A stretch of 54,592 nucleotides of DNA, taken from assembly GCA_035651955.1 (NCBI GenBank), contig DASRES010000005.1, positions 1-54,592 of the forward strand, given 5' to 3'. Below are positions 1 to 54,592 of the stretch, in pieces (position 1 is the stretch's first letter; the number at the start of each line of letters is the position of its first letter). This DNA comes from Acidimicrobiia bacterium (GTDB lineage: Bacteria; Actinomycetota; Acidimicrobiia; IMCC26256; JAMXLJ01). The position numbers and the translations under genes were made by a program. The notes below the pieces were generated by a model. It searched no databases. It had not been told where the DNA came from and saw only the letters and a program-made list of their open reading frames with translations.

Positions 1-737
1 CGCGCTTCTCGCTCGAGCACGATCTCGCAGTGGGCGGCGAGATCAGGATCGGTGCTCAGTCGGTGGAGACGCTGTGCCCAAGGCTCAGGACGATCCGCGG
101 TCCAGACGGCGAGCGCGCGCCGAAGCTGCGCCGCCGGGACCTCGTCTCCGGGGTCCAGGCCGATGCGGCGGAAGAACGCGTCGAGATGTCGCAGGTCCGC
201 CATCTTGAACAGCGCGTGCTGCACCGCAAGGCCGACGTATCGGTGGTGTCCCGGGTCGCGAACCTCGATGGAACCTCGTCGCCCGTTCAGCTCGACGTTC
301 GCCCATGCAGAAAGGTCCCGCCACAGCCACTCGATGTGGTCTGTGAACGAACCAGGAGGGCCCTCGTCCCGATCGTCATGATCGATGAGGCGCCGGAGGG
401 GGACGTAGTAGTTGTGCGCTGCAAATCTTGCGTGCTCTCCCATGCGGAAGGCAGCGAGCACCGTCAACGCCAGGAATGGGATTGCCGGGTGATCGCCACC
501 ACGGTCGTGCTTCCAGCGTCGAACGCGGCTGCTCACGCGCTCGACCGCCCAGGCGGAACCGATGACAGACCGAACGGCAAGCGCAAGCGATGCGACCGCC
601 TCGGTCTCCTCGAAGCCCGATGCCTCGGCGAGCGCAGCGTCGTCGACTGCGAAGAGGATCTCCTCGCCATCGTGTGCCGAGTCGAAGAAGAAGCGCCCGA
701 GTCGCTCGGTCCACTGCTCGTAGGAGAGATCGCTCAT
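1..737 (-). CDS. Partial protein of unknown function, C-terminus beyond the window edge
   Basis: I translated this frame by hand: it is open from an ATG at 737 to the left edge (245 codons, no stop). The protein starts MSDLSYEQWTERLGRFFF and has an aromatic, His-rich middle (HPAIPFLALTVLAAF, then HNYYVPLRRLI) and a Trp-rich stretch (IEWLWRDLSAW). I do not recognise the family. Codons such as AGA, TTT, GCA and CTT are commoner than in the housekeeping genes of this window, so third-position GC is lower, as in recently acquired DNA. The ATG overlaps the TGA of a broken upstream frame (ATGA). It lies about 360 nt from tRNA-Lys and is read away from it, a usual arrangement for an island gene. A defence or mobile-island role is only a guess. 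Confidence 0.7.
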   Translation of the reverse strand, partial: MSDLSYEQWTERLGRFFFDSAHDGEEILFAVDDAALAEASGFEETEAVASLALAVRSVIGSAWAVERVSSRVRRWKHDRGGDHPAIPFLALTVLAAFRMGEHARFAAHNYYVPLRRLIDHDDRDEGPPGSFTDHIEWLWRDLSAWANVELNGRRGSIEVRDPGHHRYVGLAVQHALFKMADLRHLDAFFRRIGLDPGDEVPAAQLRRALAVWTADRPEPWAQRLHRLSTDPDLAAHCEIVLEREA

Positions 738-928
738 GGAAGGCGTCCTCGCCGAAGATCGCCACCCGCCCAGTCGAGTTCGAATCGCGCGCCAACCATC
801 TCCCGAACTCGCTCGTCGCCGCGGCATGCCGAGCGCCAGCGCTCGCCCTCGTCGCCTCGGAGCTCGTCAGCTCCCAGAAAGGTATCGGCGCGGCAGCTGT
901 GACCTGAACCACGAAGCTGAGCGCCAGG
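734..928 (-). pseudogene. Possible gene remnant upstream of the partial left-end gene
   Basis: The minus-strand frame between a TGA at 929-931 and a TGA at 734-736 reads like the C-terminal end of a real protein (GDEGERWRSACRGDERVREM, then FELDWAGGD), with the G-at-first-codon-position bias of coding DNA. Its stop overlaps the next ATG (ATGA), as in translational coupling. The only ATG inside gives about 21 codons, so the 5' part looks lost or frameshifted. The same frame continues past the TGA at 929-931 for about 28 more codons to a GTG. A second minus frame is also open here, so the coding call is weak. Confidence 0.3.
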
Positions 929-1045
929 TCAGGGCACACGAAGACCGAGGCGGCTGGCGCCGCAGTGCCTCGCGGCGACGTCGTGCGCCAGGTCGATAGC
1001 CTCGGCGGCAGATCTCCGCACCGTCCGTGCCGTGCGGGTACCCGC

Positions 1046-1092
1046 GACTTTCACCGACACTTTCGCGGGACTTTTCACGGACACAATCGCGG
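1046..1092. repeat. Two imperfect tandem copies, 23-24 bp, beside tRNA-Lys
   Basis: Copy 1 (1046-1068) and copy 2 (1069-1092) share GACTTTYCAC-GACAC and end TCGCGG. They lie 7 nt upstream of the tRNA gene. They could be integrase arm-type sites, the end of a lost mobile element, or part of the tRNA promoter region; nothing here decides between these. Confidence 0.5.
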
Positions 1093-1099
1093 AAGTCCC

Positions 1100-1172
1100 G
1101 GGTCGCTAGCTCAACTGGCAGAGCGTCGGGCTTTTAACCCGCAGGTTCAGGGTTCGAGTCCCTGGCGACCCA
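1100..1172 (+). tRNA. tRNA-Lys (anticodon UUU)
   Basis: A full cloverleaf can be drawn. Acceptor arms are GGGTCGC (1100-1106) and GCGACCC (1165-1171) with discriminator A1172. The D arm is GCTC/GAGC (1109-1124). The anticodon loop CTTTTAA (1131-1137) has anticodon TTT at 1133-1135. The T arm is CAGGG-TTCGAGT-CCCTG. A CCA follows at 1173-1175, so the 3' end appears genome-encoded. tRNA-Lys genes are known integration targets, which matters given the unusual sequence to the left. Confidence 0.95.
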
Positions 1173-1458
1173 CCACACGCGTGCACACAGAGCCCGCACG
1201 CGGCGCTCCGTCGAGGCAAGCGCCTTCGATCCCGGAAGAGCCGCGCGGGCCGGTCGTCGGCTTCGTCCGCGCTGGGTGACGACACCGGTCCTCGACGGTC
1301 CGATGATGCGCCTGCGGCCGTGTGTTCAGTGCGCTTCACCGAAGGGCGGCGAGATGGTGACCGAGATCGCCGGGACGTGACCTTTCGAAGGGTCGAAACG
1401 TTCCGGGTGGCGTAACAATGGGGCGAGTCCCGATGTCGTCTGCGATGGAGGGAACGCC

Positions 1459-1665
1459 ATGGTCCGAGTAGGTGACCGGATCAGGGTCGAGAGCCGCCAC
1501 GTGGGGCAGGGAGCGCGCGAGGGCGTCGTGGTCGAGACGCACGACCCGCTGATCAAGGTCCACTGGATGACCGGCGAGGAGACCGAGTTCGTGCCGTCGG
1601 CCGGCTCGATGACCGTCGTGTCGTCGCCGAACCCCCCGACCCGCGAGATGCGACGCCCGTCGTAA
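1459..1665 (+). CDS. DUF1918 domain small protein
   Basis: This 68-residue protein matches the compact beta-barrel DUF1918 pattern common in actinobacteria: VGDRIRVESRHVGQGAREG near the N-terminus, then a VHWMTGEETEFVPSAG segment. The family's function is unknown; an SH3-like or nucleic-acid-binding role is sometimes suggested. A GGAGG ribosome site lies about 6 nt before the ATG. The 283 nt between the tRNA and this gene hold no other gene that I can support and probably carry its promoter. Monocistronic; the next gene converges on it. Confidence 0.85.
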   Translation: MVRVGDRIRVESRHVGQGAREGVVVETHDPLIKVHWMTGEETEFVPSAGSMTVVSSPNPPTREMRRPS

Positions 1666-1722
1666 CGCAGACACTGCCTCGGTAGCCACGGACGCGCGCG
1701 AGCGTGAGCCCGGGCGCGCTGG

Positions 1723-3372
1723 TCACGCGCGCTCGACGGGCAGCACGATCACCGACGGGTGCTCCGGATCGTGGTGCACCGCCTGGTGCGCGACGCGCAT
1801 CCGCGTCGCGGTGGCGAGCGGCTCTCCGGTGCCGAGGTTGCGTGCGAACCGGGGATGCGCGCCGCTCGACACCTGGAGCCGGATCCGGTGACCGGCACGG
1901 AACGCGTGCGCGGTCGGCCAGAGGTCGACGCGCACCGCCCACGGGCCGCTTGCCGGTCGCGGCCAGTGCTCCGGCGAGACGCGCGCGATGCCGTCGCAGA
2001 CGTTGAACGAGCGGCCCTTCTCGTCGACGTCGCACAGCCGCACGAAGACGTCGAAGTGCTCCAGGTCCGACGACACGTGGATCGCCGCCACGATCTCGCC
2101 GATCACGGTGACGCCGCGCGTCAACACGTCGCTCGTGTACAGCAGGACGTCGCGCCGGCACTCGGTCGTGCGCTGATCTCGGCGCCCGCCCGAGCGGCGC
2201 ATCAACGTGCCACCGACGATCGGGGTCGGGTCGGCCGGGTCGTACGTGTACGTGTCGGGCGCGCTGTCGTCGGGCTCCCGCCGGTCGAGACGACCGTGCG
2301 CGTGGAGACACCAACGCTCTGGTTCGCACTCCGGTGGCGGCCAGGACACGAAGTCGCGCCAGCGGTTCGCGCCCATCACGTACAGCCGGACGGGCGTTGC
2401 GTCGGTCGATCCGCTCCCGGCGTCTCCGTCGCTGCGCACGTGGCGGTCGAGCCACTGCAGCGACTCGCGCAGCTGGACCTTGAACGCACCGGGCGCGATG
2501 TGCGTCCACGGACCGACGACGAGACGCGGGCGGTGTCCCGCGTCGACCAGCGTGTGATGGTCGGTGATCGTGTCCGGCAGGAAGATGTCGTACCAGCCAC
2601 CGGTCTGGAGGACGGGCGCCTCCACATGCGCGACCCGCGACGAGTGGTCGGCGCGATCCCAGAACGGATCGTCACACGACGCGTGGTCGACGACGTCGCG
2701 CCAGAACGGCAGGCGTCGCCCGACCACCAACGTGTCGAGCTCCGCGACCGGCAGGTGGTCGATCACCCGGTCGATGCGCCGCACCCGACGCTCCAGGATG
2801 ACGTCGGCGAACCCGAACCGGGTGTGCTCCTGCTCGCTCACCATCGTCGTCCAGTCGAGCGCGTCGTGGAGCGAGAACGTCCCGCCCCGGTACCAGTGCC
2901 GCGCGAGGTTCGAGTACGTGATGTGCGTGCAGAGGGCGCGCAGCGGTGGTTCAGCCGCGTCGCCGACGGCCCACTGAACCGCACCGAGGTAGCTCGGTCC
3001 GTTCATCGCGAGGCGGCCGTCGAACCACGGCTGCGCCCCGATCCACCGAATGGTCGCGAGGCCGTCGGCGCGCTCGTTGAAGTTCGGCTCGAACGATCCT
3101 CCCGAGCCGTACGTGCCCCGGCAGCTCTGCAGCACGACCCGGTAGCCGCGCTCGGCGAACGCGCGCCCGAGGAACAGGCCGATCGGGCCGGCACGTCCGT
3201 ACGGGGTGCGCACCAGGACGGTGGGATGCGATCCGGATCCGGCCGGCGTGTAGACGTCCGCGAGGAGCGTGCAGCCGTCGTCCATCGGTATCGGCACGCC
3301 GCGCTCGACCGTGACTCGCGTGTCGCTCGCGCGCGGCAGTGACATGACGCGCGCGAGCAATCTGCTCATCAC
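1723..3372 (-). CDS. CocE/NonD family hydrolase (X-Pro dipeptidyl-peptidase S15-like)
   Basis: A cytoplasmic alpha/beta hydrolase of 549 residues, the usual length for this family, which hydrolyses esters or amides such as glutaryl-7-ACA or cocaine-type substrates. The nucleophile is Ser127 in GPSYLG. Asp in GGWYDIFLPD and His in VVGPWTH fit the triad. The C-terminal half (from about residue 340) is the jelly-roll X-Pro C-terminal domain, seen in segments such as VTVIGEIVAAIHVSSD and GHRIRLQVSSGAHPRF. The start is GTG 3372 or the adjacent ATG 3369. No operon partner; substrate unknown. Confidence 0.88.
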   Translation of the reverse strand: MMSRLLARVMSLPRASDTRVTVERGVPIPMDDGCTLLADVYTPAGSGSHPTVLVRTPYGRAGPIGLFLGRAFAERGYRVVLQSCRGTYGSGGSFEPNFNERADGLATIRWIGAQPWFDGRLAMNGPSYLGAVQWAVGDAAEPPLRALCTHITYSNLARHWYRGGTFSLHDALDWTTMVSEQEHTRFGFADVILERRVRRIDRVIDHLPVAELDTLVVGRRLPFWRDVVDHASCDDPFWDRADHSSRVAHVEAPVLQTGGWYDIFLPDTITDHHTLVDAGHRPRLVVGPWTHIAPGAFKVQLRESLQWLDRHVRSDGDAGSGSTDATPVRLYVMGANRWRDFVSWPPPECEPERWCLHAHGRLDRREPDDSAPDTYTYDPADPTPIVGGTLMRRSGGRRDQRTTECRRDVLLYTSDVLTRGVTVIGEIVAAIHVSSDLEHFDVFVRLCDVDEKGRSFNVCDGIARVSPEHWPRPASGPWAVRVDLWPTAHAFRAGHRIRLQVSSGAHPRFARNLGTGEPLATATRMRVAHQAVHHDPEHPSVIVLPVERA

Positions 3373-3426
3373 GGCGACGTACCGTACCGACCTGCGTGGC
3401 GCGCCGCCCTGTGCACCTCGCGTCGG

Positions 3427-3912
3427 CTAGCCGCTCGCGAGCATGATCGTTCCGTGCGCGACCAACCGCACGGTGCGGATCGCGGGGTCGAGCGTCTGCG
3501 TCGTGGTCGAGCTCACCGTCGACGAGCCCGTCGCACCGGCGAACTCACCGGTTCCGCTCGTGATCGTGTTCTGGACGGTGGACGTGTTCGTCCCGGTGTC
3601 GGTGCCCGCGCCCTGCTGGGTCAGCGTCCCGCCCTTGTACACGGTCACGGTGGTGACGGTGAACGAGGTCGGCCCGGTCTGGGTCCCTTCACCGAGGAAC
3701 GTCCCGCGCCCGAAGAGGTTCGAGTGGACGGTCCCGCCGACGATGAACGTGGACCCGCCGAGCTGCGGGATCCAGTCCGTCCCCGAGCCGACCGCGGTGG
3801 TGTTCCGTGCTCCCGTCTGACTCGGGCTCGAGCCGGACGCGACGGGGCTGGCGAAGAACGTGACGAGCGCTGCGACGACGACGACGCAGAGAACCGCGGC
3901 GAGCTTGCGCAT
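3427..3912 (-). CDS. Secreted beta-rich hypothetical protein
   Basis: I start this at ATG 3912 rather than an in-frame start 33 nt upstream, because GGGAGG lies about 8 nt before it. The 161-residue product begins with a Sec signal peptide (MRKLAAVLCVVVVAALVTFF, cleavage near ASPVASG). The mature part is Gly/Thr/Ser-rich with alternating hydrophobic strands (STFIVGGTVHSNLFGRGTF, TSFTVTTVTVYKGGTL), like small secreted beta-barrel proteins of actinobacteria related to allene-oxide-cyclase-type barrels. Function unknown. No cysteines remain after the signal peptide. It stands alone, downstream of the lipoprotein gene on the same strand. Confidence 0.72.
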   Translation of the reverse strand: MRKLAAVLCVVVVAALVTFFASPVASGSSPSQTGARNTTAVGSGTDWIPQLGGSTFIVGGTVHSNLFGRGTFLGEGTQTGPTSFTVTTVTVYKGGTLTQQGAGTDTGTNTSTVQNTITSGTGEFAGATGSSTVSSTTTQTLDPAIRTVRLVAHGTIMLASG

Positions 3913-4177
3913 CTGACGACCTCCCGTTGTCGAGACCTTCGCCACGAATCGCGTCGTGGGATTCGGTCAACCGGTTCGGCGGTCGCCCCGCCGCGTGCGT
4001 GCGGCCGAGGAGCCGGGAGATCGAGTGGGTGTGCGGTGTCGGAGTCGGTGGCCTCGGGTGTCCCGCGAGGCGCTCGCGGCAGCGTCGACCCTACGCCTGC
4101 TCGCGGTGGCGTCAAGCCGTCGGCTACGCCGACGGCAGGCCGGTCAGGTCAACCGCGCATCGTCACGAGCTGTGCGC

Positions 4178-4729
4178 CTACCGACCGGCCATCGCGGTGC
4201 CGAGCGGCGAGACGACGTGCCAGCCCGGGATGCTGACGCCGTTCGTGTCGCCGGGCGCCGTGTCGCCCGAGAAGTAGTAGAGCAGGTGGCCGTTGTAGGT
4301 GACCTGCCCGCTCGACGCCTTGCCCGCCTTCGACGCGTCGAGGCCCGCGGCGACGGTCGGCGTGCCCGACGACGTGAGCGGCGGCCACGCCTTCGCGCAT
4401 GCACCCGTGCACGCGGACGTCGTGCCCTGGTCCCGGTCGAACACGTACAGGCTGTGACCGTCCGGACCGACGAGCACGAGGCCGCCGTTGTTCGGCAGCT
4501 TCACGAACGAGATCGTCGTGGCGAAGTGGCTGCCGGGAGGCGGCGCCGACGCGAGCGGGTTCCCGGACGCGCTCGTCGCGGAGGCCGCCGGGGCCGCGGT
4601 CGACGCGGAGGTGCTCGAGGAGCTCGACGTCGACCTCGACTTCGACGACTTCCCGGAGCTCGACCCGCAGGCGGCGAGCACGACGGCGAGGACTGCGGCG
4701 GCCAGGACGGTACGCGACGTGGTTCTCAT
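4178..4729 (-). CDS. Lipoprotein with Yx(FWY)xxD repeats (COG4315-like)
   Basis: The 183-residue product starts at ATG 4729, which has an AGGAGG site. A lipobox (VLAAC, Cys21) makes it membrane-anchored outside the cell. A Ser/Lys/Ala linker follows, then two repeats of the secreted domain: GHSLYVFDRDQGTTSACTGA with CxxxC and AWPPL, then GHLLYYFSGDTAPGDTNG ending GWHVVSP. Proteins of this family are often found in actinobacteria; their role (redox, adhesion or binding) is unsettled. A second member lies at 13849-14418. Confidence 0.85.
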   Translation of the reverse strand: MRTTSRTVLAAAVLAVVLAACGSSSGKSSKSRSTSSSSSTSASTAAPAASATSASGNPLASAPPPGSHFATTISFVKLPNNGGLVLVGPDGHSLYVFDRDQGTTSACTGACAKAWPPLTSSGTPTVAAGLDASKAGKASSGQVTYNGHLLYYFSGDTAPGDTNGVSIPGWHVVSPLGTAMAGR

Positions 4730-4878
4730 GGACGCGCCTCCTTCGGTGTCGCCGGGGCATACGTACACGACGCTCCTCGGGATTGCGTGATCATGACGCA
4801 CACGCTCGCTCCGGGGCGCTGAAGGGACGATGAGCGGCGCGTGCGCCACGGTCGCCTGCCGATCCGCGAACATGTCAC

Positions 4879-5604
4879 GTGCCCGAGCCCGACCAGCCGC
4901 ACGACGGGAGTGAGCACACGCGCGCCGTGTTCAGCGCGATCTACGAGACCGACCATTGGAAGGGCGGCTCGGGCGAGGGGTCGCCGCCCGACGCGACGGC
5001 GCCGTACCGCGAGTTCGTCCAGCGGCTGCTCACGGCGCGGGACGTGCGGACGGTCGTCGACGTCGGTTGCGGTGACTGGCAGTCGTCGCGCCTGATCGAC
5101 TGGCGGGGCGTCCGCTACACGGGTGTCGACGTCGTCCCCGAGGTGGTCGACGCCGACCGTGAGCGCTTCGGTGGGCCGGACGTGGCGTTCGCGTGCGCCG
5201 ACGTCGCGACCGAGCCTGCGCCGCGCGCGGATCTCCTGCTGTGCAAGGACGTCCTCCAGCACTGGCCGAACGCGGTCATCCGGCGTTTCGTCGCCCGTGA
5301 ACGACGCCGGCACCGCTACCTCGTGCTGACGAACGACGTGTGGAGCGTCCACTGGCCCGACGACGAACGGAACGCGGACGTGCCGATGGGGCACTGGCGC
5401 ACGATCGACCTCGAGCAGCCGCCGTTCGCGATCCGTGCGGACGTCCGTCTCGACTTTCTCGTCGGGACCGAGTGGCGGAAGCGCGTCCTCGTCGTGACGA
5501 ATCCGCTCCATCGCCTCCGTGCGTCGCTGACGCGCGGCTCCGCCCTCGCGATCGCGCGCGAGTCCGTCAGCCCATCGTCTTCGCGCCGTCGAGCGACTCC
5601 CTGA
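4879..5604 (+). CDS. SAM-dependent class I methyltransferase
   Basis: A 241-residue protein with the Rossmann SAM motif I (VVDVGCGDWQSS, about residues 59-70), motif II acidic end YTGVDVVPEVVDAD, and a post-motif segment LLLCKDVLQHWPN. The opening (AIYETDHWKGGSGEGSPP) resembles a family of methyltransferases acting on sugars or small molecules; the substrate is not evident. The GTG start at 4879 lacks a strong ribosome site. Its 3' end overlaps the convergent DinB gene by 38 nt, so the last dozen residues (Ser/Arg-rich) may be poorly conserved. Confidence 0.8.
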   Translation: MPEPDQPHDGSEHTRAVFSAIYETDHWKGGSGEGSPPDATAPYREFVQRLLTARDVRTVVDVGCGDWQSSRLIDWRGVRYTGVDVVPEVVDADRERFGGPDVAFACADVATEPAPRADLLLCKDVLQHWPNAVIRRFVARERRRHRYLVLTNDVWSVHWPDDERNADVPMGHWRTIDLEQPPFAIRADVRLDFLVGTEWRKRVLVVTNPLHRLRASLTRGSALAIARESVSPSSSRRRATP

Positions 5605-6088
5605 TGATGTCGGCGTGACCGGCGTGCTGCGCGGTCTCCGCCACGATGTGGACGATCGCGCGCCGAGCCGTCCGGCGCGCGCCCGGTGGGAACCACGGCG
5701 CCTCGGGCAGCGGGTGCGACACGTCGAGTGACGGCAGCGTCCGGACCACCTGTTCCGTCTGCCGCCCGACCTCTCGATACGCGTCGACCAGGCCGGCGAT
5801 CGTCTCGCCGTCCTCCATCCGGAAGCTCGCGGCGTGCGCGGCGAACGCCTCGGGAGTCATGCCACCGATCGCGTCCGGGCCGCGCTCGATGAACTCCACC
5901 CACTGCCGCTCCACCTTCGCCACGTGCTTCACGAGCCCGCCGAGCGTCAGCTCGCTGACCGTCGTGCGCGTCCGGGCCTGGTCGTCGTCGATCCCCTCGA
6001 CCGTCCTCAGGAACAGGTCCCGGTGCGCCGTGAGCGCCTCGATCAGGTCGGCCCGCTCTTGCTCGATCCCGTCGGATTCGCTGGCCAT
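5567..6088 (-). CDS. DinB family protein (DUF664-like)
   Basis: 173 residues forming a four-helix-bundle DinB-like protein: an N-terminal ERADLIEALTAHRDLFLRTV helix, LGGLVKHVAKVERQWVEF (metal-ligand His region), and a C-terminal AIVHIVAETAQHAGHADIIR helix with the third His cluster. Members are metal-dependent thiol or damage-related proteins (mycothiol or bacillithiol transferase-like). The ATG at 6088 is divergent from the 6176 operon, with an 87-nt shared promoter region. Convergent overlap with the methyltransferase gene. Confidence 0.88.
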   Translation of the reverse strand: MASESDGIEQERADLIEALTAHRDLFLRTVEGIDDDQARTRTTVSELTLGGLVKHVAKVERQWVEFIERGPDAIGGMTPEAFAAHAASFRMEDGETIAGLVDAYREVGRQTEQVVRTLPSLDVSHPLPEAPWFPPGARRTARRAIVHIVAETAQHAGHADIIRESLDGAKTMG

Positions 6089-6175
6089 GGTCCTCCTCGG
6101 CCGTCGCAGTCGTGCTTGCCTCGCCGCCGGCGGGCTATTACAGCAGTGCTGCAGACACCGCCGAAGGGGAGACGG

Positions 6176-7408
6176 ATGAGATCACTCGACGTCCGGACCC
6201 GGACCGCCGCCGACACCCGCGACGTCACGCCCGACGCGTTCTTCGACGACGAGCTGCCCGCGCTCGTCGACGCGCACGCGCACCTCGCCCTTCCCGGTGC
6301 ACACGAGCTCGGTGTCACGTCGTTCGCGATCGTCACGCCGTCGGGCGCATGGACGCTCGCGCTCGACGAGGCGCACGACACGATCCGCGTCACCCGGGGT
6401 GACACCGGCGACGCCGCCACCGAGCTCGACCACGACGAGGTCGCGCGGCTCGTCGACGACCGGCTCACGCCGATGACGCTGGTCGCGTCGGCGCGCGTCC
6501 GCATGCGGCGCGGGAGCCTCGAGCAGTTCCTCGACTGGTGGGTCGTGCTCCGTTCGCTGATCGACGGCCGGCCCGCGCACACGCGGGGCTCGGTGGAGCT
6601 GCGCGACCGCGACGGATCGCCGCTCGACGTGACCCGGTCGTTCACGCCCGAGGACGACGACGACGCCATCGCGCACTTCCTCACCGAGACGGGCTTCCTG
6701 CATCTGGAGGGCTGGTTCGGCCTCGACGAGATGGAGGCGATCAGCCGCGACATGGACGCTGCCTTCGCGCACTACGCACCGGACGACGGCCGGTCGTGGT
6801 GGGCCGAGACCGCCGACGGCACGGCGCGCGCCGTGAGGTTGCAGCGCTTCGAGGAGCACAGCCCGACGTTCGCCGCGCTGATCCGCGACGACCGCTTCCT
6901 GCGCATCGGGCGTCTCACGGGCGACGCCTACGTGCCGCCTGCCGGCGGCGAGGCGCTCGAGAAGCCGATCGGCGTCGTGAAGGGCATCTCGGATCTGCCG
7001 TGGCACAAGGACTGCTCGCTCGGCATGCACTCGTACAACTGCTGCGGCCTGACCGTCGGCGTCTCCGTGACGGGGGCGGACGAGCAGAGCGGCGCGCTCG
7101 CTGTCGTGCCGGGGTCGCACCGCGCGCTCGTGCAGCCCTCCTTCTACCGTTCGCTGTGGGGGCTGCCGCCGCGCGACCTGCCGACGCGCACGGGTGACCT
7201 CACGGTCCACTGCTCGTGCACGATGCACATGAGCCACCCGCCCGTGACGAAGGAGCGGCGCGTGCTCTACACCGGGTTCTCGCTCGCGCCGCGCGGCGAC
7301 TCGCTCGCGGAGGACCGCGCCGTCGCGTCGGCCGTCCGCGAGAACGCCTACAAGAAGGTGTCCCAGGCACCCAGCCCCGTCGCGGCGGGGAGGAGTCCCG
7401 GAACGTGA
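6176..7408 (+). CDS. SCP2-like domain / phytanoyl-CoA dioxygenase (PhyH) fusion
   Basis: 410 residues; ATG at 6176 behind AAGGGGAG. Residues about 165-385 are a PhyH-type Fe(II)/2-oxoglutarate dioxygenase: facial triad H277-K-D279 (LPWHKDCS) and distal His345 (LTVHCSCTMHMSH), with Arg in RRVLYTGF likely binding oxoglutarate. Residues about 35-140 (TSFAIVTPSGAWTLALD, ELDHDEVARLVDDRLTPMTL, GSLEQFLDWWVVLRSLI) resemble an SCP2 sterol-carrier fold. The likely role is hydroxylation of a bulky acyl-CoA or acid presented by the SCP2-like part. First gene of a six-gene operon; the next gene overlaps by 4 nt. The SCP2 call is by pattern only. Confidence 0.82.
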   Translation: MRSLDVRTRTAADTRDVTPDAFFDDELPALVDAHAHLALPGAHELGVTSFAIVTPSGAWTLALDEAHDTIRVTRGDTGDAATELDHDEVARLVDDRLTPMTLVASARVRMRRGSLEQFLDWWVVLRSLIDGRPAHTRGSVELRDRDGSPLDVTRSFTPEDDDDAIAHFLTETGFLHLEGWFGLDEMEAISRDMDAAFAHYAPDDGRSWWAETADGTARAVRLQRFEEHSPTFAALIRDDRFLRIGRLTGDAYVPPAGGEALEKPIGVVKGISDLPWHKDCSLGMHSYNCCGLTVGVSVTGADEQSGALAVVPGSHRALVQPSFYRSLWGLPPRDLPTRTGDLTVHCSCTMHMSHPPVTKERRVLYTGFSLAPRGDSLAEDRAVASAVRENAYKKVSQAPSPVAAGRSPGT

Positions 7409-8286
7409 CGGAGCACGTCGCGATCCGCGACTGCGGCCCCCGTGACGGGCTGCAGCCGCTCGACCCGCTCGCACCGTCCGAACGGGCCGCGCTCGTGCAC
7501 GACCTCTTCGCCACCGGACTCGCGGACGTCGAGATCGCCGCGTTCGTGTCGCCGAAGGCGGTCCCCGCGATGGCCGGTGCCGCGGAGGTCGTCGCGTTGG
7601 TTGACCCGCCGCCGGGCGCGCGCTGCTGGGCGCTGGTGCCGAACGAGCGGGGCGCGCAACTCGCGCTCGACGCGGGCGTCACGCACCTCACGGTGACCGC
7701 GTCGGCATCCGAGGAGTACAGCCGGCGCAACGTCCGCATGTCCGTCGACGAGTCGATCGCGCAGGCGGGGAAGATCCGCGCGCTCGCGCGCGACGCGATC
7801 GTCGACGCCGTCGTCTCGTACTCGTTCGGCTCACCGTTCGACGACGTCACGCCTCGCGTGGTCGAGGACGTGTGCACGCGCCTGCGCGACCACGGCGTCG
7901 ACCGGCTCACGCTCGCGGACACGAGCGGGGTCGCGACCCCGCGGCGCATCGAGGAGGTGCTCGGGTTCACGGGCACGGACGTCGGCTTGCACCTGCACGA
8001 CACGCGCGCGACCGCGTTGACGAACGCGTTCGCGGCGCTGAACCTCGGGATCCGTCGCTTCGACACGTCGCTCGGGGGGCTCGGCGGGTCACCGTTCGCG
8101 CCGGCCGCGGGCGGGAACCTCGCGACCGAGGACCTCGTCCTGCTGCTGGACGACCTCGGCGTCTCCACCGGCATCGACCTCGCCGCGCTGCTCGGGGCGA
8201 GCGAGCGGCTCGCCCGGCGGCTGGGCCGCGCGCTCCCGAGCCGCGTCGCGGCGGCGGGCGCGCTGCCCGCGTTCGGAGCGCGATGA
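7405..8286 (+). CDS. HMG-CoA lyase-like (DRE-TIM metallolyase) lacking the canonical Cys
   Basis: 293 residues; GTG start inside the preceding TGA (GTGA), with GGGGAGGAG upstream. A TIM-barrel lyase: opening RDCGPRDGLQ (substrate/metal loop), metal ligands HLHD (196-199), and the signature region GGLGGSPFAPAAGGNLATED. Classical HMG-CoA lyases have Cys in GG-C-P; here it is Ser229. A C-C bond cleavage on a related 3-hydroxyacyl-CoA is likely, but the true HMG-CoA reaction is uncertain. Translationally coupled to both neighbours; acetoacetyl-CoA synthetase follows, consistent with acetoacetate being a by-product. Confidence 0.85.
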   Translation: MTEHVAIRDCGPRDGLQPLDPLAPSERAALVHDLFATGLADVEIAAFVSPKAVPAMAGAAEVVALVDPPPGARCWALVPNERGAQLALDAGVTHLTVTASASEEYSRRNVRMSVDESIAQAGKIRALARDAIVDAVVSYSFGSPFDDVTPRVVEDVCTRLRDHGVDRLTLADTSGVATPRRIEEVLGFTGTDVGLHLHDTRATALTNAFAALNLGIRRFDTSLGGLGGSPFAPAAGGNLATEDLVLLLDDLGVSTGIDLAALLGASERLARRLGRALPSRVAAAGALPAFGAR

Positions 8287-10250
8287 CCACGCGCGGCGAG
8301 ATCGTCTGGCGGCCTCCGCCCGACGCGCTCGACCGAACTCGCGTCGGCGCGTTCCTGCGCTGGTTGCGCGACGAGCGCGGTCGCGACGTCGCGGACTATG
8401 CCGCGCTCTGGCAGTGGTCGGTGGACGACCTCGAAGGCTTCTGGGACGCGTTCACGACGTGGGCCGGCGTCGCGTGGTCGACCCCGCCGGCCGCCGTCCT
8501 CGCGGGGGGAAACCGCACCATGCCCGGTGCCCGCTGGTTCACCGGCGCGACGCTCAATTACGGGCAGCTGGCGCTCGCGCACGCCGAGCGCGACCCCGAC
8601 GGCGTCGCGGTGATCGCGCGCTCGCAGACCCGCGATCGCACGGAGACCACGTGGAACGAGCTCGCCCGCGACGTCGCGCGCTGCCGGGCCGCGCTCGAGC
8701 GGCTCGGCGTGCGCGCCGGCGACCGCGTCGTCGCGTACGCGCCGAACATCGCCGAGACCCTCGTCGCGTTCCTCGCGGCCGCGTCACTCGGTGCCACGTG
8801 GTCGTCGTGCCCACCCGAGTTCGGGACGCGCTCCGTCGTCGACCGGCTCTCGCAGATCGAGCCCGTCGTACTGTTCGCCGTCGACGGCTACCGCTACGGC
8901 GAGCGCGTCGTCGACCGCAGGGCGGAGGTCGACGCCGTCCGTGCCGCGCTCCCGTCGCTGCGGCACACGGTCAGCATCCGGTACCTCGGAACCGGTGACG
9001 ACGAGTGGACGCCGTTCCTCGCCAGCGGCGACGGCGCGCCGCTCACGTTCGACGCCGTCCCGGCCGAGCACCCGCTCTACGTCCTGTACTCGTCAGGGAC
9101 GACAGGGCTCCCGAAGGCGATCGTGCACGCGCACGGCGGCATCGCGGTCGAGCACACGAAGACCCTCGCGCTGCACCACGACCTCGGTGCCGGCAGCCGG
9201 TTCAGCTGGTTCACGACGACCGGCTGGATGATGTGGAACTACGTCGTGTCCGGGTTGCTCGTCGGCGCGACGATCGTGCTCTTCGACGGTGATCCGAGCG
9301 CGCCCGACCTGTCGACGTTGTGGCGGCTCGCGGCAGAGGAGCGGCTCGACGTCCTCGGCGTCAGCGCGCCGTTCCTGATGGCGTGCCGAAAGGCGGGTGT
9401 GCGGCCGCGCGACGTCGGCGACCTCAGTGGCATGCGCCAGGTCGGCTCGACCGGCGCGCCGCTGCCGCCCGACGGGTTCCGTTGGGTGCGCGACGCGGTG
9501 GGCGAGCACGTGCAGGTCGCGTCGATGAGCGGCGGCACGGACGTGTGCACGGCGTTCGTCGGCATGGTCCCGATCCTCCCCGTCCGCGCGGGCGAGATCT
9601 CGTGCCGTCTCCTCGGTTGCGACGTGCGCGCGTTCGACGAGTCGGGGACCGAGTGCCCGCCCGGTGTACAGGGCGAGCTCGTCATCACGTCGCCGATGCC
9701 GTCGATGCCGGTCGGGTTCTGGAACGACCCGAGCGGCGAGCGGTACCGCAGCGCGTACTTCGCCGACTACCCGGGCGTGTGGCGCCACGGCGACTGGATC
9801 ACGTTCCTCGACGACGGCGCGTGCGTCATCAGCGGCCGATCGGACGCGACCCTCAACCGTGGCGGCGTGCGCCTCGGGACGAGCGACTTCTACGCGGTCG
9901 TCGAGTCGCTCCCCGACGTCGCCGACAGCCTCGTCGTCCACCTCGACGACGCCGGCGACGGCACCGGCGAGCTCGTGCTGTTCGTCGCGCTCGCGCCCGG
10001 CGCGACGCTCGACGACGACCTGCGCGCGCGCATCGCGAAGGCGCTGCGCACCGACCTCTCGCCTCGGCACGTCCCCGATCGCATCGAACAGGCACCGGGC
10101 GTGCCGCGCACGCTGTCCGGCAAGAAGCTCGAGGTGCCGGTGAAGCGCATCCTGACCGGAACCCCCATCGCGACCGCGGCGTCGAGCGGCTCGCTCGCCA
10201 ACCCCGAGGTGCTCGACTACTACGCGTCCCTCGTACGGGTACGGCGATGA
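8283..10250 (+). CDS. Acetoacetate-CoA ligase (acetoacetyl-CoA synthetase)
   Basis: 655 residues, as expected for this enzyme, which makes acetoacetyl-CoA from acetoacetate, ATP and CoA. The ATG overlaps the previous TGA (ATGA). Visible ANL-superfamily motifs: A3 loop LYVLYSSGTTGLPKAIVHAH, TTTGWMMWN, GGTDVCTAFVG, GDWITFLDDGACVISGRSD and the C-terminal acylation Lys region RTLSGKKLEVPVKRIL. The N-terminal ACAS-type region (FWDAFTTWAGVAW; GARWFTGATLNYGQLAL) supports the acetoacetate subgroup. Placed after the lyase, it probably salvages the acetoacetate released, or activates a related beta-keto acid. Confidence 0.92.
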   Translation: MTTRGEIVWRPPPDALDRTRVGAFLRWLRDERGRDVADYAALWQWSVDDLEGFWDAFTTWAGVAWSTPPAAVLAGGNRTMPGARWFTGATLNYGQLALAHAERDPDGVAVIARSQTRDRTETTWNELARDVARCRAALERLGVRAGDRVVAYAPNIAETLVAFLAAASLGATWSSCPPEFGTRSVVDRLSQIEPVVLFAVDGYRYGERVVDRRAEVDAVRAALPSLRHTVSIRYLGTGDDEWTPFLASGDGAPLTFDAVPAEHPLYVLYSSGTTGLPKAIVHAHGGIAVEHTKTLALHHDLGAGSRFSWFTTTGWMMWNYVVSGLLVGATIVLFDGDPSAPDLSTLWRLAAEERLDVLGVSAPFLMACRKAGVRPRDVGDLSGMRQVGSTGAPLPPDGFRWVRDAVGEHVQVASMSGGTDVCTAFVGMVPILPVRAGEISCRLLGCDVRAFDESGTECPPGVQGELVITSPMPSMPVGFWNDPSGERYRSAYFADYPGVWRHGDWITFLDDGACVISGRSDATLNRGGVRLGTSDFYAVVESLPDVADSLVVHLDDAGDGTGELVLFVALAPGATLDDDLRARIAKALRTDLSPRHVPDRIEQAPGVPRTLSGKKLEVPVKRILTGTPIATAASSGSLANPEVLDYYASLVRVRR

Positions 10251-11023
10251 CGGACACCGCGCCGCGCGCGCGTGGGGGTGCGGCCGCGTGGACGCCTCGT
10301 GTGACGCCGCCCGTCGGCGTCGACCTCGACGTCCGCCAGAAGCTCGCGTGCGCGTTCCGCATCCTCGCCCGCACCGGGTTCAGCGAGAACATCGCCGGCC
10401 ACATCACGTGCGCGGACTCGGAGACGGGCGGCATGTGGGTCAACCCGTGGGGCCTGTGGTGGGACGAGGTGCGCGCGTCGGACGTCTGCCTCGTGAGCAC
10501 CGAGGGCCGGGTGCTCGAGGGCAAGTGGGACGTCACGCCCGCGATCCACATCCACACCGAGCTGCACCGCCGGCGTGCCGACGCGCGTGTCGTCGTGCAC
10601 AACCATCCCTACTACGCGACCGTCCTCGCCGCAGTCGGCGTGCTGCCGGACACGCTCCACCAGACGGCGTGCATGCTCGACGGCGACCTGCGCTTCGTGC
10701 GCGAGTACACGGGCGAGATCGATTCCGGCGCGCTCGGTGCCGAGCTCGCGGAACGCATCGGCGACGCATCCGTCGTCCTGCTCGCGAACCACGGCGTGAT
10801 CGTCACGGCACCGACGGTCGAGGAGGCGACGTATCGCGCGGTGAGCTTCGAGCGCGCGTGCCGGCTGATGTACGACACGTTGGCGCTGGAGCGCCCGTAC
10901 ACGACGGTCGACGCCGAGATCCGTCCCGCGATGAAGGCGTCGCTGTTGGAGCGGGGCACGGACGTGTTCTGGGCCGGCGCGGTGCGCATGCTGCTGCGCG
11001 AGCAGCCGGAGGTCCTGGAGTGA
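10247..11023 (+). CDS. Class II aldolase/adducin family protein
   Basis: 258 residues. Zn ligands of the class II aldolase fold are visible: HIHTELH, VVVHNHPYYATVLAA and LLANHGVIVTAPT. The early segment GFSENIAGHITCAD fits the family's substrate/metal-binding N-terminal region. Members do retro-aldol cleavage or decarboxylation of small hydroxy acids; several actinobacterial catabolic clusters carry one of unknown substrate. Start ATG within the preceding stop (ATGA). It ends one base into the next ATG (TGATG), so the operon stays translationally coupled. Confidence 0.88.
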   Translation: MTDTAPRARGGAAAWTPRVTPPVGVDLDVRQKLACAFRILARTGFSENIAGHITCADSETGGMWVNPWGLWWDEVRASDVCLVSTEGRVLEGKWDVTPAIHIHTELHRRRADARVVVHNHPYYATVLAAVGVLPDTLHQTACMLDGDLRFVREYTGEIDSGALGAELAERIGDASVVLLANHGVIVTAPTVEEATYRAVSFERACRLMYDTLALERPYTTVDAEIRPAMKASLLERGTDVFWAGAVRMLLREQPEVLE

Positions 11024-12282
11024 TGGTCGACATCGACGACCTGCAACGCATGGAGTTCACCACCGGCGGCAAGGCCCGCACCGGTGGCGCAACGTTCCTC
11101 CCCGAACCGCCGCGTCAGCCGCGGCGGTTCACGGTCGTCTCCGCCGACGACCACATCGTCGAACCGCCCGACACGTTCGCCGGGCGCGTGCCCGCGCGCT
11201 TCGCCGAGCGCGCGCCGCACGTCGTCGAGGAGGACGACGGCACCGAGGTGTGGATCTACGACGGGCAGCGGTTCCCGAACGTCGGCTTCAACGCGGTGGT
11301 CGGCCGGCCCGTGAGCGAGTACAGCTTCGAACCGGCGCGCTTCGACGAGATGAGGCGCGGCGCGTGGGACATCGACGCGCGCATCGCGGACATGGACGTG
11401 AACGGGATCTACGCGTCGGTGAACTTCCCGTCGTTCCTGCCCGGATTCGCGGGGCAACGCCTCCAGCTCTCGACGAACGACCGCGACCTCGCGCTCGCCG
11501 CGGTGCGCGCGTGGAACGACTGGCACATCGAGGCGTGGGCGGGCCCCCACCCCGACCGCATCATCCCGTGCCAGATCCCGTTCCTGCTCGATCCGGAGAT
11601 CGGCGCCGCGGAGATCCGCCGCAACGCCGAGCGCGGCTTCAAGGCCGTCAGCTTCACCGAGTCGCCCGCGACGCTCGGCCTGCCGTCGCTGCACACCGGC
11701 CACTGGGACCCGATCATGCGCGCGTGCGCGGAGAGCGGCACGGTCGTGAACCTGCACATCGGCTCGTCGGGCACGTCGCCGTCCACGTCCGACGACGCGC
11801 CTCCCGACGTGATCGGCGTGCTCTTCTTCGGCTACGCGATGTTCGCCGCGGTCGACTGGCTCTACTCCCTGATCCCCGTCCGCTACCCGTCGATCCGCAT
11901 CTGCATGTCGGAAGGCGGCATCGGCTGGGTCGCGGGGCTGCTCGACCGGCTCGACCACATGCTGAGCTACCACGAGATGTACGGGACGTGGACCGGCATC
12001 GAGCTCACGCCGGCCGAGGTGTTGCAGCGCAACTTCTGGTTCTGCGCGATCGAGGACCAGTCGTCGTTCGCGCAGCGCGACCGGATCGGCGTCGGCAACA
12101 TCCTCGTCGAGGCGGACTACCCGCACTGCGACTCGACATGGCCGCACACCCAGCAGAAGCTCGCCGAGCAGCTCGCTGGTCTTCCTGAGGACGACGTGCG
12201 CCGCATCACGTGGCAGAACGCGTCCGAGCTCTACCGCCATCCGATCCCGGCCGCGGTGCAGGCCGACCCGGACGCGTTCTGA
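11023..12282 (+). CDS. Amidohydrolase family 2 (ACMSD-like) protein
   Basis: 419 residues. The opening FTVVSADDHIVEPPDTF has the D-x-H metal motif of amidohydrolase-2 proteins. Later landmarks are PIMRACAESGTVVNLHIGSSG, CMSEGGIGWVAGLLDRLDH and the closing Asp motif NILVEADYPHCDSTWP. Relatives perform non-oxidative decarboxylation (ACMSD, gamma-resorcylate type) or hydrolysis. Many actinobacterial homologues of this length sit in lipid or steroid gene clusters with unproven substrates. Starts one base before the preceding gene ends; the ligase gene follows after 7 nt. Confidence 0.87.
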   Translation: MVDIDDLQRMEFTTGGKARTGGATFLPEPPRQPRRFTVVSADDHIVEPPDTFAGRVPARFAERAPHVVEEDDGTEVWIYDGQRFPNVGFNAVVGRPVSEYSFEPARFDEMRRGAWDIDARIADMDVNGIYASVNFPSFLPGFAGQRLQLSTNDRDLALAAVRAWNDWHIEAWAGPHPDRIIPCQIPFLLDPEIGAAEIRRNAERGFKAVSFTESPATLGLPSLHTGHWDPIMRACAESGTVVNLHIGSSGTSPSTSDDAPPDVIGVLFFGYAMFAAVDWLYSLIPVRYPSIRICMSEGGIGWVAGLLDRLDHMLSYHEMYGTWTGIELTPAEVLQRNFWFCAIEDQSSFAQRDRIGVGNILVEADYPHCDSTWPHTQQKLAEQLAGLPEDDVRRITWQNASELYRHPIPAAVQADPDAF

Positions 12283-12289
12283 CGAACAC

Positions 12290-13855
12290 ATGGACGAGAC
12301 GCTGACGGATCTCGTCCGCGCGCATGCGCGGGCGCGGCCCGAGGCTGCCGCCTTCGTCACGCCCGACGCCCGGTGCTCGTGGCGCGAGTACCGGGAGCGG
12401 GCGGCGGGGTTGGCCGGTGCGTACGTCGCGTGCGGGTTCGAGCGTGGTTCGCGTGTCGCGGTCCTGCTGCCCGACGGCGCGGCCGTGCACGTCGCGTTCC
12501 TGGCCGGTGAGCAGGCCGGGATCGTGACGGTCGGCATCGGCGCGCGCGCCGGCGAGCGGGAGATCGCGCATCTCGTCGAACGTACGGGCGCGGTCGCGGT
12601 CGTGACGCACGAGACGTATCGCGAGACGCCGGCCGTCGACCTCGTCGACCGACTCCGACGCGTGACCGGCCGCGACCTGCACCACGTCGTCGTGGACGAC
12701 CGCGGCGTCGCGTCGTGCGCACGGGACACGGAGCCGCTCACCGACGCCGACATCGACGCCCGCCGCGTCCGCCCCGACGACATGTTCCTGCTGAACTCGA
12801 CGTCCGGGACGACGGGCCTGCCCAAGTGCGTGATCCAGACCCAGCGCAGGTGGCGCTACTTCCACGGGCTCGCGGTCGACGCCGGCGCGCTGACCCCGAA
12901 CGACGTGTTCCTCTCCGCGATCCCCGCGCCGTTCGGCTTCGGGCTGTGGACCGCGCACTTCACGCCGACGATCCTCGGCGCGCCGGTGGTCCTCATGCCG
13001 CGCTTCTCGCCCGATCTCGCGCTGCAACTCGCGGAGCGCGAGCGGGTCACCGTCCTCGCCTGCGTCAGCACCCAGTTCGTCATGATGCTCGAGTCGCCCG
13101 CGATCGAGCGCGTGGACCTCTCGTCGCTGCGCGTCCTGTTCACGGGCGGCGAGGCGGTTCCCGAGGCGCGCGCAGCCGCGTTCGAGGACGCGACCGGCGC
13201 GCGCGTGCTCCAGTTCTACGGCTCGAACGAGACGGGCGCGCTCAGCCGCACGACGCTCGGCGACGACCGCGTGCACCGGCTCACGACCGCCGGTCGCGTC
13301 ATCCCGGAGATGCACGTGCGCGTCCTCGACGCGGACGGCCGCGACGTTCCGGCCGGCGAACCGGGCCAGCCGTGCTGTCGCGGTCCGGCGACCAGCCCCG
13401 GGTACTACGACGATCCCGCCGGGAACGCCGAGCTGTTCACGCACGACGGGTGGATGCGCATGGGCGACGTCGCCACCGTCGACGCCGACGGGTACCTGCG
13501 GGTCGTGGGCCGCACGTCCGACTTCGTGATCCGCGGCGGCAAGAACATCAGCGCGAAGGTCGTGGAGGACGAGGTCTCGTCACATCCGGCCGTCGCGCTC
13601 GCCGCCGCCGTCGCGATGCCGGATCCCGTGTTCGGCGAGCGGGTGTGCGCGTTCGTCGAGCTGCGTCCGGGAACGTCGCTCACGCTCGACGAGCTCGTCG
13701 CGCACCTCCGCGCGCGCGGCACGTCGCCGGAGAATCTCCCCGAGCGGCTCGAGGTGCTGGACTGGCTTCCGCGCGCGTCGGGCGGGAAGATCGCGAAGGG
13801 CGAGCTGCGGGAGCGCGCACGCGCCCTCCCGCAGCCCGGGTCCTCCGATCAGTAG
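12290..13855 (+). CDS. Acyl-CoA synthetase (AMP-binding, ANL superfamily)
   Basis: 521 residues. Motifs: LLNSTSGTTGLPKCVIQTQ (phosphate loop), QFYGSNETGALSRTTLGD, GWMRMGDVATVDADGYL, VVGRTSDFVIRGGKNIS, and the C-terminal catalytic Lys in LPRASGGKIAKGELRE. It should activate a carboxylic acid to its CoA thioester. Being last in the six-gene operon, it is a good candidate for the step that loads the true pathway substrate onto CoA. It converges with the downstream lipoprotein gene; the two stops overlap by 7 nt (13849-13855). Confidence 0.9.
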   Translation: MDETLTDLVRAHARARPEAAAFVTPDARCSWREYRERAAGLAGAYVACGFERGSRVAVLLPDGAAVHVAFLAGEQAGIVTVGIGARAGEREIAHLVERTGAVAVVTHETYRETPAVDLVDRLRRVTGRDLHHVVVDDRGVASCARDTEPLTDADIDARRVRPDDMFLLNSTSGTTGLPKCVIQTQRRWRYFHGLAVDAGALTPNDVFLSAIPAPFGFGLWTAHFTPTILGAPVVLMPRFSPDLALQLAERERVTVLACVSTQFVMMLESPAIERVDLSSLRVLFTGGEAVPEARAAAFEDATGARVLQFYGSNETGALSRTTLGDDRVHRLTTAGRVIPEMHVRVLDADGRDVPAGEPGQPCCRGPATSPGYYDDPAGNAELFTHDGWMRMGDVATVDADGYLRVVGRTSDFVIRGGKNISAKVVEDEVSSHPAVALAAAVAMPDPVFGERVCAFVELRPGTSLTLDELVAHLRARGTSPENLPERLEVLDWLPRASGGKIAKGELRERARALPQPGSSDQ

Positions 13856-14418
13856 CCGCTGTACCCGCTGCCGCTGCTGTTGCTCGAGCTCGACGAGCTC
13901 GCGGTCGTCGGCGTCGTCGCGGCGCCGCTCGCACCCGCCGACACCGGGGCGGACGTCTTCACGACCCGCCAGATGCCGCCGAAGCTGTTGAGGCCGTCGC
14001 CGTTCGCGTCGCCGGGCGCCGCGTCACCCGAGAACCGGTACAGCGGGAGACCGTTGTCGGTGACGAGCGTTGCGCCGTTGCCCGACGTGGTCCCGATGCC
14101 GGTCACACCGGTGTCCCCGGTCGCGTGCCCGCCGTTCGGCGCGAACAGGGGCGGCCACGCGGCCGCGCACGCACCCGTGCACGGGACGGGCATTCCGCCG
14201 TTCGTGAACGTGTAGAGCGTCATCCCCTTCGAGTCGACGAGGATGTTGCCGAACTTCGCGTTCGCCGCGACCTGGACGGTCGGTCCGGTCGCGCTCGCGG
14301 CGGGACGGCTCGACGACGGCTGCTTCGTTGCACCCGTCGAGCTTCCCGACGAGCCGCACGCCGCGAATGCGACTGCACCGACGATCGCGACGGCGGCGGG
14401 TATCAGTCGTGCCTTCAT
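13849..14418 (-). CDS. Second Yx(FWY)xxD-repeat lipoprotein (COG4315-like)
   Basis: 189 residues from ATG 14418 (GAGAGG site). Lipobox FAAC (Cys21), a Ser/Thr linker, then the two repeats: GMTLYTFTNG with CTGACAAAWPPLF, and GLPLYRFSGDAAPGDANGDG ending GGIWRVV. A Ser/Gly/Thr-rich C-terminal tail (from about residue 160) ends GSGYSGY. It is a paralogue of the 4178-4729 product with the same order of parts but a different linker and an added tail. Extracytoplasmic; function unknown. Confidence 0.85.
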   Translation of the reverse strand: MKARLIPAAVAIVGAVAFAACGSSGSSTGATKQPSSSRPAASATGPTVQVAANAKFGNILVDSKGMTLYTFTNGGMPVPCTGACAAAWPPLFAPNGGHATGDTGVTGIGTTSGNGATLVTDNGLPLYRFSGDAAPGDANGDGLNSFGGIWRVVKTSAPVSAGASGAATTPTTASSSSSSNSSGSGYSGY

Positions 14419-14528
14419 GGTTTCGCCTCTCGTTGCGCACCCGCGCCGTTGCGGGTGTCGTCGTGGACTACGAGAGACGACGCGCGAAGGATCGTGTGCC
14501 GCTCGACACGGCCGGCCGCGTGGCCGAG

Positions 14529-14876
14529 TCAGGCGGAGGTGAGCTTGTAGTTGGCGAGCGCCTCGACGCGCTCGACGAAGTCGGGGCTGTGGCGCAGACG
14601 GGCCCCGATGTCGTCGTAGCCGGCGCCCCGATCGCGCCAACGCAGGACGCGTCGCTCGAGCGGGCGCAGCGAGCCCGCCCGTCCGGCCTGCGCGTCGCGA
14701 CCGGGAAGGCGGCTCAACGTGATGAAGCGCTCGACCGCGGCAGGGCTGCGGCGGAGGCGCCGGGCGATGTCGTCGGTGCTCATGCCCTCGTCGACCATGC
14801 GCAGGATGCGGCGCTCGAGGGGCCGCAGCTTCGAAGTCTCGCTCACGATGCTCTCGCTCACGATGCCCTCGCTCAC
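14529..14876 (-). CDS. Small protein with two tandem helix-turn-helix repeats
   Basis: 115 residues. Two similar units, LRPLERRILRMVDEGMSTDD (IARRLRRSP) and LRPLERRVLRWRDRGAGYDD (IGARLRHSP), look like LuxR or sigma-70 region 4 type HTH domains. A DNA-binding or sigma-like accessory role is inferred. The start is GTG 14876, preceded by GGGGAGG. Two more in-frame GTGs follow at 15-nt intervals because the 5' end is a 15-bp direct repeat (GTGAGCGAG, three copies). No partner-domain or sensor region is present. A SHOCT-like small gene lies upstream on the same strand. Confidence 0.75.
   Translation of the reverse strand: MSEGIVSESIVSETSKLRPLERRILRMVDEGMSTDDIARRLRRSPAAVERFITLSRLPGRDAQAGRAGSLRPLERRVLRWRDRGAGYDDIGARLRHSPDFVERVEALANYKLTSA
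14836..14876 (-). repeat. Three 15-bp direct repeats at the gene start
   Basis: GTGAGCGAGGGCATC, GTGAGCGAGAGCATC and GTGAGCGAGACTTCG follow one another on the minus strand, from 14876 downwards. Each copy begins with an in-frame GTG. A change in copy number would keep the frame and alter only the number of VSEGI-type units at the N-terminus. Confidence 0.8.
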
Positions 14877-14958
14877 GATGCCTCCCCGCGCGCCGGCGGC
14901 CGTGACGACGTGCAGCCTACCGGCGCGGCGGCCCTGTGGTGACGCCTGTCGCCTTCGT

Positions 14959-15228
14959 TCAGTCGACCGGCAGCGTCGCCAGGAGTGCCCGCTTCTGCTC
15001 GTCGAAGTCGTCGAAGTCGATCGAGCCCTCCTCGAAGCGGCGGTGCAGCTCGTCGACCCGGGCCAGGACGCTCGGCACGTCCACGTCGCGCACCACGTTG
15101 GCCGGTGCCGGCTCGGGCGTCTCGTCGGCGTGCGCCGAGGACTGCCGGCGCTCGCGCTTCGCCGCGGCCTTCGCCTGCTTGTCGCGCTCGCGCTGGCGCT
15201 TCTCGAACGTGGGCCTCTTCGTCGCCAT
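14959..15228 (-). CDS. Small basic protein with SHOCT-like C-terminus
   Basis: 89 residues from ATG 15228 (GGGGAG site). The N-terminal half is strongly charged (FEKRQRERDKQAKAAAKRER), probably helical. The C-terminal VLARVDELHRRFEEGSIDFD, then FDEQKRALLATL, has the shape of a SHOCT (short C-terminal) motif, where a helix-loop-helix is often tethered to oligomerising proteins. Function unknown. The 241 nt upstream to 15469 contain no gene I can support. The HTH gene lies 82 nt downstream, so co-transcription is possible. Confidence 0.7.
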   Translation of the reverse strand: MATKRPTFEKRQRERDKQAKAAAKRERRQSSAHADETPEPAPANVVRDVDVPSVLARVDELHRRFEEGSIDFDDFDEQKRALLATLPVD

Positions 15229-15469
15229 GGCTGCTCCCCGACGTCGGCGGACAACGGTGGGCACTGCGGCCGGAGCGCGGTCGACCGCCCGGATCCGGTG
15301 GGTCGCGCCCAGATCGGTGGCTCGTGCACGGGGCGGCACGCTCACCCCGGAGGCCGGGCGCCTCGGAGGCCGGCGCCGCGCCCGGACGCACCAACCGGGC
15401 CGCAGCAGAACCGCCCCCAGCATAGGGGCTGGCGGGTGCTCCGGCGGCGTCGCGACGCGTTCTTCCCGG

Positions 15470-15979
15470 TCAGACGGGCGGGGACGGCGGCGGTGCGAGG
15501 CGGGTCGCGAGGTCCTCGAGGGCGGCCGCGAGCAGCGCCGCCTCGCCGTCGGAGACGTGCCGCGAGAAGTGCTCCGCGACCGCCGCGGCGTAGACGGCAT
15601 CCGCCCGCCGGTACCGGGCACGGCCCAGCCGGGTGACCACGAGCAGCGTCGCACGGCGGTCGTCGGGGTCGGCGCGCCGTTCGACGAGCCCGTCCGCCTC
15701 CATGCGCTGGACCAGGCGGCTGACGCCGGGCTGGCTGTAGCGGACGCGCATGCACCGGTGGAGCTCGCCGAGGCGGAGCCGGCCGGGCGGGTCGGCGCGC
15801 TCGAGGTACGCGAGCGCCGAGAAGGTGGCCGAGTCCAGTGGCGTCTCGTCCTCGAGCCGCGCGACGACGTCGCGCAGCACCGTCTGGTACACGGTGACGA
15901 GCGCGCTCCAGGTCCGCCGCGCCTCGTCGGCCGACGTGGCCGGGATCGCGGGCGCGTGGTTCTCCGGACGTGCGGTCAA
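15470..15979 (-). CDS. MarR family transcriptional regulator (end of UGSC operon)
   Basis: 169 residues from TTG 15979, which overlaps the stop of the previous gene (TTGA); no ATG or GTG lies near the family start. Winged helix: LRLGELHRCMRVRYSQPGVS as the HTH, recognition part RLVQRMEADGLVERRADPDD, wing ending RRATLLVVT. It closes a four-gene operon in which every junction is a 4-nt overlap. Operon-end MarR proteins often repress their own operon; the perfect palindrome at 17851-17862 before the first gene is a candidate site. No Cys lies in the winged helix, so a ligand rather than thiol sensing is suggested. Confidence 0.85.
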   Translation of the reverse strand: MTARPENHAPAIPATSADEARRTWSALVTVYQTVLRDVVARLEDETPLDSATFSALAYLERADPPGRLRLGELHRCMRVRYSQPGVSRLVQRMEADGLVERRADPDDRRATLLVVTRLGRARYRRADAVYAAAVAEHFSRHVSDGEAALLAAALEDLATRLAPPPSPPV

Positions 15980-16233
15980 GCGTCGCGTCGAGGGTCGTCG
16001 ATGACGAGCTCGAACTCGTCGTGCACGCGACGGCGCAGCGAGTCGTCGATCACGTCGCGCAGCATGTCGGGCGGCAGCACGCACTCCTCGCAGCTCGCGC
16101 CCTCGAGCACGAGCCGGAGCCGGATGCGAGCCGTCTTCGGATCGGCGTCCAGCAGGAGGAGGTCCGCGCCGTCGGCCCGCAGCAGCGCGCCCACCTCGTC
16201 GACCGCGGCCGCGACGTCGCGGTCGTCCATCAT
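15976..16233 (-). CDS. NifU C-terminal-like small protein
   Basis: 85 residues from ATG 16233 (ATGA overlap with the previous stop; a second ATG follows directly). The pattern VGALLRADGADLLLLDADPK, a beta strand RIRLRLVLEG, then a C-x-x-C (CEEC) followed by LPPDMLRDVIDDSLRR matches the NifU C-terminal/Nfu fold, where the CxxC binds or transfers an Fe-S cluster. There is no N-terminal scaffold domain. Next to a CGSC protein, this suggests a metal- or sulfur-handling function for the operon. Confidence 0.72.
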   Translation of the reverse strand: MMDDRDVAAAVDEVGALLRADGADLLLLDADPKTARIRLRLVLEGASCEECVLPPDMLRDVIDDSLRRRVHDEFELVIDDPRRDA

Positions 16234-17288
16234 GCCCGCACCACCGCGACGCTCTGCATCTCGCTCTCGCCGAAGCTCGGCAACGCGATCGCGTGCAGGC
16301 TGCCGAGGCCGCCGCACACGATCGGGACGATCTGGTCGGGCCGTTCGACGAGGTGCACGCGACCGTCGTCGCGCACGCGCTCTTTCTTGCGCAGGATCTC
16401 CTGGTTCGGCGCGGGCCACAGCTCGACCGGCTGCCACGCGTGCTCCCACAGGAACGCCTGCATCTCCTCGACGTCGGGGAACGGCGCCGCGAAGCGCTCC
16501 GCCCACATGGGGTTGATCGCGAGGACGACCTGACCGTTCTCGGCATGGCCGAGGTACATGTTGCTGAGCGGGAAGGCGATGCTCTTCGCGAGCAGGTACA
16601 GCAGGTCGCGCGGATCGTCGTTGTTGATGTCGGCGAGCGGGAACGTGCCCTTCCCGCCGTGGACTGTCATGACGTCGTCCGTCTCGTCGAACCCGCGCCG
16701 CCGCGCGAGCGACGGCCACGGCGACCGCTCCTCCCACTCGCCGAAGCACATCCCGAAGCGCGCCGGCTGCCCGAAGACGCTGCGCGAGGTGTCACCCGCG
16801 CGCTGGCCGCCGATGTTCCGGAGGCACAGCGACACCGCGCGCCCGATCGTCATCGATCCCCGTCCGGCCGCACCTCCCATGCATCCGGCGCGGTAGTCGA
16901 TGCCGACGTCGTCACGCGACGGGCCGTTGACGATCAGCATCGGGAACACGCTCGACGTCGTCGTCGTCAGGCCGAACGCGTTCCACTCGGGGACCGTGAT
17001 CGCATCGAGCGCCGCGATCACGTACGGGAACGCGGCCGGCGTGCACCCCGCCATCGCGGCGTTGATCGCGACGAGCTCGACGGTCGCGACGCCGTAGCGC
17101 GGCGGGAGGGCGCACAGCACGTGCTCCGGCGGGTACGGCGTCGTCACGAGCAGCGACTCGATCACGTCGTCGGTCGGCGGCAGCAGCGGGACGCCGTCGC
17201 CCCAGCGCTCCTCGAGCGAGAGCTCGTAGAGCGCGCGGGGGTCGGCGTCGAGCTCGATCGTCTCGGCGGTGAGCGACCCGGCCGTCAC
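16230..17288 (-). CDS. Unknown protein coupled to the UGSC-family gene
   Basis: 352 residues from GTG 17288, within the stop of the UGSC gene (GTGA). I do not recognise a named family. Features seen: YELSLEERWGDGVPLLPPTD near the N-terminus, a Gly/Cys-rich centre (YRAGCMGGAAGRGSMTIGRA), FGMCFGEWEERSPWPSLARR, and a C-terminal LVERPDQIVPIVCGGLGSLH. No transmembrane segments or signal peptide. Several internal Cys (AMAGCTP, AGCMGG, GMCFGE, IVCGG) may be functional. The tight coupling implies that it works with the UGSC protein, perhaps as the catalytic partner. Confidence 0.65.
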   Translation of the reverse strand: MTAGSLTAETIELDADPRALYELSLEERWGDGVPLLPPTDDVIESLLVTTPYPPEHVLCALPPRYGVATVELVAINAAMAGCTPAAFPYVIAALDAITVPEWNAFGLTTTTSSVFPMLIVNGPSRDDVGIDYRAGCMGGAAGRGSMTIGRAVSLCLRNIGGQRAGDTSRSVFGQPARFGMCFGEWEERSPWPSLARRRGFDETDDVMTVHGGKGTFPLADINNDDPRDLLYLLAKSIAFPLSNMYLGHAENGQVVLAINPMWAERFAAPFPDVEEMQAFLWEHAWQPVELWPAPNQEILRKKERVRDDGRVHLVERPDQIVPIVCGGLGSLHAIALPSFGESEMQSVAVVRA

Positions 17289-17830
17289 GGTCGGACGCCC
17301 AGCAGCTTGAGCGCCGTCGGGTAGTAGGTGTCCGCGATCTCGCGCAGCTCGTGCTCGGGTCGCGCCTCGAGCGGGTACGGCAGGACGAGGATCTTGAGGT
17401 CGCCGTGCCCGAGATGACGGGCCATGTTGTGGCCGTGCGTCGCGAACTCCTCGGCCACGACCGCGATCGACGGCTTGCGGTGCTTCTCGACGATGACGGC
17501 GTCCGCAATCGCGAACGACGTGCACGACCCGCACGTGCCGAGCCCGACGATCGCGCAGTCGACGTCCTCTGCGAGCTGCTCGATGTGGCTGCGATCCTGC
17601 GACGCGGTGTCGCCGACCTGGGCGCTGGTCTCGACGGTGACGGGATGGGCCCCGTCACGCCGGAGGTAGTCGGCCCAGATGTCCGCGATGAGCTGCCACG
17701 ACCGCCACGCCAGGTCGGTGCGCAACCCGACGCGGAGCCCCTCGAGCGGCCCGTCGACCGTGAACGTGGGCGCGCTGACGTCTTCGCCGGCCGCCGCGGT
17801 CGGCCTGCGGATCGTGATCGTCTCCGTCAT
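17285..17830 (-). CDS. UGSC family protein, cysteine form (CGSC)
   Basis: 181 residues from ATG 17830; an in-frame ATG at 17866 is an alternative, but it would place the palindrome at 17851-17862 inside the gene. The motif VGLGTCGSCTSF (Cys100-Gly-Ser-Cys103) is where UGSC-family members carry selenocysteine in some organisms; here the codon is TGC. Other landmarks: RTDLAWRSWQLIADIWADYL and the KPSIAVVAEEFATHG segment after the motif. A thiol-redox or thiol-activation chemistry is inferred. First gene of the operon with an unknown partner, a NifU-C-like protein and MarR. No selenocysteine insertion signal is needed or seen. Confidence 0.75.
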   Translation of the reverse strand: MTETITIRRPTAAAGEDVSAPTFTVDGPLEGLRVGLRTDLAWRSWQLIADIWADYLRRDGAHPVTVETSAQVGDTASQDRSHIEQLAEDVDCAIVGLGTCGSCTSFAIADAVIVEKHRKPSIAVVAEEFATHGHNMARHLGHGDLKILVLPYPLEARPEHELREIADTYYPTALKLLGVRP

Positions 17831-17850
17831 GCTTTCGAGCGTACCGATCC

Positions 17851-17862
17851 ATGCGTACGCAT
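17851..17862. promoter_or_regulatory. Candidate operator for the UGSC operon (ATGCGTACGCAT)
   Basis: A perfect 12-bp palindrome 21 nt upstream of the chosen start of the UGSC gene. On the minus strand it is preceded by AGTTGTATGCG, a half-site that resembles AGTTGTATTCG in front of the divergent MarR/SDR pair at 23.4 kb. Probable site for the MarR at the operon end; inferred. Confidence 0.45.
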
Positions 17863-17879
17863 ACAACTGCCCGCCGTGG

Positions 17880-17926
17880 TTCTGTGAAGCGAAACGGCAA
17901 CTCCGTGGCCGTCAGGCTTCACGGAA
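17880..17926. repeat. Dispersed palindromic repeat, family A, copy 1
   Basis: Imperfect inverted repeat: left arm TTCTGTGAAGCG, right arm GGCTTCACGGAA, with GGC/GCC pairs inside. It overlaps the last codons and stop of the TetR gene (17912-17914). The same element recurs at 19851 and 27943. It may end transcription of both flanking minus-strand units. Confidence 0.75.
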
Positions 17927-18532
17927 GCTGGGGGCTTCGAGAGCGCCGACGATCATGTCGGTCAGGTTGGCGACGAAGGCGTCGTCGTCGAGCTCGGGGG
18001 AGCGGCGCCGGTCGATGAGACGGGCCCGCTCGGCCATGGCCGCCATCATGAGCATGATCACGTTGACGACGCGGTCGCGCCGCACCGCCGGATCCCGGCT
18101 GTTGGCGCGCGACTCGAGCACCTCGAGGATGCGCTGCAGGTTCGACGGCGTCAGCGGGTCGTCCATTCGCCACGCGGGGAACCGCGACGCGAGCTGGGCG
18201 ACGATCCGCAGGTAGTCGCGGCCGTCGGCGCGGCGCAGCTCGCCCGACAGCGGGACGAGCAGCGCCCGCACGAGTGCGGCCGTCGCCATCGCCTCGATCG
18301 GCTCGTCGACCAGCGCACCGCGGGCGACGTCGAGCGGGTCGCCGTGCCGGCGGAGGATCTCGACGACGATGCCGTCGCGCGAGCCGAAGTGGTAGTTCAG
18401 CGCGGAGACGTTGCGCTGCCCGGCCGCCTCGGTGATGTCGCGCAGCGTCGCCTGGTAGACGCCGTGACGTGCGAACTGCCGCTCCGCCTCGCGCAGCAGA
18501 CGCGCGCGCGTCTGCGTCGCGTCACGCGGCAC
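17912..18532 (-). CDS. TetR/AcrR family transcriptional regulator
   Basis: 206 residues with the N-terminal HTH (RARLLREAERQFARHGVYQA, then TLRDITEAAGQRNVSALNYHF) and an all-helical ligand domain. It lies 6 nt after the LLM oxidoreductase gene on the same strand, so it is probably co-transcribed and may regulate that gene through the palindrome at 19792-19808. The ligand is not evident. Its C-terminal codons run into repeat A, which suggests that the repeat inserted at or shaped the gene end. Confidence 0.88.
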   Translation of the reverse strand: MPRDATQTRARLLREAERQFARHGVYQATLRDITEAAGQRNVSALNYHFGSRDGIVVEILRRHGDPLDVARGALVDEPIEAMATAALVRALLVPLSGELRRADGRDYLRIVAQLASRFPAWRMDDPLTPSNLQRILEVLESRANSRDPAVRRDRVVNVIMLMMAAMAERARLIDRRRSPELDDDAFVANLTDMIVGALEAPSFREA

Positions 18533-18538
18533 GCCCGG

Positions 18539-19741
18539 TTACTTGATCAGCGCGTTCGACGGCAGCACCTCGACCGAGATGTCGGGCACCGACCCCGCGA
18601 CCTCCGGGTACTTCCGCTTGGCGGTCTTGCGGTAGTGCGTCGTGGAGTGAACCGGGTCCTTGTCGAACTCGGGGATCACCTTCGTGCCGAACAGCTCGAG
18701 CATCTCGAGGACGTCCTCGTGGGCCATGCCGTCGTTCGGGAGCCCGAACACGACCTGGTCGCAGCCGACGGACTGGTACTTGTCGACCTGCTCGCAGACC
18801 TCGTCGGGCGTCCCGCACAGCAGCCAGCCCCCCGCGATGAGCTCGTCGAGCATCTCGTCGGTCGCGGGCGGGTCGAGCGGCGGCTGCGGCCACACCGGCG
18901 CGTACTCCGGCTTCGGCATCGTGTCGTGGTAGAGGCACACGAGCGAGTACAGGTAGCCGCGGCCACGCGTCTTCGCGATGGTGCGCGCCTTCTCGCGGTC
19001 GCTCAGGCAGACGACGGCGTTCGTCATCATCACGTTGTCGTTCTTGAACTGGCCGACGGGGTCGGTGCAGTCGACGATCGCCTGCTTGTAGGCCTCGATC
19101 CGGCCCTTGAGCGCGTAGATCGGCTCGAAGTTGAACGCGATCGCGCCGATGCCGAGCTCACCGGCCTTGGCGAACGTGCCCGGGTTGCCGCACGCGACCC
19201 AGATCGGCGGGTGGCCGATGCCGTACGGCTTCGGCAGCACGTTGTGCGGATACGGGACCGTGAAGTGCTCGCCGCTGAACGTGTAGTCGCGCTGCTCCCA
19301 CATGCGCGGGATCTCGCGGATCACCTCGTCCCACTCGGACTTCGTCGAGTCCTTGTCGAGGATGTTGAACGTCGCGATCTCGTGACTGCCCGCGCCGCGA
19401 CCCGTTCCCCACTCGAAGCGGTTGCCGGTGACGTGGTCGAGGAACGCGGCCCGCTCCGCGTTGCGGACGGGGTGGTTGACGCGCGGCGAGAGGTTGTTGA
19501 TGCCCGTCGAGAGGTGGATGCGGTCGGTGCGCGCCGCGATGTAGCCCATCATCACCTCGGGCGAGGAGAGATGGCTGTACTCGGTGAGCGAGTGGTGCTC
19601 GCCGAACCACGCGTACTTCCAGTTGTGCTTGTCCGCGTGGATCACGTACTCCATCTCGCGCAGGATCATCGTGTGCTCGCAGTTCGTGTCCCGCGACGCG
19701 GGACCCGGCAGGTAGCCGTTCAGGAACACACCGAACTCCAT
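18539..19741 (-). CDS. LLM class flavin-dependent oxidoreductase
   Basis: 400 residues of the bacterial-luciferase TIM-barrel type: MEFGVFLNGYLPGPASRD, WFGEHHSLTEYSHLSSPEVM, RIHLSTGINNLSPRVNHPVR, RFEWGTGRGAGSHEI. Family members use FMNH2 or F420H2 to oxidise lipids, ketones or aromatic compounds; the cofactor cannot be decided here. Followed by TetR 6 nt downstream. Preceded by a 17-bp palindrome about 50 nt upstream of the ATG. Confidence 0.88.
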   Translation of the reverse strand: MEFGVFLNGYLPGPASRDTNCEHTMILREMEYVIHADKHNWKYAWFGEHHSLTEYSHLSSPEVMMGYIAARTDRIHLSTGINNLSPRVNHPVRNAERAAFLDHVTGNRFEWGTGRGAGSHEIATFNILDKDSTKSEWDEVIREIPRMWEQRDYTFSGEHFTVPYPHNVLPKPYGIGHPPIWVACGNPGTFAKAGELGIGAIAFNFEPIYALKGRIEAYKQAIVDCTDPVGQFKNDNVMMTNAVVCLSDREKARTIAKTRGRGYLYSLVCLYHDTMPKPEYAPVWPQPPLDPPATDEMLDELIAGGWLLCGTPDEVCEQVDKYQSVGCDQVVFGLPNDGMAHEDVLEMLELFGTKVIPEFDKDPVHSTTHYRKTAKRKYPEVAGSVPDISVEVLPSNALIK

Positions 19742-19791
19742 GGGATGACCTCCGGGCGCGAGACGTCGGCGAGCGACGGACGGTGAGGGTT

Positions 19792-19808
19792 CTAATGTCG
19801 CGCATTAG
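19792..19808. promoter_or_regulatory. Candidate TetR operator CTAATG-TCGCG-CATTAG
   Basis: Perfect inverted repeat with 6-nt arms and a 5-nt spacer, about 50 nt before the LLM start and thus in the expected promoter region. The adjacent TetR gene is in the same transcription unit, so autoregulation is plausible. Inferred from position and symmetry. Confidence 0.5.
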
Positions 19809-19850
19809 GTCGCGCGGCGTCAAGCGCGAGCGCGACCTACCACCGCCCGC

Positions 19851-19897
19851 TTCTGTGAAGCGTCAGACACACATCCTGTGCATGACGATTCACAGAA
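19851..19897. repeat. Dispersed palindromic repeat, family A, copy 2
   Basis: Left arm TTCTGTGAAGCGTCA, right arm TGACGATTCACAGAA: 14 of 15 positions pair, and CACA/TGTG can pair in the loop. It lies downstream of the aldehyde dehydrogenase gene start-to-stop direction (its stop is at 19913), so it could act as that gene's terminator while also belonging to the dispersed family. Confidence 0.8.
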
Positions 19898-19912
19898 CGG
19901 TCTCGGTCAGGC

Positions 19913-21349
19913 TCAGCCGAGGACGATCGTCTGGATCTCGAGGTACTCCTCGAGGCCCTCGGGGCCGATCTCACGGCCGATCCCGGAGGACTTGAACCCG
20001 CCGAACGGGTTCTTCAGGTCGATCGTCATGCCGGAGTTCACCGCGTACGTGCCCGTGCGGACGCGCTTCGCCACCCCGACGCCGCGGTCCCGATCAGCGG
20101 TCCACACCGAGCCCGACAGGCCGTAGTCGCTGTCGTTCGCGATGCGCACGGCGTCGTCGTCGTCGTCGAAGGGGATGACGGACAGCACCGGCCCGAAGAT
20201 CTCCTCCTGCGCGATCTTCATGCCGTTGTCGACGTCCGCGAAGACGGTCGGCTCGACGTACCAGCCCCGGTCGAGGTCCTTCGGACGGCCCCCGCCGACG
20301 ACCACGCGTGCGCCCTCCTTGCGGCCGGCGTCGAGGTAGCCCTCCACGCGGTCGCGCTGGCGCTCCGCGACGAGCGGGCCCACTGCGGTGTCGGCCTGGG
20401 TCGGGTCGCCGACCTTCTGGTCGCGCACCGCCTGCGCGAGCGCGTCGACGACCTCGCCGTACCGGCTGCGCGGGGCGAGGATGCGGGTCTGCGCCACGCA
20501 CGCCTGCCCGTTGTTCATCAGCGCGGCGGGGAGCACCCCGGGGATGGCCGTCGACAGGTCGGCGTCGTCGAGGATCAGCGACGCGGACTTGCCACCGAGC
20601 TCGAGCGTGCAGCGCTTGAGCTGCTCGCCGCAGATCGCGCCCACCTTGCGGCCCGCCGCGGTGCTGCCGGTGAACGACACCTTGTCGATGCCGGGGTGGC
20701 GGACGAGGTACTCGCCGACCTCGCGCCCCGCAGCGACGATGTTCACGACGCCGGGCGGCAGGCCGATCTCCTGGAGGATGTCGGCGAGCGTGTAGCTGTC
20801 GAGCGGCGTCTCGGGCGCAGGCTTCAGGACCATCGTCGAGCCGGACGCGAGGCACGCGCCGAGCTTCATCGCGGTGATGAACTGCGGGACGTTCCACGGG
20901 ATGATGCCGGCCGCCACGCCGACGGGTGCCTTGTGGACGATGCAGCTGCCCATCATCCCGGGGCGCTCCTCGTCGAAGGCGTACGACTCGGCGATGTCCG
21001 CGAAGCCGTCGAGGACCATCGTCGCCGCGAACACCTGGCCCATCAGCGAGAACGACGCCGGTGACCCGTTCTCGTTCGTGATCGTCTCGGCGAGCTCCTG
21101 CGAGCGGGCCTGGATGCCCTGCGACAGCGCGCGGATCATGTCGGCGCGCTCTTTCGGGCTCGTCTGCGGCCACGGGCCCTCGTCGAACGCCTGCCGGGCC
21201 GCGGCGACCGCGCGGTCCATGTCGGCCTCGGTGCCCTCGGGGACGACGGCGATCACCTCTTCCGTCGCGGGCGAGACGACCTCGATCGTCCTGCTGCTCG
21301 CGGGCGCCACCCACTCGCCACCGATGAAGAGCACGTCGCGCTTGTCCAC
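19913..21349 (-). CDS. Aldehyde dehydrogenase (NAD(P)+ dependent)
   Basis: 478 residues from GTG 21349 (GGAGG seven nt upstream); the longer upstream frame is rejected because it crosses the operator. Motifs of the ALDH superfamily: PWNVPQFITAMKLGACLASG, VSFTGSTAAGRKVG (NAD binding), catalytic Glu in ELGGKSASLILDDAD, catalytic Cys in NNGQACVAQTR, and the closing NPFGGFKSSGIGREIG. It oxidises an aldehyde to an acid, substrate unknown. A KstR-like operator lies 24 nt upstream of the start, tying it to lipid/steroid catabolism. Confidence 0.92.
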   Translation of the reverse strand: MDKRDVLFIGGEWVAPASSRTIEVVSPATEEVIAVVPEGTEADMDRAVAAARQAFDEGPWPQTSPKERADMIRALSQGIQARSQELAETITNENGSPASFSLMGQVFAATMVLDGFADIAESYAFDEERPGMMGSCIVHKAPVGVAAGIIPWNVPQFITAMKLGACLASGSTMVLKPAPETPLDSYTLADILQEIGLPPGVVNIVAAGREVGEYLVRHPGIDKVSFTGSTAAGRKVGAICGEQLKRCTLELGGKSASLILDDADLSTAIPGVLPAALMNNGQACVAQTRILAPRSRYGEVVDALAQAVRDQKVGDPTQADTAVGPLVAERQRDRVEGYLDAGRKEGARVVVGGGRPKDLDRGWYVEPTVFADVDNGMKIAQEEIFGPVLSVIPFDDDDDAVRIANDSDYGLSGSVWTADRDRGVGVAKRVRTGTYAVNSGMTIDLKNPFGGFKSSGIGREIGPEGLEEYLEIQTIVLG

Positions 21350-21372
21350 GAGGAACCTCCGAGGTCCGGTAT

Positions 21373-21386
21373 TGGAACGCGTTCCA
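21373..21386. promoter_or_regulatory. KstR-like operator TGGAACGCGTTCCA
   Basis: A perfect 14-bp palindrome that fits TNNAACNNGTTNNA, the consensus of the TetR-type repressor KstR, which controls cholesterol catabolism in mycobacteria and rhodococci. It is 24 nt before the aldehyde dehydrogenase start. The match to the consensus is direct; that a KstR orthologue acts here is inference, since no such gene is clear in the window. Confidence 0.6.
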
Positions 21387-21420
21387 GCGTCGCCGGACCG
21401 GCGCGCGGAGTCAAGGCAGG

Positions 21421-21480
21421 TACGGACGAAGTCGGGCCGTGCGCGGAGCGCGGGACGGCCCGGCCCGAGGGAGTCAAGGA
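21421..21480. repeat. Dispersed palindromic repeat, family B, single copy
   Basis: Matches the 64-bp unit of the array at 50773-50964 almost throughout: ACGGACGAAG, CGGGCCGTG, GCGGGACGGCCCGGCCCGAG, GGAG. Arms CGGGCCGT and ACGGCCCG make an 8-bp stem. It overlaps the last two codons and stop of the LLM gene ending at 21474. Confidence 0.85.
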
Positions 21481-22508
21481 GGCGCGCCGCGCAGCGCGCC
21501 GACGACCTGGGCGAACGCGGTGTCGTGCGCGGGATCGGGCGGCGGCGAGACCAGGACGGCATCACAGCGCGCGCCGAAGCGCGCGGTGAGGAGCGCCGGA
21601 AGATCGTCGAAGGTCGCGGTCGGCACGAGCGTGGCGAGGATGTCGTCGGTGACGACGGTGTGCAGCGAGTCCCACCGGTCGGCGCGGATCATCGCCTGCA
21701 GCCGGCCCGCGAGGTCCTCCCAGCCGTACAGCTCCAAGGTCCGCCGGTAGGCGGGTGTCGAGTACAGGAACGCGAACAGCCGCCGCTGGCGCTCACGCTC
21801 GGCGTCGACGTCTGCGCGCGTCGCGCCCGTCACGACCGGCGTCCCGCATACGAGCTCGAAGCCCGCGCCGAGGTCGCGTCCGACCCGTCCCGCGCCGTCA
21901 CGCAGGTTCGGGATGCAGATCGTGTCGAGGTAGCGCGGGTTCGAGTTCGTCGGATGCGTGATGAACCCGTCGGCTCGCTCGCCCGCGAGCCGGCACATGC
22001 CGGCGTTCACGCCGCCGAGGTAGACGCGCGGCGCGGACGTCGTGGCGTCCGGTCCCGGATTGAAGTACGGCTGCAACCGGGTCACGCGGTAGTGGTCACC
22101 TTCGACGCGCGGCGCGTCACCGGTGCGGAACGAGCTGAAGAGCGCGCGCAACACGTCGAGGTACTCGCGCATCCGCGCAACCGGTTCGGACCACGGCATG
22201 CCGTAGCGGTCCTCGATGTTCTGACGGATCTGCGTACCGAGCCCGAGGTCGAACCGGCCGCCCGAGAAGCGGGCGAGGTCCCACGCTGCGTACGCGACGA
22301 GCGTCGGACTGCGGACGAAGGCGAGCGTGACGCTCGTCCGCACGGTGATCCGCTCGGTGTGCTCGACCGCGAGCAGCGCGACCGCGAGCGAGTCGTGCAC
22401 CGTCTCCGCGACGTGGAGCCCGTCGTAGCCGAGTCGTTCGACACGGCGCGCGTAGTGCGCGACGTCGGAGAGCGGCATGCGCGGGTCCATGCCCGCGTAG
22501 ACCTTCAC
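21474..22508 (-). CDS. LLM class F420/FMN-dependent oxidoreductase
   Basis: 344 residues from GTG 22508, which overlaps the stop of the SDR gene (GTGA). Luciferase-like: KVYAGMDPRMPLSDVAHYAR, GYDGLHVAETVHDSLAVALL, FDLGLGTQIRQNIEDRYGMPW. The pattern resembles the mycobacterial F420-dependent MSMEG_2256-type subgroup (TIGR03617-like), which makes F420 a reasonable guess. Coupled to the SDR gene upstream, so the two may catalyse successive redox steps. Confidence 0.86.
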   Translation of the reverse strand: MKVYAGMDPRMPLSDVAHYARRVERLGYDGLHVAETVHDSLAVALLAVEHTERITVRTSVTLAFVRSPTLVAYAAWDLARFSGGRFDLGLGTQIRQNIEDRYGMPWSEPVARMREYLDVLRALFSSFRTGDAPRVEGDHYRVTRLQPYFNPGPDATTSAPRVYLGGVNAGMCRLAGERADGFITHPTNSNPRYLDTICIPNLRDGAGRVGRDLGAGFELVCGTPVVTGATRADVDAERERQRRLFAFLYSTPAYRRTLELYGWEDLAGRLQAMIRADRWDSLHTVVTDDILATLVPTATFDDLPALLTARFGARCDAVLVSPPPDPAHDTAFAQVVGALRGAPP

Positions 22509-23398
22509 ATGTCCTGTTCTGGCGGCCCGCCTGGGAGCGGCCCGCGCCGTTCTGGCGGCCAGCCCGGGAGGAGCCCTCGCTTCGCGACCTCTCGCTGTGC
22601 GAGGACGAGCTGCCCGCGGAGCGCGTCGGCGTCGGGGCTCGTCACCAGCCAGCGGATGCCACGTCCGATGACGGCCGGTGTCGCGGGCACGAAGTGCTGC
22701 GCATATTGCGCGCCGCGGCCCGCGGCCTCCATCCGCTCGGTCAGCACGAAGCCGGGGTCGACGCTGAAGATGCGCAAGCCGTCGTCGCCGTGCTCCACGT
22801 GCAGGAGCGGTGCGACGCGCGCGAAGGCGGCCTTGCTCATCGCGTAGGCGAGGCTCCACCCGCCCTCGCCGAGCTTGGCGGGCGGATCGGTGTAGCCGGC
22901 TCCGGACACCATGTTCACGATCGTCCCGCCGCCGCGCTCGAGCATCCCGGGGAGCACCATCCGGATCAGCGTGACCTGCGCGAAGACGTTGCCCTCGAGG
23001 ACGGTCCGCAATTGGTCCTCGGTGACGTCGGCGAACAGCGAGAGCACTCCCGGACCCTGGTAGATCGCGTTGTTGACGAGGACGTCGACGCGTCCGAACC
23101 GGTCGAGGACGGCCGACACCGCGGCCGTGAGCGCCGAGCGGTCGAGCAGGTCCATGGGGACGGCGAGACCGGCGCCGCCCGCGCGCTCGATCGACGCGAC
23201 CGTCGTGTCGAGGCCGCCGGGAACGACGACGCTCGGGTCGTCCTCGAGGTGCGCGGCGCCGTCGGTCATCGTCCGCGCCGACACCGCGACGTCGTAGCCG
23301 GCCTCGGCGAGCTCGATCGCGGTGGCGCGCCCGATCCCGCGGCTCGCGCCGGTCACGAACGCGACCGGCCGCTCGCCTCCGTCACGTTCTTGTTGCAT
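22505..23398 (-). CDS. SDR family NAD(P)-dependent oxidoreductase
   Basis: 297 residues from ATG 23398. Rossmann motif VAFVTGASRGIGRATAIELA, VLVNNAIYQGPG, catalytic Ser in VNMVSGAGY and Tyr-x-x-x-Lys as YAMSK. The C-terminus carries a short duplication (LLPGWPPERRG and PLPGGPPEQDM, from a direct repeat at about 22514-22577). The ATG lies inside a palindrome shared with the divergent MarR gene 29 nt away. First gene of a two-gene unit with the F420/FMN LLM enzyme. Confidence 0.88.
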   Translation of the reverse strand: MQQERDGGERPVAFVTGASRGIGRATAIELAEAGYDVAVSARTMTDGAAHLEDDPSVVVPGGLDTTVASIERAGGAGLAVPMDLLDRSALTAAVSAVLDRFGRVDVLVNNAIYQGPGVLSLFADVTEDQLRTVLEGNVFAQVTLIRMVLPGMLERGGGTIVNMVSGAGYTDPPAKLGEGGWSLAYAMSKAAFARVAPLLHVEHGDDGLRIFSVDPGFVLTERMEAAGRGAQYAQHFVPATPAVIGRGIRWLVTSPDADALRGQLVLAQREVAKRGLLPGWPPERRGPLPGGPPEQDM

Positions 23399-23410
23399 AC
23401 CGAATACAAC
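23392..23410. promoter_or_regulatory. Candidate MarR operator in the SDR/MarR divergent promoter
   Basis: GTTGCATACCGAATACAAC is an imperfect 19-bp palindrome (GTTG.AT and AT.CAAC arms). It lies in the 29-nt gap between divergent SDR (start 23398) and MarR (start 23428) genes and covers the SDR start codon. Typical position for MarR autoregulation; inferred. Confidence 0.5.
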
Positions 23411-23427
23411 TTTCTTAGGATCTCGCC

Positions 23428-23880
23428 GTGACCCCGGACGCCGACCTCGCCCGCATCGAGCACGCACTGGGCGAGCTCATCCGGCTGTCGGGATCGCGCC
23501 GTGTCCACGATGGTCGCATGCGCGCCGTCGGCCTGTCGCTCTCGCGCACGGAGCTTCGGTTCCTCGGCCGGCTCGACGACGGCGGTGCGTCGTCGGTGTC
23601 GAGCCTCGCGGACGCGCTCGACGTCAGCCAGCCGACCGCGAGCCGCTCGCTGCGCACCCTCGAGGACGAGGGATACGTGACGCGGCGACCGCACAGCGGC
23701 GACGGGCGGGTCGCGATCTACGCGATCACGTCGAAGGGTCGCAAGGAGCGCAAGCGGCTCCTCGAGTACATGCACACGCAACTCGCGGACGCGCTCGACG
23801 GGCTGCCGGCGCGCCGTCGGCGCGACATCGCTGCCGCGCTGGGTGAGCTCGTCGACCGTCTGTCGGCACGACCGGAGTGA
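23428..23880 (+). CDS. MarR family transcriptional regulator
   Basis: 150 residues from GTG 23428. Winged helix: SLSRTELRFLGRLDDGGASS, VSSLADALDVSQPTASRSLR, then RTLEDEGYVTRRPHSGDGR and VAIYAITSKG as the wing. C-terminal dimerisation helices follow. Divergent from the SDR gene with a palindrome between them, and followed by the ChsH-fusion gene 20 nt on, so it may control both the SDR/LLM unit and the downstream side-chain catabolism operon. Confidence 0.9.
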   Translation: MTPDADLARIEHALGELIRLSGSRRVHDGRMRAVGLSLSRTELRFLGRLDDGGASSVSSLADALDVSQPTASRSLRTLEDEGYVTRRPHSGDGRVAIYAITSKGRKERKRLLEYMHTQLADALDGLPARRRRDIAAALGELVDRLSARPE

Positions 23881-23900
23881 CGAGAGGGAGGAACGACGGC

Positions 23901-25358
23901 GTGACCGCAACGACCAACCCGCCGGCGTCGCTCGACGAGCGGTTGCACGCGCTCGTCGGTCGGAGCGCGCCGTTCAACGCGGCGCGCGACCCGGTGAACG
24001 AGGCGATGATCCGCCACTGGTGCGACATCGTCGACGAGCGGAATCCCGTCTACACCGACGCGGAGGTCGCGTCGCGCTCGGCGTTCGGCGGGATCGTCGC
24101 GCCGCCCGCGATGCTCGACGTGTGGGACAAGCCCGGCCTCCACCTGCGCCGTGACCCCGACAACCCGCAGAGCGCGGCGCTCACCGTGCTCGAGGAGCAC
24201 GGGTTCACCTCGACGGTCGCGGTGAACTCCGAGCTCGAGATCGCGCGCTACCTGCGGCCGGGTGAGATGGTGCACTCGACGCTCACGCTGGAGGACGTGT
24301 CGCCGGAGAAGCAGACCGGTCTCGGCGTCGGGCACTTCGTGACGAGCCGCCTCACGTACCTCGTGGGTGACGAGACGGTCGGGTCGGTGCTGTTCCGCGT
24401 GTTGAAGTTCCGGCCCGGGACGGGGAAGCAGGCCGCGGCGCCGGCGGAGGGCGCGCGGCGCGCGCCGGATCCCGATCCGTCGCGCCGCCCGCGACCCGCG
24501 ATCAACCGTGACAACGAGTACTTCTGGAACGGCGCGCGCGAGCACGAGCTGCGGATCCAGCGCTGCCGCGCGTGCGGCGAGCTCTTCTTCCCGCCCACGC
24601 CGCGCTGTTGGAGCTGCGGCAGCTTCGACCTCGGCTACGTCGTCGCATCCGGGCGCGCCACGCTCTACAGCTACGCGGTGCCGCACTACCCGCAGGTCGA
24701 CGGGTTCCGGTACCCGGTGCTCGTCGGGCTCGTCGAGCTCGAGGAGGGCACCCGGCTCGTGTCGAACGTCGTCGGCTGCACACGCGAGCAGCTGCGCGTG
24801 GGCATGCCGCTCGAGCTGTGCTGGCTGGACAGCCACCCGGCGCAGGTCGAGGGTGCGACCGACGCGCGCGGCGCGGTGTCGTTGCCGCAGTTCCGTCCCG
24901 CGCGACCGGCACGTCGCGAGACGACGTTGCGCGCGTCCGAGGTGTCGGCGGGCGACGAGCTGCCGCTGTGCCCGATCCCGTTGACGACGACGCTGATCGT
25001 CGGCGGCGCGCTCGCGACGCTCGACTACTTCGACGCGCACCACGACCGCGACATGGCCGTCCGGCGCGGGTCGAAGGACGTGTTCATGAACATCCACACG
25101 ACGCTCGGGCTGTGCGAGCGGTACGTGACGGACTGGGTCGGGCCCGAGGCCGTGTGGCGCGCGCTGCGCGTGCGCCTCGGTGCGCCGAACTACCCGTACG
25201 ACACGATGACGATGACGGGGTCCGTCGCCGCCGTCGACGCGGCGACGGGTGAGGTCACCGTCGGGTTCCGGGGCACGAACTCGCTGGGTGACCACGTGTC
25301 CGGTACCGCGGAGCTGGTCGTGCCGGGTGGGTCCGGATACGCGGAGGCATTGCGGTGA
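23901..25358 (+). CDS. ChsH2-DUF35-ChsH1 fusion (steroid side-chain enoyl-CoA hydratase)
   Basis: 485 residues in three parts. Residues 20-172: MaoC-like domain as in ChsH2 (GGIVAPPAMLDVW, YLRPGEMVHSTLTLEDVSPEKQTGLG). Residues 205-310: DUF35 zinc ribbon and OB fold with Cys222, 225, 236 and 239. Residues 345-480: a second MaoC-like domain as in ChsH1 (TLDYFDAHHDRDMAVRRGSKD; RYVTDWVGPEAVW) with the catalytic Asp/His of the hydratase. In Mycobacterium ChsH1 and ChsH2 are separate chains that hydrate a short-side-chain steroid enoyl-CoA; here they are one chain. Start GTG 23901 has GGGAGG 10 nt upstream; an earlier GTG at 23877 lacks one. Ltp2 follows with a 4-nt overlap. Confidence 0.85.
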   Translation: MTATTNPPASLDERLHALVGRSAPFNAARDPVNEAMIRHWCDIVDERNPVYTDAEVASRSAFGGIVAPPAMLDVWDKPGLHLRRDPDNPQSAALTVLEEHGFTSTVAVNSELEIARYLRPGEMVHSTLTLEDVSPEKQTGLGVGHFVTSRLTYLVGDETVGSVLFRVLKFRPGTGKQAAAPAEGARRAPDPDPSRRPRPAINRDNEYFWNGAREHELRIQRCRACGELFFPPTPRCWSCGSFDLGYVVASGRATLYSYAVPHYPQVDGFRYPVLVGLVELEEGTRLVSNVVGCTREQLRVGMPLELCWLDSHPAQVEGATDARGAVSLPQFRPARPARRETTLRASEVSAGDELPLCPIPLTTTLIVGGALATLDYFDAHHDRDMAVRRGSKDVFMNIHTTLGLCERYVTDWVGPEAVWRALRVRLGAPNYPYDTMTMTGSVAAVDAATGEVTVGFRGTNSLGDHVSGTAELVVPGGSGYAEALR

Positions 25359-26533
25359 CTGCGCACGCGTTTGCCCGGAAGACCGCGATCGTCGGGATCG
25401 GCGCGACCGAGTTCTCCAAGGACTCCGGTCGCAGCGAGCTGCAGCTCGCGCTCGAAGCGTGCGTCGCCGCCCTCGACGACGCCGGTGTCGACGCGCGCGA
25501 CGTGAACGGGCTGTCGACGTTCACGATGGAGACGAACCCCGAGAACGACGTCATGCGCAGCCTCGGCATCCGTGAGCTGACGCACTTCAGCCGCATCCAC
25601 TTCGGGGGCGGCGCGCCGTGCGGCACGGTCCAGTACGCCGCGATGGCCGTCAACGAGGGCGTCGCCGACTACGTGCTCTGCTACCGCGCGTTCAACGAGC
25701 GCAGCGGGCGACGGTTCGGCGCGGGCGTGCAGGACCGGCCCGCGGGCGCGACCGCCGAGGAGGCCCAGTTCGCGTGGACGTCGCCGTACGGGTTGCTCAC
25801 ACCGGCGTCGTGGGTCGCGATGTTCGCGACGCGGATCATGCACGAGTACGGCGTGACGAGCGAGGACTTCGGCCGGGTCGCGGTCGCGGACCGCAAGCAC
25901 GCGGCGAAGAACCCGGCCGCGCACTTCTACGGCGCGCCGATCACCTTGCAGGACCACCAGGAGAGCCGGTGGATCGTCGAGCCGCTGCACCTGCTCGACT
26001 GTTGCCAGGAGACCGACGGCGGGCAGGCGTTGCTGGTGACGTCGCTGGAGCGGGCGCGTCACCTGCGGCAGGCGCCGGTCGTCATCGAGGCCGCCGCACA
26101 GGGCATGGCCGACGACCAGCAGATGATGCGGTCGTTCTTCCGGGACTCGATCGTGGGCCTGCCCGAGATGGGCGTGTGTGCGCGCCAGCTCTGGGAGACG
26201 TCGGGGCTCGGGCCCGACGACGTCCAGACCGCCGTGATCTACGACCACTTCACGCCGTTCGTGCTGCCGCAGCTCGAGGAGTTCGGGTTCTGCGAGCGCG
26301 GTGAGGCGAAGGACTTCATCGCGGACGGCAACATCGAGCTCGGCGGCCGGCTGCCGATCAACACGCACGGCGGCCAGCTGGGCGAGGCGTACCTGCACGG
26401 GATGAACGGCGTCGCCGAGGGCGTGCGCCAGGTGCGGGGCACCTCCGTCAACCAGGTCGACGACGTCGAGCACGTGCTCGTGACCGCGGGCACCGGCGTG
26501 CCGACGAGCGCGCTGCTGCTCGGGCGCGCGTGA
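25355..26533 (+). CDS. ltp2: Ltp2-like thiolase-fold aldolase
   Basis: 392 residues from GTG 25355, overlapping the previous stop. Thiolase-like lipid-transfer protein: KTAIVGIGATEFSKDSGRSE, FGGGAPCGTVQYAAMAV, GGRLPINTHGGQLGEAYLHG and a C-terminal VTAGTGVPTSALLL. Ltp2 is known to do the retro-aldol step that releases propionyl-CoA and a 17-keto steroid, binding the DUF35 domain of ChsH2. Its place right after a DUF35-containing hydratase matches that partnership. Confidence 0.88.
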   Translation: MTAHAFARKTAIVGIGATEFSKDSGRSELQLALEACVAALDDAGVDARDVNGLSTFTMETNPENDVMRSLGIRELTHFSRIHFGGGAPCGTVQYAAMAVNEGVADYVLCYRAFNERSGRRFGAGVQDRPAGATAEEAQFAWTSPYGLLTPASWVAMFATRIMHEYGVTSEDFGRVAVADRKHAAKNPAAHFYGAPITLQDHQESRWIVEPLHLLDCCQETDGGQALLVTSLERARHLRQAPVVIEAAAQGMADDQQMMRSFFRDSIVGLPEMGVCARQLWETSGLGPDDVQTAVIYDHFTPFVLPQLEEFGFCERGEAKDFIADGNIELGGRLPINTHGGQLGEAYLHGMNGVAEGVRQVRGTSVNQVDDVEHVLVTAGTGVPTSALLLGRA

Positions 26534-27039
26534 ACCCCGTCGATCGGCTGCTCGCGCACGAGGAGATCCGGCAGCTCGCGTCGCGCTACGCCGTCGCGGT
26601 CGACTCGCGTGACCTCGACGCGCTCGTGGCGCTGTTCGTCGACGACGTGCAGGTCGGTCGCTCGGCGCGCGGTCGCGACGCGTTGCGGGCGTCGTTCGAC
26701 GCGTCGTTGCGCGCGATCGGTGTGTCGATCCTGAACGTCGGCACGCACGTGATCGAGCTCACCGACGACGACCACGCGACCGGCACGGTGTACTGCCACG
26801 GTGAGATCCAGGACGGCGACCGCTGGATCCACCAGGCGATCGTCTACCGCGACACCTACGAGCGCCGCGACGGGAGGTGGCTGTTCGTGCGCCGGGTCCA
26901 CGAGCTGTTCTACGGCGCGGAGGTGGGCGTGAACCCGCTCGGCCTCCCGCCCGCGCACTGGCCCGAGCACCACGACGGCCGAGGCACCCTCCCGCACGGT
27001 TGGGAGACCTGGCAGAACTTCTGGAGGAACCCGCAATGA
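26530..27039 (+). CDS. NTF2/SnoaL-like protein
   Basis: 169 residues from GTG 26530 within the Ltp2 stop. The opening LAHEEIRQLASRYAVAVDSR, DLDALVALFVDDVQVG, and later strands ATGTVYCHGEIQDGDRWIHQ and VYRDTYERRDGRWLFVRRVHE are those of the SnoaL-type alpha+beta barrel. Relatives are ketosteroid isomerases, dehydratases or binding proteins. It lies between Ltp2 and an SDR gene; a steroid-like ligand is plausible but unproven. Confidence 0.86.
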   Translation: MNPVDRLLAHEEIRQLASRYAVAVDSRDLDALVALFVDDVQVGRSARGRDALRASFDASLRAIGVSILNVGTHVIELTDDDHATGTVYCHGEIQDGDRWIHQAIVYRDTYERRDGRWLFVRRVHELFYGAEVGVNPLGLPPAHWPEHHDGRGTLPHGWETWQNFWRNPQ

Positions 27040-27125
27040 GCGTTCGAGGAGGCGGCGAGCGGAGCAGCCCGAAGGGTGCGCAGCGAGCTCGCAGGAGCGG
27101 CGAGCTTCGCGAGCGCGACCAGAGG

Positions 27126-27926
27126 ATGACCGGACGGTTGGAAGGTCGCGTCGCGGTGGTGACGGGCGCGGGGGACGGCATCGGGCACGGGATCGCACGC
27201 CGGTTCGCGGCCGAGGGGGCGAAGGTGCTCGTCGCGGAGATCGACGGGCCGAAGGGCGCGTCGGTCGCGGAGGAGCTCCAACGCGACTTCGGCGCGGACG
27301 CGCGCAGCATCGACACCGACGTCGCGAACAAGGACGACGTGCTCGCGATGATCGAGTGCGCGCGCGACACGTGGGGCGGTGTCGACGTGCTCGTGAACAA
27401 CGCGTGGGGCGGCGGCCGGTTGAGCCGCGTCGAGCACAAGACCGACGAGCTGTTCGACCACGGGTTCCACGTCGGGTTCTACGGCCCGTTCTGGGCGATG
27501 CAGGCCGCGTTCCCGCTCATGAAGGAGAAGGGGTACGGGCGCATCGTCAACCTCTGCTCGCTGAACGGTGTGAACGCGCACATGGGCACCGCCGAGTACA
27601 ACAGCGCGAAAGAGGCACTGCGCGCGCTGACCCGTACCGCGGCGCGCGAGTGGGCGCCGTACGGGATCGTCGCGAACGTGATCTGCCCGGGCGCGAAGAC
27701 GGCCGCGTCGCGCGCGGTGTTCCAGCAGCATCCCGAGCTGGAGGCCGCGGCCGACGCCGCGAACCCGATGGGTCGCCTCGGCGACCCCGAGCGCGACATC
27801 GCGCCCGTCGCCCTGTTCCTCGCGAGCGAGGACGCTCGCTATCTCACGGGCAACACCCTGTTCGTCGACGGCGGCTCGCACATCAACGGCGCCGCGTGGG
27901 CGCCCGAGCTGCCCGACCACCCGTGA
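27126..27926 (+). CDS. SDR family oxidoreductase
   Basis: 266 residues from ATG 27126 (GAGG just upstream). An ATG at 27036, overlapping the previous stop, would add an Arg-rich run of 30 residues (SVRGGGERSSPKG and on) that looks like translated intergenic repeat DNA; I reject it. Motifs: VAVVTGAGDGIGHGIARRFA, DVLVNNAWGGGR, catalytic Ser in NLCSLNG, YNSAK as Tyr-x-x-x-Lys, and closing TGNTLFVDGGSHING. Same-strand operon as Ltp2. Confidence 0.86.
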   Translation: MTGRLEGRVAVVTGAGDGIGHGIARRFAAEGAKVLVAEIDGPKGASVAEELQRDFGADARSIDTDVANKDDVLAMIECARDTWGGVDVLVNNAWGGGRLSRVEHKTDELFDHGFHVGFYGPFWAMQAAFPLMKEKGYGRIVNLCSLNGVNAHMGTAEYNSAKEALRALTRTAAREWAPYGIVANVICPGAKTAASRAVFQQHPELEAAADAANPMGRLGDPERDIAPVALFLASEDARYLTGNTLFVDGGSHINGAAWAPELPDHP

Positions 27927-27942
27927 CCGCTCACCCGCCCCG

Positions 27943-27989
27943 TTCCGTGAAGCGTGACGGACACCCGGCGTCCGTCAGCCTTCCCAGAA
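27943..27989. repeat. Dispersed palindromic repeat, family A, copy 3
   Basis: Left arm TTCCGTGAAGCGTGACGGAC, right arm GTCCGTCAGCCTTCCCAGAA, with a 7-nt CACCCGG-like loop. Clearly the same element as at 17880 and 19851. It sits between an SDR gene and an LLM gene on the same strand, where a full terminator would be unexpected. Confidence 0.8.
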
Positions 27990-27991
27990 GC

Positions 27992-28972
27992 GTGGTCGGG
28001 ATCTACGTCGACCTTCGCAACCCGGCGCCGTGGCGGCGGCCGTGGGCGGGACACTACGAGCGCACGCTCGAGCTGATCTCGGAGGCCGAGGCGCTCGGCG
28101 CCGGCTCGGTGTGGCTCAGCGAGCACCACGGCTTCGACGACGGGTACCTCCCGCAGCCCCTCACGTTCGCGGCCGCCGTTGCGGCGCGCACGCGCGAGAT
28201 CCGCATCGGCACGGCCGTCGTGCTCGCGCCGTTGCGCGACGCGCGGCACGTCGCCGAGGAGGCCGCGGTCGTGGACGTCGTCTCGGACGGGCGGCTCGAG
28301 CTCGGGCTCGGCGCGGGCTACAGCGTCCCGGAGTTCGACGCGTTCGGCGCGCCGTTCGCGCAGCGGTACACGCGGACCGACCAGATGATCGTCGACGTGC
28401 GCGACGCGCTCGATCACGACGGCGTCACGCCACCGCCCGTCCAGCGGCCCTTCCCGCTCTGGCTCGGCTACCAGGGCCCGAAGGGCGCGCGCCGCGCCGG
28501 CCGGCTGGGTGTCGGGTTGCTCCGTCTCGACCGCGCGCTGCTCGAGCCGTACGTCGAAGGCCTGCGCGAGGGCGGTCACGATCCCGCGACCGCGCGCGTC
28601 GCGGGCGTGGTCGACGTCGTCGTCGCCGACGACCCCGACGCGGCACGCGAGCGGATCCTCCCGCACTACGCGCACCAGCTGAACACCTACCGGCGCGCCG
28701 CAGTCGCGGGAACCGGCCGTCCCCCGCCGAAGGACGTCACCGTGGAGAAGCTGCGGGCGGGTGCCGACGCACGCGGCGTGATGCCCGGCCTCGCCGTCGT
28801 CGATCCCGACACCGCGCTCGACGTGCTCCGGGAGCGCATCGAGGGGCTGCCCGTGCACCACGTCTACTGCTGGGCGAGCATCGCCGGGATGGACGACGAC
28901 CTCGTCGACCGGCACTTGGAGCTGCTGCTCACACGGGTCGCGCCCGCGCTCGCACGGGAGACGACGTCGTGA
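27992..28972 (+). CDS. LLM class flavin-dependent oxidoreductase
   Basis: 326 residues from GTG 27992, where the protein begins VVGIYVDLRNP like its relatives. An in-frame GTG at 27923 overlaps the preceding stop but would translate repeat A3; the choice is uncertain because neither has a clear ribosome site. Motifs: VWLSEHHGFDDGYLPQPLTF, EIRIGTAVVLAPLRDARHVA, LELGLGAGYSVPEFDAFG, LWLGYQGPKGARRAGRLG. F420 or FMN cofactor undetermined. Confidence 0.85.
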   Translation: MVGIYVDLRNPAPWRRPWAGHYERTLELISEAEALGAGSVWLSEHHGFDDGYLPQPLTFAAAVAARTREIRIGTAVVLAPLRDARHVAEEAAVVDVVSDGRLELGLGAGYSVPEFDAFGAPFAQRYTRTDQMIVDVRDALDHDGVTPPPVQRPFPLWLGYQGPKGARRAGRLGVGLLRLDRALLEPYVEGLREGGHDPATARVAGVVDVVVADDPDAARERILPHYAHQLNTYRRAAVAGTGRPPPKDVTVEKLRAGADARGVMPGLAVVDPDTALDVLRERIEGLPVHHVYCWASIAGMDDDLVDRHLELLLTRVAPALARETTS

Positions 28973-29760
28973 GCGACCGCTCGCTGGCCGGGCGGGTGGC
29001 GATCGTCTCGGGGGCCGGCGAGGGCATCGGGCGCTCGTGCGCGCTTGCGTTCGCGCGCGACGGCGCCGACGTCGCGCTCGGCGCCCGTCGGACGGAGCAG
29101 CTCGAGCGCGTCGCGCACGAGGTCGAGGTGCTCGGCCGGCGCGCGCTCGCGGTCCCGACCGACATCGCGGACGAGGCCCAGTGCGCGCGCCTGGTCGATC
29201 GGACCGTCGAGGAGCTCGGGCGTGTCGACGCAGTCGTGAACGTCGCCGCGCTGAGCGACGACCACACGGAGGTCGTCGACACCGACTGGGACGTCTTCCG
29301 CCGCGTGTTCGAGGTCAACGTGCTCGGGACCCTGGCCGTGAGTCGCGCCGCGGCCCGTCACATGGCGGCGCGCGACGGTGGCGGTGCGATCGTCCAGATC
29401 AGCAGCACCGCGATGCGCTCCGTGCCCGCGAAGCAGGCGCCGTACGCGTCGACGAAGCAGGCGCTCGTCGCGGCGTCACAGGTGATGGCGCGCGAGGTCG
29501 GACGCGACGGCGTGCGGGTGAACGTGGTCGTCCCCGGCTACGTGACGGGTCCCCATCTCGACGGGCTGTTCGCGCGCATCGCGGAGCATCGGGGCTGGAC
29601 GACCGACCAGGTCGTCGCCGAGGCGGAGGGGCTCACGGCGCTCGGGCGCATCCCGTCGCCCGACGACGTCGCGGAAGCGGTTCTGTTCCTCGCGTCGGAT
29701 CGCGCCGCGGGGATCACGGGCGCGGTCCTCGACGTCAACGCCGGCCTCTGGATCGGCTGA
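28969..29760 (+). CDS. SDR family oxidoreductase
   Basis: 263 residues from GTG 28969 within the preceding stop. Classical SDR: VAIVSGAGEGIGRSCALAFA, VNVAALSDDHT in place of the NNAG motif, catalytic Ser in IVQISSTAMRS, YASTK as Tyr-x-x-x-Lys, and closing ITGAVLDVNAGLWIG. It ends the plus-strand operon that starts near 23.4 kb; a strong hairpin follows at once. Substrate unknown, probably a hydroxyacyl-CoA or steroid alcohol. Confidence 0.9.
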   Translation: MSDRSLAGRVAIVSGAGEGIGRSCALAFARDGADVALGARRTEQLERVAHEVEVLGRRALAVPTDIADEAQCARLVDRTVEELGRVDAVVNVAALSDDHTEVVDTDWDVFRRVFEVNVLGTLAVSRAAARHMAARDGGGAIVQISSTAMRSVPAKQAPYASTKQALVAASQVMAREVGRDGVRVNVVVPGYVTGPHLDGLFARIAEHRGWTTDQVVAEAEGLTALGRIPSPDDVAEAVLFLASDRAAGITGAVLDVNAGLWIG

Positions 29761-29768
29761 CCGGTACG

Positions 29769-29815
29769 AAGATGCCGCACTGAGTCGCGGAAAGCGGGAC
29801 TCAGTGCCGCATCTT
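29769..29815. terminator. Bidirectional terminator between convergent operons
   Basis: AAGATGCCGCACTGAGTC pairs with GACTCAGTGCCGCATCTT (17 of 18 positions), loop about 11 nt, with A/T at the stem base (TTT on the plus side, and the same on the minus side). It fills the gap between the SDR stop (29760) and the binding-protein stop (29818). Confidence 0.85.
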
Positions 29816-29817
29816 TG

Positions 29818-31170
29818 CTAGGGGACGTTGACGATGTTCTTCGGGTCGCAGTTGAAGATGTCGCGGGTCGGGTGCGTCATCTGCTCGTCGACGTGGAACC
29901 CGCTCGGGGTCGCGCGGACGAACACGAAGCACGGCGACGCCGTCTGACTCGAGTTCCCCGGGTGCGTCGGCGCGTGCAGACCGCCGGCGGTCCACCCGGT
30001 CACCGCACCGGCCTTGTCCATCACGCACGCGCGCGTGAGGTTCGATCCGCACTCCTTGACGGACTTCGCCCACAGCAGCCACGCCGACCACGAGTTGATG
30101 CCGAGCGCCTTGGGCTGCGCGCCGTTGGCGTACTGGGCGAGGATGTCGATGTACTGCTTCGTCGCCGGGTGCGTGCTCGCGAGCTCGAACGGCACGGCGT
30201 TCGTGACGATCAGCACGTTGCCCTGGAGCGCGGTGCCCGCGTTCTTGACGAGCTTCGGGTCGTACATGTTCGCCCCGTAGATCCCGTACTTCGGCACGTA
30301 CCGCAGCTCCGCGAGCGCGCGGTACAGCGCGGCGAGGTTGTCGGGAGCGTTCTCGAACATGAACACCTGCACACCCTTGCTCTGCAGGTTCTGCGCGTAC
30401 GTGCGGTAGTCGTCGACGAGGATCGGGGCCTCGTCGTAGTAGACGGACGTGTACCCGAGCGCTTTCGCCGCGGCGCGGTCACGGTCGCCGGCGTCCTTCA
30501 CGGACTGGAGCTGGCTGCTGAGCTGCCCGAGGTGGCGCGCCGCCTCCGGGTCGGCCTGCTTCACGATGCGCAGCGCGCCGCCCACCGCGCTCTGGTGACC
30601 CGACGCCGGGATCGGCTGGATCGTGAGCGGTGCGCCGGCGGCCTGGGTCGACACGTCGTACGCGGGGATCTCGGGGAGCTTGCACTTCAGGCGCTGGTCG
30701 ACACCGGCCGAGTCGAACGCCTCGCCGTTGCCGACGAGCATGAAGTCGGACGCGCACGCCTGGATCATGCGCGCCGCGACCTCCGTGAGCTTCGAGTCCC
30801 ACCTGTCGAGCTCGATCTTGCGCCCGTTGATCCCGCCCGACGCGTTGCACCAGCCGACGAACGCGTCCGCGGTGTCGAACAGCTCCTGGTCGAGACCGGG
30901 CTGCACCTGCGCTCCGGGATCGGCCATCGTGCCGACGCGGATCGTCGTGTCGCTCACGCCCTGGTCGGTCGCGCCCTTCGCGCTGCCGGGCCCGCACACC
31001 TGACCGGCATCGCCGAACACGCCGCTCGGGGTCGGTGCCGTCAGCCCGCTCCCGCGTGCCGTCGAGCTCGTCGACCCGGAGCCGTTCGCCTTGCTGCTGC
31101 CCGAGCGGCTGCACCCCGCGGTGCACAGCGCCACCACGACGACCGGCACCCACCAGCGCGCGTTCCTCAC
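29818..31170 (-). CDS. ABC transporter substrate-binding lipoprotein (type 1 periplasmic-binding fold)
   Basis: 450 residues from GTG 31170. Lipobox LCTAGC (Cys20) after a hydrophobic signal (WWVPVVVVAL), then a Ser/Gly linker. The mature part resembles branched-chain amino acid type binding proteins: TTIRVGTMADPGAQVQPGLD, CNASGGINGRKIELDRWDSK, MLVGNGEAFDSAGVDQ. No permease or ATPase gene is adjacent, so the transporter parts lie elsewhere. In this lineage such proteins often import lipids or short acids rather than amino acids. Confidence 0.85.
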   Translation of the reverse strand: MRNARWWVPVVVVALCTAGCSRSGSSKANGSGSTSSTARGSGLTAPTPSGVFGDAGQVCGPGSAKGATDQGVSDTTIRVGTMADPGAQVQPGLDQELFDTADAFVGWCNASGGINGRKIELDRWDSKLTEVAARMIQACASDFMLVGNGEAFDSAGVDQRLKCKLPEIPAYDVSTQAAGAPLTIQPIPASGHQSAVGGALRIVKQADPEAARHLGQLSSQLQSVKDAGDRDRAAAKALGYTSVYYDEAPILVDDYRTYAQNLQSKGVQVFMFENAPDNLAALYRALAELRYVPKYGIYGANMYDPKLVKNAGTALQGNVLIVTNAVPFELASTHPATKQYIDILAQYANGAQPKALGINSWSAWLLWAKSVKECGSNLTRACVMDKAGAVTGWTAGGLHAPTHPGNSSQTASPCFVFVRATPSGFHVDEQMTHPTRDIFNCDPKNIVNVP

Positions 31171-31420
31171 GACCGCACCCCCGTCGCCGCCGTTCGGATC
31201 CCGAGACCGCGACGCGATGTTGCACCGCCCGCGCCCCGCCGTCACGTGCGCCCGGCGGCGGCCATGTGACGGACGTCCCGGCCACGGAGCGTGGTGCCGA
31301 TTCCCGCTCAAGTCGAGCCACCAGAGGACGACGAAGGTGACAGCGGCGGGCCCGTCCGCTCGCCGTGGCCGCTCGCGGCCCGGTTCAGGTTCGGGGCCGA
31401 GACGTCGAAACGAGGAGTCG
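31171..31420. promoter_or_regulatory. Divergent promoter region between the binding lipoprotein and cheA
   Basis: 250 nt without a supportable gene. It must drive the che operon to the right. TCAAGTCG at 31308 followed about 11 nt later by GACGACGAA is a weak match to flagellar sigma-28 promoters (TCAAG...GCCGATAA type), and GCCGAT occurs at 31296-31301. I do not claim a start site. Confidence 0.35.
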
Positions 31421-33733
31421 ATGGACGACGAGATGCGCGAGGTCATCGAGGAGTTCCTCGTGGAGAGCCACGAGAACCTGGACCGCATGGACCAGGAGTT
31501 CGTCGCGCTCGAGCGGGACCCCGACGACCGCGACGTCCTCGCCAGCGTCTTCCGCACGATCCACACGATCAAGGGCACGTCGGGCTTCCTCGGGTTCACG
31601 AAGCTCGAGGCGCTCACCCACGTCGGCGAGAACCTGCTCAGCCGGCTCCGCGACGGCGAGCTGCGCCTGAGCGCGGAGAGCACGACCGCGCTGCTCGCGA
31701 TGGTCGACGCGGTCCGGGCGATGCTGGCGAGCATCGAGGCCGACGGCCATGACGGCGAGTTCGAGTACGAGGCGATCATCGACCTGCTCACCGAGCTCAA
31801 CGCCGTCGCCGCCGTCCCCGCCGCGCCCGAGCCGGAGCCCCACCCCGAGCCGGAGCCGGACCCGCCGCTGCTCGGCGAGGTCCTCGTCGAGGCGGGCACG
31901 ACGTCCGAGGAGCGGGTCGTCGAAGCGGTCGTCGAGCAGGACGAGGGCGATCCCCGGCGCGTCGGCGAGATCCTCGTCGAGAAGGGTGCGGTCGAGCCGG
32001 GCCAGGTGCTCGAGGCGCTGCACGCGCAGGCCGAGAAGGCCGGGTCGAGCATCGCCGACACGAGCATCCGCGTCGACGTCGCGCTCCTCGACAAGCTCAT
32101 GAACCTCGTCGGTGAGCTCGTCCTCGCGCGCAACCAGGTCCTGCAGTACGCGACGACCATGAACGACTCCGCGTTCCTCGCGAACTCGCAGCGGCTCAAC
32201 CTCATCACCACGGAGCTGCAGGAAGGCGTCATGAAGACGCGCATGCAGCCCATCGGCAACGTGTGGAACAAGCTCCCGCGCGTCGTGCGCGACCTCGCGC
32301 AGACGTGCGGCAAGCAGGTGCGCCTCGAGATGGAGGGCCGCGACACCGAGCTCGACAAGACGGTGCTCGAGGCGATCAAGGACCCGCTGACGCACCTCGT
32401 GCGCAACTCGGTCGACCACGGCATCGAGACCGCGGAGGAGCGCATCGCCGCGGGCAAGCCCGCGGAGGGCACGCTGCTGCTGCGCGCGTTCCACGAGAGC
32501 GGCCTCGTCAACATCGAGATCACCGACGACGGGTCGGGCATCGACGTCGAGAAGGTGCGCGCGAAGGCCGTCGAGCGCGGCGTCGTCGCCGTGGACCAGG
32601 CCGCGCGCATGGGCGACCGCGAGGTGATGAACCTCATCTTCCAGCCCGGGTTCTCGACGGCCGAGAAGGTCACGAACGTCTCGGGTCGCGGCGTCGGCAT
32701 GGACGTCGTGAAGACGAACATCGAGAAGATCGGCGGCACGGTCGACGTCCAGAGCCGCGTCGGCGAGGGCACGACCCTGCGGATCAAGATCCCGCTGACG
32801 CTCGCGATCATCCCCGCGCTCGTCGTCTGCAACGGGGACGCCCGCTACGCGATCCCGCAGGTCAGCCTGCTCGAGCTCGTGCGCCTCGAGGCCGAGCAGG
32901 CCCGCACGAGCATCGAGCGCATCCAGGGCTCCCCCGTGTACCGGTTGCGCGGGAAGCTCCTTCCACTCGTGTACCTGCGCGACGCGCTCGACGACCGCGA
33001 CGCCGAGATCGACGAGAACGCGGCGGTGAACATCGTCGTGCTCCAGGCGGACGAGCAGCAGTTCGGGCTCGTCGTCGAGCGTGTCGAGGACACCGCGGAG
33101 ATCGTCGTCAAGCCGCTCGGCAAGCAGCTCAAGGGCATCCCGATCTTCGCCGGCGCGACGATCATGGGTGACGGCCGCGTCGCGCTGATCCTCGACGTGA
33201 TGGGCATCGCGCAACGCGCCAAGGTCCTGACGGAGCTGCACGACAAGTCGCGCGCCGGCGCGGAGGCCGAGGCGGCGCGGCGCAAGGACGGCCAGACGAT
33301 GCTGCTCGTCGACGCCGCGCACGGCCGGCGCGTCGCCGTGCCGCTCGGCGCGGTCGCGCGGCTCGAGCAGTTCGAGGCGTCGAAGCTGGAGTGGGCCGGC
33401 AGCCAGCGCGTCGTGCAGTACACGGGTGAGCTGCTCCCCGTCGTGTCGGTCGGTGGTCTCCTCGGCTACGGCGAGCCGGAGCCGGGTGACCTCCTCGAGG
33501 TCGTCGTCGTGTGGCAGGGCGACCGCCAGGTCGGTCTGCACGTCGCCGCGATCCTCGACATCGTCGATGACGTCGAGCTGGGTCGCGCGACGTCCACGAA
33601 CCCCGGCATCGTCGGCTCGGTCGTCATCGACGACCGCGTCACCGACGTGCTCGACATGCGTGCGGTCGTCGCCGCGGTCGATCCCGCGCTGCTGAACGAC
33701 AGCCGGTTCGAGAGCTACGAGAGGGTGTCATGA
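31421..33733 (+). CDS. cheA: Chemotaxis histidine kinase CheA with MshEN-like repeats and two CheW domains
   Basis: 770 residues from ATG 31421 (GAGGAG site). P1 Hpt domain with phospho-accepting His48 (FRTIHTIKGTSGFLG). Residues 151-203 hold two MshEN-like repeats (LGEVLVEAGTTSEERVVEAV and VGEILVEKGAVEPGQVLEAL) where P2 usually lies. P3 dimerisation from about 210, P4 ATPase with the N box HLVRNSVDHGIE and DDGSGID. P5 CheW-like domain from about 470, then a second CheW-like domain (about 630-765). Autophosphorylates and passes phosphate to CheY and CheB. Heads an operon; cheW overlaps its stop. Confidence 0.95.
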   Translation: MDDEMREVIEEFLVESHENLDRMDQEFVALERDPDDRDVLASVFRTIHTIKGTSGFLGFTKLEALTHVGENLLSRLRDGELRLSAESTTALLAMVDAVRAMLASIEADGHDGEFEYEAIIDLLTELNAVAAVPAAPEPEPHPEPEPDPPLLGEVLVEAGTTSEERVVEAVVEQDEGDPRRVGEILVEKGAVEPGQVLEALHAQAEKAGSSIADTSIRVDVALLDKLMNLVGELVLARNQVLQYATTMNDSAFLANSQRLNLITTELQEGVMKTRMQPIGNVWNKLPRVVRDLAQTCGKQVRLEMEGRDTELDKTVLEAIKDPLTHLVRNSVDHGIETAEERIAAGKPAEGTLLLRAFHESGLVNIEITDDGSGIDVEKVRAKAVERGVVAVDQAARMGDREVMNLIFQPGFSTAEKVTNVSGRGVGMDVVKTNIEKIGGTVDVQSRVGEGTTLRIKIPLTLAIIPALVVCNGDARYAIPQVSLLELVRLEAEQARTSIERIQGSPVYRLRGKLLPLVYLRDALDDRDAEIDENAAVNIVVLQADEQQFGLVVERVEDTAEIVVKPLGKQLKGIPIFAGATIMGDGRVALILDVMGIAQRAKVLTELHDKSRAGAEAEAARRKDGQTMLLVDAAHGRRVAVPLGAVARLEQFEASKLEWAGSQRVVQYTGELLPVVSVGGLLGYGEPEPGDLLEVVVVWQGDRQVGLHVAAILDIVDDVELGRATSTNPGIVGSVVIDDRVTDVLDMRAVVAAVDPALLNDSRFESYERVS

Positions 33734-34200
33734 GCAGCAACGAGCGGCAGTTCTGCACGTTCACGCTGGGCGACGGGTTCTTCGGCGTCGAGGTGGAGAA
33801 GGTCCAGGAGGTGCTGCGGTACCAGGACATGACGTCCGTGCCGCTCGCGCCGGCCGAGGTGACCGGCCTCATCAACCTGCGCGGCCAGATCGTCACCGCG
33901 GTCGAGCTGCGCCGGCGACTGTCGCTGCCGGAGCGCCCGGCCGACCAGCGGCCGATGAACATCGTGGTACGCCTCGACGACGGCGCGGTGAGCCTGCTCG
34001 TCGACCAGATCGGTGACGTGCTGCTCGTCGATCCGGACACGTTCGAGGCGCCGCCGGAGACGATCGACGCGACGACGCGCGCGCTGTTGATCGGCGTGTG
34101 CAAGCTCGAGGGTCGGCTGCTGCTCGTCCTCGACGTCGACAAGGTGCTCGAGGTCGACATCTCGACCGACGAATCGCGCGAGCCCGCATTCGCGGGCTGA
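33730..34200 (+). CDS. cheW: Chemotaxis adaptor protein CheW
   Basis: 156 residues from ATG 33730 inside the cheA stop (ATGA). A single CheW SH3-like domain: CTFTLGDGFFGVEVEKVQEV, VTGLINLRGQIVTAVELRRR, and the C-terminal LLLVLDVDKVLEVD. It couples receptors to CheA at the inner membrane. Receptors are not encoded in this window. A G+C hairpin follows (34220-34245). Confidence 0.95.
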   Translation: MSSNERQFCTFTLGDGFFGVEVEKVQEVLRYQDMTSVPLAPAEVTGLINLRGQIVTAVELRRRLSLPERPADQRPMNIVVRLDDGAVSLLVDQIGDVLLVDPDTFEAPPETIDATTRALLIGVCKLEGRLLLVLDVDKVLEVDISTDESREPAFAG

Positions 34201-34219
34201 CGCAACCGGGGACAGGGGC

Positions 34220-34245
34220 GGCCGGCCCGGTCCGGGGGGCCGGCC
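34220..34245 (+). terminator. Hairpin between cheW and cheY
   Basis: GGCCGGCC (34220-34227) pairs exactly with GGCCGGCC (34238-34245) around a 10-nt loop that can itself pair CCGG. There is no T-run, so it may attenuate rather than end transcription. The cheY start is 41 nt further on. Confidence 0.55.
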
Positions 34246-34285
34246 GTTCGTCCACGGGGCGTCGAGCAGGGCGAAGGGAACTCAG

Positions 34286-34660
34286 ATGCGAGCGTTGATC
34301 GTCGACGACAGCAAGGCGATGCGCACGATCCTCCGCAAGATCGTCGTCGAGTGCGGCTTCGAGGACGTGACCGAGGCGGAGAACGGCGTCCAGGCGCTGG
34401 TGCAGCTGCGCAAGAACGGCGCGCCCGACCTCGTGCTCGTCGACTGGAACATGCCCGAGATGACCGGCATCGAGTTCGTCACGCGCGTGCGCAAGGACGA
34501 CACGTTCGACGCGTCGATGCTCATGATGGTCACGACGGAGACCGAACCGGCGCGCATCACCGAAGCGCTCGTCGCCGGCGCGGACGAGTACGTGATGAAG
34601 CCGTTCACCGCCGACGCGCTGCGCGAGAAGATCGACCTCATGCGCGCGTCGCGCCCATAA
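34286..34660 (+). CDS. cheY: Chemotaxis response regulator CheY
   Basis: 124 residues, single receiver domain. Acidic pair Asp7-Asp8, phospho-acceptor Asp53 (VLVDWNMPEMTG), Thr in MMVTTETEP and Lys in YVMKPFTA. It should bind the FliM/FliN switch when phosphorylated. A second, related receiver is at 37209-37565; the two share the first part (VDDSKAMR). Confidence 0.94.
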   Translation: MRALIVDDSKAMRTILRKIVVECGFEDVTEAENGVQALVQLRKNGAPDLVLVDWNMPEMTGIEFVTRVRKDDTFDASMLMMVTTETEPARITEALVAGADEYVMKPFTADALREKIDLMRASRP

Positions 34661-34672
34661 CGGCGGCGCAGC

Positions 34673-35764
34673 ATGAAGACGGTGCGGGTTCTCGTCGTCG
34701 ACGACTCGGTGGTCATCCGGCGGATGCTCACGGAGATCCTGTCGAGCGACCCCGCGATCGAGGTCGTCGGGACCGCGAGCAACGGCCGGCTCGCGATCGC
34801 GCGGCTCACGCAGCTGCAGCCCGACGTCGTCGTCATGGACGTCGAGATGCCGGAGATGACGGGGCTCGAGGCGCTTCCGGAGATCCGCGCTTCACACCCG
34901 CGGCTGCCCGTCATCATGTTCTCGACGCTGACCACGCGCGGCGGCGCGGCGACGCTCGACGCGCTGGCGCTCGGAGCCGCGGACTACGTCGCGAAGCCCG
35001 CCAACCTCGGGTCGGTCCAGGCCTCGATCGAGGCGATCCGGTCGCAGCTCGTGCCGAAGGTCAAGACGCTGGGCGGCGTGGCGGCATCACCGACGACGGT
35101 CGCAGCACCGCGCGGCGTTCCGCGGTCACGGCCGCGTCTCGCGAGCGCGCGCGTCGACGTCGTCGCGATCGGCGTGTCGACCGGCGGGCCGAAGGCCCTG
35201 GCCGAGGTGCTGCCCGCGCTCCCCGCGTCGCTGCCCGTCCCCGTCGTCGTCGTGCAGCACATGCCGCCGATCTTCACGAAGCTGCTCGCCGACCGGCTCG
35301 ACGGGAGCTGTGCAGTGCACGTGCGCGAGGCCGCCGACGGTGACGCTCTCGAGCCGGGCCACGTGTACGTCGCGCCGGGCGACTTCCACATGGTCGTCGC
35401 CCGCGGTGCGGGCGCGGCGCGGATCGCGCTGAACCAGGAGCCGCCCGAGAACTCGTGCCGTCCCGCCGTCGACGTGCTGTTCCGGTCGTGCGCCGCGGTG
35501 TACGGCGCGCACGCGCTCGCCGCGGTGCTGACGGGAATGGGTCGGGACGGCTGCCGCGGTGCCGAGGTGATCCACGACGCGGGCGGGCACGTCCTCGCGC
35601 AGGACGAGGCGACGAGCGTCGTGTGGGGCATGCCCGGGGTCGTCACGCGCGCCGGTCTCGCGGACCGCGTCGTCGCCCTCGACCGCGTCGCTCCCGAGAT
35701 CGTCGACCGCGTCAACGTCGGTCGTGTCCCAACCCCTCTCTCGTTCTCGAAGGCGGCTCGGTAG
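34673..35764 (+). CDS. cheB: Protein-glutamate methylesterase/deamidase CheB
   Basis: 363 residues. Receiver domain with Asp56 (VVVMDVEMPEMTG), a linker about 130-160, and the methylesterase domain with catalytic Ser169 (AIGVSTGGPKAL), His196 (VVVQHMPPIFT) and Asp292 (TGMGRDGCRGA). It removes methyl groups from chemoreceptors and counters CheR, which is encoded next. All catalytic residues are present. Confidence 0.95.
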   Translation: MKTVRVLVVDDSVVIRRMLTEILSSDPAIEVVGTASNGRLAIARLTQLQPDVVVMDVEMPEMTGLEALPEIRASHPRLPVIMFSTLTTRGGAATLDALALGAADYVAKPANLGSVQASIEAIRSQLVPKVKTLGGVAASPTTVAAPRGVPRSRPRLASARVDVVAIGVSTGGPKALAEVLPALPASLPVPVVVVQHMPPIFTKLLADRLDGSCAVHVREAADGDALEPGHVYVAPGDFHMVVARGAGAARIALNQEPPENSCRPAVDVLFRSCAAVYGAHALAAVLTGMGRDGCRGAEVIHDAGGHVLAQDEATSVVWGMPGVVTRAGLADRVVALDRVAPEIVDRVNVGRVPTPLSFSKAAR

Positions 35765-35766
35765 CG

Positions 35767-36588
35767 ATGCCCATCACGGCGGCGGAGTTCGACTACATCC
35801 GGGACCTCGTCCGGGCCCGTTCGGCGATCGTGCTCGAGCCGGGCAAGGAGTACCTCGTCGAGTCGCGCCTTGCGCCGCTCGCGCGGGCCGAGGGCTACGA
35901 CTCGATCGCGGGTCTCGTCGGCCAGCTGCGCAAGCCGGGCTCGCAGCAGCTGCAGAACCAGGTCGTCGAGGCCATGACGACGAACGAGACGTCGTTCTTC
36001 CGCGACGTGCACCCCTTCGAGGCGTTGCGCGAGCACCTGCTGCCCGAGCTGATCGAGCGTCGCGCCGGCGAGCGCGCGCTCCGCATCTGGAGCGCGGCGT
36101 GCTCGAGCGGGCAGGAGGCGTACTCGATCGCCATCACCATCCGCGAGCACTTCCCCGAGCTCGCGGCGTGGGACGTGCGCATCCTCGGCACGGACCTGTC
36201 GACCGAGATGCTCGAACGCGCCCGTGAGGGCAAGTACGCGCAGATCGAGGCGAACCGTGGTCTGCCGTCGAAGATGCTGGTGAAGTACTTCGAGCACAAG
36301 GGCGCCGGCTGGCAGGTCAAGCCCGAGCTGCGCGCCATGCTCGAGGTCAAGGCGATGAACCTCGTCGAGCCGTGGGGTCCGGTGCCGCGCATGGACCTCG
36401 TGTTCCTGCGCAACGTCCTCATCTACTTCGACGTCCCGACGAAGCGCGCCGTGCTCGAGCGTGTGCGAGGCGTGCTCCGTCCCGACGGCTACCTGTTCCT
36501 CGGTGCGGCCGAGACGACGATGAACATCCACGAGCGCTTCGAGCGTGTCCCGTTCGAACGCATGGCGTGCTACCGCTCGCTGCCGTAG
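35767..36588 (+). CDS. cheR: Chemoreceptor methyltransferase CheR
   Basis: 273 residues from ATG 35767, two nt after the cheB stop. N-terminal helical domain, then MTTNETSFFRDVHPFEAL, SAM motif RIWSAACSSGQEAYSIAITI, GTDLSTEMLERAREGKY and VFLRNVLIYFDVPTKRAVLE, all typical of CheR. It uses SAM to methylate receptor glutamates. A 106-nt gap follows before cheX, with AGGAG just ahead of the next ATG region. Confidence 0.95.
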   Translation: MPITAAEFDYIRDLVRARSAIVLEPGKEYLVESRLAPLARAEGYDSIAGLVGQLRKPGSQQLQNQVVEAMTTNETSFFRDVHPFEALREHLLPELIERRAGERALRIWSAACSSGQEAYSIAITIREHFPELAAWDVRILGTDLSTEMLERAREGKYAQIEANRGLPSKMLVKYFEHKGAGWQVKPELRAMLEVKAMNLVEPWGPVPRMDLVFLRNVLIYFDVPTKRAVLERVRGVLRPDGYLFLGAAETTMNIHERFERVPFERMACYRSLP

Positions 36589-36694
36589 CGGATCGCCCTC
36601 ATGCCGAGCGCTTCCCCGCCGATCAGCGTGTGTCGCATCGCGCCGCGCGCGCTCTTCACGCGCGCAGACGCGCTACGAATGACAAGGAGAACCG

Positions 36695-37159
36695 ATGCAA
36701 CTGAGCGAGACCGACCTGCGCGAGGTCGTCGAGAGCGTGTGGAGCTCGATGCTCGGCCTGGAGCTCGCCCCCGCGGCGCGTGGGTACGACCGCGAGCCCG
36801 AGGTGCGCAACCTCACCGGCACCGTGCAGATCACCGGCGAGTGGACGGGCGCCGTCATGGTCGACCTGCCCGAACAGCTCGCCCGGGACGCGGCCGCCGC
36901 GATGTTCGGCATGGAGCCGGACGACCTCGGCGAGGAAGAGGTGCTCGACGCGCTGGGCGAGGTCGCCAACATGATCGGCGGCAACGTCAAGGGCCTCATC
37001 GACGGCGACTGCAAGCTGTCGTTGCCGACCATCGCCGAGGGCGCAGACTTCCGCGTCGCGGTCCCGGGGAGCAGCACGCACACGCTGCTGGTCTTCGACT
37101 GCGATGGCAAGCCCTTCCAGGTGAAGCTGCTCGTCCGCGAGGACCGCGCGGCCGCGTAG
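36695..37159 (+). CDS. cheX: CheX-like CheY-P phosphatase
   Basis: 154 residues from ATG 36695 (AAGGAG site). The catalytic signature Glu89-x-x-Asn92 lies in LGEVANMIGGNVKG, as in CheX, which dephosphorylates CheY-P. Other parts: VTGTVQITG-like strand LTGTVQITGEWTGAVMVDLP. Firmicute-type phosphatase rather than CheZ, as expected for a Gram-positive lineage. It lies between cheR and a second cheY. Confidence 0.88.
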   Translation: MQLSETDLREVVESVWSSMLGLELAPAARGYDREPEVRNLTGTVQITGEWTGAVMVDLPEQLARDAAAAMFGMEPDDLGEEEVLDALGEVANMIGGNVKGLIDGDCKLSLPTIAEGADFRVAVPGSSTHTLLVFDCDGKPFQVKLLVREDRAAA

Positions 37160-37208
37160 CGACGATCACGGAACCGAACGAAGCAGCGATACGAAAGGCA
37201 CCCCAACG

Positions 37209-37565
37209 ATGCGGATCCTCGTCGTCGACGACAGCAAGGCGATGCGCATGATCGTGAAGCGCCACGTCGGCCAGGCGCTGCCCGACGCGGAGTTCGTGGA
37301 GGCCGAGAACGGCGCGCAGGCGCTCGAGCTCGTGCGGGCGGACACGCCCGATGTCGTGCTGTGCGACTGGAACATGCCGGAGATGACGGGGATCCAGTTC
37401 CTGCGCGCGCTGCGCGACGAGGGCCGTCAGGTGCCGTTCGGGTTCGTGACGTCAGAGACGCAGCCGCAGATGCGCGAGCAGGCGATCGAGGCGGGCGCGA
37501 TGTTCTGCCTGTCGAAGCCGTTCACGGCCGAGGCGTTCCAGGACATCCTCGCCTCGATCGCGTGA
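37209..37565 (+). CDS. cheY: Second CheY-type response regulator
   Basis: 118 residues, receiver only: Asp7/Asp8, phospho-Asp53 (VVLCDWNMPEMTG), Thr in GFVTSETQ and Lys in CLSKPFTA. It differs from the first CheY in its helix 4 to beta 5 face, so it may be a phosphate sink or have another target. Placed between two phosphatase-like genes. Confidence 0.92.
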   Translation: MRILVVDDSKAMRMIVKRHVGQALPDAEFVEAENGAQALELVRADTPDVVLCDWNMPEMTGIQFLRALRDEGRQVPFGFVTSETQPQMREQAIEAGAMFCLSKPFTAEAFQDILASIA

Positions 37566-37638
37566 CGCCGGGCGTTCGCGCCGTACACCGGACGGGTACA
37601 CAGGAGCACTCGACAGCACGGAAGGCAGGTCCACGGCG

Positions 37639-38127
37639 ATGCCCACCAAGTTCCCCATGCCGATCCAGGAGGCCGTCCGTGACCTCCTCATGGATCTGCT
37701 CGGGCGCGGCATCGCGGTGACCAAGGGCGAGCCGATGGACCTCGAGCCCGACGGCGTCGCCGCGGTCGCGGACTTCGTGACGGATACCGGCGTCGTCGGC
37801 GTCGTGTGCATCGCGGACCTACCGCTCGCCGCCGCGCTCGGCGCCGCGCTCACGATGATGCCGAGCCCGGTCGTGCAGGACTCGGTGCGCAAGAACCGCT
37901 TCGACGAGGAGATGCTCCTCGAGAACTTCACCGAGGTCGTGAACATCATGACCCGGTTGTTCAACAGCGCGGACACGCCGCACGTCAAGCTCGCCGAGGT
38001 CCGCACGCTCCCGGGCGAGCTGCCCGAGAACGTCGAGAAGCTCGTCGCGCAGCCGTCCGCCCGTCGCAACTTCGACGTCACCGTCGAGGGCTACGGCGAC
38101 GGCAAGCTCGCGCTCATCGTGCGGTAG
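37639..38127 (+). CDS. CheC/CheX-like protein
   Basis: 162 residues. ENFTEVVNIMTRLFN keeps the Glu99-x-x-Asn102 spacing of CheX/CheC phosphatases, and the preceding segment VVGVVCIADLPLAAALGAA looks like the fold's strand and helix. The rest is diverged (LPGELPENVEKLV near the C-terminus), so I name it only by likeness. Last gene of the che operon; two tandem hairpins follow directly. Confidence 0.65.
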   Translation: MPTKFPMPIQEAVRDLLMDLLGRGIAVTKGEPMDLEPDGVAAVADFVTDTGVVGVVCIADLPLAAALGAALTMMPSPVVQDSVRKNRFDEEMLLENFTEVVNIMTRLFNSADTPHVKLAEVRTLPGELPENVEKLVAQPSARRNFDVTVEGYGDGKLALIVR

Positions 38128-38135
38128 CGCGCCAA

Positions 38136-38248
38136 CGTTCGTGCGTCGCTGGACCGCGCATGGCGCGGCTTGACGACGCATGAACGGTGGCACGACACGT
38201 TTCTGCGTCGCTCGTTGTCGCATGACGACGTTTGGCGACGCATGAACG
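38136..38248. repeat. Two tandem hairpins after the che operon
   Basis: Hairpin 1 (38136-38186): CGTTCGTGCGTCG with CGACGCATGAACG. Hairpin 2 (38197-38248): CGTTTCTGCGTCG with CGACGCATGAACG. The right arms are identical, so the element is duplicated with a period of about 62 nt. They fill the gap between the converging che operon and the acetyltransferase gene, and probably act as bidirectional terminators. Confidence 0.75.
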
Positions 38249-38252
38249 AGGG

Positions 38253-38819
38253 TCAGCCGGCGCGGTTCCTGCCCCAGACCATCTCGCGGCCGCTCTCGCC
38301 GGGCGCGTCGGGTGCGCGCGGCACGATGGCGACGAGCTCGAAGCCGGCCGCACGCGCCACGCCCGCGCTGGCGGCGTTGTCGACGTCGCAGTGGATCTCG
38401 ACGTGGTCGATGCCCGGGATCGCGAGCGCGGCATCCGCGAGAGCGCGAGCGGTGGCGCTGGCGATCCCTCGACGCGTCCAGCCCGCGTGGACCCAGTAGC
38501 CGATGTGCAGCGTGCGCGGGTCGCCGCGGGCATGGAGCCCGGACCCGCCGACGACGGCGCGCTCGGCGGGATCGAGCATCAGGTACCCGAAGTCACGTCC
38601 GGCGTCGAAGCTCTCGATGACACCGCGGAGGAACGTCGCGATCGACTCGTGGGTGACCGGCGCCTGCGCCCACGGCATCCACGGGCGCAGGTGGTCCAGG
38701 CTCTCGTTCACGGCCGTGACGACGGCGTCGACGTCGTCGAGCGTGTGGCGGCGCAGGACGCAGCTCGGCGTGACGATCCGGGCCGGCGGTGCGCGCACGC
38801 GCCCATGTTCGCCGAACAC
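38253..38819 (-). CDS. GNAT family N-acetyltransferase (RimJ/RimL-like)
   Basis: 188 residues. RimJ/RimL pattern: LRRHTLDDVDAVVTAVNESL, DFGYLMLDPAERAVVGGSGL, HIGYWVHAGWTRRGIASATA (acetyl-CoA loop RRGIAS) and CDVDNAASAGVARAAGFELV. Target amino group unknown. It stands between the che and flagellar operons without obvious functional tie. The start (ATG 38819) lacks a clear ribosome site; a GTG a few codons on is possible. Confidence 0.86.
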   Translation of the reverse strand: MFGEHGRVRAPPARIVTPSCVLRRHTLDDVDAVVTAVNESLDHLRPWMPWAQAPVTHESIATFLRGVIESFDAGRDFGYLMLDPAERAVVGGSGLHARGDPRTLHIGYWVHAGWTRRGIASATARALADAALAIPGIDHVEIHCDVDNAASAGVARAAGFELVAIVPRAPDAPGESGREMVWGRNRAG

Positions 38820-38851
38820 CCCGTCATGTGCGACGACGCGCGAGCGCGTGA

Positions 38852-38869
38852 CCGGTCCCGCGGGACCGG
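38852..38869. terminator. Perfect palindrome after the flagellar operon
   Basis: CCGGTCCCGCGGGACCGG is an 18-bp perfect palindrome located 5 nt downstream of the last gene of the minus-strand flagellar operon (stop at 38875). Its lack of a loop lowers confidence that it is an efficient terminator by itself. Confidence 0.5.
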
Positions 38870-38874
38870 CTGAG

Positions 38875-39213
38875 TCACTCCACCGGTGAGGGCTGGTGCT
38901 CGGCGAGCGTGACGGGCGCGGTGGGCGCCGGCGTCTCGGCGGCGCGAGCCGCGCGTTCGCGATCGAGCTGCTGGAGGCGCTCGGCGAGCGCCTCGGCGTC
39001 GCGCTGCGCCTCGGCCATCGCGTTCTGGCGGTGGTACGACAGCAACAACGCGTTGAACGCGCCGATCGCGACGTACGAGACGACGAGCGCGGCGAGGTAC
39101 CAGAGTGCCGCGTCCGGGAGCTGCACGTTGCCGTTGAGCACGGCGAGCAACGTCGGCGTCCACAGCACCAGCGACGCGACGAGCGTCGTCGCGAACCGGG
39201 TCTCGGGCTTCAC
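38875..39213 (-). CDS. Small membrane protein at the end of the flagellar operon
   Basis: 112 residues from GTG 39213 (GGGAG site). Two hydrophobic segments (TTLVASLVLWTPTLLAVL, then ALWYLAALVVSYVAIGAFNA) are followed by a charged, coiled-coil-like helix (QRDAEALAERLQQLDRERAA) and a Pro/Thr tail. I do not recognise a family. It starts 20 nt after the FlhF-like gene ends, so it is probably made with the flagellar export genes. Confidence 0.65.
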   Translation of the reverse strand: MKPETRFATTLVASLVLWTPTLLAVLNGNVQLPDAALWYLAALVVSYVAIGAFNALLLSYHRQNAMAEAQRDAEALAERLQQLDRERAARAAETPAPTAPVTLAEHQPSPVE

Positions 39214-39232
39214 GGTCGCGCTCCCGCCACCG

Positions 39233-40456
39233 TCACGCCGCGAGGCGCGTCGCGAGGAGCTGGGCCCACCGCTCCGGCGTCGCGCGGCGCCCGTCGATGC
39301 GCGCGACCGGGATGCCGGTGTGGAGGATCGCCGCCGGTGAGACCGTCGCACGGATGTTCTCGAGCGCGATCGCGTCGAGCGCGCCGAGCTTGTCCGCCCA
39401 CGCGGTGACGTCCTCGGGCTTGCGGGTCGCGTCGACGACGCCCCAGGCGAGCGTCGGCTCGATCGCGTCGAGCATGCCCCGCGTCCACCGCGCGTCGTCG
39501 GTCGCCTCGGTGTTGTCCACGGCGACCAGGGTCAGCCGGCCGCGACGCCACCATGCACGCCGGCGCTGCGCGGCCGAGTGCGCATCGGCGAGATGCAGCC
39601 ACGGCGGCAGCCGGTCGTCGTTCGCCTGCGACGCGACGACGACCTCGTCGGGATCGACGGAGAGCTCGGCCGCGAGCTCCCGCGCGACGCGGACGCTCTC
39701 ACCGTGGCGGCCGACGATCGCGACGACCGAGCCGGGTGCGGTCGGGATGTCGGGCGCGGCGGGCAGCGCCTGGAGGCGCCGTGCGAGCGCGTCCTGGATG
39801 TCGCGCGCGGACTCGGGCCGGGGCACCAGCGCGGGCGGCAGGCCGAGCCGCACGAGCGGCGACCGCTCGCCCGCCACGCGCGCCGGGAGCGCCGGCGCAG
39901 GAGCGGCAGCAGGCGCGGATGGCGTCTCGCGCTCGCGCGCCTCACGGGCCTCGACGTCCTCGAGGCTCGGCCACTCGTGCGTCCGCGGGGCCTGTGCCGC
40001 GAGCGCGACGGGCTCCGGCTCCGCGTACGCGCCGCGCGCGTCACCGTTGGTGCGGCGCAGCACCGTGGGGCGTGCCGCGACCGCAGGCGGGTCGTCGGGA
40101 TCGGGATCGTCGTCCTCGATCGTCTCGCGCGCGAGCCGGTCGAGGATCTCGGCGAACGACGCGGTCTCGGTCGACACCGCGGGACCTTCGGCGTCGCCGC
40201 CCGCCGGCTCGTCGTCGACCGGACGGTCGGCGTGCGCCATGCGGATCGTCGGCGCCTCGACCGGTGCCGCAGCGGTGCCGCGCGTCACGCCGGGCTCCGC
40301 GACGATCTCGTACGTCTCGCGCGCGAAGAAGCCGCCGAGGCCGCCCTTGCGCACCCTGTTGGCCTCGACGATCTGCGCGTCGGGACCGACCTCCTTGTGG
40401 ACCTGGTCGAGGAGCGCCTCGACGTCGGTCCCCTCAAACCGTCGCCGGCTGGGCAA
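39233..40456 (-). CDS. flhF: FlhF-like protein with a degenerate P-loop
   Basis: 407 residues. N-terminal FlhF signature FEGTDVEALLDQVHKEVGPD, AQIVEANRVRKGGLGGFFAR; a long acidic/Pro/Ala middle (60-200); then an SRP-GTPase-shaped C-terminal half. Walker A should be GxxxxGK[ST], but here it reads G249-R-H-G252-E-S (VAIVGRHGESVRVA) with no Lys. Later VVVASQANDDRLPPWLHLAD and LVAVDNTEATDD replace the usual GTPase motifs. GTP hydrolysis is therefore doubtful. FlhF places the flagellum and recruits FliF in other bacteria. Overlaps the flhA 3' end by 23 nt. Confidence 0.78.
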   Translation of the reverse strand: MPSRRRFEGTDVEALLDQVHKEVGPDAQIVEANRVRKGGLGGFFARETYEIVAEPGVTRGTAAAPVEAPTIRMAHADRPVDDEPAGGDAEGPAVSTETASFAEILDRLARETIEDDDPDPDDPPAVAARPTVLRRTNGDARGAYAEPEPVALAAQAPRTHEWPSLEDVEAREARERETPSAPAAAPAPALPARVAGERSPLVRLGLPPALVPRPESARDIQDALARRLQALPAAPDIPTAPGSVVAIVGRHGESVRVARELAAELSVDPDEVVVASQANDDRLPPWLHLADAHSAAQRRRAWWRRGRLTLVAVDNTEATDDARWTRGMLDAIEPTLAWGVVDATRKPEDVTAWADKLGALDAIALENIRATVSPAAILHTGIPVARIDGRRATPERWAQLLATRLAA

Positions 40457-42488
40457 GGTTCACCACCCCTTGGGTCTCGAGCTGCAGCTGCGGGCCGAGC
40501 TCCGCGTACGACAGCACCGGCAGTCGTGGTGCCGCGGTGTGGACGATCCGCCGCAACGGCGAGCGGATGCGCGCCGCGCACACGAGCACCGGCTGATGGC
40601 CGGCCTGCTCCGCCTTCTCCGCCTCGGCCGCGACGGACAGCGACAGCTGCTCCGCGGTCTGCGGGTCGAGGGCGAGGAAGCTTCCCGCGTCGCCGACGCG
40701 CAGCGTCTCGAGCAGCGCGTGCTCGGTGAGCGGCTCGAACGAGATGACGGGCAGCTTCCCGTCGGGCGCGTACGACGCGGAGATCGCGGGCCCGAGGGCC
40801 TGGCGCACCGCCTCGACGAGCGCCTCGACGTCCTTCGTCGAGCGCGCACGCTCCGACACGACCTCGCAGATGCGCACGAGATCGCGGATCGCGACGCCCT
40901 CGTCGAGCAGCTCCTGCAGGACGCGCTGCATCTCGCCGAGCGTGACGTTCGCGGCGTTGAGGTCGTCGGCGACGACGGGGTCGCTCGCGCGGACCATGTC
41001 CATCAGCGTCTTCACGTCCTGCCGGCTGAGCAGGCGGCCGGCGTAGCGGCGCGCGATCTCGGCGAGGTGCGTCGTTACGACGGACGCGCGGTCGACGACC
41101 GTCGCGCCCGCCATCTCGGCCTGGTGACGGAACTCCATCGGCAGCCACACCGCGGGCAGGCCGAACACCGGCTCACGCGTGCGCGTCCCGGGCAACGCCG
41201 ACAGGTCGTCGCCGATGACGAGCACCGTTCCGGGCGGCGCCTCGCCGCGCGCGAGCTCGACACCGTGCACCTTGATCGCGTACGTGTGCGACGGGAGGTC
41301 GAGGTTGTCGCGCGTCCGCACGAGCGGCATCACGAACCCGAGCTCCTTCGCGATCTTGCGGCGAAGCGCCTTCACGCGGTCCAGCAGGTCACCGTCGCGC
41401 GCGGGGTCGACGAGGTCGACGAGGTCCACCGCAAGCTCGAGCTCGAGCGGTTCGACGCGCATGTCGATCGCGAGCGCCTCCGGCGAATCGGGCGCGGGCT
41501 CGGGCGGCCCGGCCTCGAGCGCGGGCACCTCGTCGGCGAGAGCCGGGCGGGCGTCCGTCTTCACGCGGCTCGCGATCAACAGGACGATCGCGCCGATGAC
41601 GAGGAACGGCACCTTGGGGAGCCCCGGCACCATCGCGATGAGGCACACGACCGCGCCGGCGATCTGCAGCACGCGCTTGTGCATCGTGAACTGGCGCAGC
41701 AGGTCCGTACCGAGGTCGTCCTCGGTCGCGGCGCGGGTCACGATCAGACCGGCGGACATGGAGACGAGGAGCGCGGGGATCTGCGAGACGAGACCCTCGC
41801 CGATCGTGAGCAGGCTGTACGTGTTGATCGCCTGCGTGATGTCCATGTGCTTCTGCACGATGCCGACGGCGAGACCGCCGACCAGGTTGATGAGGACGAT
41901 GACGATCGCCGCGATCGCGTCGCCCTTCACGAACTTCGACGCGCCGTCCATCGCGCCGTAGAAGTCGGCCTCCTCGGCGACCTCCTTGCGACGCTGCTTC
42001 GCCTGCTCCTCGGTGATGATCCCGGCGTTGAGGTCGGCGTCGATCGCCATCTGCTTGCCGGGCATCGCGTCGAGCGTGAAGCGCGCGCCGACCTCGGCGA
42101 CGCGCCCCGCACCGTTCGTGATCACGACGAACTGGATCACGATGAGGATGAGGAAGATGACGAGACCGACGATGACCGAGCCGCCGACCACGAAGTGGCC
42201 GAAGCTCTCGATGACACTGCCCGCCGCGCCGTGCAGGAGGATCAGGCGCGTCGCGGCGATGTTGAGCGCGAGACGGGCGAGCGTCGCGATCAGCAGGTAG
42301 GACGGGAAGATCGAGAAGTCGAGCGCCCGCCGCACGAACATGCTCGACAGCAGCGTGAGCAGACCCGCGGTGATGTTGCAGACGAGCAGGAAGTCGAGCA
42401 GCGCCGGCGGCAGCGGCACCACCATCATGACCACGACGCCCACGATGGCGAACGGGATCGCCACCTGGCCGATGCGGTTGGGCTTCAC
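40434..42488 (-). CDS. flhA: Flagellar export gate protein FlhA
   Basis: 684 residues, normal for FlhA. About eight N-terminal membrane helices (IPFAIVGVVVMMVVPLPPAL onward), the conserved cytoplasmic FHIPEP loop (ARFTLDAMPGKQMAIDADLN), then the cytoplasmic domain from about 325 with ARRYAGRLLSRQDVKTLMDM and LLDEGVAIRDLVRICEVV. It forms the export-gate nonamer of the flagellar type III apparatus. flhB lies 180 nt upstream, separated by a hairpin. Confidence 0.96.
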   Translation of the reverse strand: MKPNRIGQVAIPFAIVGVVVMMVVPLPPALLDFLLVCNITAGLLTLLSSMFVRRALDFSIFPSYLLIATLARLALNIAATRLILLHGAAGSVIESFGHFVVGGSVIVGLVIFLILIVIQFVVITNGAGRVAEVGARFTLDAMPGKQMAIDADLNAGIITEEQAKQRRKEVAEEADFYGAMDGASKFVKGDAIAAIVIVLINLVGGLAVGIVQKHMDITQAINTYSLLTIGEGLVSQIPALLVSMSAGLIVTRAATEDDLGTDLLRQFTMHKRVLQIAGAVVCLIAMVPGLPKVPFLVIGAIVLLIASRVKTDARPALADEVPALEAGPPEPAPDSPEALAIDMRVEPLELELAVDLVDLVDPARDGDLLDRVKALRRKIAKELGFVMPLVRTRDNLDLPSHTYAIKVHGVELARGEAPPGTVLVIGDDLSALPGTRTREPVFGLPAVWLPMEFRHQAEMAGATVVDRASVVTTHLAEIARRYAGRLLSRQDVKTLMDMVRASDPVVADDLNAANVTLGEMQRVLQELLDEGVAIRDLVRICEVVSERARSTKDVEALVEAVRQALGPAISASYAPDGKLPVISFEPLTEHALLETLRVGDAGSFLALDPQTAEQLSLSVAAEAEKAEQAGHQPVLVCAARIRSPLRRIVHTAAPRLPVLSYAELGPQLQLETQGVVNLAQPATV

Positions 42489-42615
42489 GGGACCTCGCGG
42501 ATCGCTGGCCCGTCCGTGGTGGGTCGACGCGGTCGGCCGTCCTGGTCCGACCGGTGTCTCATCGACCGCTGCCCGGTCGAGTTGAGGCGGGCCCCGTCAC
42601 ACCGCCCATGTGCCG

Positions 42616-42660
42616 CGTTGGGTCACTTTGTCGGCGCAGCGCCGACAACACGACCCAACG
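42616..42660. terminator. Nested hairpin between flhB and flhA
   Basis: Outer arms CGTTGGGTC and GACCCAACG pair exactly; inside them TGTCGGCG pairs with CGCCGACA. It lies directly after the flhB stop (42669 on the minus strand), within a 180-nt gap. It might lower flhA expression relative to the genes upstream, or flhA may have its own promoter. Confidence 0.7.
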
Positions 42661-42668
42661 GGGTGAGG

Positions 42669-43763
42669 TCAGAGGGCTGCGCCGGCCGCGACGTTGGGAC
42701 GGTGGACGCCGCCGCGGACGCCCCGGCGCTTGAGGCCGAAGACGAACGCCAGGACCCGGGCGACCGCCTCGAACAGCTCGGCCGGGATGTGGGTGTCGAG
42801 GTCGCACGCCCGGAACAGCGTCCGGGTGAGCGGCGGGTCCTCGACGATGGGCACGTCGTGCTTCTCGGCCTCGGTCCGGATCCCGAGCGCGATCGCGCCC
42901 GCGCCCTTGGCGACGACCTTCGGCGCGCCCTTGTCGGGCTCGTAGCGCAGCGCGACCGCGTAGTGGGTCGGGTTCACGAGCACGACGTCCGAGTGCGCGA
43001 CCGCGGAGATCATGCGGTTGCGCGACACCGCCATCTGCTTCGAGCGGATCGCCTGGCGCAGCATCGGGTCGCCCTCGGACTGGCGGAACTCGTCCTTGAC
43101 CTCCTGCTTGGTCATGCGCAGCTCGCCCGCGATCCGGCGGCGCTGGACCATGTAGTCGGCCGCCGCGATCACGAGACCGGCGACCGCGGTGTCGCGCACG
43201 AACGTCAGCGCGCCGTCGCCCGCGATCTTCAACAGCGCGCTCAACGAGCCCGACTGGTCGACGAGCTGGTGGGCCGTCGAGCTGAGGACGGGCCACCCGA
43301 CCGCCGCGAGCACCGCGAACTTCAGGAACGTCTTCGCCGTCTCCCACGCGGTGCGCGCCGACAGCATGTTCTTCAGGCCCTTGAACGGGTTGAGCCGCTT
43401 CACGTCCGGCTTGAGCCGCTTGGCGGAGGGCTTCAGCCCGACCTGGGCGAGGTTCAGCACGACGCCCGCGCCCATCAGCCCGAGCGCCAGCGGTGCGACG
43501 ACCGTGAGCGCGGCCTTCATCCCGTCGCCCAGGACGCGCGTGGCGGCACCCGTGTCCGGACGCTGGATGACGCCGGCGATCTCGCTCCACAGCGCGGTGA
43601 GCTGCTCGTTGCCGGTGCGGATCGTCGCCTGCAGCAGCGTCGAGGTGACGAGGACGCTGGCCCACGCGGCGAGCTCGGGCGTCTTGGCGATCTGCCCCTT
43701 CTCGCGCGCCTCCTTCTTCCGCTTGGCGGTGGGCGCCTCGGTCTTGGAGCTCTTGTCGGGCAC
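42669..43763 (-). CDS. flhB: Flagellar export protein FlhB
   Basis: 364 residues. N-terminal DKSSKTEAPTAKRKKEAREK (typical FlhB opening), four membrane helices, and the autocleavage motif Asn264-Pro-Thr-His267 (VLVNPTHYAVALRYEPDKGA). It switches export from rod/hook to filament substrates together with FliK, whose gene is at 53061. The C-terminal tail (after ARVLAFVFGLKRRGVRG) is longer than usual. Confidence 0.96.
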   Translation of the reverse strand: MPDKSSKTEAPTAKRKKEAREKGQIAKTPELAAWASVLVTSTLLQATIRTGNEQLTALWSEIAGVIQRPDTGAATRVLGDGMKAALTVVAPLALGLMGAGVVLNLAQVGLKPSAKRLKPDVKRLNPFKGLKNMLSARTAWETAKTFLKFAVLAAVGWPVLSSTAHQLVDQSGSLSALLKIAGDGALTFVRDTAVAGLVIAAADYMVQRRRIAGELRMTKQEVKDEFRQSEGDPMLRQAIRSKQMAVSRNRMISAVAHSDVVLVNPTHYAVALRYEPDKGAPKVVAKGAGAIALGIRTEAEKHDVPIVEDPPLTRTLFRACDLDTHIPAELFEAVARVLAFVFGLKRRGVRGGVHRPNVAAGAAL

Positions 43764-43769
43764 GAGCGA

Positions 43770-44522
43770 TCAGTGCGCGGTCGTGCCGGAGAGGACGTGG
43801 CCGACGAGGTTGCTCATCGCCGGCGCGACGAGCGGGATGGCCGCGCCGACGAGCATCAGGGCGACGATGATCCGGAACCCGAACGCGAAGTTCATGATGT
43901 TCATCTGCGGCGCCGCCCGTGCGAGCAGGCCCAGCGCGACCTCCGCGAGGAACAGCACCCCGAGCACCGGGGCTGCGACCTCGATCGCGGCGACGAGGAA
44001 CAGGCTGACGTCGTGGGTGAGCAGACGGCTGAAGTCGCCGAGCTGCAGCCCGCTCGTCGGCACCGCCTGGAACGACGTCAGGAAGCCCTTGACGAGCAGC
44101 AGGTGCGCGTCGGTGACGAACAGCAGCGTCGTCGCGAGCAGCTGGTAGAAGCGTCCGAACACGGCGACGTTCGCCGCGCTCAACGGGTCGTAGATCTGCG
44201 CGATCGAGAAGCCCGCGAACATGTCGACGAGCGAGCCGGCGGCCTGCACCGCGGCGAACAGCAGCATCGTCACGAAGCCGAGCCCGAGGCCGACGAGGAC
44301 CTGCGTCAGCAGCGCCCCGATGAACCCGCCCGTGTCGAGCGGTACCGACGCGCTCGTCACACCTGGCGCGGCCGCGAGCGCGAGCGCCGCGGCGAACCCG
44401 AACTTCACCCGACCCGGGATGCCCCGCGTGCTGAACGGCGGTGCCACGAACACCCACGCAGTCGCGCGCACGAGCCCGAGCACGAACGCGGTGACCTGGA
44501 CGGGGTCGATCGTGAACGTCAC
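43770..44522 (-). CDS. fliR: Flagellar export gate protein FliR
   Basis: 250 residues from GTG 44522, all hydrophobic helices: VTAFVLGLVRATAWVFVAPP, GLGFVTMLLFAAVQAAGSLV, FLVAAIEVAAPVLGVLFLAE. Fits the FliR component of the FliP5Q4R1 core. fliQ is 8 nt upstream and flhB 6 nt downstream. Confidence 0.94.
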   Translation of the reverse strand: MTFTIDPVQVTAFVLGLVRATAWVFVAPPFSTRGIPGRVKFGFAAALALAAAPGVTSASVPLDTGGFIGALLTQVLVGLGLGFVTMLLFAAVQAAGSLVDMFAGFSIAQIYDPLSAANVAVFGRFYQLLATTLLFVTDAHLLLVKGFLTSFQAVPTSGLQLGDFSRLLTHDVSLFLVAAIEVAAPVLGVLFLAEVALGLLARAAPQMNIMNFAFGFRIIVALMLVGAAIPLVAPAMSNLVGHVLSGTTAH

Positions 44523-44529
44523 GGTGACG

Positions 44530-44802
44530 TCAACCGCTGATGAGCTGGGGCAGCTGGTGGAAGAGCTGGATCGTGAACGTGACGAGCTCGTGCAGCATCC
44601 AGCTCCCGGAGACGACGAGCACGATCGCGACGCCGGCGAGCTTCGGCACGAACGTCAGCGTGACCTCCTGCACCTGCGTCGCCGACTGGATCAACGAGAT
44701 GAACAGACCGAGGCCCATCGTGACGAGCAGGATCGGCGCGAGCAGCTTCACGCTCAGCTCGATCGCCTGCAGCGCGATGTGCAGGACGGCGCTGTCGGTC
44801 AT
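44530..44802 (-). CDS. fliQ: Flagellar export gate protein FliQ
   Basis: 90 residues with two membrane helices (LLAPILLVTMGLGLFISLIQ and FVPKLAGVAIVLVVSGSWML) joined by the short loop SATQVQEVTLT typical of FliQ. Standard length and position between fliP and fliR. Confidence 0.95.
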   Translation of the reverse strand: MTDSAVLHIALQAIELSVKLLAPILLVTMGLGLFISLIQSATQVQEVTLTFVPKLAGVAIVLVVSGSWMLHELVTFTIQLFHQLPQLISG

Positions 44803-44832
44803 CGGGTACCTCCGGGCATCACGGCGCGCGCG

Positions 44833-45840
44833 TCAGTGGAAGCTCGTGATGAGCGACTTCACGATGAGCGCCCATCCGTCCACCATCACGAACAGCAGCA
44901 ACTTGAACGGCAACGACACGAGGACGGGCGGGAGCATGAACATGCCCATCGACATCAGCGAGGAGCTCACGACGAGGTCGATCACGAGGAACGGGATGAA
45001 GATGACGAACCCGATGATGAACGCCGTCTTCAGCTCGCTGAGCACGAACGCGGGCACGAGCGTCGCCATGCTCACGTCCTTCGGCGTCGCGGGCTTCTTC
45101 TCCTTGCTCGCGCTGATGAAGAGGTTCAGCTCGCTCTTGTGCGTCTGCTTGAGCATGAACGTCTTCAGCGGAGCGGTCGCCTTGTCGTAGGCGACCTTCT
45201 GCGAGATCTCACCCTTGAGGAACGGCTGCAACGCGTCCTTGTTCATCGTGGACAGCGTCGGGAACATCACGAACAGGCTGAGGAACAGCGCGAGGCCGAT
45301 CACCACCTGGTTGGGCGGGACGGTCTGCAGCCCGAGCGCGTTGCGGGTGAGCGACAGCACGATCACGATGCGCGTGAAGCTCGTCAGCATGAGGATCAGC
45401 GCGGGCGCGACCGCGAGCAGGCTCAGCAGGAGGATGATGACGACGCTCTGACCCGGCTTGCTGCTCGTGCCGTTCGCGTTCGTGCCGTTGCTGTTGCCGG
45501 TCAGGTTGCCGAGGTCGATCGTGATCGACCCCTTGTTGCTGCCCGAGTTGCTGCTGGAGTTGCTGCTCGAGTCGCTGCCCGGCGTGGGCGTCGGCGGTGT
45601 GGGCGGCGCCGGGACCGTGGGCGGCGTGATGTCCGCAGGACGCGACGCGGTCAGACCGGCGACGACCACCTTTCGCACGTCCTCGTGACGCGCGGGCTGC
45701 ACGCCGTCGTGTCCACCGCGGTTCGCGACGACGAGCACGCCGCCGACCGCGAGCAGCACGACCGCGAGCACGATCGCGACGACGAGACGACGGAACGACC
45801 GCTCGACGCTCAGTTCGGGAATGGGACTCGAGACCGGCAT
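44833..45840 (-). CDS. fliP: Flagellar export gate protein FliP with an N-terminal extension
   Basis: 335 residues. The FliP core begins at about 131 (VVIILLLSLLAVAPALILML, then TSFTRIVIVLSLTRNALGLQ) and runs to the end with the usual four helices and PLKTFMLKQTHKSELNLF. Before it stands an extra helix (18-41, RLVVAIVLAVVLLAVGGVLV) and a Pro/Ser/Asn linker (about 80-130, with SSNSSSNSGSN). The extension is not part of ordinary FliP (about 250 residues); the start ATG 45840 is well placed after fliO. Confidence 0.93.
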   Translation of the reverse strand: MPVSSPIPELSVERSFRRLVVAIVLAVVLLAVGGVLVVANRGGHDGVQPARHEDVRKVVVAGLTASRPADITPPTVPAPPTPPTPTPGSDSSSNSSSNSGSNKGSITIDLGNLTGNSNGTNANGTSSKPGQSVVIILLLSLLAVAPALILMLTSFTRIVIVLSLTRNALGLQTVPPNQVVIGLALFLSLFVMFPTLSTMNKDALQPFLKGEISQKVAYDKATAPLKTFMLKQTHKSELNLFISASKEKKPATPKDVSMATLVPAFVLSELKTAFIIGFVIFIPFLVIDLVVSSSLMSMGMFMLPPVLVSLPFKLLLFVMVDGWALIVKSLITSFH

Positions 45841-45862
45841 GACCCCGACGGGGACGGGCCGC

Positions 45863-46264
45863 TCAACGACGACGGACGGTTCGCTCCCGCATCGTGTCGA
45901 GCAGCGTCTTCCATGCCGTGCCGGGGGCCTGGGGCCCGCCGGCGAGCGCCGTCCTGGGCGCTTCCTGTTCCTCGGTCTCCTCGGCCTCGACCGCGTCCGC
46001 GTCCAGCTCTCCGAGCAGGTTCACGGCGCTCTCCGTCACGCCGACCACGAGGTGCTTGCCGGGCACGCGCACGATGGCGATCGCGGCGTTCCGGCTCAGC
46101 CCGCGGCGCGCGACGACGTCGACGAGGACGCGCTTGCCGGGCCGACCGCCACTGGCCAGCCCGACGCCGCGCCGGCGCAGCACCGCGCCGGCGAAGACCA
46201 TGATCCCGATGACGACCGCCAGCGAGACGAAGAGTCGGAGGAGCAGCGAGACGGTCGAGCCCAT
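45863..46264 (-). CDS. fliO: Flagellar biosynthesis protein FliO
   Basis: 133 residues from ATG 46264 (TGATG with the fliN stop; TTG 46267 also possible). One membrane helix (LLLRLFVSLAVVIGIMVFAG) and a cytoplasmic part GKRVLVDVVARRGLSRNAAI, AIVRVPGKHLVVGVTESAVN of the FliO type. FliO helps FliP assemble. Acidic and Ala-rich C-terminal tail. Confidence 0.88.
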   Translation of the reverse strand: MGSTVSLLLRLFVSLAVVIGIMVFAGAVLRRRGVGLASGGRPGKRVLVDVVARRGLSRNAAIAIVRVPGKHLVVGVTESAVNLLGELDADAVEAEETEEQEAPRTALAGGPQAPGTAWKTLLDTMRERTVRRR

Positions 46265-47103
46265 CAACGCTTGCCGTCGACGCCGACGATCTCCGAGATG
46301 CGAATCCCGAACTCCTCGTCGACGACGACGACTTCCCCCCTTGCGATGAGCGTGCCGTTGACCAGCACGTCGACCGGCGAGCCCGCCGCGCGGTCGAGCT
46401 CGATCACGGCACCGGGCGTGATCGAGAGCAGGTCGCGCACCGGCATGCGCGTGCGGCCGAGCTCGACGGTGACGCCGAGCTCGACGTCGCTGAGCAGCTC
46501 GAGCGCGTGGCCGCCGACCGCGGCGATCGCCCCGTTCGAGGCCGCGGCACCGCCGTCGAGCGGCGCGAACTCGTGACGGACGACATCGTCGCCCTCACCG
46601 ACGATCTGCAGGTTCGGCCCGGTCGCCTCGCCGGGCGCGGGCGCGTCGGGCCCGATGCGCACGACCAGCGTCGCGAGGCGCTCGCTCCCCTCGAGCAGCG
46701 CGACGAGCGCGACATCGTTGCCCTCGGCTCCGGCGAGCGTCTCGGGCGGGATCTCGACGAGCGCGGCGGCCGAGACGGACACGCCACTCGCCTGCTCGAG
46801 CGTCGCGAGCGCGGCCCGCATCGCCGGCTCGACGAGCGCGATCACGTCGCCGCCCGGGTTCACGCGGTCGAGCTCGGCCGCGAGACGGGGCGAGACACCG
46901 AGCGCGATGTAGCCGGGCTCCGGGCCGTCGAGCACGACGGCGACGACGCGCGCGTCGGGCGTCGGGAGCAGCTCGTCGTTCGTCGACGCGCGCTGCGGCT
47001 GGCCGACGCTGAACAGGATGTCGCCGTCGAGCGCCTGCTCGAGCACGCTGGCGGCGTCGATCGCAGCTTGGTTGTCACGCGAGATCGCGGTGATGACGCT
47101 CAT
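46264..47103 (-). CDS. fliN: Flagellar switch protein FliN with a long N-terminal domain
   Basis: 279 residues. The SpoA/FliN domain is at about 200-279: [60 protein letters not shown]. The first 190 residues form a separate domain ([40 protein letters not shown]) that may be a diverged CheC-like fold as in FliY, but it has no ExxN motif. Overlaps fliM (ATGA) and fliO. Confidence 0.9.
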
Positions 47104-48041
47104 TCGTCGGTGTCCTCGAGTGTGTTGACGACGAGGCAGGCGAGCCGCTTGCCCTTCCGGCCGCTCACCGCCGCGAAGCACGGCACGTCGCCGACGGTGA
47201 CCACGAGGGGCTCGCTCACCGCGTGGTGCAGCGGCACCACGTCGCCGACCTGGAGGTCGACGATGTCGGCCGAGGTGAGGCTCACGGGACGGAACTTCAC
47301 GTGCACGTCGACGGGCACGCCGCGCATCGACTCCTGCAGCTGCTGCACGTAGACGTGCGGGTCGGTCGCGTCGCGGCCGGAGAACATCGACTGCGTCTCG
47401 AACGACTCGAGCACCGGCTGCAGCGAGTCGAACGGGATGCACAGCGTCATGCCGGCGCGCTGCTCGGCGATCTTCACCTCGAACGACATGACGATCGACA
47501 TGTCGGTCGGTGCGGCGATCTGCGCGAACTGCGGGTTCGACTCGAGCTGCACGATCCGCGACTCGATCCGCACCAGCGACTCGAACGCGTAGTCGAGCTC
47601 GCGCAGCGCACGCTCGAGGACGCCGCGCATGAGGCTCGCCTCGATCTCCGTGAGCGGACGCGGCTTGATGCCCGCGTCGCCCGTCCCGCCGAGCATCCGG
47701 TCGACGGCGGCGAGCGCGGTCGGCAGCTCCATCGTGAGGATCGAGGCGCCCGGCAGCGGGTTGAGCGAGAGGATCACGATGTGCGACGGGTTCGGGAGCG
47801 ACCCGATGTACTCGTCGTAGGTGAGCTGGTCGACGGCGTTGAACGTCACCGTCGACACCGCGCGCAGTGTCGTCGCGAGGACCGTCGAGAACTGGCGCGC
47901 GAACGTCTCGCTGACGATCTGCAGCGCGCGCACGTGGTCGCGACTGAACTTGTTCGGGCGGCGGAAGTCGTACGGCTGCGGCGGACCGCCGTGGCGGCCG
48001 GCCGACCTCGACGAATTGACCACAGGGGTGGTTGACGCCAC
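47100..48041 (-). CDS. fliM: Flagellar switch protein FliM
   Basis: About 313 residues if the start is GTG 48041 (GTG 48023 also possible; there is no strong ribosome site). The N-terminus lacks the usual LSQ-EID-L CheY-binding peptide in a clear form; the core begins [20 protein letters not shown]. Then [60 protein letters not shown], and the C-terminal SpoA domain [20 protein letters not shown]. It forms the rotor switch with FliN and FliG. A hairpin separates it from fliL. Confidence 0.92.
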
Positions 48042-48096
48042 GGATGCACCATCGGCACCCCCGCGGCCGACCTGAGGGAAGTCCGAGCCGCCCGCG

Positions 48097-48138
48097 TTGG
48101 TACACAAGTCGCGCCTCTGACCGCGAGTTGTGTACCAA
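48097..48138. terminator. Hairpin between fliL and fliM
   Basis: TTGGTACACAA and TTGTGTACCAA pair exactly and the stem extends inward through TCGCG/CGCGA (16 of 17 positions in all), loop 8 nt. A/T-rich at the stem base. It lies between the fliL stop (48161) and the fliM start. Confidence 0.75.
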
Positions 48139-48160
48139 CCGGTGGGGGAGCGCGGGACCG

Positions 48161-48775
48161 CTACTGCATCACGAATTCCGTGAAGTAGACGCCGAGGACC
48201 TTGTTCTCGTAGGCGGCCGCGACCTGCTGGGACAGCTGGGTCTGGATCTCGTCGCGGTTCTTGACCGAGATGAGGTCGTTGTAGCCCTTGCTGCCGAGCA
48301 GCTTGATGGCGAGGTCGAGGGCCTTGGCGCCGCCGTCGTCGGTGGTGAACGTCTTCAGGTCCGTGGTCGCGGCGAGCTGCAGCCCGAGGCCGACCTTCAG
48401 GTAGCGGCCGTCGGCCAGGTTGATCGTCGTCGAGTCGAGCTTCAGCACCGAGCCCGGCGGCGGCGGCGCCGGGATGCAGACCGTCGTCGTCGTGGTCGCC
48501 ACCCCGGCGGCACCGGCCGCGGCGGGTGCCGCGGGCGCGGCGGTGGTCGGGGGCGCGGTGGCGACCGTCGCCGCTGCGGGGACGGCGCCCGCGACGCCGG
48601 CCGTCGCGCCGGCCGCGGCCGTGCCCGGCGCGGCGCACGCGGCCTTGCTCTTCGGGGCCAGGATCGTGAACTTCGCGCCGGCGGCCGCGACGAGCACCAC
48701 GGCGACGATCACGATCAGCTTCTTCTTGCTCTTCTTGCCGCCGGCCTCGGCGGCGTCGTCCTTCTTCTTGGCCAT
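48161..48775 (-). CDS. fliL: Flagellar basal-body-associated protein FliL
   Basis: 204 residues from ATG 48775. Basic N-terminus, one membrane helix ([20 protein letters not shown]), a long Ala/Thr/Pro/Gly linker (about 45-108) and the periplasmic-type FliL domain: [20 protein letters not shown], and closing [20 protein letters not shown], which has the conserved V..VYFTEFV ending. Located directly after motB, in line with FliL's role at the stator. The linker would span the cell wall distance. Confidence 0.92.
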
Positions 48776-48796
48776 GGCTCGCAGCTCCGTGTCGGG

Positions 48797-49636
48797 TCAG
48801 GGCGTGGTGACGGGGGTGTCCGTCGTCGCGGCCGAGACGTTCGGTGCGACGACGACGATCTCGACGCGCCGGTTGACGGCCCGGCTCGCGTCGTCGGTGT
48901 TGGGGACGAGGGGACGCTGGTCGGCGTAGCCCGCGGCCGACAGCCGGGCCGGGTTCAGGCCCTTCACGTCGACGAGGTACCGCAGCACGGTCGTGGCGCG
49001 GGCGGTCGACAGCTCCCAGTTCGACGGGAAGGCGGGCGTCGCGATCGGCCGGTCGTCGGTGTGGCCCTCGACCGAGAGCGGCTCGGGCAGGGTGGCGAGC
49101 GCGGGCGCGAGCTGGTCGAGGACGCGCTGGCCCTCGGGGCGCAGCGCGGCCGAGCCGCTGTCGAAGAGCACGCCGTCGGTGACGATGTTGATGACGAGGC
49201 CGCGCGGGTCGAGACGGAACTTGACCGAGTTGCCGAGGCCCGCGGCCTGGAGGCGCTGCTCGATCTCGCTCTGCGTCTCGAGGAGCGTCTTGCGCTGCTC
49301 GGCGGCGGCTTTCTGCGCGTCCTGCTGTGACTGCAGGGCCTGTGCGGCTGCGTCGCGCTGGCTCGCGCTCATGCCGTCGAAGAAGCCGTTGCCACCCTGG
49401 ATCGGTGTCGAGCCGCCCGCGGGCAGCACCGCGGACGCCTCCGTCCCGCCGCCGCCGAGCGCCTTGTTCAGCGAGTGGGCGAACTTCTGGAACTTGGCGA
49501 GGTCGATGCTCGACATCGCGAAGAGCACGATGAACAGCGCGGCGAGCAGGGTGATCATGTCGGCGTACGACACGAGCCACCGCTCGTGGTTCTCGTGCTC
49601 CTCCTCTTCCTCGTGCTTGCGACGACGGCCGGCCAT
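48797..49636 (-). CDS. motB: Flagellar stator protein MotB
   Basis: 279 residues. Basic/acidic start, membrane helix with the proton-binding Asp26 (WLVSYADMITLLAALFIVL), plug-like segment KFQKFAHSLNKALGGGG, a coiled stretch (about 85-110), and the OmpA peptidoglycan-binding domain: VEGHTDDRPIATPAFPSNWE, LSTARATTVLRYLVD. motA lies 1 nt upstream. Confidence 0.95.
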   Translation of the reverse strand: MAGRRRKHEEEEEHENHERWLVSYADMITLLAALFIVLFAMSSIDLAKFQKFAHSLNKALGGGGTEASAVLPAGGSTPIQGGNGFFDGMSASQRDAAAQALQSQQDAQKAAAEQRKTLLETQSEIEQRLQAAGLGNSVKFRLDPRGLVINIVTDGVLFDSGSAALRPEGQRVLDQLAPALATLPEPLSVEGHTDDRPIATPAFPSNWELSTARATTVLRYLVDVKGLNPARLSAAGYADQRPLVPNTDDASRAVNRRVEIVVVAPNVSAATTDTPVTTP

Positions 49637-49637
49637 G

Positions 49638-50417
49638 TCACGCCGCCCGTTCGGCCTCGAGCGCCTCGCGCTCCTTGTCGGGCAGGAACGAGAGCAGCTT
49701 CTGCTCGATCACGCGGGGGTTCGACCCGGCTTGGATCGACAGGATCCCCTCGAGCACGAGCTCCATGTGCTGGGCCTCGGCCTCCGCGATCCGCTTGAGC
49801 TTGTTGGACAGCGGCAGGTAGATCGCGTTCGCGAAGAGGACGCCGTAGAACGTCGCGACGAACGCGCCGGCGATGCCCTCACCCGCGGACGCGGGGTCGG
49901 ACAGGTTGCCGAGCACGTGCATCAGGCCCATGACCGCGCCGACGATGCCGAGCGTGGGCGAGAAACCGCCCATGTCCGCGAAGAACTTCGCGGGCACCTT
50001 GCTGTGCGCCTTCTTCGACGCGACCTCGGCCTCGAGGATCTCGCGCAGCTCCTCCGGGTCGGTGCCGTCGACCGCGAGCATGATCCCCTTCTTGAGGAAG
50101 GGGTCCTCGATCGTCTTCGCGCCCTCCTCGAGCGCGAGGAGACCTTCCTTGCGGGCACGTTCGGCGAACTCGACGACGAGCTCGATGGAGCCCGCGGCCG
50201 ACTCGACCTTGCCCGTGAAGGCCTGCTTCAGCCCGCCGACGATCGACGAGATGTCGGCCTTCGTGTAACCCGCGAGCGCGACGAGGAAGCTCGGGATCAC
50301 GACGATCATGAACGCGGGGATGCCGATCAGCGCCCCGGGCTGCGCGCCCTCCATGATCCCGCCGACGAGGACGAGGAGGATGCCGCCGACGACGCCGACG
50401 AGGGTCAGCGGGTCCAC
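49638..50417 (-). CDS. motA: Flagellar stator protein MotA
   Basis: 259 residues from GTG 50417. Four helices: GVVGGILLVLVGGIMEGAQP, FMIVVIPSFLVALAGYTKAD, then PTLGIVGAVMGLMHVLGNLS and AFVATFYGVLFANAIYLPLS. The cytoplasmic loop (85-150) carries the usual charged torque region (ERARKEGLLALEEGAKTIED). Together with MotB it makes a proton-type stator, judged from the Asp-based MotB. Follows flbD by 1 nt. Confidence 0.95.
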   Translation of the reverse strand: MDPLTLVGVVGGILLVLVGGIMEGAQPGALIGIPAFMIVVIPSFLVALAGYTKADISSIVGGLKQAFTGKVESAAGSIELVVEFAERARKEGLLALEEGAKTIEDPFLKKGIMLAVDGTDPEELREILEAEVASKKAHSKVPAKFFADMGGFSPTLGIVGAVMGLMHVLGNLSDPASAGEGIAGAFVATFYGVLFANAIYLPLSNKLKRIAEAEAQHMELVLEGILSIQAGSNPRVIEQKLLSFLPDKEREALEAERAA

Positions 50418-50418
50418 G

Positions 50419-50676
50419 TCAGTCCTCCGGGTCGAGCGTCGGCACCACGCGCAGCGCTGGCACGGGCGGCGCGGGCGTCTCGGCGGCCTGGACGAGAGCG
50501 ACGATCGACGCGCGGTAGTCGCGCACGCGGGCCACGACCTCGGCCACGCCCTCCTCGACGACGTACTTCGTGCCGTCGACGAGCGTGATCACCGTGTCGG
50601 GGGTCCCCTCGACACGTTCGATGAGGTCGCAATTGAGCGCGAACGGCGGCCCGTTCAGCCTCGTCAGCGTGATCAT
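50419..50676 (-). CDS. flbD: FlbD family flagellar protein
   Basis: 85 residues from ATG 50676. MITLTRLNGPPFALNCDLIE, RVEGTPDTVITLVDGTKYVV and EEGVAEVVARVRDYRASIVA are the full FlbD (small, SwrD-type) pattern. SwrD in Bacillus raises motor torque by supporting MotA/MotB, matching its place just before motA. Longer upstream frames run through the tandem repeats and are not credible. Confidence 0.9.
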   Translation of the reverse strand: MITLTRLNGPPFALNCDLIERVEGTPDTVITLVDGTKYVVEEGVAEVVARVRDYRASIVALVQAAETPAPPVPALRVVPTLDPED

Positions 50677-50772
50677 CGTTCTCCGTCCCTGGAAACGCCT
50701 GCGGCCCGGTCCGTGGCCGTGTCTGAACCATCGGCCCGCGACGGCGGGAGATGAGGAGTCCCAAACCGGACG

Positions 50773-50964
50773 GTGCGGACGAAGCCGGGCCGTGCCCGGA
50801 GGGCGGGACGGCCCGGCCCGAGGGAGCCATGGACCAGTGCGGACGGAGCCGGGCCGTGCCCGGAGGGCGGGACGGCCCGGCCCGAGGGAGCCATGGACAA
50901 GTGCGGACGGAGCCGGGCCGTGCCCGGAGGGCGGGACGGCCCGGCCCGAGGGAGCCATGGACAT
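50773..50964. repeat. Three tandem 64-bp palindromic repeats, family B
   Basis: Units start at 50773, 50837 and 50901 and are nearly identical: GTGCGGACGGAGCCGGGCC, then GTGCCCGGAGGGCGGGACGG, then CCCGGCCCGAGGGAGCCATG. Each can fold with arms CGGGCCGT/ACGGCCCG and inner GCCC/GGGC. The unit is not a multiple of 3, so open frames across it are artefacts. It lies in the 352-nt gap between flgE and flbD, which holds no gene. A diverged single copy is at 21421-21480. Confidence 0.92.
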
Positions 50965-50969
50965 CGACA

Positions 50970-50999
50970 GGCCGGACACGCGTTGACGCGTGCCCGGCC
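50970..50999 (-). terminator. Terminator-like hairpin after flgE
   Basis: GGCCGGACACGCGT pairs with ACGCGTGCCCGGCC (13 of 14) around a TG loop. On the minus strand it follows the flgE stop (51029) by about 30 nt. If active, flbD-motA and the genes beyond need a promoter of their own within 50677-50969. Confidence 0.65.
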
Positions 51000-51028
51000 C
51001 GTCCGTTGATCAGGAGGTCGTCAGGTGC

Positions 51029-52522
51029 TTACTGCTTCAGGTTGACGAGGTCCTGGAGCATCTGGTCCGAGGTCGTGATGACCTTGGCGTTCGCCTGGAA
51101 GCCGCGCTGGGCGACGATCAGCTCGGTGAACTCCTGGGCGAGGTCCACGTTGCTCATCTCGAGCGTGCCCGACGACAGCGTCCCCCGGCCGCCCGAGCCG
51201 GCCGTGCCGACCTGGGGCAGGCCGGAGTCGCTCGACTGGCGGTACATGGAGTCGCCGGCCTTCTCGAGACCCGCCGGGTTGGTGAAGCTCGCGAGCGCGA
51301 TCTGCCCGAGGGCCTGGCTCCGGCCGTTCGAGAACACGCCCGTGACGACACCGTCGTTCGAGATCGAGAACGACTGCAGCGAGCCGATCGCCGAGCCGTC
51401 CTGCGACAGCGCCGCGAAGCTGTTCGAGCCGGCGAACTGGACCAGCGCGTCCGGCGCACCGGCCGTGCCGACGCCGATCGCGACGGGCGCGGTGAAGTTC
51501 GTGCCCATCGCTGCGTTCATCGCCGCGGTGAACGTGATTGGGGGCAGCGCGATGTTCGCGTTCTTCGGCATGCCGGTGTTCGGGTCGAACACGAGCGACG
51601 GCAGCGTGCCGTAGAGGTTGACGGGCGGGTTCGCCGGGTTGGCGTCGGGCGCGGTCGCCGACACGTCCCACACGTTGCCGTCCGTCGCGATCGCGGTCTG
51701 CACACCGGTCGCGGTGGCGGTCGCCGCGTTCGACAGCGTGACCGTCGTGCCGTTCGTGACCGACGCGATCGTCGTGCCGGCCGGGATGCCCGCACCGGTG
51801 ATCGCCTTGCCGACGTCCGCTGCGGTGAAGTTCGCCGTCGCGGACGTGAGCGTCGTGCTGCCGTTCGTCGTCGAGCCGTCGAGGACCGTGCGGTTGGCCG
51901 CCTTCGTCAGCGTCAACGTGATCTTCACGGCCTTGCCCTGCGCGTCGTACACGGTGATGCCGGTGTTCAGCGCGGTGCCCGTCGTGGCGTCGGCCGGCAG
52001 GTTGCCGCCGAGCGTCATGTTCTGGGTCTCGGTCGGCGGGAGCGTCTGGCCGAGCGGCATGCGGATGTCGGTCGTCGGCGCGTTCGTCGCGATCGCCCCG
52101 TTGTTGGCGAGCCAGCCCTGCACGATGCTGCCGTCGGGCGTCGTGAGCGCGCCGTTCGCGTCGAACGAGAACGCGCCGAGCCGCGTGAACAGCATCTGCG
52201 CGCCGTTGCGCACCTCGAAGAACCCGTCGCCCTGGATCGACAGGTCGGTGGAACGACCGGTGAGCTGCGACGCGCCCTGCGCGAAGTTCGTCGTGATCGA
52301 ACCGACCTTCACGCCGAGGCCGACCTGCGCGGGGTTCGTGCCGCCGAGGCCGTTCTGCGGCGCGCCCGCGCCGGTGAGCAGCTGGCTGAGCAGGTCCTGG
52401 AACACGACGCTGCTCGACTTGTAGCCGGCCGTGTTGACGTTCGCGATGTCGTTGCCGATCACGTCCATCAACGTCTGGCTGGCACGGAGTCCGGACACGC
52501 CGGAGAACATGGAACGAAGCAT
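51029..52522 (-). CDS. flgE: Flagellar hook protein FlgE with an inserted module
   Basis: 497 residues from ATG 52522 (AAGGAG 13 nt upstream). N-terminal D0: MLRSMFSGVSGLRASQTLMD, VIGNDIANVNTAGYKSSSVV; mid DLSIQGDGFFEVRNGAQM; C-terminal D0: SNVDLAQEFTELIVAQRGFQ, ANAKVITTSDQMLQDLVNLK. Residues about 212-278 (STTNGSTTLTSATANFTAAD, VGKAITGAGIPAGTTIASVT) are an extra Thr/Ala/Gly-rich module of the kind seen in phage tail and surface proteins, set in the exposed D2 region. Followed by a hairpin. Confidence 0.93.
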   Translation of the reverse strand: MLRSMFSGVSGLRASQTLMDVIGNDIANVNTAGYKSSSVVFQDLLSQLLTGAGAPQNGLGGTNPAQVGLGVKVGSITTNFAQGASQLTGRSTDLSIQGDGFFEVRNGAQMLFTRLGAFSFDANGALTTPDGSIVQGWLANNGAIATNAPTTDIRMPLGQTLPPTETQNMTLGGNLPADATTGTALNTGITVYDAQGKAVKITLTLTKAANRTVLDGSTTNGSTTLTSATANFTAADVGKAITGAGIPAGTTIASVTNGTTVTLSNAATATATGVQTAIATDGNVWDVSATAPDANPANPPVNLYGTLPSLVFDPNTGMPKNANIALPPITFTAAMNAAMGTNFTAPVAIGVGTAGAPDALVQFAGSNSFAALSQDGSAIGSLQSFSISNDGVVTGVFSNGRSQALGQIALASFTNPAGLEKAGDSMYRQSSDSGLPQVGTAGSGGRGTLSSGTLEMSNVDLAQEFTELIVAQRGFQANAKVITTSDQMLQDLVNLKQ

Positions 52523-52608
52523 TTGGGGGAGTGCTCCTTGCTCGTGGTGGGGTGAGAGAGAGAGGGGGTCGGGCGGTCGTGCGCGGGGTGCGCCGGCCGC
52601 GGGGCGGG

Positions 52609-53037
52609 CTACGTCTTGTTCACCTCCGTGACCGAGGACATCGGGATGTCGCTCCCGGTGCTCAGCGTGAGCGACGGCGGATTCGCGTTCGTCGGGTCGA
52701 ACTTCACGGCGGTGACGGTGGCCGAGGTCGACGTGCCGTTGTCGTTGTACGTGACCGTCTTGCCGACGAGCGCGCTCGCCATGACCATCTGGTTCGCGTT
52801 CGTCTGCTGCTGCACGGTCGTGGTCAGGTTCTGCAGCTGCTCGAGCACGCTGAACTGCGCGGACTGCGACATGAACTGCGTCGGGTCGGTCGGCTCGAGC
52901 GGGTTCTGGTACTGGAGCTCGGCGACGAGCAGCTTCAGGAACGTGTCCTTGCCGAACTGGTCGGGCCGGTTGATCTGGGGCGGCTGGTTCGTGCCCGCGT
53001 ACGGGTTCGTCGTGAGCGACGGGTCGATCGCGGTCAT
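52609..53037 (-). CDS. flgD: Flagellar hook assembly protein FlgD
   Basis: 142 residues from ATG 53037 (AGGAGG nine nt upstream); a GTG at 53064 that overlaps the fliK stop is less likely. FlgD signature: FGKDTFLKLLVAELQYQNPL, EPTDPTQFMSQSAQFSVLEQ. The C-terminal part has VGKTVTYNDNGTSTSATVTA but is short, lacking the FlgD Ig-like/TUDOR pair of E. coli FlgD (about 230 residues). Caps the growing hook. Confidence 0.92.
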   Translation of the reverse strand: MTAIDPSLTTNPYAGTNQPPQINRPDQFGKDTFLKLLVAELQYQNPLEPTDPTQFMSQSAQFSVLEQLQNLTTTVQQQTNANQMVMASALVGKTVTYNDNGTSTSATVTAVKFDPTNANPPSLTLSTGSDIPMSSVTEVNKT

Positions 53038-53060
53038 GTCGTGGTCCTCCTCGTTCCTCG

Positions 53061-54506
53061 TCACACGCGCACGTCGACGAGCGCGTCGCTCGACGTGGGC
53101 GCGTAGGCGGGTCCTGTCGTCGCGACGTCCGTGACGTCGTCGGTGCCGGAGCGGCTCGTCGTGCCGTCGCGATTCGCCGCGTTCGCGGTGTCGCGCTCCG
53201 CCGCGTCGGCACTGCCGTGCCTCGCGGCGTCACCGTTGCTGACGACCACGCCGCCCGTGCGCAGGCCGGCCGACTGCAGCCCGTCGCGCAGGTCGTGCAG
53301 CGCGTCGCGCAGGAGCGCGCTCGTCGACGCGTGGTCGGCCTGCAGGTGCAGGTTGACCTCCCCGCGCTCGAGCCGTACCTCGACCTGGACGCGACCGAGG
53401 TCGGCCGGGTGGAGATCGACGGTGATGCGGTACGACCCGTCGGGCTGGTCGCGCAACGGCTCGACGACCGAGACGAGCTGCGCGACCGGTGTCGTCACCA
53501 CCGGGTTGGGCGGTGCCGCGGGCGCGGGTGGTGCGGCGACCTGGGTCGGGTTCGCGGTCGGCTGCGGCGTCGCGATCGCAGGTGTCTGCGCGACGGTCGG
53601 GTTCGACGGTTGCGCGGCGTGCGACGGCGCGGGCGCGGGTGCTGTGCTGCTGTCGTGGCCCGAGGCCGTCGACGTCGCAGTCGCCGTGGCCGTGGCGGTG
53701 GTGGCCGACGACGGGCGCGCGCCGGGAGCATCGTCGTGGGTGCCGTCGTGCGGTCCGCCGTCCGACGTCGTGGGTGACACCGGTTGCGCAGTGGCCGCGG
53801 CCGCTGTCGTGCTCGTGGCCGTGGTCGGGGTGGGTGCGGCCGTGGTGGTCCCGCGTGCGCTCGCCGGGCTCGGCCCGGCCTGCGGCGTAGGGTCGTCGTC
53901 CGGCGCGACCGTGCTCGCGTCCGTGGCGGCGCCGTTCGCCGTTCCGATGTGGCCGGAGGCGGGGTCCGCGGTCGCGGCTCCGATCGGCGCGGCGGTGGGC
54001 GCCGCCGGGGGCGCGACGTCGTCGCGCGGCAGCGTCGCGGGGGCGGGCTGCGTCGCCGCCGACGTGACCGGGGTGGGCGCGGCCGGGTCGCCCGCAGCGA
54101 GGTTCGCGTCGACGCGTGTCGTCGCGGCCGCTGTCGCGGCGTTCGGCGAACCCGGCGCGTCGGCTCCCACCCGGTCGGGTGCGGCCACCGGTGTGACCGA
54201 CGCTGCGACCGGTGCGTCCGTCTGCTGCTCGTTCGTTGCCGGCAGGGGCGCCGGAGCAGAGTTCGGGTCGTTGCCGCCTGGCGCGGTCGCCGCGTGCGTG
54301 CTCGCGCCGGGGGTCGCGCCGGCGGCCCCTCTCGCCGGCGGCGGGGACGTCGGCGTCGCCGGCTGCGACGACTGCGGCGTGAGGCCGGCGAGCACCGCGA
54401 GGAACTGCGCGCCCGCGCTCGGGCCGGCACCGTTCATGGTGTCGTCGTCGCCGCGGCTGACGCGCGTCGTGGGTGTCGTCGGCGCGTCCGCCGTCGTGAT
54501 CCTCAT
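53061..54506 (-). CDS. fliK: Flagellar hook-length control protein FliK
   Basis: About 481 residues from ATG 54506, which has GGAGG six nt upstream (ATG 54512 overlaps an upstream stop). A very long Ala/Thr/Pro-rich disordered region (residues 25-340), then the Flg_hook domain: VSVVEPLRDQPDGSYRITVD, LHPADLGRVQVEVRLERGEV, NLHLQADHASTSALLRDALH. The extended part acts as ruler during hook growth, and the C-terminus signals to FlhB. Placed before flgD and flgE, as usual. Confidence 0.92.
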   Translation of the reverse strand: MRITTADAPTTPTTRVSRGDDDTMNGAGPSAGAQFLAVLAGLTPQSSQPATPTSPPPARGAAGATPGASTHAATAPGGNDPNSAPAPLPATNEQQTDAPVAASVTPVAAPDRVGADAPGSPNAATAAATTRVDANLAAGDPAAPTPVTSAATQPAPATLPRDDVAPPAAPTAAPIGAATADPASGHIGTANGAATDASTVAPDDDPTPQAGPSPASARGTTTAAPTPTTATSTTAAAATAQPVSPTTSDGGPHDGTHDDAPGARPSSATTATATATATSTASGHDSSTAPAPAPSHAAQPSNPTVAQTPAIATPQPTANPTQVAAPPAPAAPPNPVVTTPVAQLVSVVEPLRDQPDGSYRITVDLHPADLGRVQVEVRLERGEVNLHLQADHASTSALLRDALHDLRDGLQSAGLRTGGVVVSNGDAARHGSADAAERDTANAANRDGTTSRSGTDDVTDVATTGPAYAPTSSDALVDVRV

Positions 54507-54508
54507 CG

Positions 54509-54592
54509 TCATCCTCCGATCGCGGACCCGGCCGACGGCAGGATGCGGCGGATCGCGGTGATGTTCTGCGGGAGCGGCGCGAGCTTCACGAC
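54509..54592 (-). CDS. C-terminal end of an upstream gene, partial
   Basis: Minus-strand frame open from the right edge to TGA 54509-54511: VVKLAPLPQNITAIRRILPS then AGSAIGG. Only about 27 residues are visible, so the product is not identifiable; in comparable loci fliI, fliJ or a muramidase gene precedes fliK. Its stop overlaps the first of two ATGs of fliK, which supports an operon continuing past the window. Confidence 0.5.
   Translation of the reverse strand, partial: VVKLAPLPQNITAIRRILPSAGSAIGG

Follow-up and report, generated by a model that had tools for sequence, protein, structure and literature searches.

The six genes at positions 6176-13855 of a contig from an Acidimicrobiia bacterium, analyzed here over a window of 54,592 nucleotides that comprises the whole stretch of DNA under study, are best explained as a composite catabolic operon. 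In this reading, which we hold with moderate confidence, a core formed by genes 4 to 6 has had three genes added in front of it in this lineage. With similarly middling confidence, we propose that an acid is loaded onto CoA, hydroxylated with O2 and cleaved, and that acetoacetate is recovered; the substrate and the order of steps are what we infer from the gene content. The features discussed are the following:

6089..6175, intergenic, between a divergent mycothiol-S-transferase/DinB gene (5567-6088, minus strand) and gene 1
6176..7408, plus strand, gene 1: SCP2-like domain (residues ~12-133) joined to a PhyH Fe(II)/2-oxoglutarate oxygenase domain (~165-370)
7405..8286, plus strand, gene 2: HMG-CoA-lyase family protein
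8283..10250, plus strand, gene 3: acetoacetate--CoA ligase (TIGR01217)
10247..11023, plus strand, gene 4: class II aldolase-fold protein
11023..12282, plus strand, gene 5: PF04909 protein with a dinuclear oxygenase ligand set
12290..13855, plus strand, gene 6: AMP-forming acyl-CoA ligase

All six open reading frames translate at these positions, and the five recomputed junctions are, in order, overlaps of 4, 4, 4 and 1 nt followed by a 7-nt gap. Independent gene calling based on codon usage returned the same six genes, with the start of gene 4 placed 54 nt later, and profile searches assigned them to PhyH, HMGL-like, AMP-binding/ACAS_N (with an acetoacetate--CoA ligase equivalog), Aldolase_II, Amidohydro_2 and AMP-binding, respectively. 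These results agree with the gene set, junctions and family names of a first-pass annotation made from the sequence, and its description of a coupled operon is supported by a block that resembles a single transcription unit. No promoter- or terminator-like sites above chance level were detected inside the six genes, gene 1 is preceded by a Shine-Dalgarno-like AGGGGAG, and the intergenic region 6089..6175 is the likely place for the operon control region. Tight spacing by itself is ordinary in this window, because 12 of its roughly 48 same-strand junctions are 4-nt overlaps. No curated model assigns a substrate class to gene 6. The host is a soil- or water-type actinobacterium.

Comparison across genomes locates the conserved unit of the operon in genes 4-6. 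Among 13 relatives with a gene 4 orthologue, nine carry gene 5 directly after it on the same strand, and gene 6 comes next in six of these nine. The gene 5-like/gene 4-like pair recurs on Rhodococcus catabolic plasmids, in the vicinity of a P450, alcohol and aldehyde dehydrogenases, a CoA-transferase, an oxidoreductase and an ABC importer; in one Rhodococcus case an AMP-binding protein lies beside the pair instead. A literature search for a class II aldolase/amidohydrolase gene pair found nothing. For the front of the operon, a tblastn linkage test, which does not depend on the codon model, covered 79 fusion loci from other genomes and placed genes 2-4 next to the SCP2-PhyH fusion at not one of them; in six relatives that possess the fusion as well as the 3′ genes, the two are unlinked. 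The full six-gene set was found elsewhere neither in the 79 fusion loci nor in 61 genomes searched with genes 1-5, and among the genomes examined genes 1-3 are linked to genes 4-6 in this one only. The operon had initially been described as built around the fusion, a claim that these loci do not support; co-conservation, whose lack was named at that stage as refuting, fails for genes 1-3 and holds for genes 4-6.

The neighbors of the fusion in other genomes vary (acyl-CoA dehydrogenase, enoyl-CoA hydratase, sulfatase, prolyl oligopeptidase) in a census that is partial, the codon model having failed on AT-rich loci, and a shared neighborhood for the fusion was rejected on that basis. In one locus (L155) the fusion directly adjoins an amidohydrolase-like gene that lacks the extra acidic residue described below, and in four others (L011, L012, L019 and L153) such a gene lies next to it. 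This 4.1 Mb genome encodes 41 PF04909 genes, so that linkage of any single one is weaker evidence; a fusion-oxygenase linkage was rejected as being, by our own estimate, about what chance would yield with 41 such genes per genome.

Gene 5 bears an amidohydrolase family name and is, on the evidence of its aligned residues, probably not a hydrolase but an amidohydrolase-related dinuclear oxygenase (ARO), a group in the PF04909 fold family that includes PtmU3, AibH2 and SfbO (PMC7782822, PMC10401708, PMC10811679). Alignment to PtmU3 and DitZ places D42, H44, H245, E297, D365 and H368 at all six AibH2 ligand positions (D25, H27, H211, E265, D337 and H340), and a further acidic residue, D370, at the position of AibH2 D342 and PtmU3 E313. 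This acidic residue has been stressed as a mark of the dinuclear type (PMC7782822), and it accompanies the six ligands in most full-length core orthologues inspected. The nearest solved structures are DitZ (8uyr), the closer of the two, and PtmU3; a literature search on the function of DitZ found nothing. PtmU3 takes CoA-ligated substrates, the precedent being beta-hydroxylation of a CoA ester, which fits the acyl-CoA ligase next to gene 5. No Rieske protein or reductase of the AibG/AibF kind neighbors gene 5: Pfam scans of the operon and of the flanking genes covered detected no ferredoxin or reductase. An oxidoreductase lies near the Rhodococcus homologues of gene 5. Such a neighbor served as a discovery cue and is not needed in every ARO (PMC10811679).

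Gene 4 retains the metal triad of the class II aldolase fold (H118, H120 and H182). Its TPAIHIH stretch, like that of its orthologues, has no acid aligned to Glu73 of FucA, a position assigned here from the pattern of the family and from the pyruvic oxime dioxygenase (POD) papers, FucA itself being absent from the alignment. By sequence, its best solved matches are AfPOD, TqaM and NovR, with which it shares both the three-His site and the loss of Glu73; AfPOD, a pyruvic oxime dioxygenase, has been shown to be Fe(II)-dependent (PMC5216522, PMC11841055). In contrast to AfPOD, gene 4 also lacks an acid at the Glu164 position, which is variable among its orthologues and occupied by Glu in TqaM and the Rhodococcus relatives, and it is therefore not classed as a POD. 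Assignment as the phthalate decarboxylase PhtC was also rejected (68.8 bits against a cut-off of 200). We place gene 4, as probable from these alignments, on the Fe-oxygenase side of the family, with a putative oxygenase activity. The hydrolase and ordinary aldolase initially proposed for genes 5 and 4 are thus at odds with the complete dinuclear ligand set of the one, and with the absent catalytic Glu and nearest structures of the other.

Gene 1 joins an SCP2 domain to a PhyH domain with an intact Fe/2OG site. The SCP2-like N-terminus had been suggested by the first-pass annotation together with structure prediction as the means of checking it, and the predicted model bears it out. AlphaFold2 modeled residues 1-152 with a pLDDT of 91.4 and a pTM of 0.82, SCP2 structures headed the Foldseek results, which also included SCP2-domain alkylsulfatases, and the best VIA-align match was the SCP2 domain of human MFE-2 (1ikt; Z 12.5, rmsd 2.3 over 107 residues), so that the modeled N-terminus has the SCP2 fold. 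Pfam did not detect this domain in gene 1 itself and matched it in 5 of 46 homologues. The HxD...H iron site and the 2OG-binding Arg (H277, D279, H351 and R361) show no variation across 39 homologues. The protein thus combines the folds of SCP2 lipid carriers and of the phytanoyl-CoA dioxygenase (PhyH) family, Fe/2OG residues included, but it differs from both in fusing them, with SCP2 at the N-terminus, and the best Foldseek matches of its PhyH-domain model are natural-product 2OG oxygenases. This architecture is widespread, occurring in Acidimicrobiia, Halieaceae and Myxococcota; a literature search found no description of it.

Genes 2 and 3 resemble by family the end of the leucine pathway, HMG-CoA lyase and acetoacetate-CoA ligase. 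Judged by its score against the equivalog TIGR01217 (775.7 bits, cut-off 520.9), the acetoacetate-CoA ligase assignment of gene 3 is sound, and the gene is the only strong match to this function in the genome. Gene 2, the only full HMG-CoA-lyase homologue found there, passes NCBIfam PRK05692 narrowly (251.8 bits, cut-off 246). It retains R13/D14, E43, H196/H198 and N238, but Ser229 (GGLGGSPF) replaces the catalytic Cys of the lyase signature GGLGGCP, a Cys present in nine relatives from the host's order. It falls on a long branch within a Ser-type clade of five rows.

That genes 2 and 3 are relocated leucine/isovalerate housekeeping, converting HMG-CoA to acetyl-CoA and acetoacetate and then to acetoacetyl-CoA, on a transcript where gene 1 and genes 4-6 do something unrelated, is possible yet doubtful, and it is the strongest competitor of the composite operon. 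Gene 2 is the only full homologue of its kind in the genome and gene 3 the only strong match, several relatives have their HMGL gene adjoining a carboxyltransferase whose orthologue here is kept elsewhere without HMGL, and HMGL lies near acetoacetate-CoA ligase in one other genome (L173); NCBIfam did not single out a methylcrotonyl-CoA carboxylase among the carboxyltransferases of this genome. Five coupled junctions speak against two functions, as does the chemical fit of an acetoacetate-forming lyase and the ligase that comes after it, embedded in an acyl-CoA oxygenase operon. Gene 2, in its Ser-type clade and unlike the Cys-type enzymes of its own order, is therefore not simply an inherited housekeeping copy.

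We regard as improbable the reading first put forward, in which PhyH is central to a new phytanate- or sterol-like pathway, gene 5 acts as a hydrolase or as a decarboxylase, and gene 4 is a Zn aldolase. The intact PhyH site, the SCP2 fold and the Pfam labels given to genes 4 and 5 fit it; the 79 loci in which the fusion is unlinked to these genes, the full ligand set of gene 5 and the missing aldolase acid of gene 4 do not. Slightly less probable again is a natural-product tailoring operon, brought to mind by PtmU3 (platensimycin), NovR (novobiocin) and TqaM, biosynthetic enzymes in the first two cases, among the nearest characterized relatives of genes 4 and 5, and by the Foldseek matches of the PhyH model. 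The families searched revealed no synthase or terpene cyclase in the flanking genes, and the neighbors of the core in relatives and on the Rhodococcus plasmids (esterases, dehydrogenases, a CoA-transferase, a solute importer) make for a catabolic context.

In the composite catabolic operon, the ligase would activate a carboxylic acid with blocked beta-oxidation, the putative gene 5 monooxygenase of the PtmU3/AibH2/SfbO type would hydroxylate the acyl-CoA near the thioester, and gene 4 would then break a C-C bond, by oxidative or retro-aldol cleavage. Gene 1 may contribute a lipid or acyl-CoA docking domain and a second, Fe/2OG-dependent hydroxylase, gene 2 an HMG-CoA-lyase-type enzyme added ahead of the core, and gene 3 would recover acetoacetate as acetoacetyl-CoA. 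The acyl-CoA theme and the ligase-oxygenase-cleavage logic of the original description are retained in this scheme. In its favor we count the gene 4-5-6 linkage, the Rhodococcus pair, the gene 5 ligands, the nearest structures and missing Glu of gene 4, the gene 3 equivalog score, and the SCP2-PhyH fold with its Fe/2OG residues; against it, the lack of a ferredoxin or reductase in the operon, the absence of acids at both the FucA and AfPOD Glu positions in gene 4, the joining of genes 1-3 to the core only here among the genomes examined, and the abundance of PF04909 genes. A more specific but unlikely scheme is an O2-dependent bypass of blocked beta-oxidation. The dinuclear oxygenase would hydroxylate the tertiary C3 of a beta-methyl-branched (e.g. 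isoprenoid) acyl-CoA, the Ser-type HMG-CoA-lyase homologue would split the resulting 3-hydroxy-3-methylacyl-CoA into acetyl-CoA and a ketone or acetoacetate, gene 3 would re-activate the acetoacetate and the fusion would act as a second, lipid-docked hydroxylase. Such a bypass, if true, would offer another way around the block besides alpha-oxidation and carboxylation routes such as MCC.

Our results indicate a conserved actinobacterial module that combines a predicted dinuclear oxygenase and a class II aldolase-fold enzyme with an acyl-CoA ligase or CoA-transferase. The database labels 'amidohydrolase' and 'aldolase' on its two key members are probably wrong. This bears on how many of the PF04909 genes in Acidimicrobiia expansions, such as the 41 found here, are oxygenases, and it suggests a possible route for degrading acids that lie beyond the reach of beta-oxidation.

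Genes 1 to 6 form a real, closely spaced operon on contig C5 of the 4.1 Mb draft genome G000, with the following open reading frames confirmed by translation.

Genes of the operon (coordinates, strand, product)
6176-7408, + strand, gene 1, SCP2-PhyH fusion
7405-8286, + strand, gene 2, HMG-CoA-lyase family protein (HMGL)
8283-10250, + strand, gene 3, acetoacetate-CoA ligase
10247-11023, + strand, gene 4, class II aldolase-fold protein
11023-12282, + strand, gene 5, PF04909 protein
12290-13855, + strand, gene 6, acyl-CoA ligase

Junctions recomputed from these coordinates comprise overlaps of 4, 4, 4 and 1 nt and a 7-nt gap, in full agreement with the gene set, overall span and junction sizes of the first-pass annotation. 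Overlaps of 4 nt are common, accounting for 12 of the window's roughly 48 same-strand junctions, and the close spacing is therefore unremarkable by itself. A divergent mycothiol-S-transferase/DinB gene lies 5′ of gene 1, and the strand switches 3′ of gene 6. The divergent intergenic region contains a short palindrome (CAGCAgTGCTG, 6141-6151) that could be an operator or a chance occurrence. Further downstream (16230-17830, - strand), a UGSC-family gene adjoins another gene that has no Pfam match, and luciferase-like monooxygenases are encoded close by.

PhyH is the sole Pfam match in the gene 1 protein, and Pfam detects the SCP2 part in only 5 of 46 fusion homologues. The SCP2-like N-terminal part proposed earlier is borne out by an AlphaFold2 model of residues 1-152 built with 46 homologues (pLDDT 91.4), which groups with SCP2 structures in Foldseek and VIA-align (against 1ikt, Z 12.5, rmsd 2.3 over 107 residues). 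With a full-length model of pLDDT 92.2 and pTM 0.90, structure prediction indicates that the fusion is real; H277, D279, H351 and R361 are invariant among 39 sequences. Homologues of gene 1 in named genomes are mostly from Acidimicrobiia, which suggests that G000 belongs to that class as well. The fusion is widespread, with 79 loci (L007-L085) in Acidimicrobiia, Halieaceae, Myxococcota and others. A sulfatase lies beside it at L011, L012, L019, L077 and L078, the last two also carrying an alkylsulfatase whose own C-terminal domain is SCP2-like.

The operon had been described as built around this fusion, a view that comparative data do not support: tblastn searches with all six proteins found genes 2, 3 or 4 beside the fusion at none of the 79 loci, and in the relatives G001, G020, G037, G043, G048 and G056 the fusion resides on other contigs than the gene 4/gene 5 set. 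Among the 13 genomes having a gene 4 orthologue, 9 place gene 5 after it in the same orientation, and gene 6 comes next in six of those nine. Carboxylesterase, NmrA-type reductase, Fe-alcohol dehydrogenase and TetR regulator genes recur as companions of the set in relatives. The gene 4 orthologue of G037 is in two pieces (L144, 10703-11357), reflecting a frameshift or an assembly error. In G059, a more distant member of the class, a Cys-type HMGL, a gene 5-like and a gene 4-like gene occur in a row, alongside TetR, acyl-CoA dehydrogenase and thiolase genes. Outside the class, plasmids of Rhodococcus ruber, R. opacus and Rhodococcus sp. DMU1 carry a gene 5-like gene (~45% identity) directly followed by a gene 4-like gene (32-36%), after which comes an ABC importer. 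Ahead of the pair, R. ruber and DMU1 have P450, alcohol and aldehyde dehydrogenase, PDR/VanB oxidoreductase and CoA-transferase genes.

The nearest solved structures to gene 5 are DitZ (E 6e-72) and PtmU3 (E 3e-35). AibH2 binds two metals via D25, H27, H211, E265, D337 and H340, and an acidic residue (D342 in AibH2, E313 in PtmU3) marks the dinuclear type (PMC7782822). Alignment shows that gene 5 shares all six ligands (D42, H44, H245, E297, D365, H368) and the acidic residue (D370) with AibH2. Since PtmU3 is a beta-hydroxylase of diterpenoid biosynthesis that accepts CoA-ligated substrates (PMC7782822), this ligand set leads us to read gene 5, from its sequence, as a likely oxygenase. G000 encodes 41 PF04909 ('amidohydrolase 2') genes; among the best 30, most carry the dinuclear-oxygenase signature D-[YFH]-P-H-x-[DE], and the family probably represents a large expansion of oxygenases.

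Among solved structures, gene 4 best matches AfPOD (8il8, 8iqa), TqaM and NovR. AfPOD is an Fe(II) dioxygenase without FucA Glu73 (PMC5216522, PMC11841055). Gene 4 likewise lacks Glu73 in the alignment but, unlike AfPOD, has no equivalent of POD Glu164. It was thus assigned neither as an aldolase, despite its conserved His triad, nor as a POD.

Gene 2 scores narrowly over the HMG-CoA lyase subfamily cut-off. The Cys of GGLGGCP is catalytic in characterised HMG-CoA lyases; gene 2 has Ser229 in its place, and nine relatives of the same order have Cys. Its nearest relatives (55-62%), from other families of the class, likewise have Ser and form one clade with gene 2, whose branch is long. Loci L171-L174 belong to this Ser-type clade, whose GGLGGSPF motif lacks the Cys normally used in catalysis, and three of the four place a carboxyltransferase-sized gene beside the homologue. 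Genes 2 and 3 might instead be the housekeeping end of leucine/isovalerate breakdown, sharing a transcript with unrelated functions. Such a role is possible for gene 2, because it is the sole full HMGL homologue in G000 and because HMGL adjoins, in several relatives, a carboxyltransferase whose orthologue (72-84%) lies on contig C17 of G000. Gene 3 scores far over its equivalog cut-off and is the sole strong match for its family in G000; its homologues in relatives are mostly unlinked to HMGL, L173 being the exception.

From the observed families, residues and linkage we infer a step order and substrate in which the gene 6 ligase would form an acyl-CoA, gene 5 would hydroxylate it and gene 4 would effect cleavage thereafter. 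Gene 1 might introduce a further hydroxylation, its SCP2 domain holding a lipid or CoA ester, gene 2 would split a 3-hydroxy-3-methyl acyl-CoA, and gene 3 would convert acetoacetate to acetoacetyl-CoA. The complete six-gene set had no match in the other genomes searched, but the claim of a single, fixed new route is weakened because genes 1-3 are not co-conserved. The more lasting result is that genes 4-6 make up a conserved core and that gene 5 is likely to be an oxygenase.
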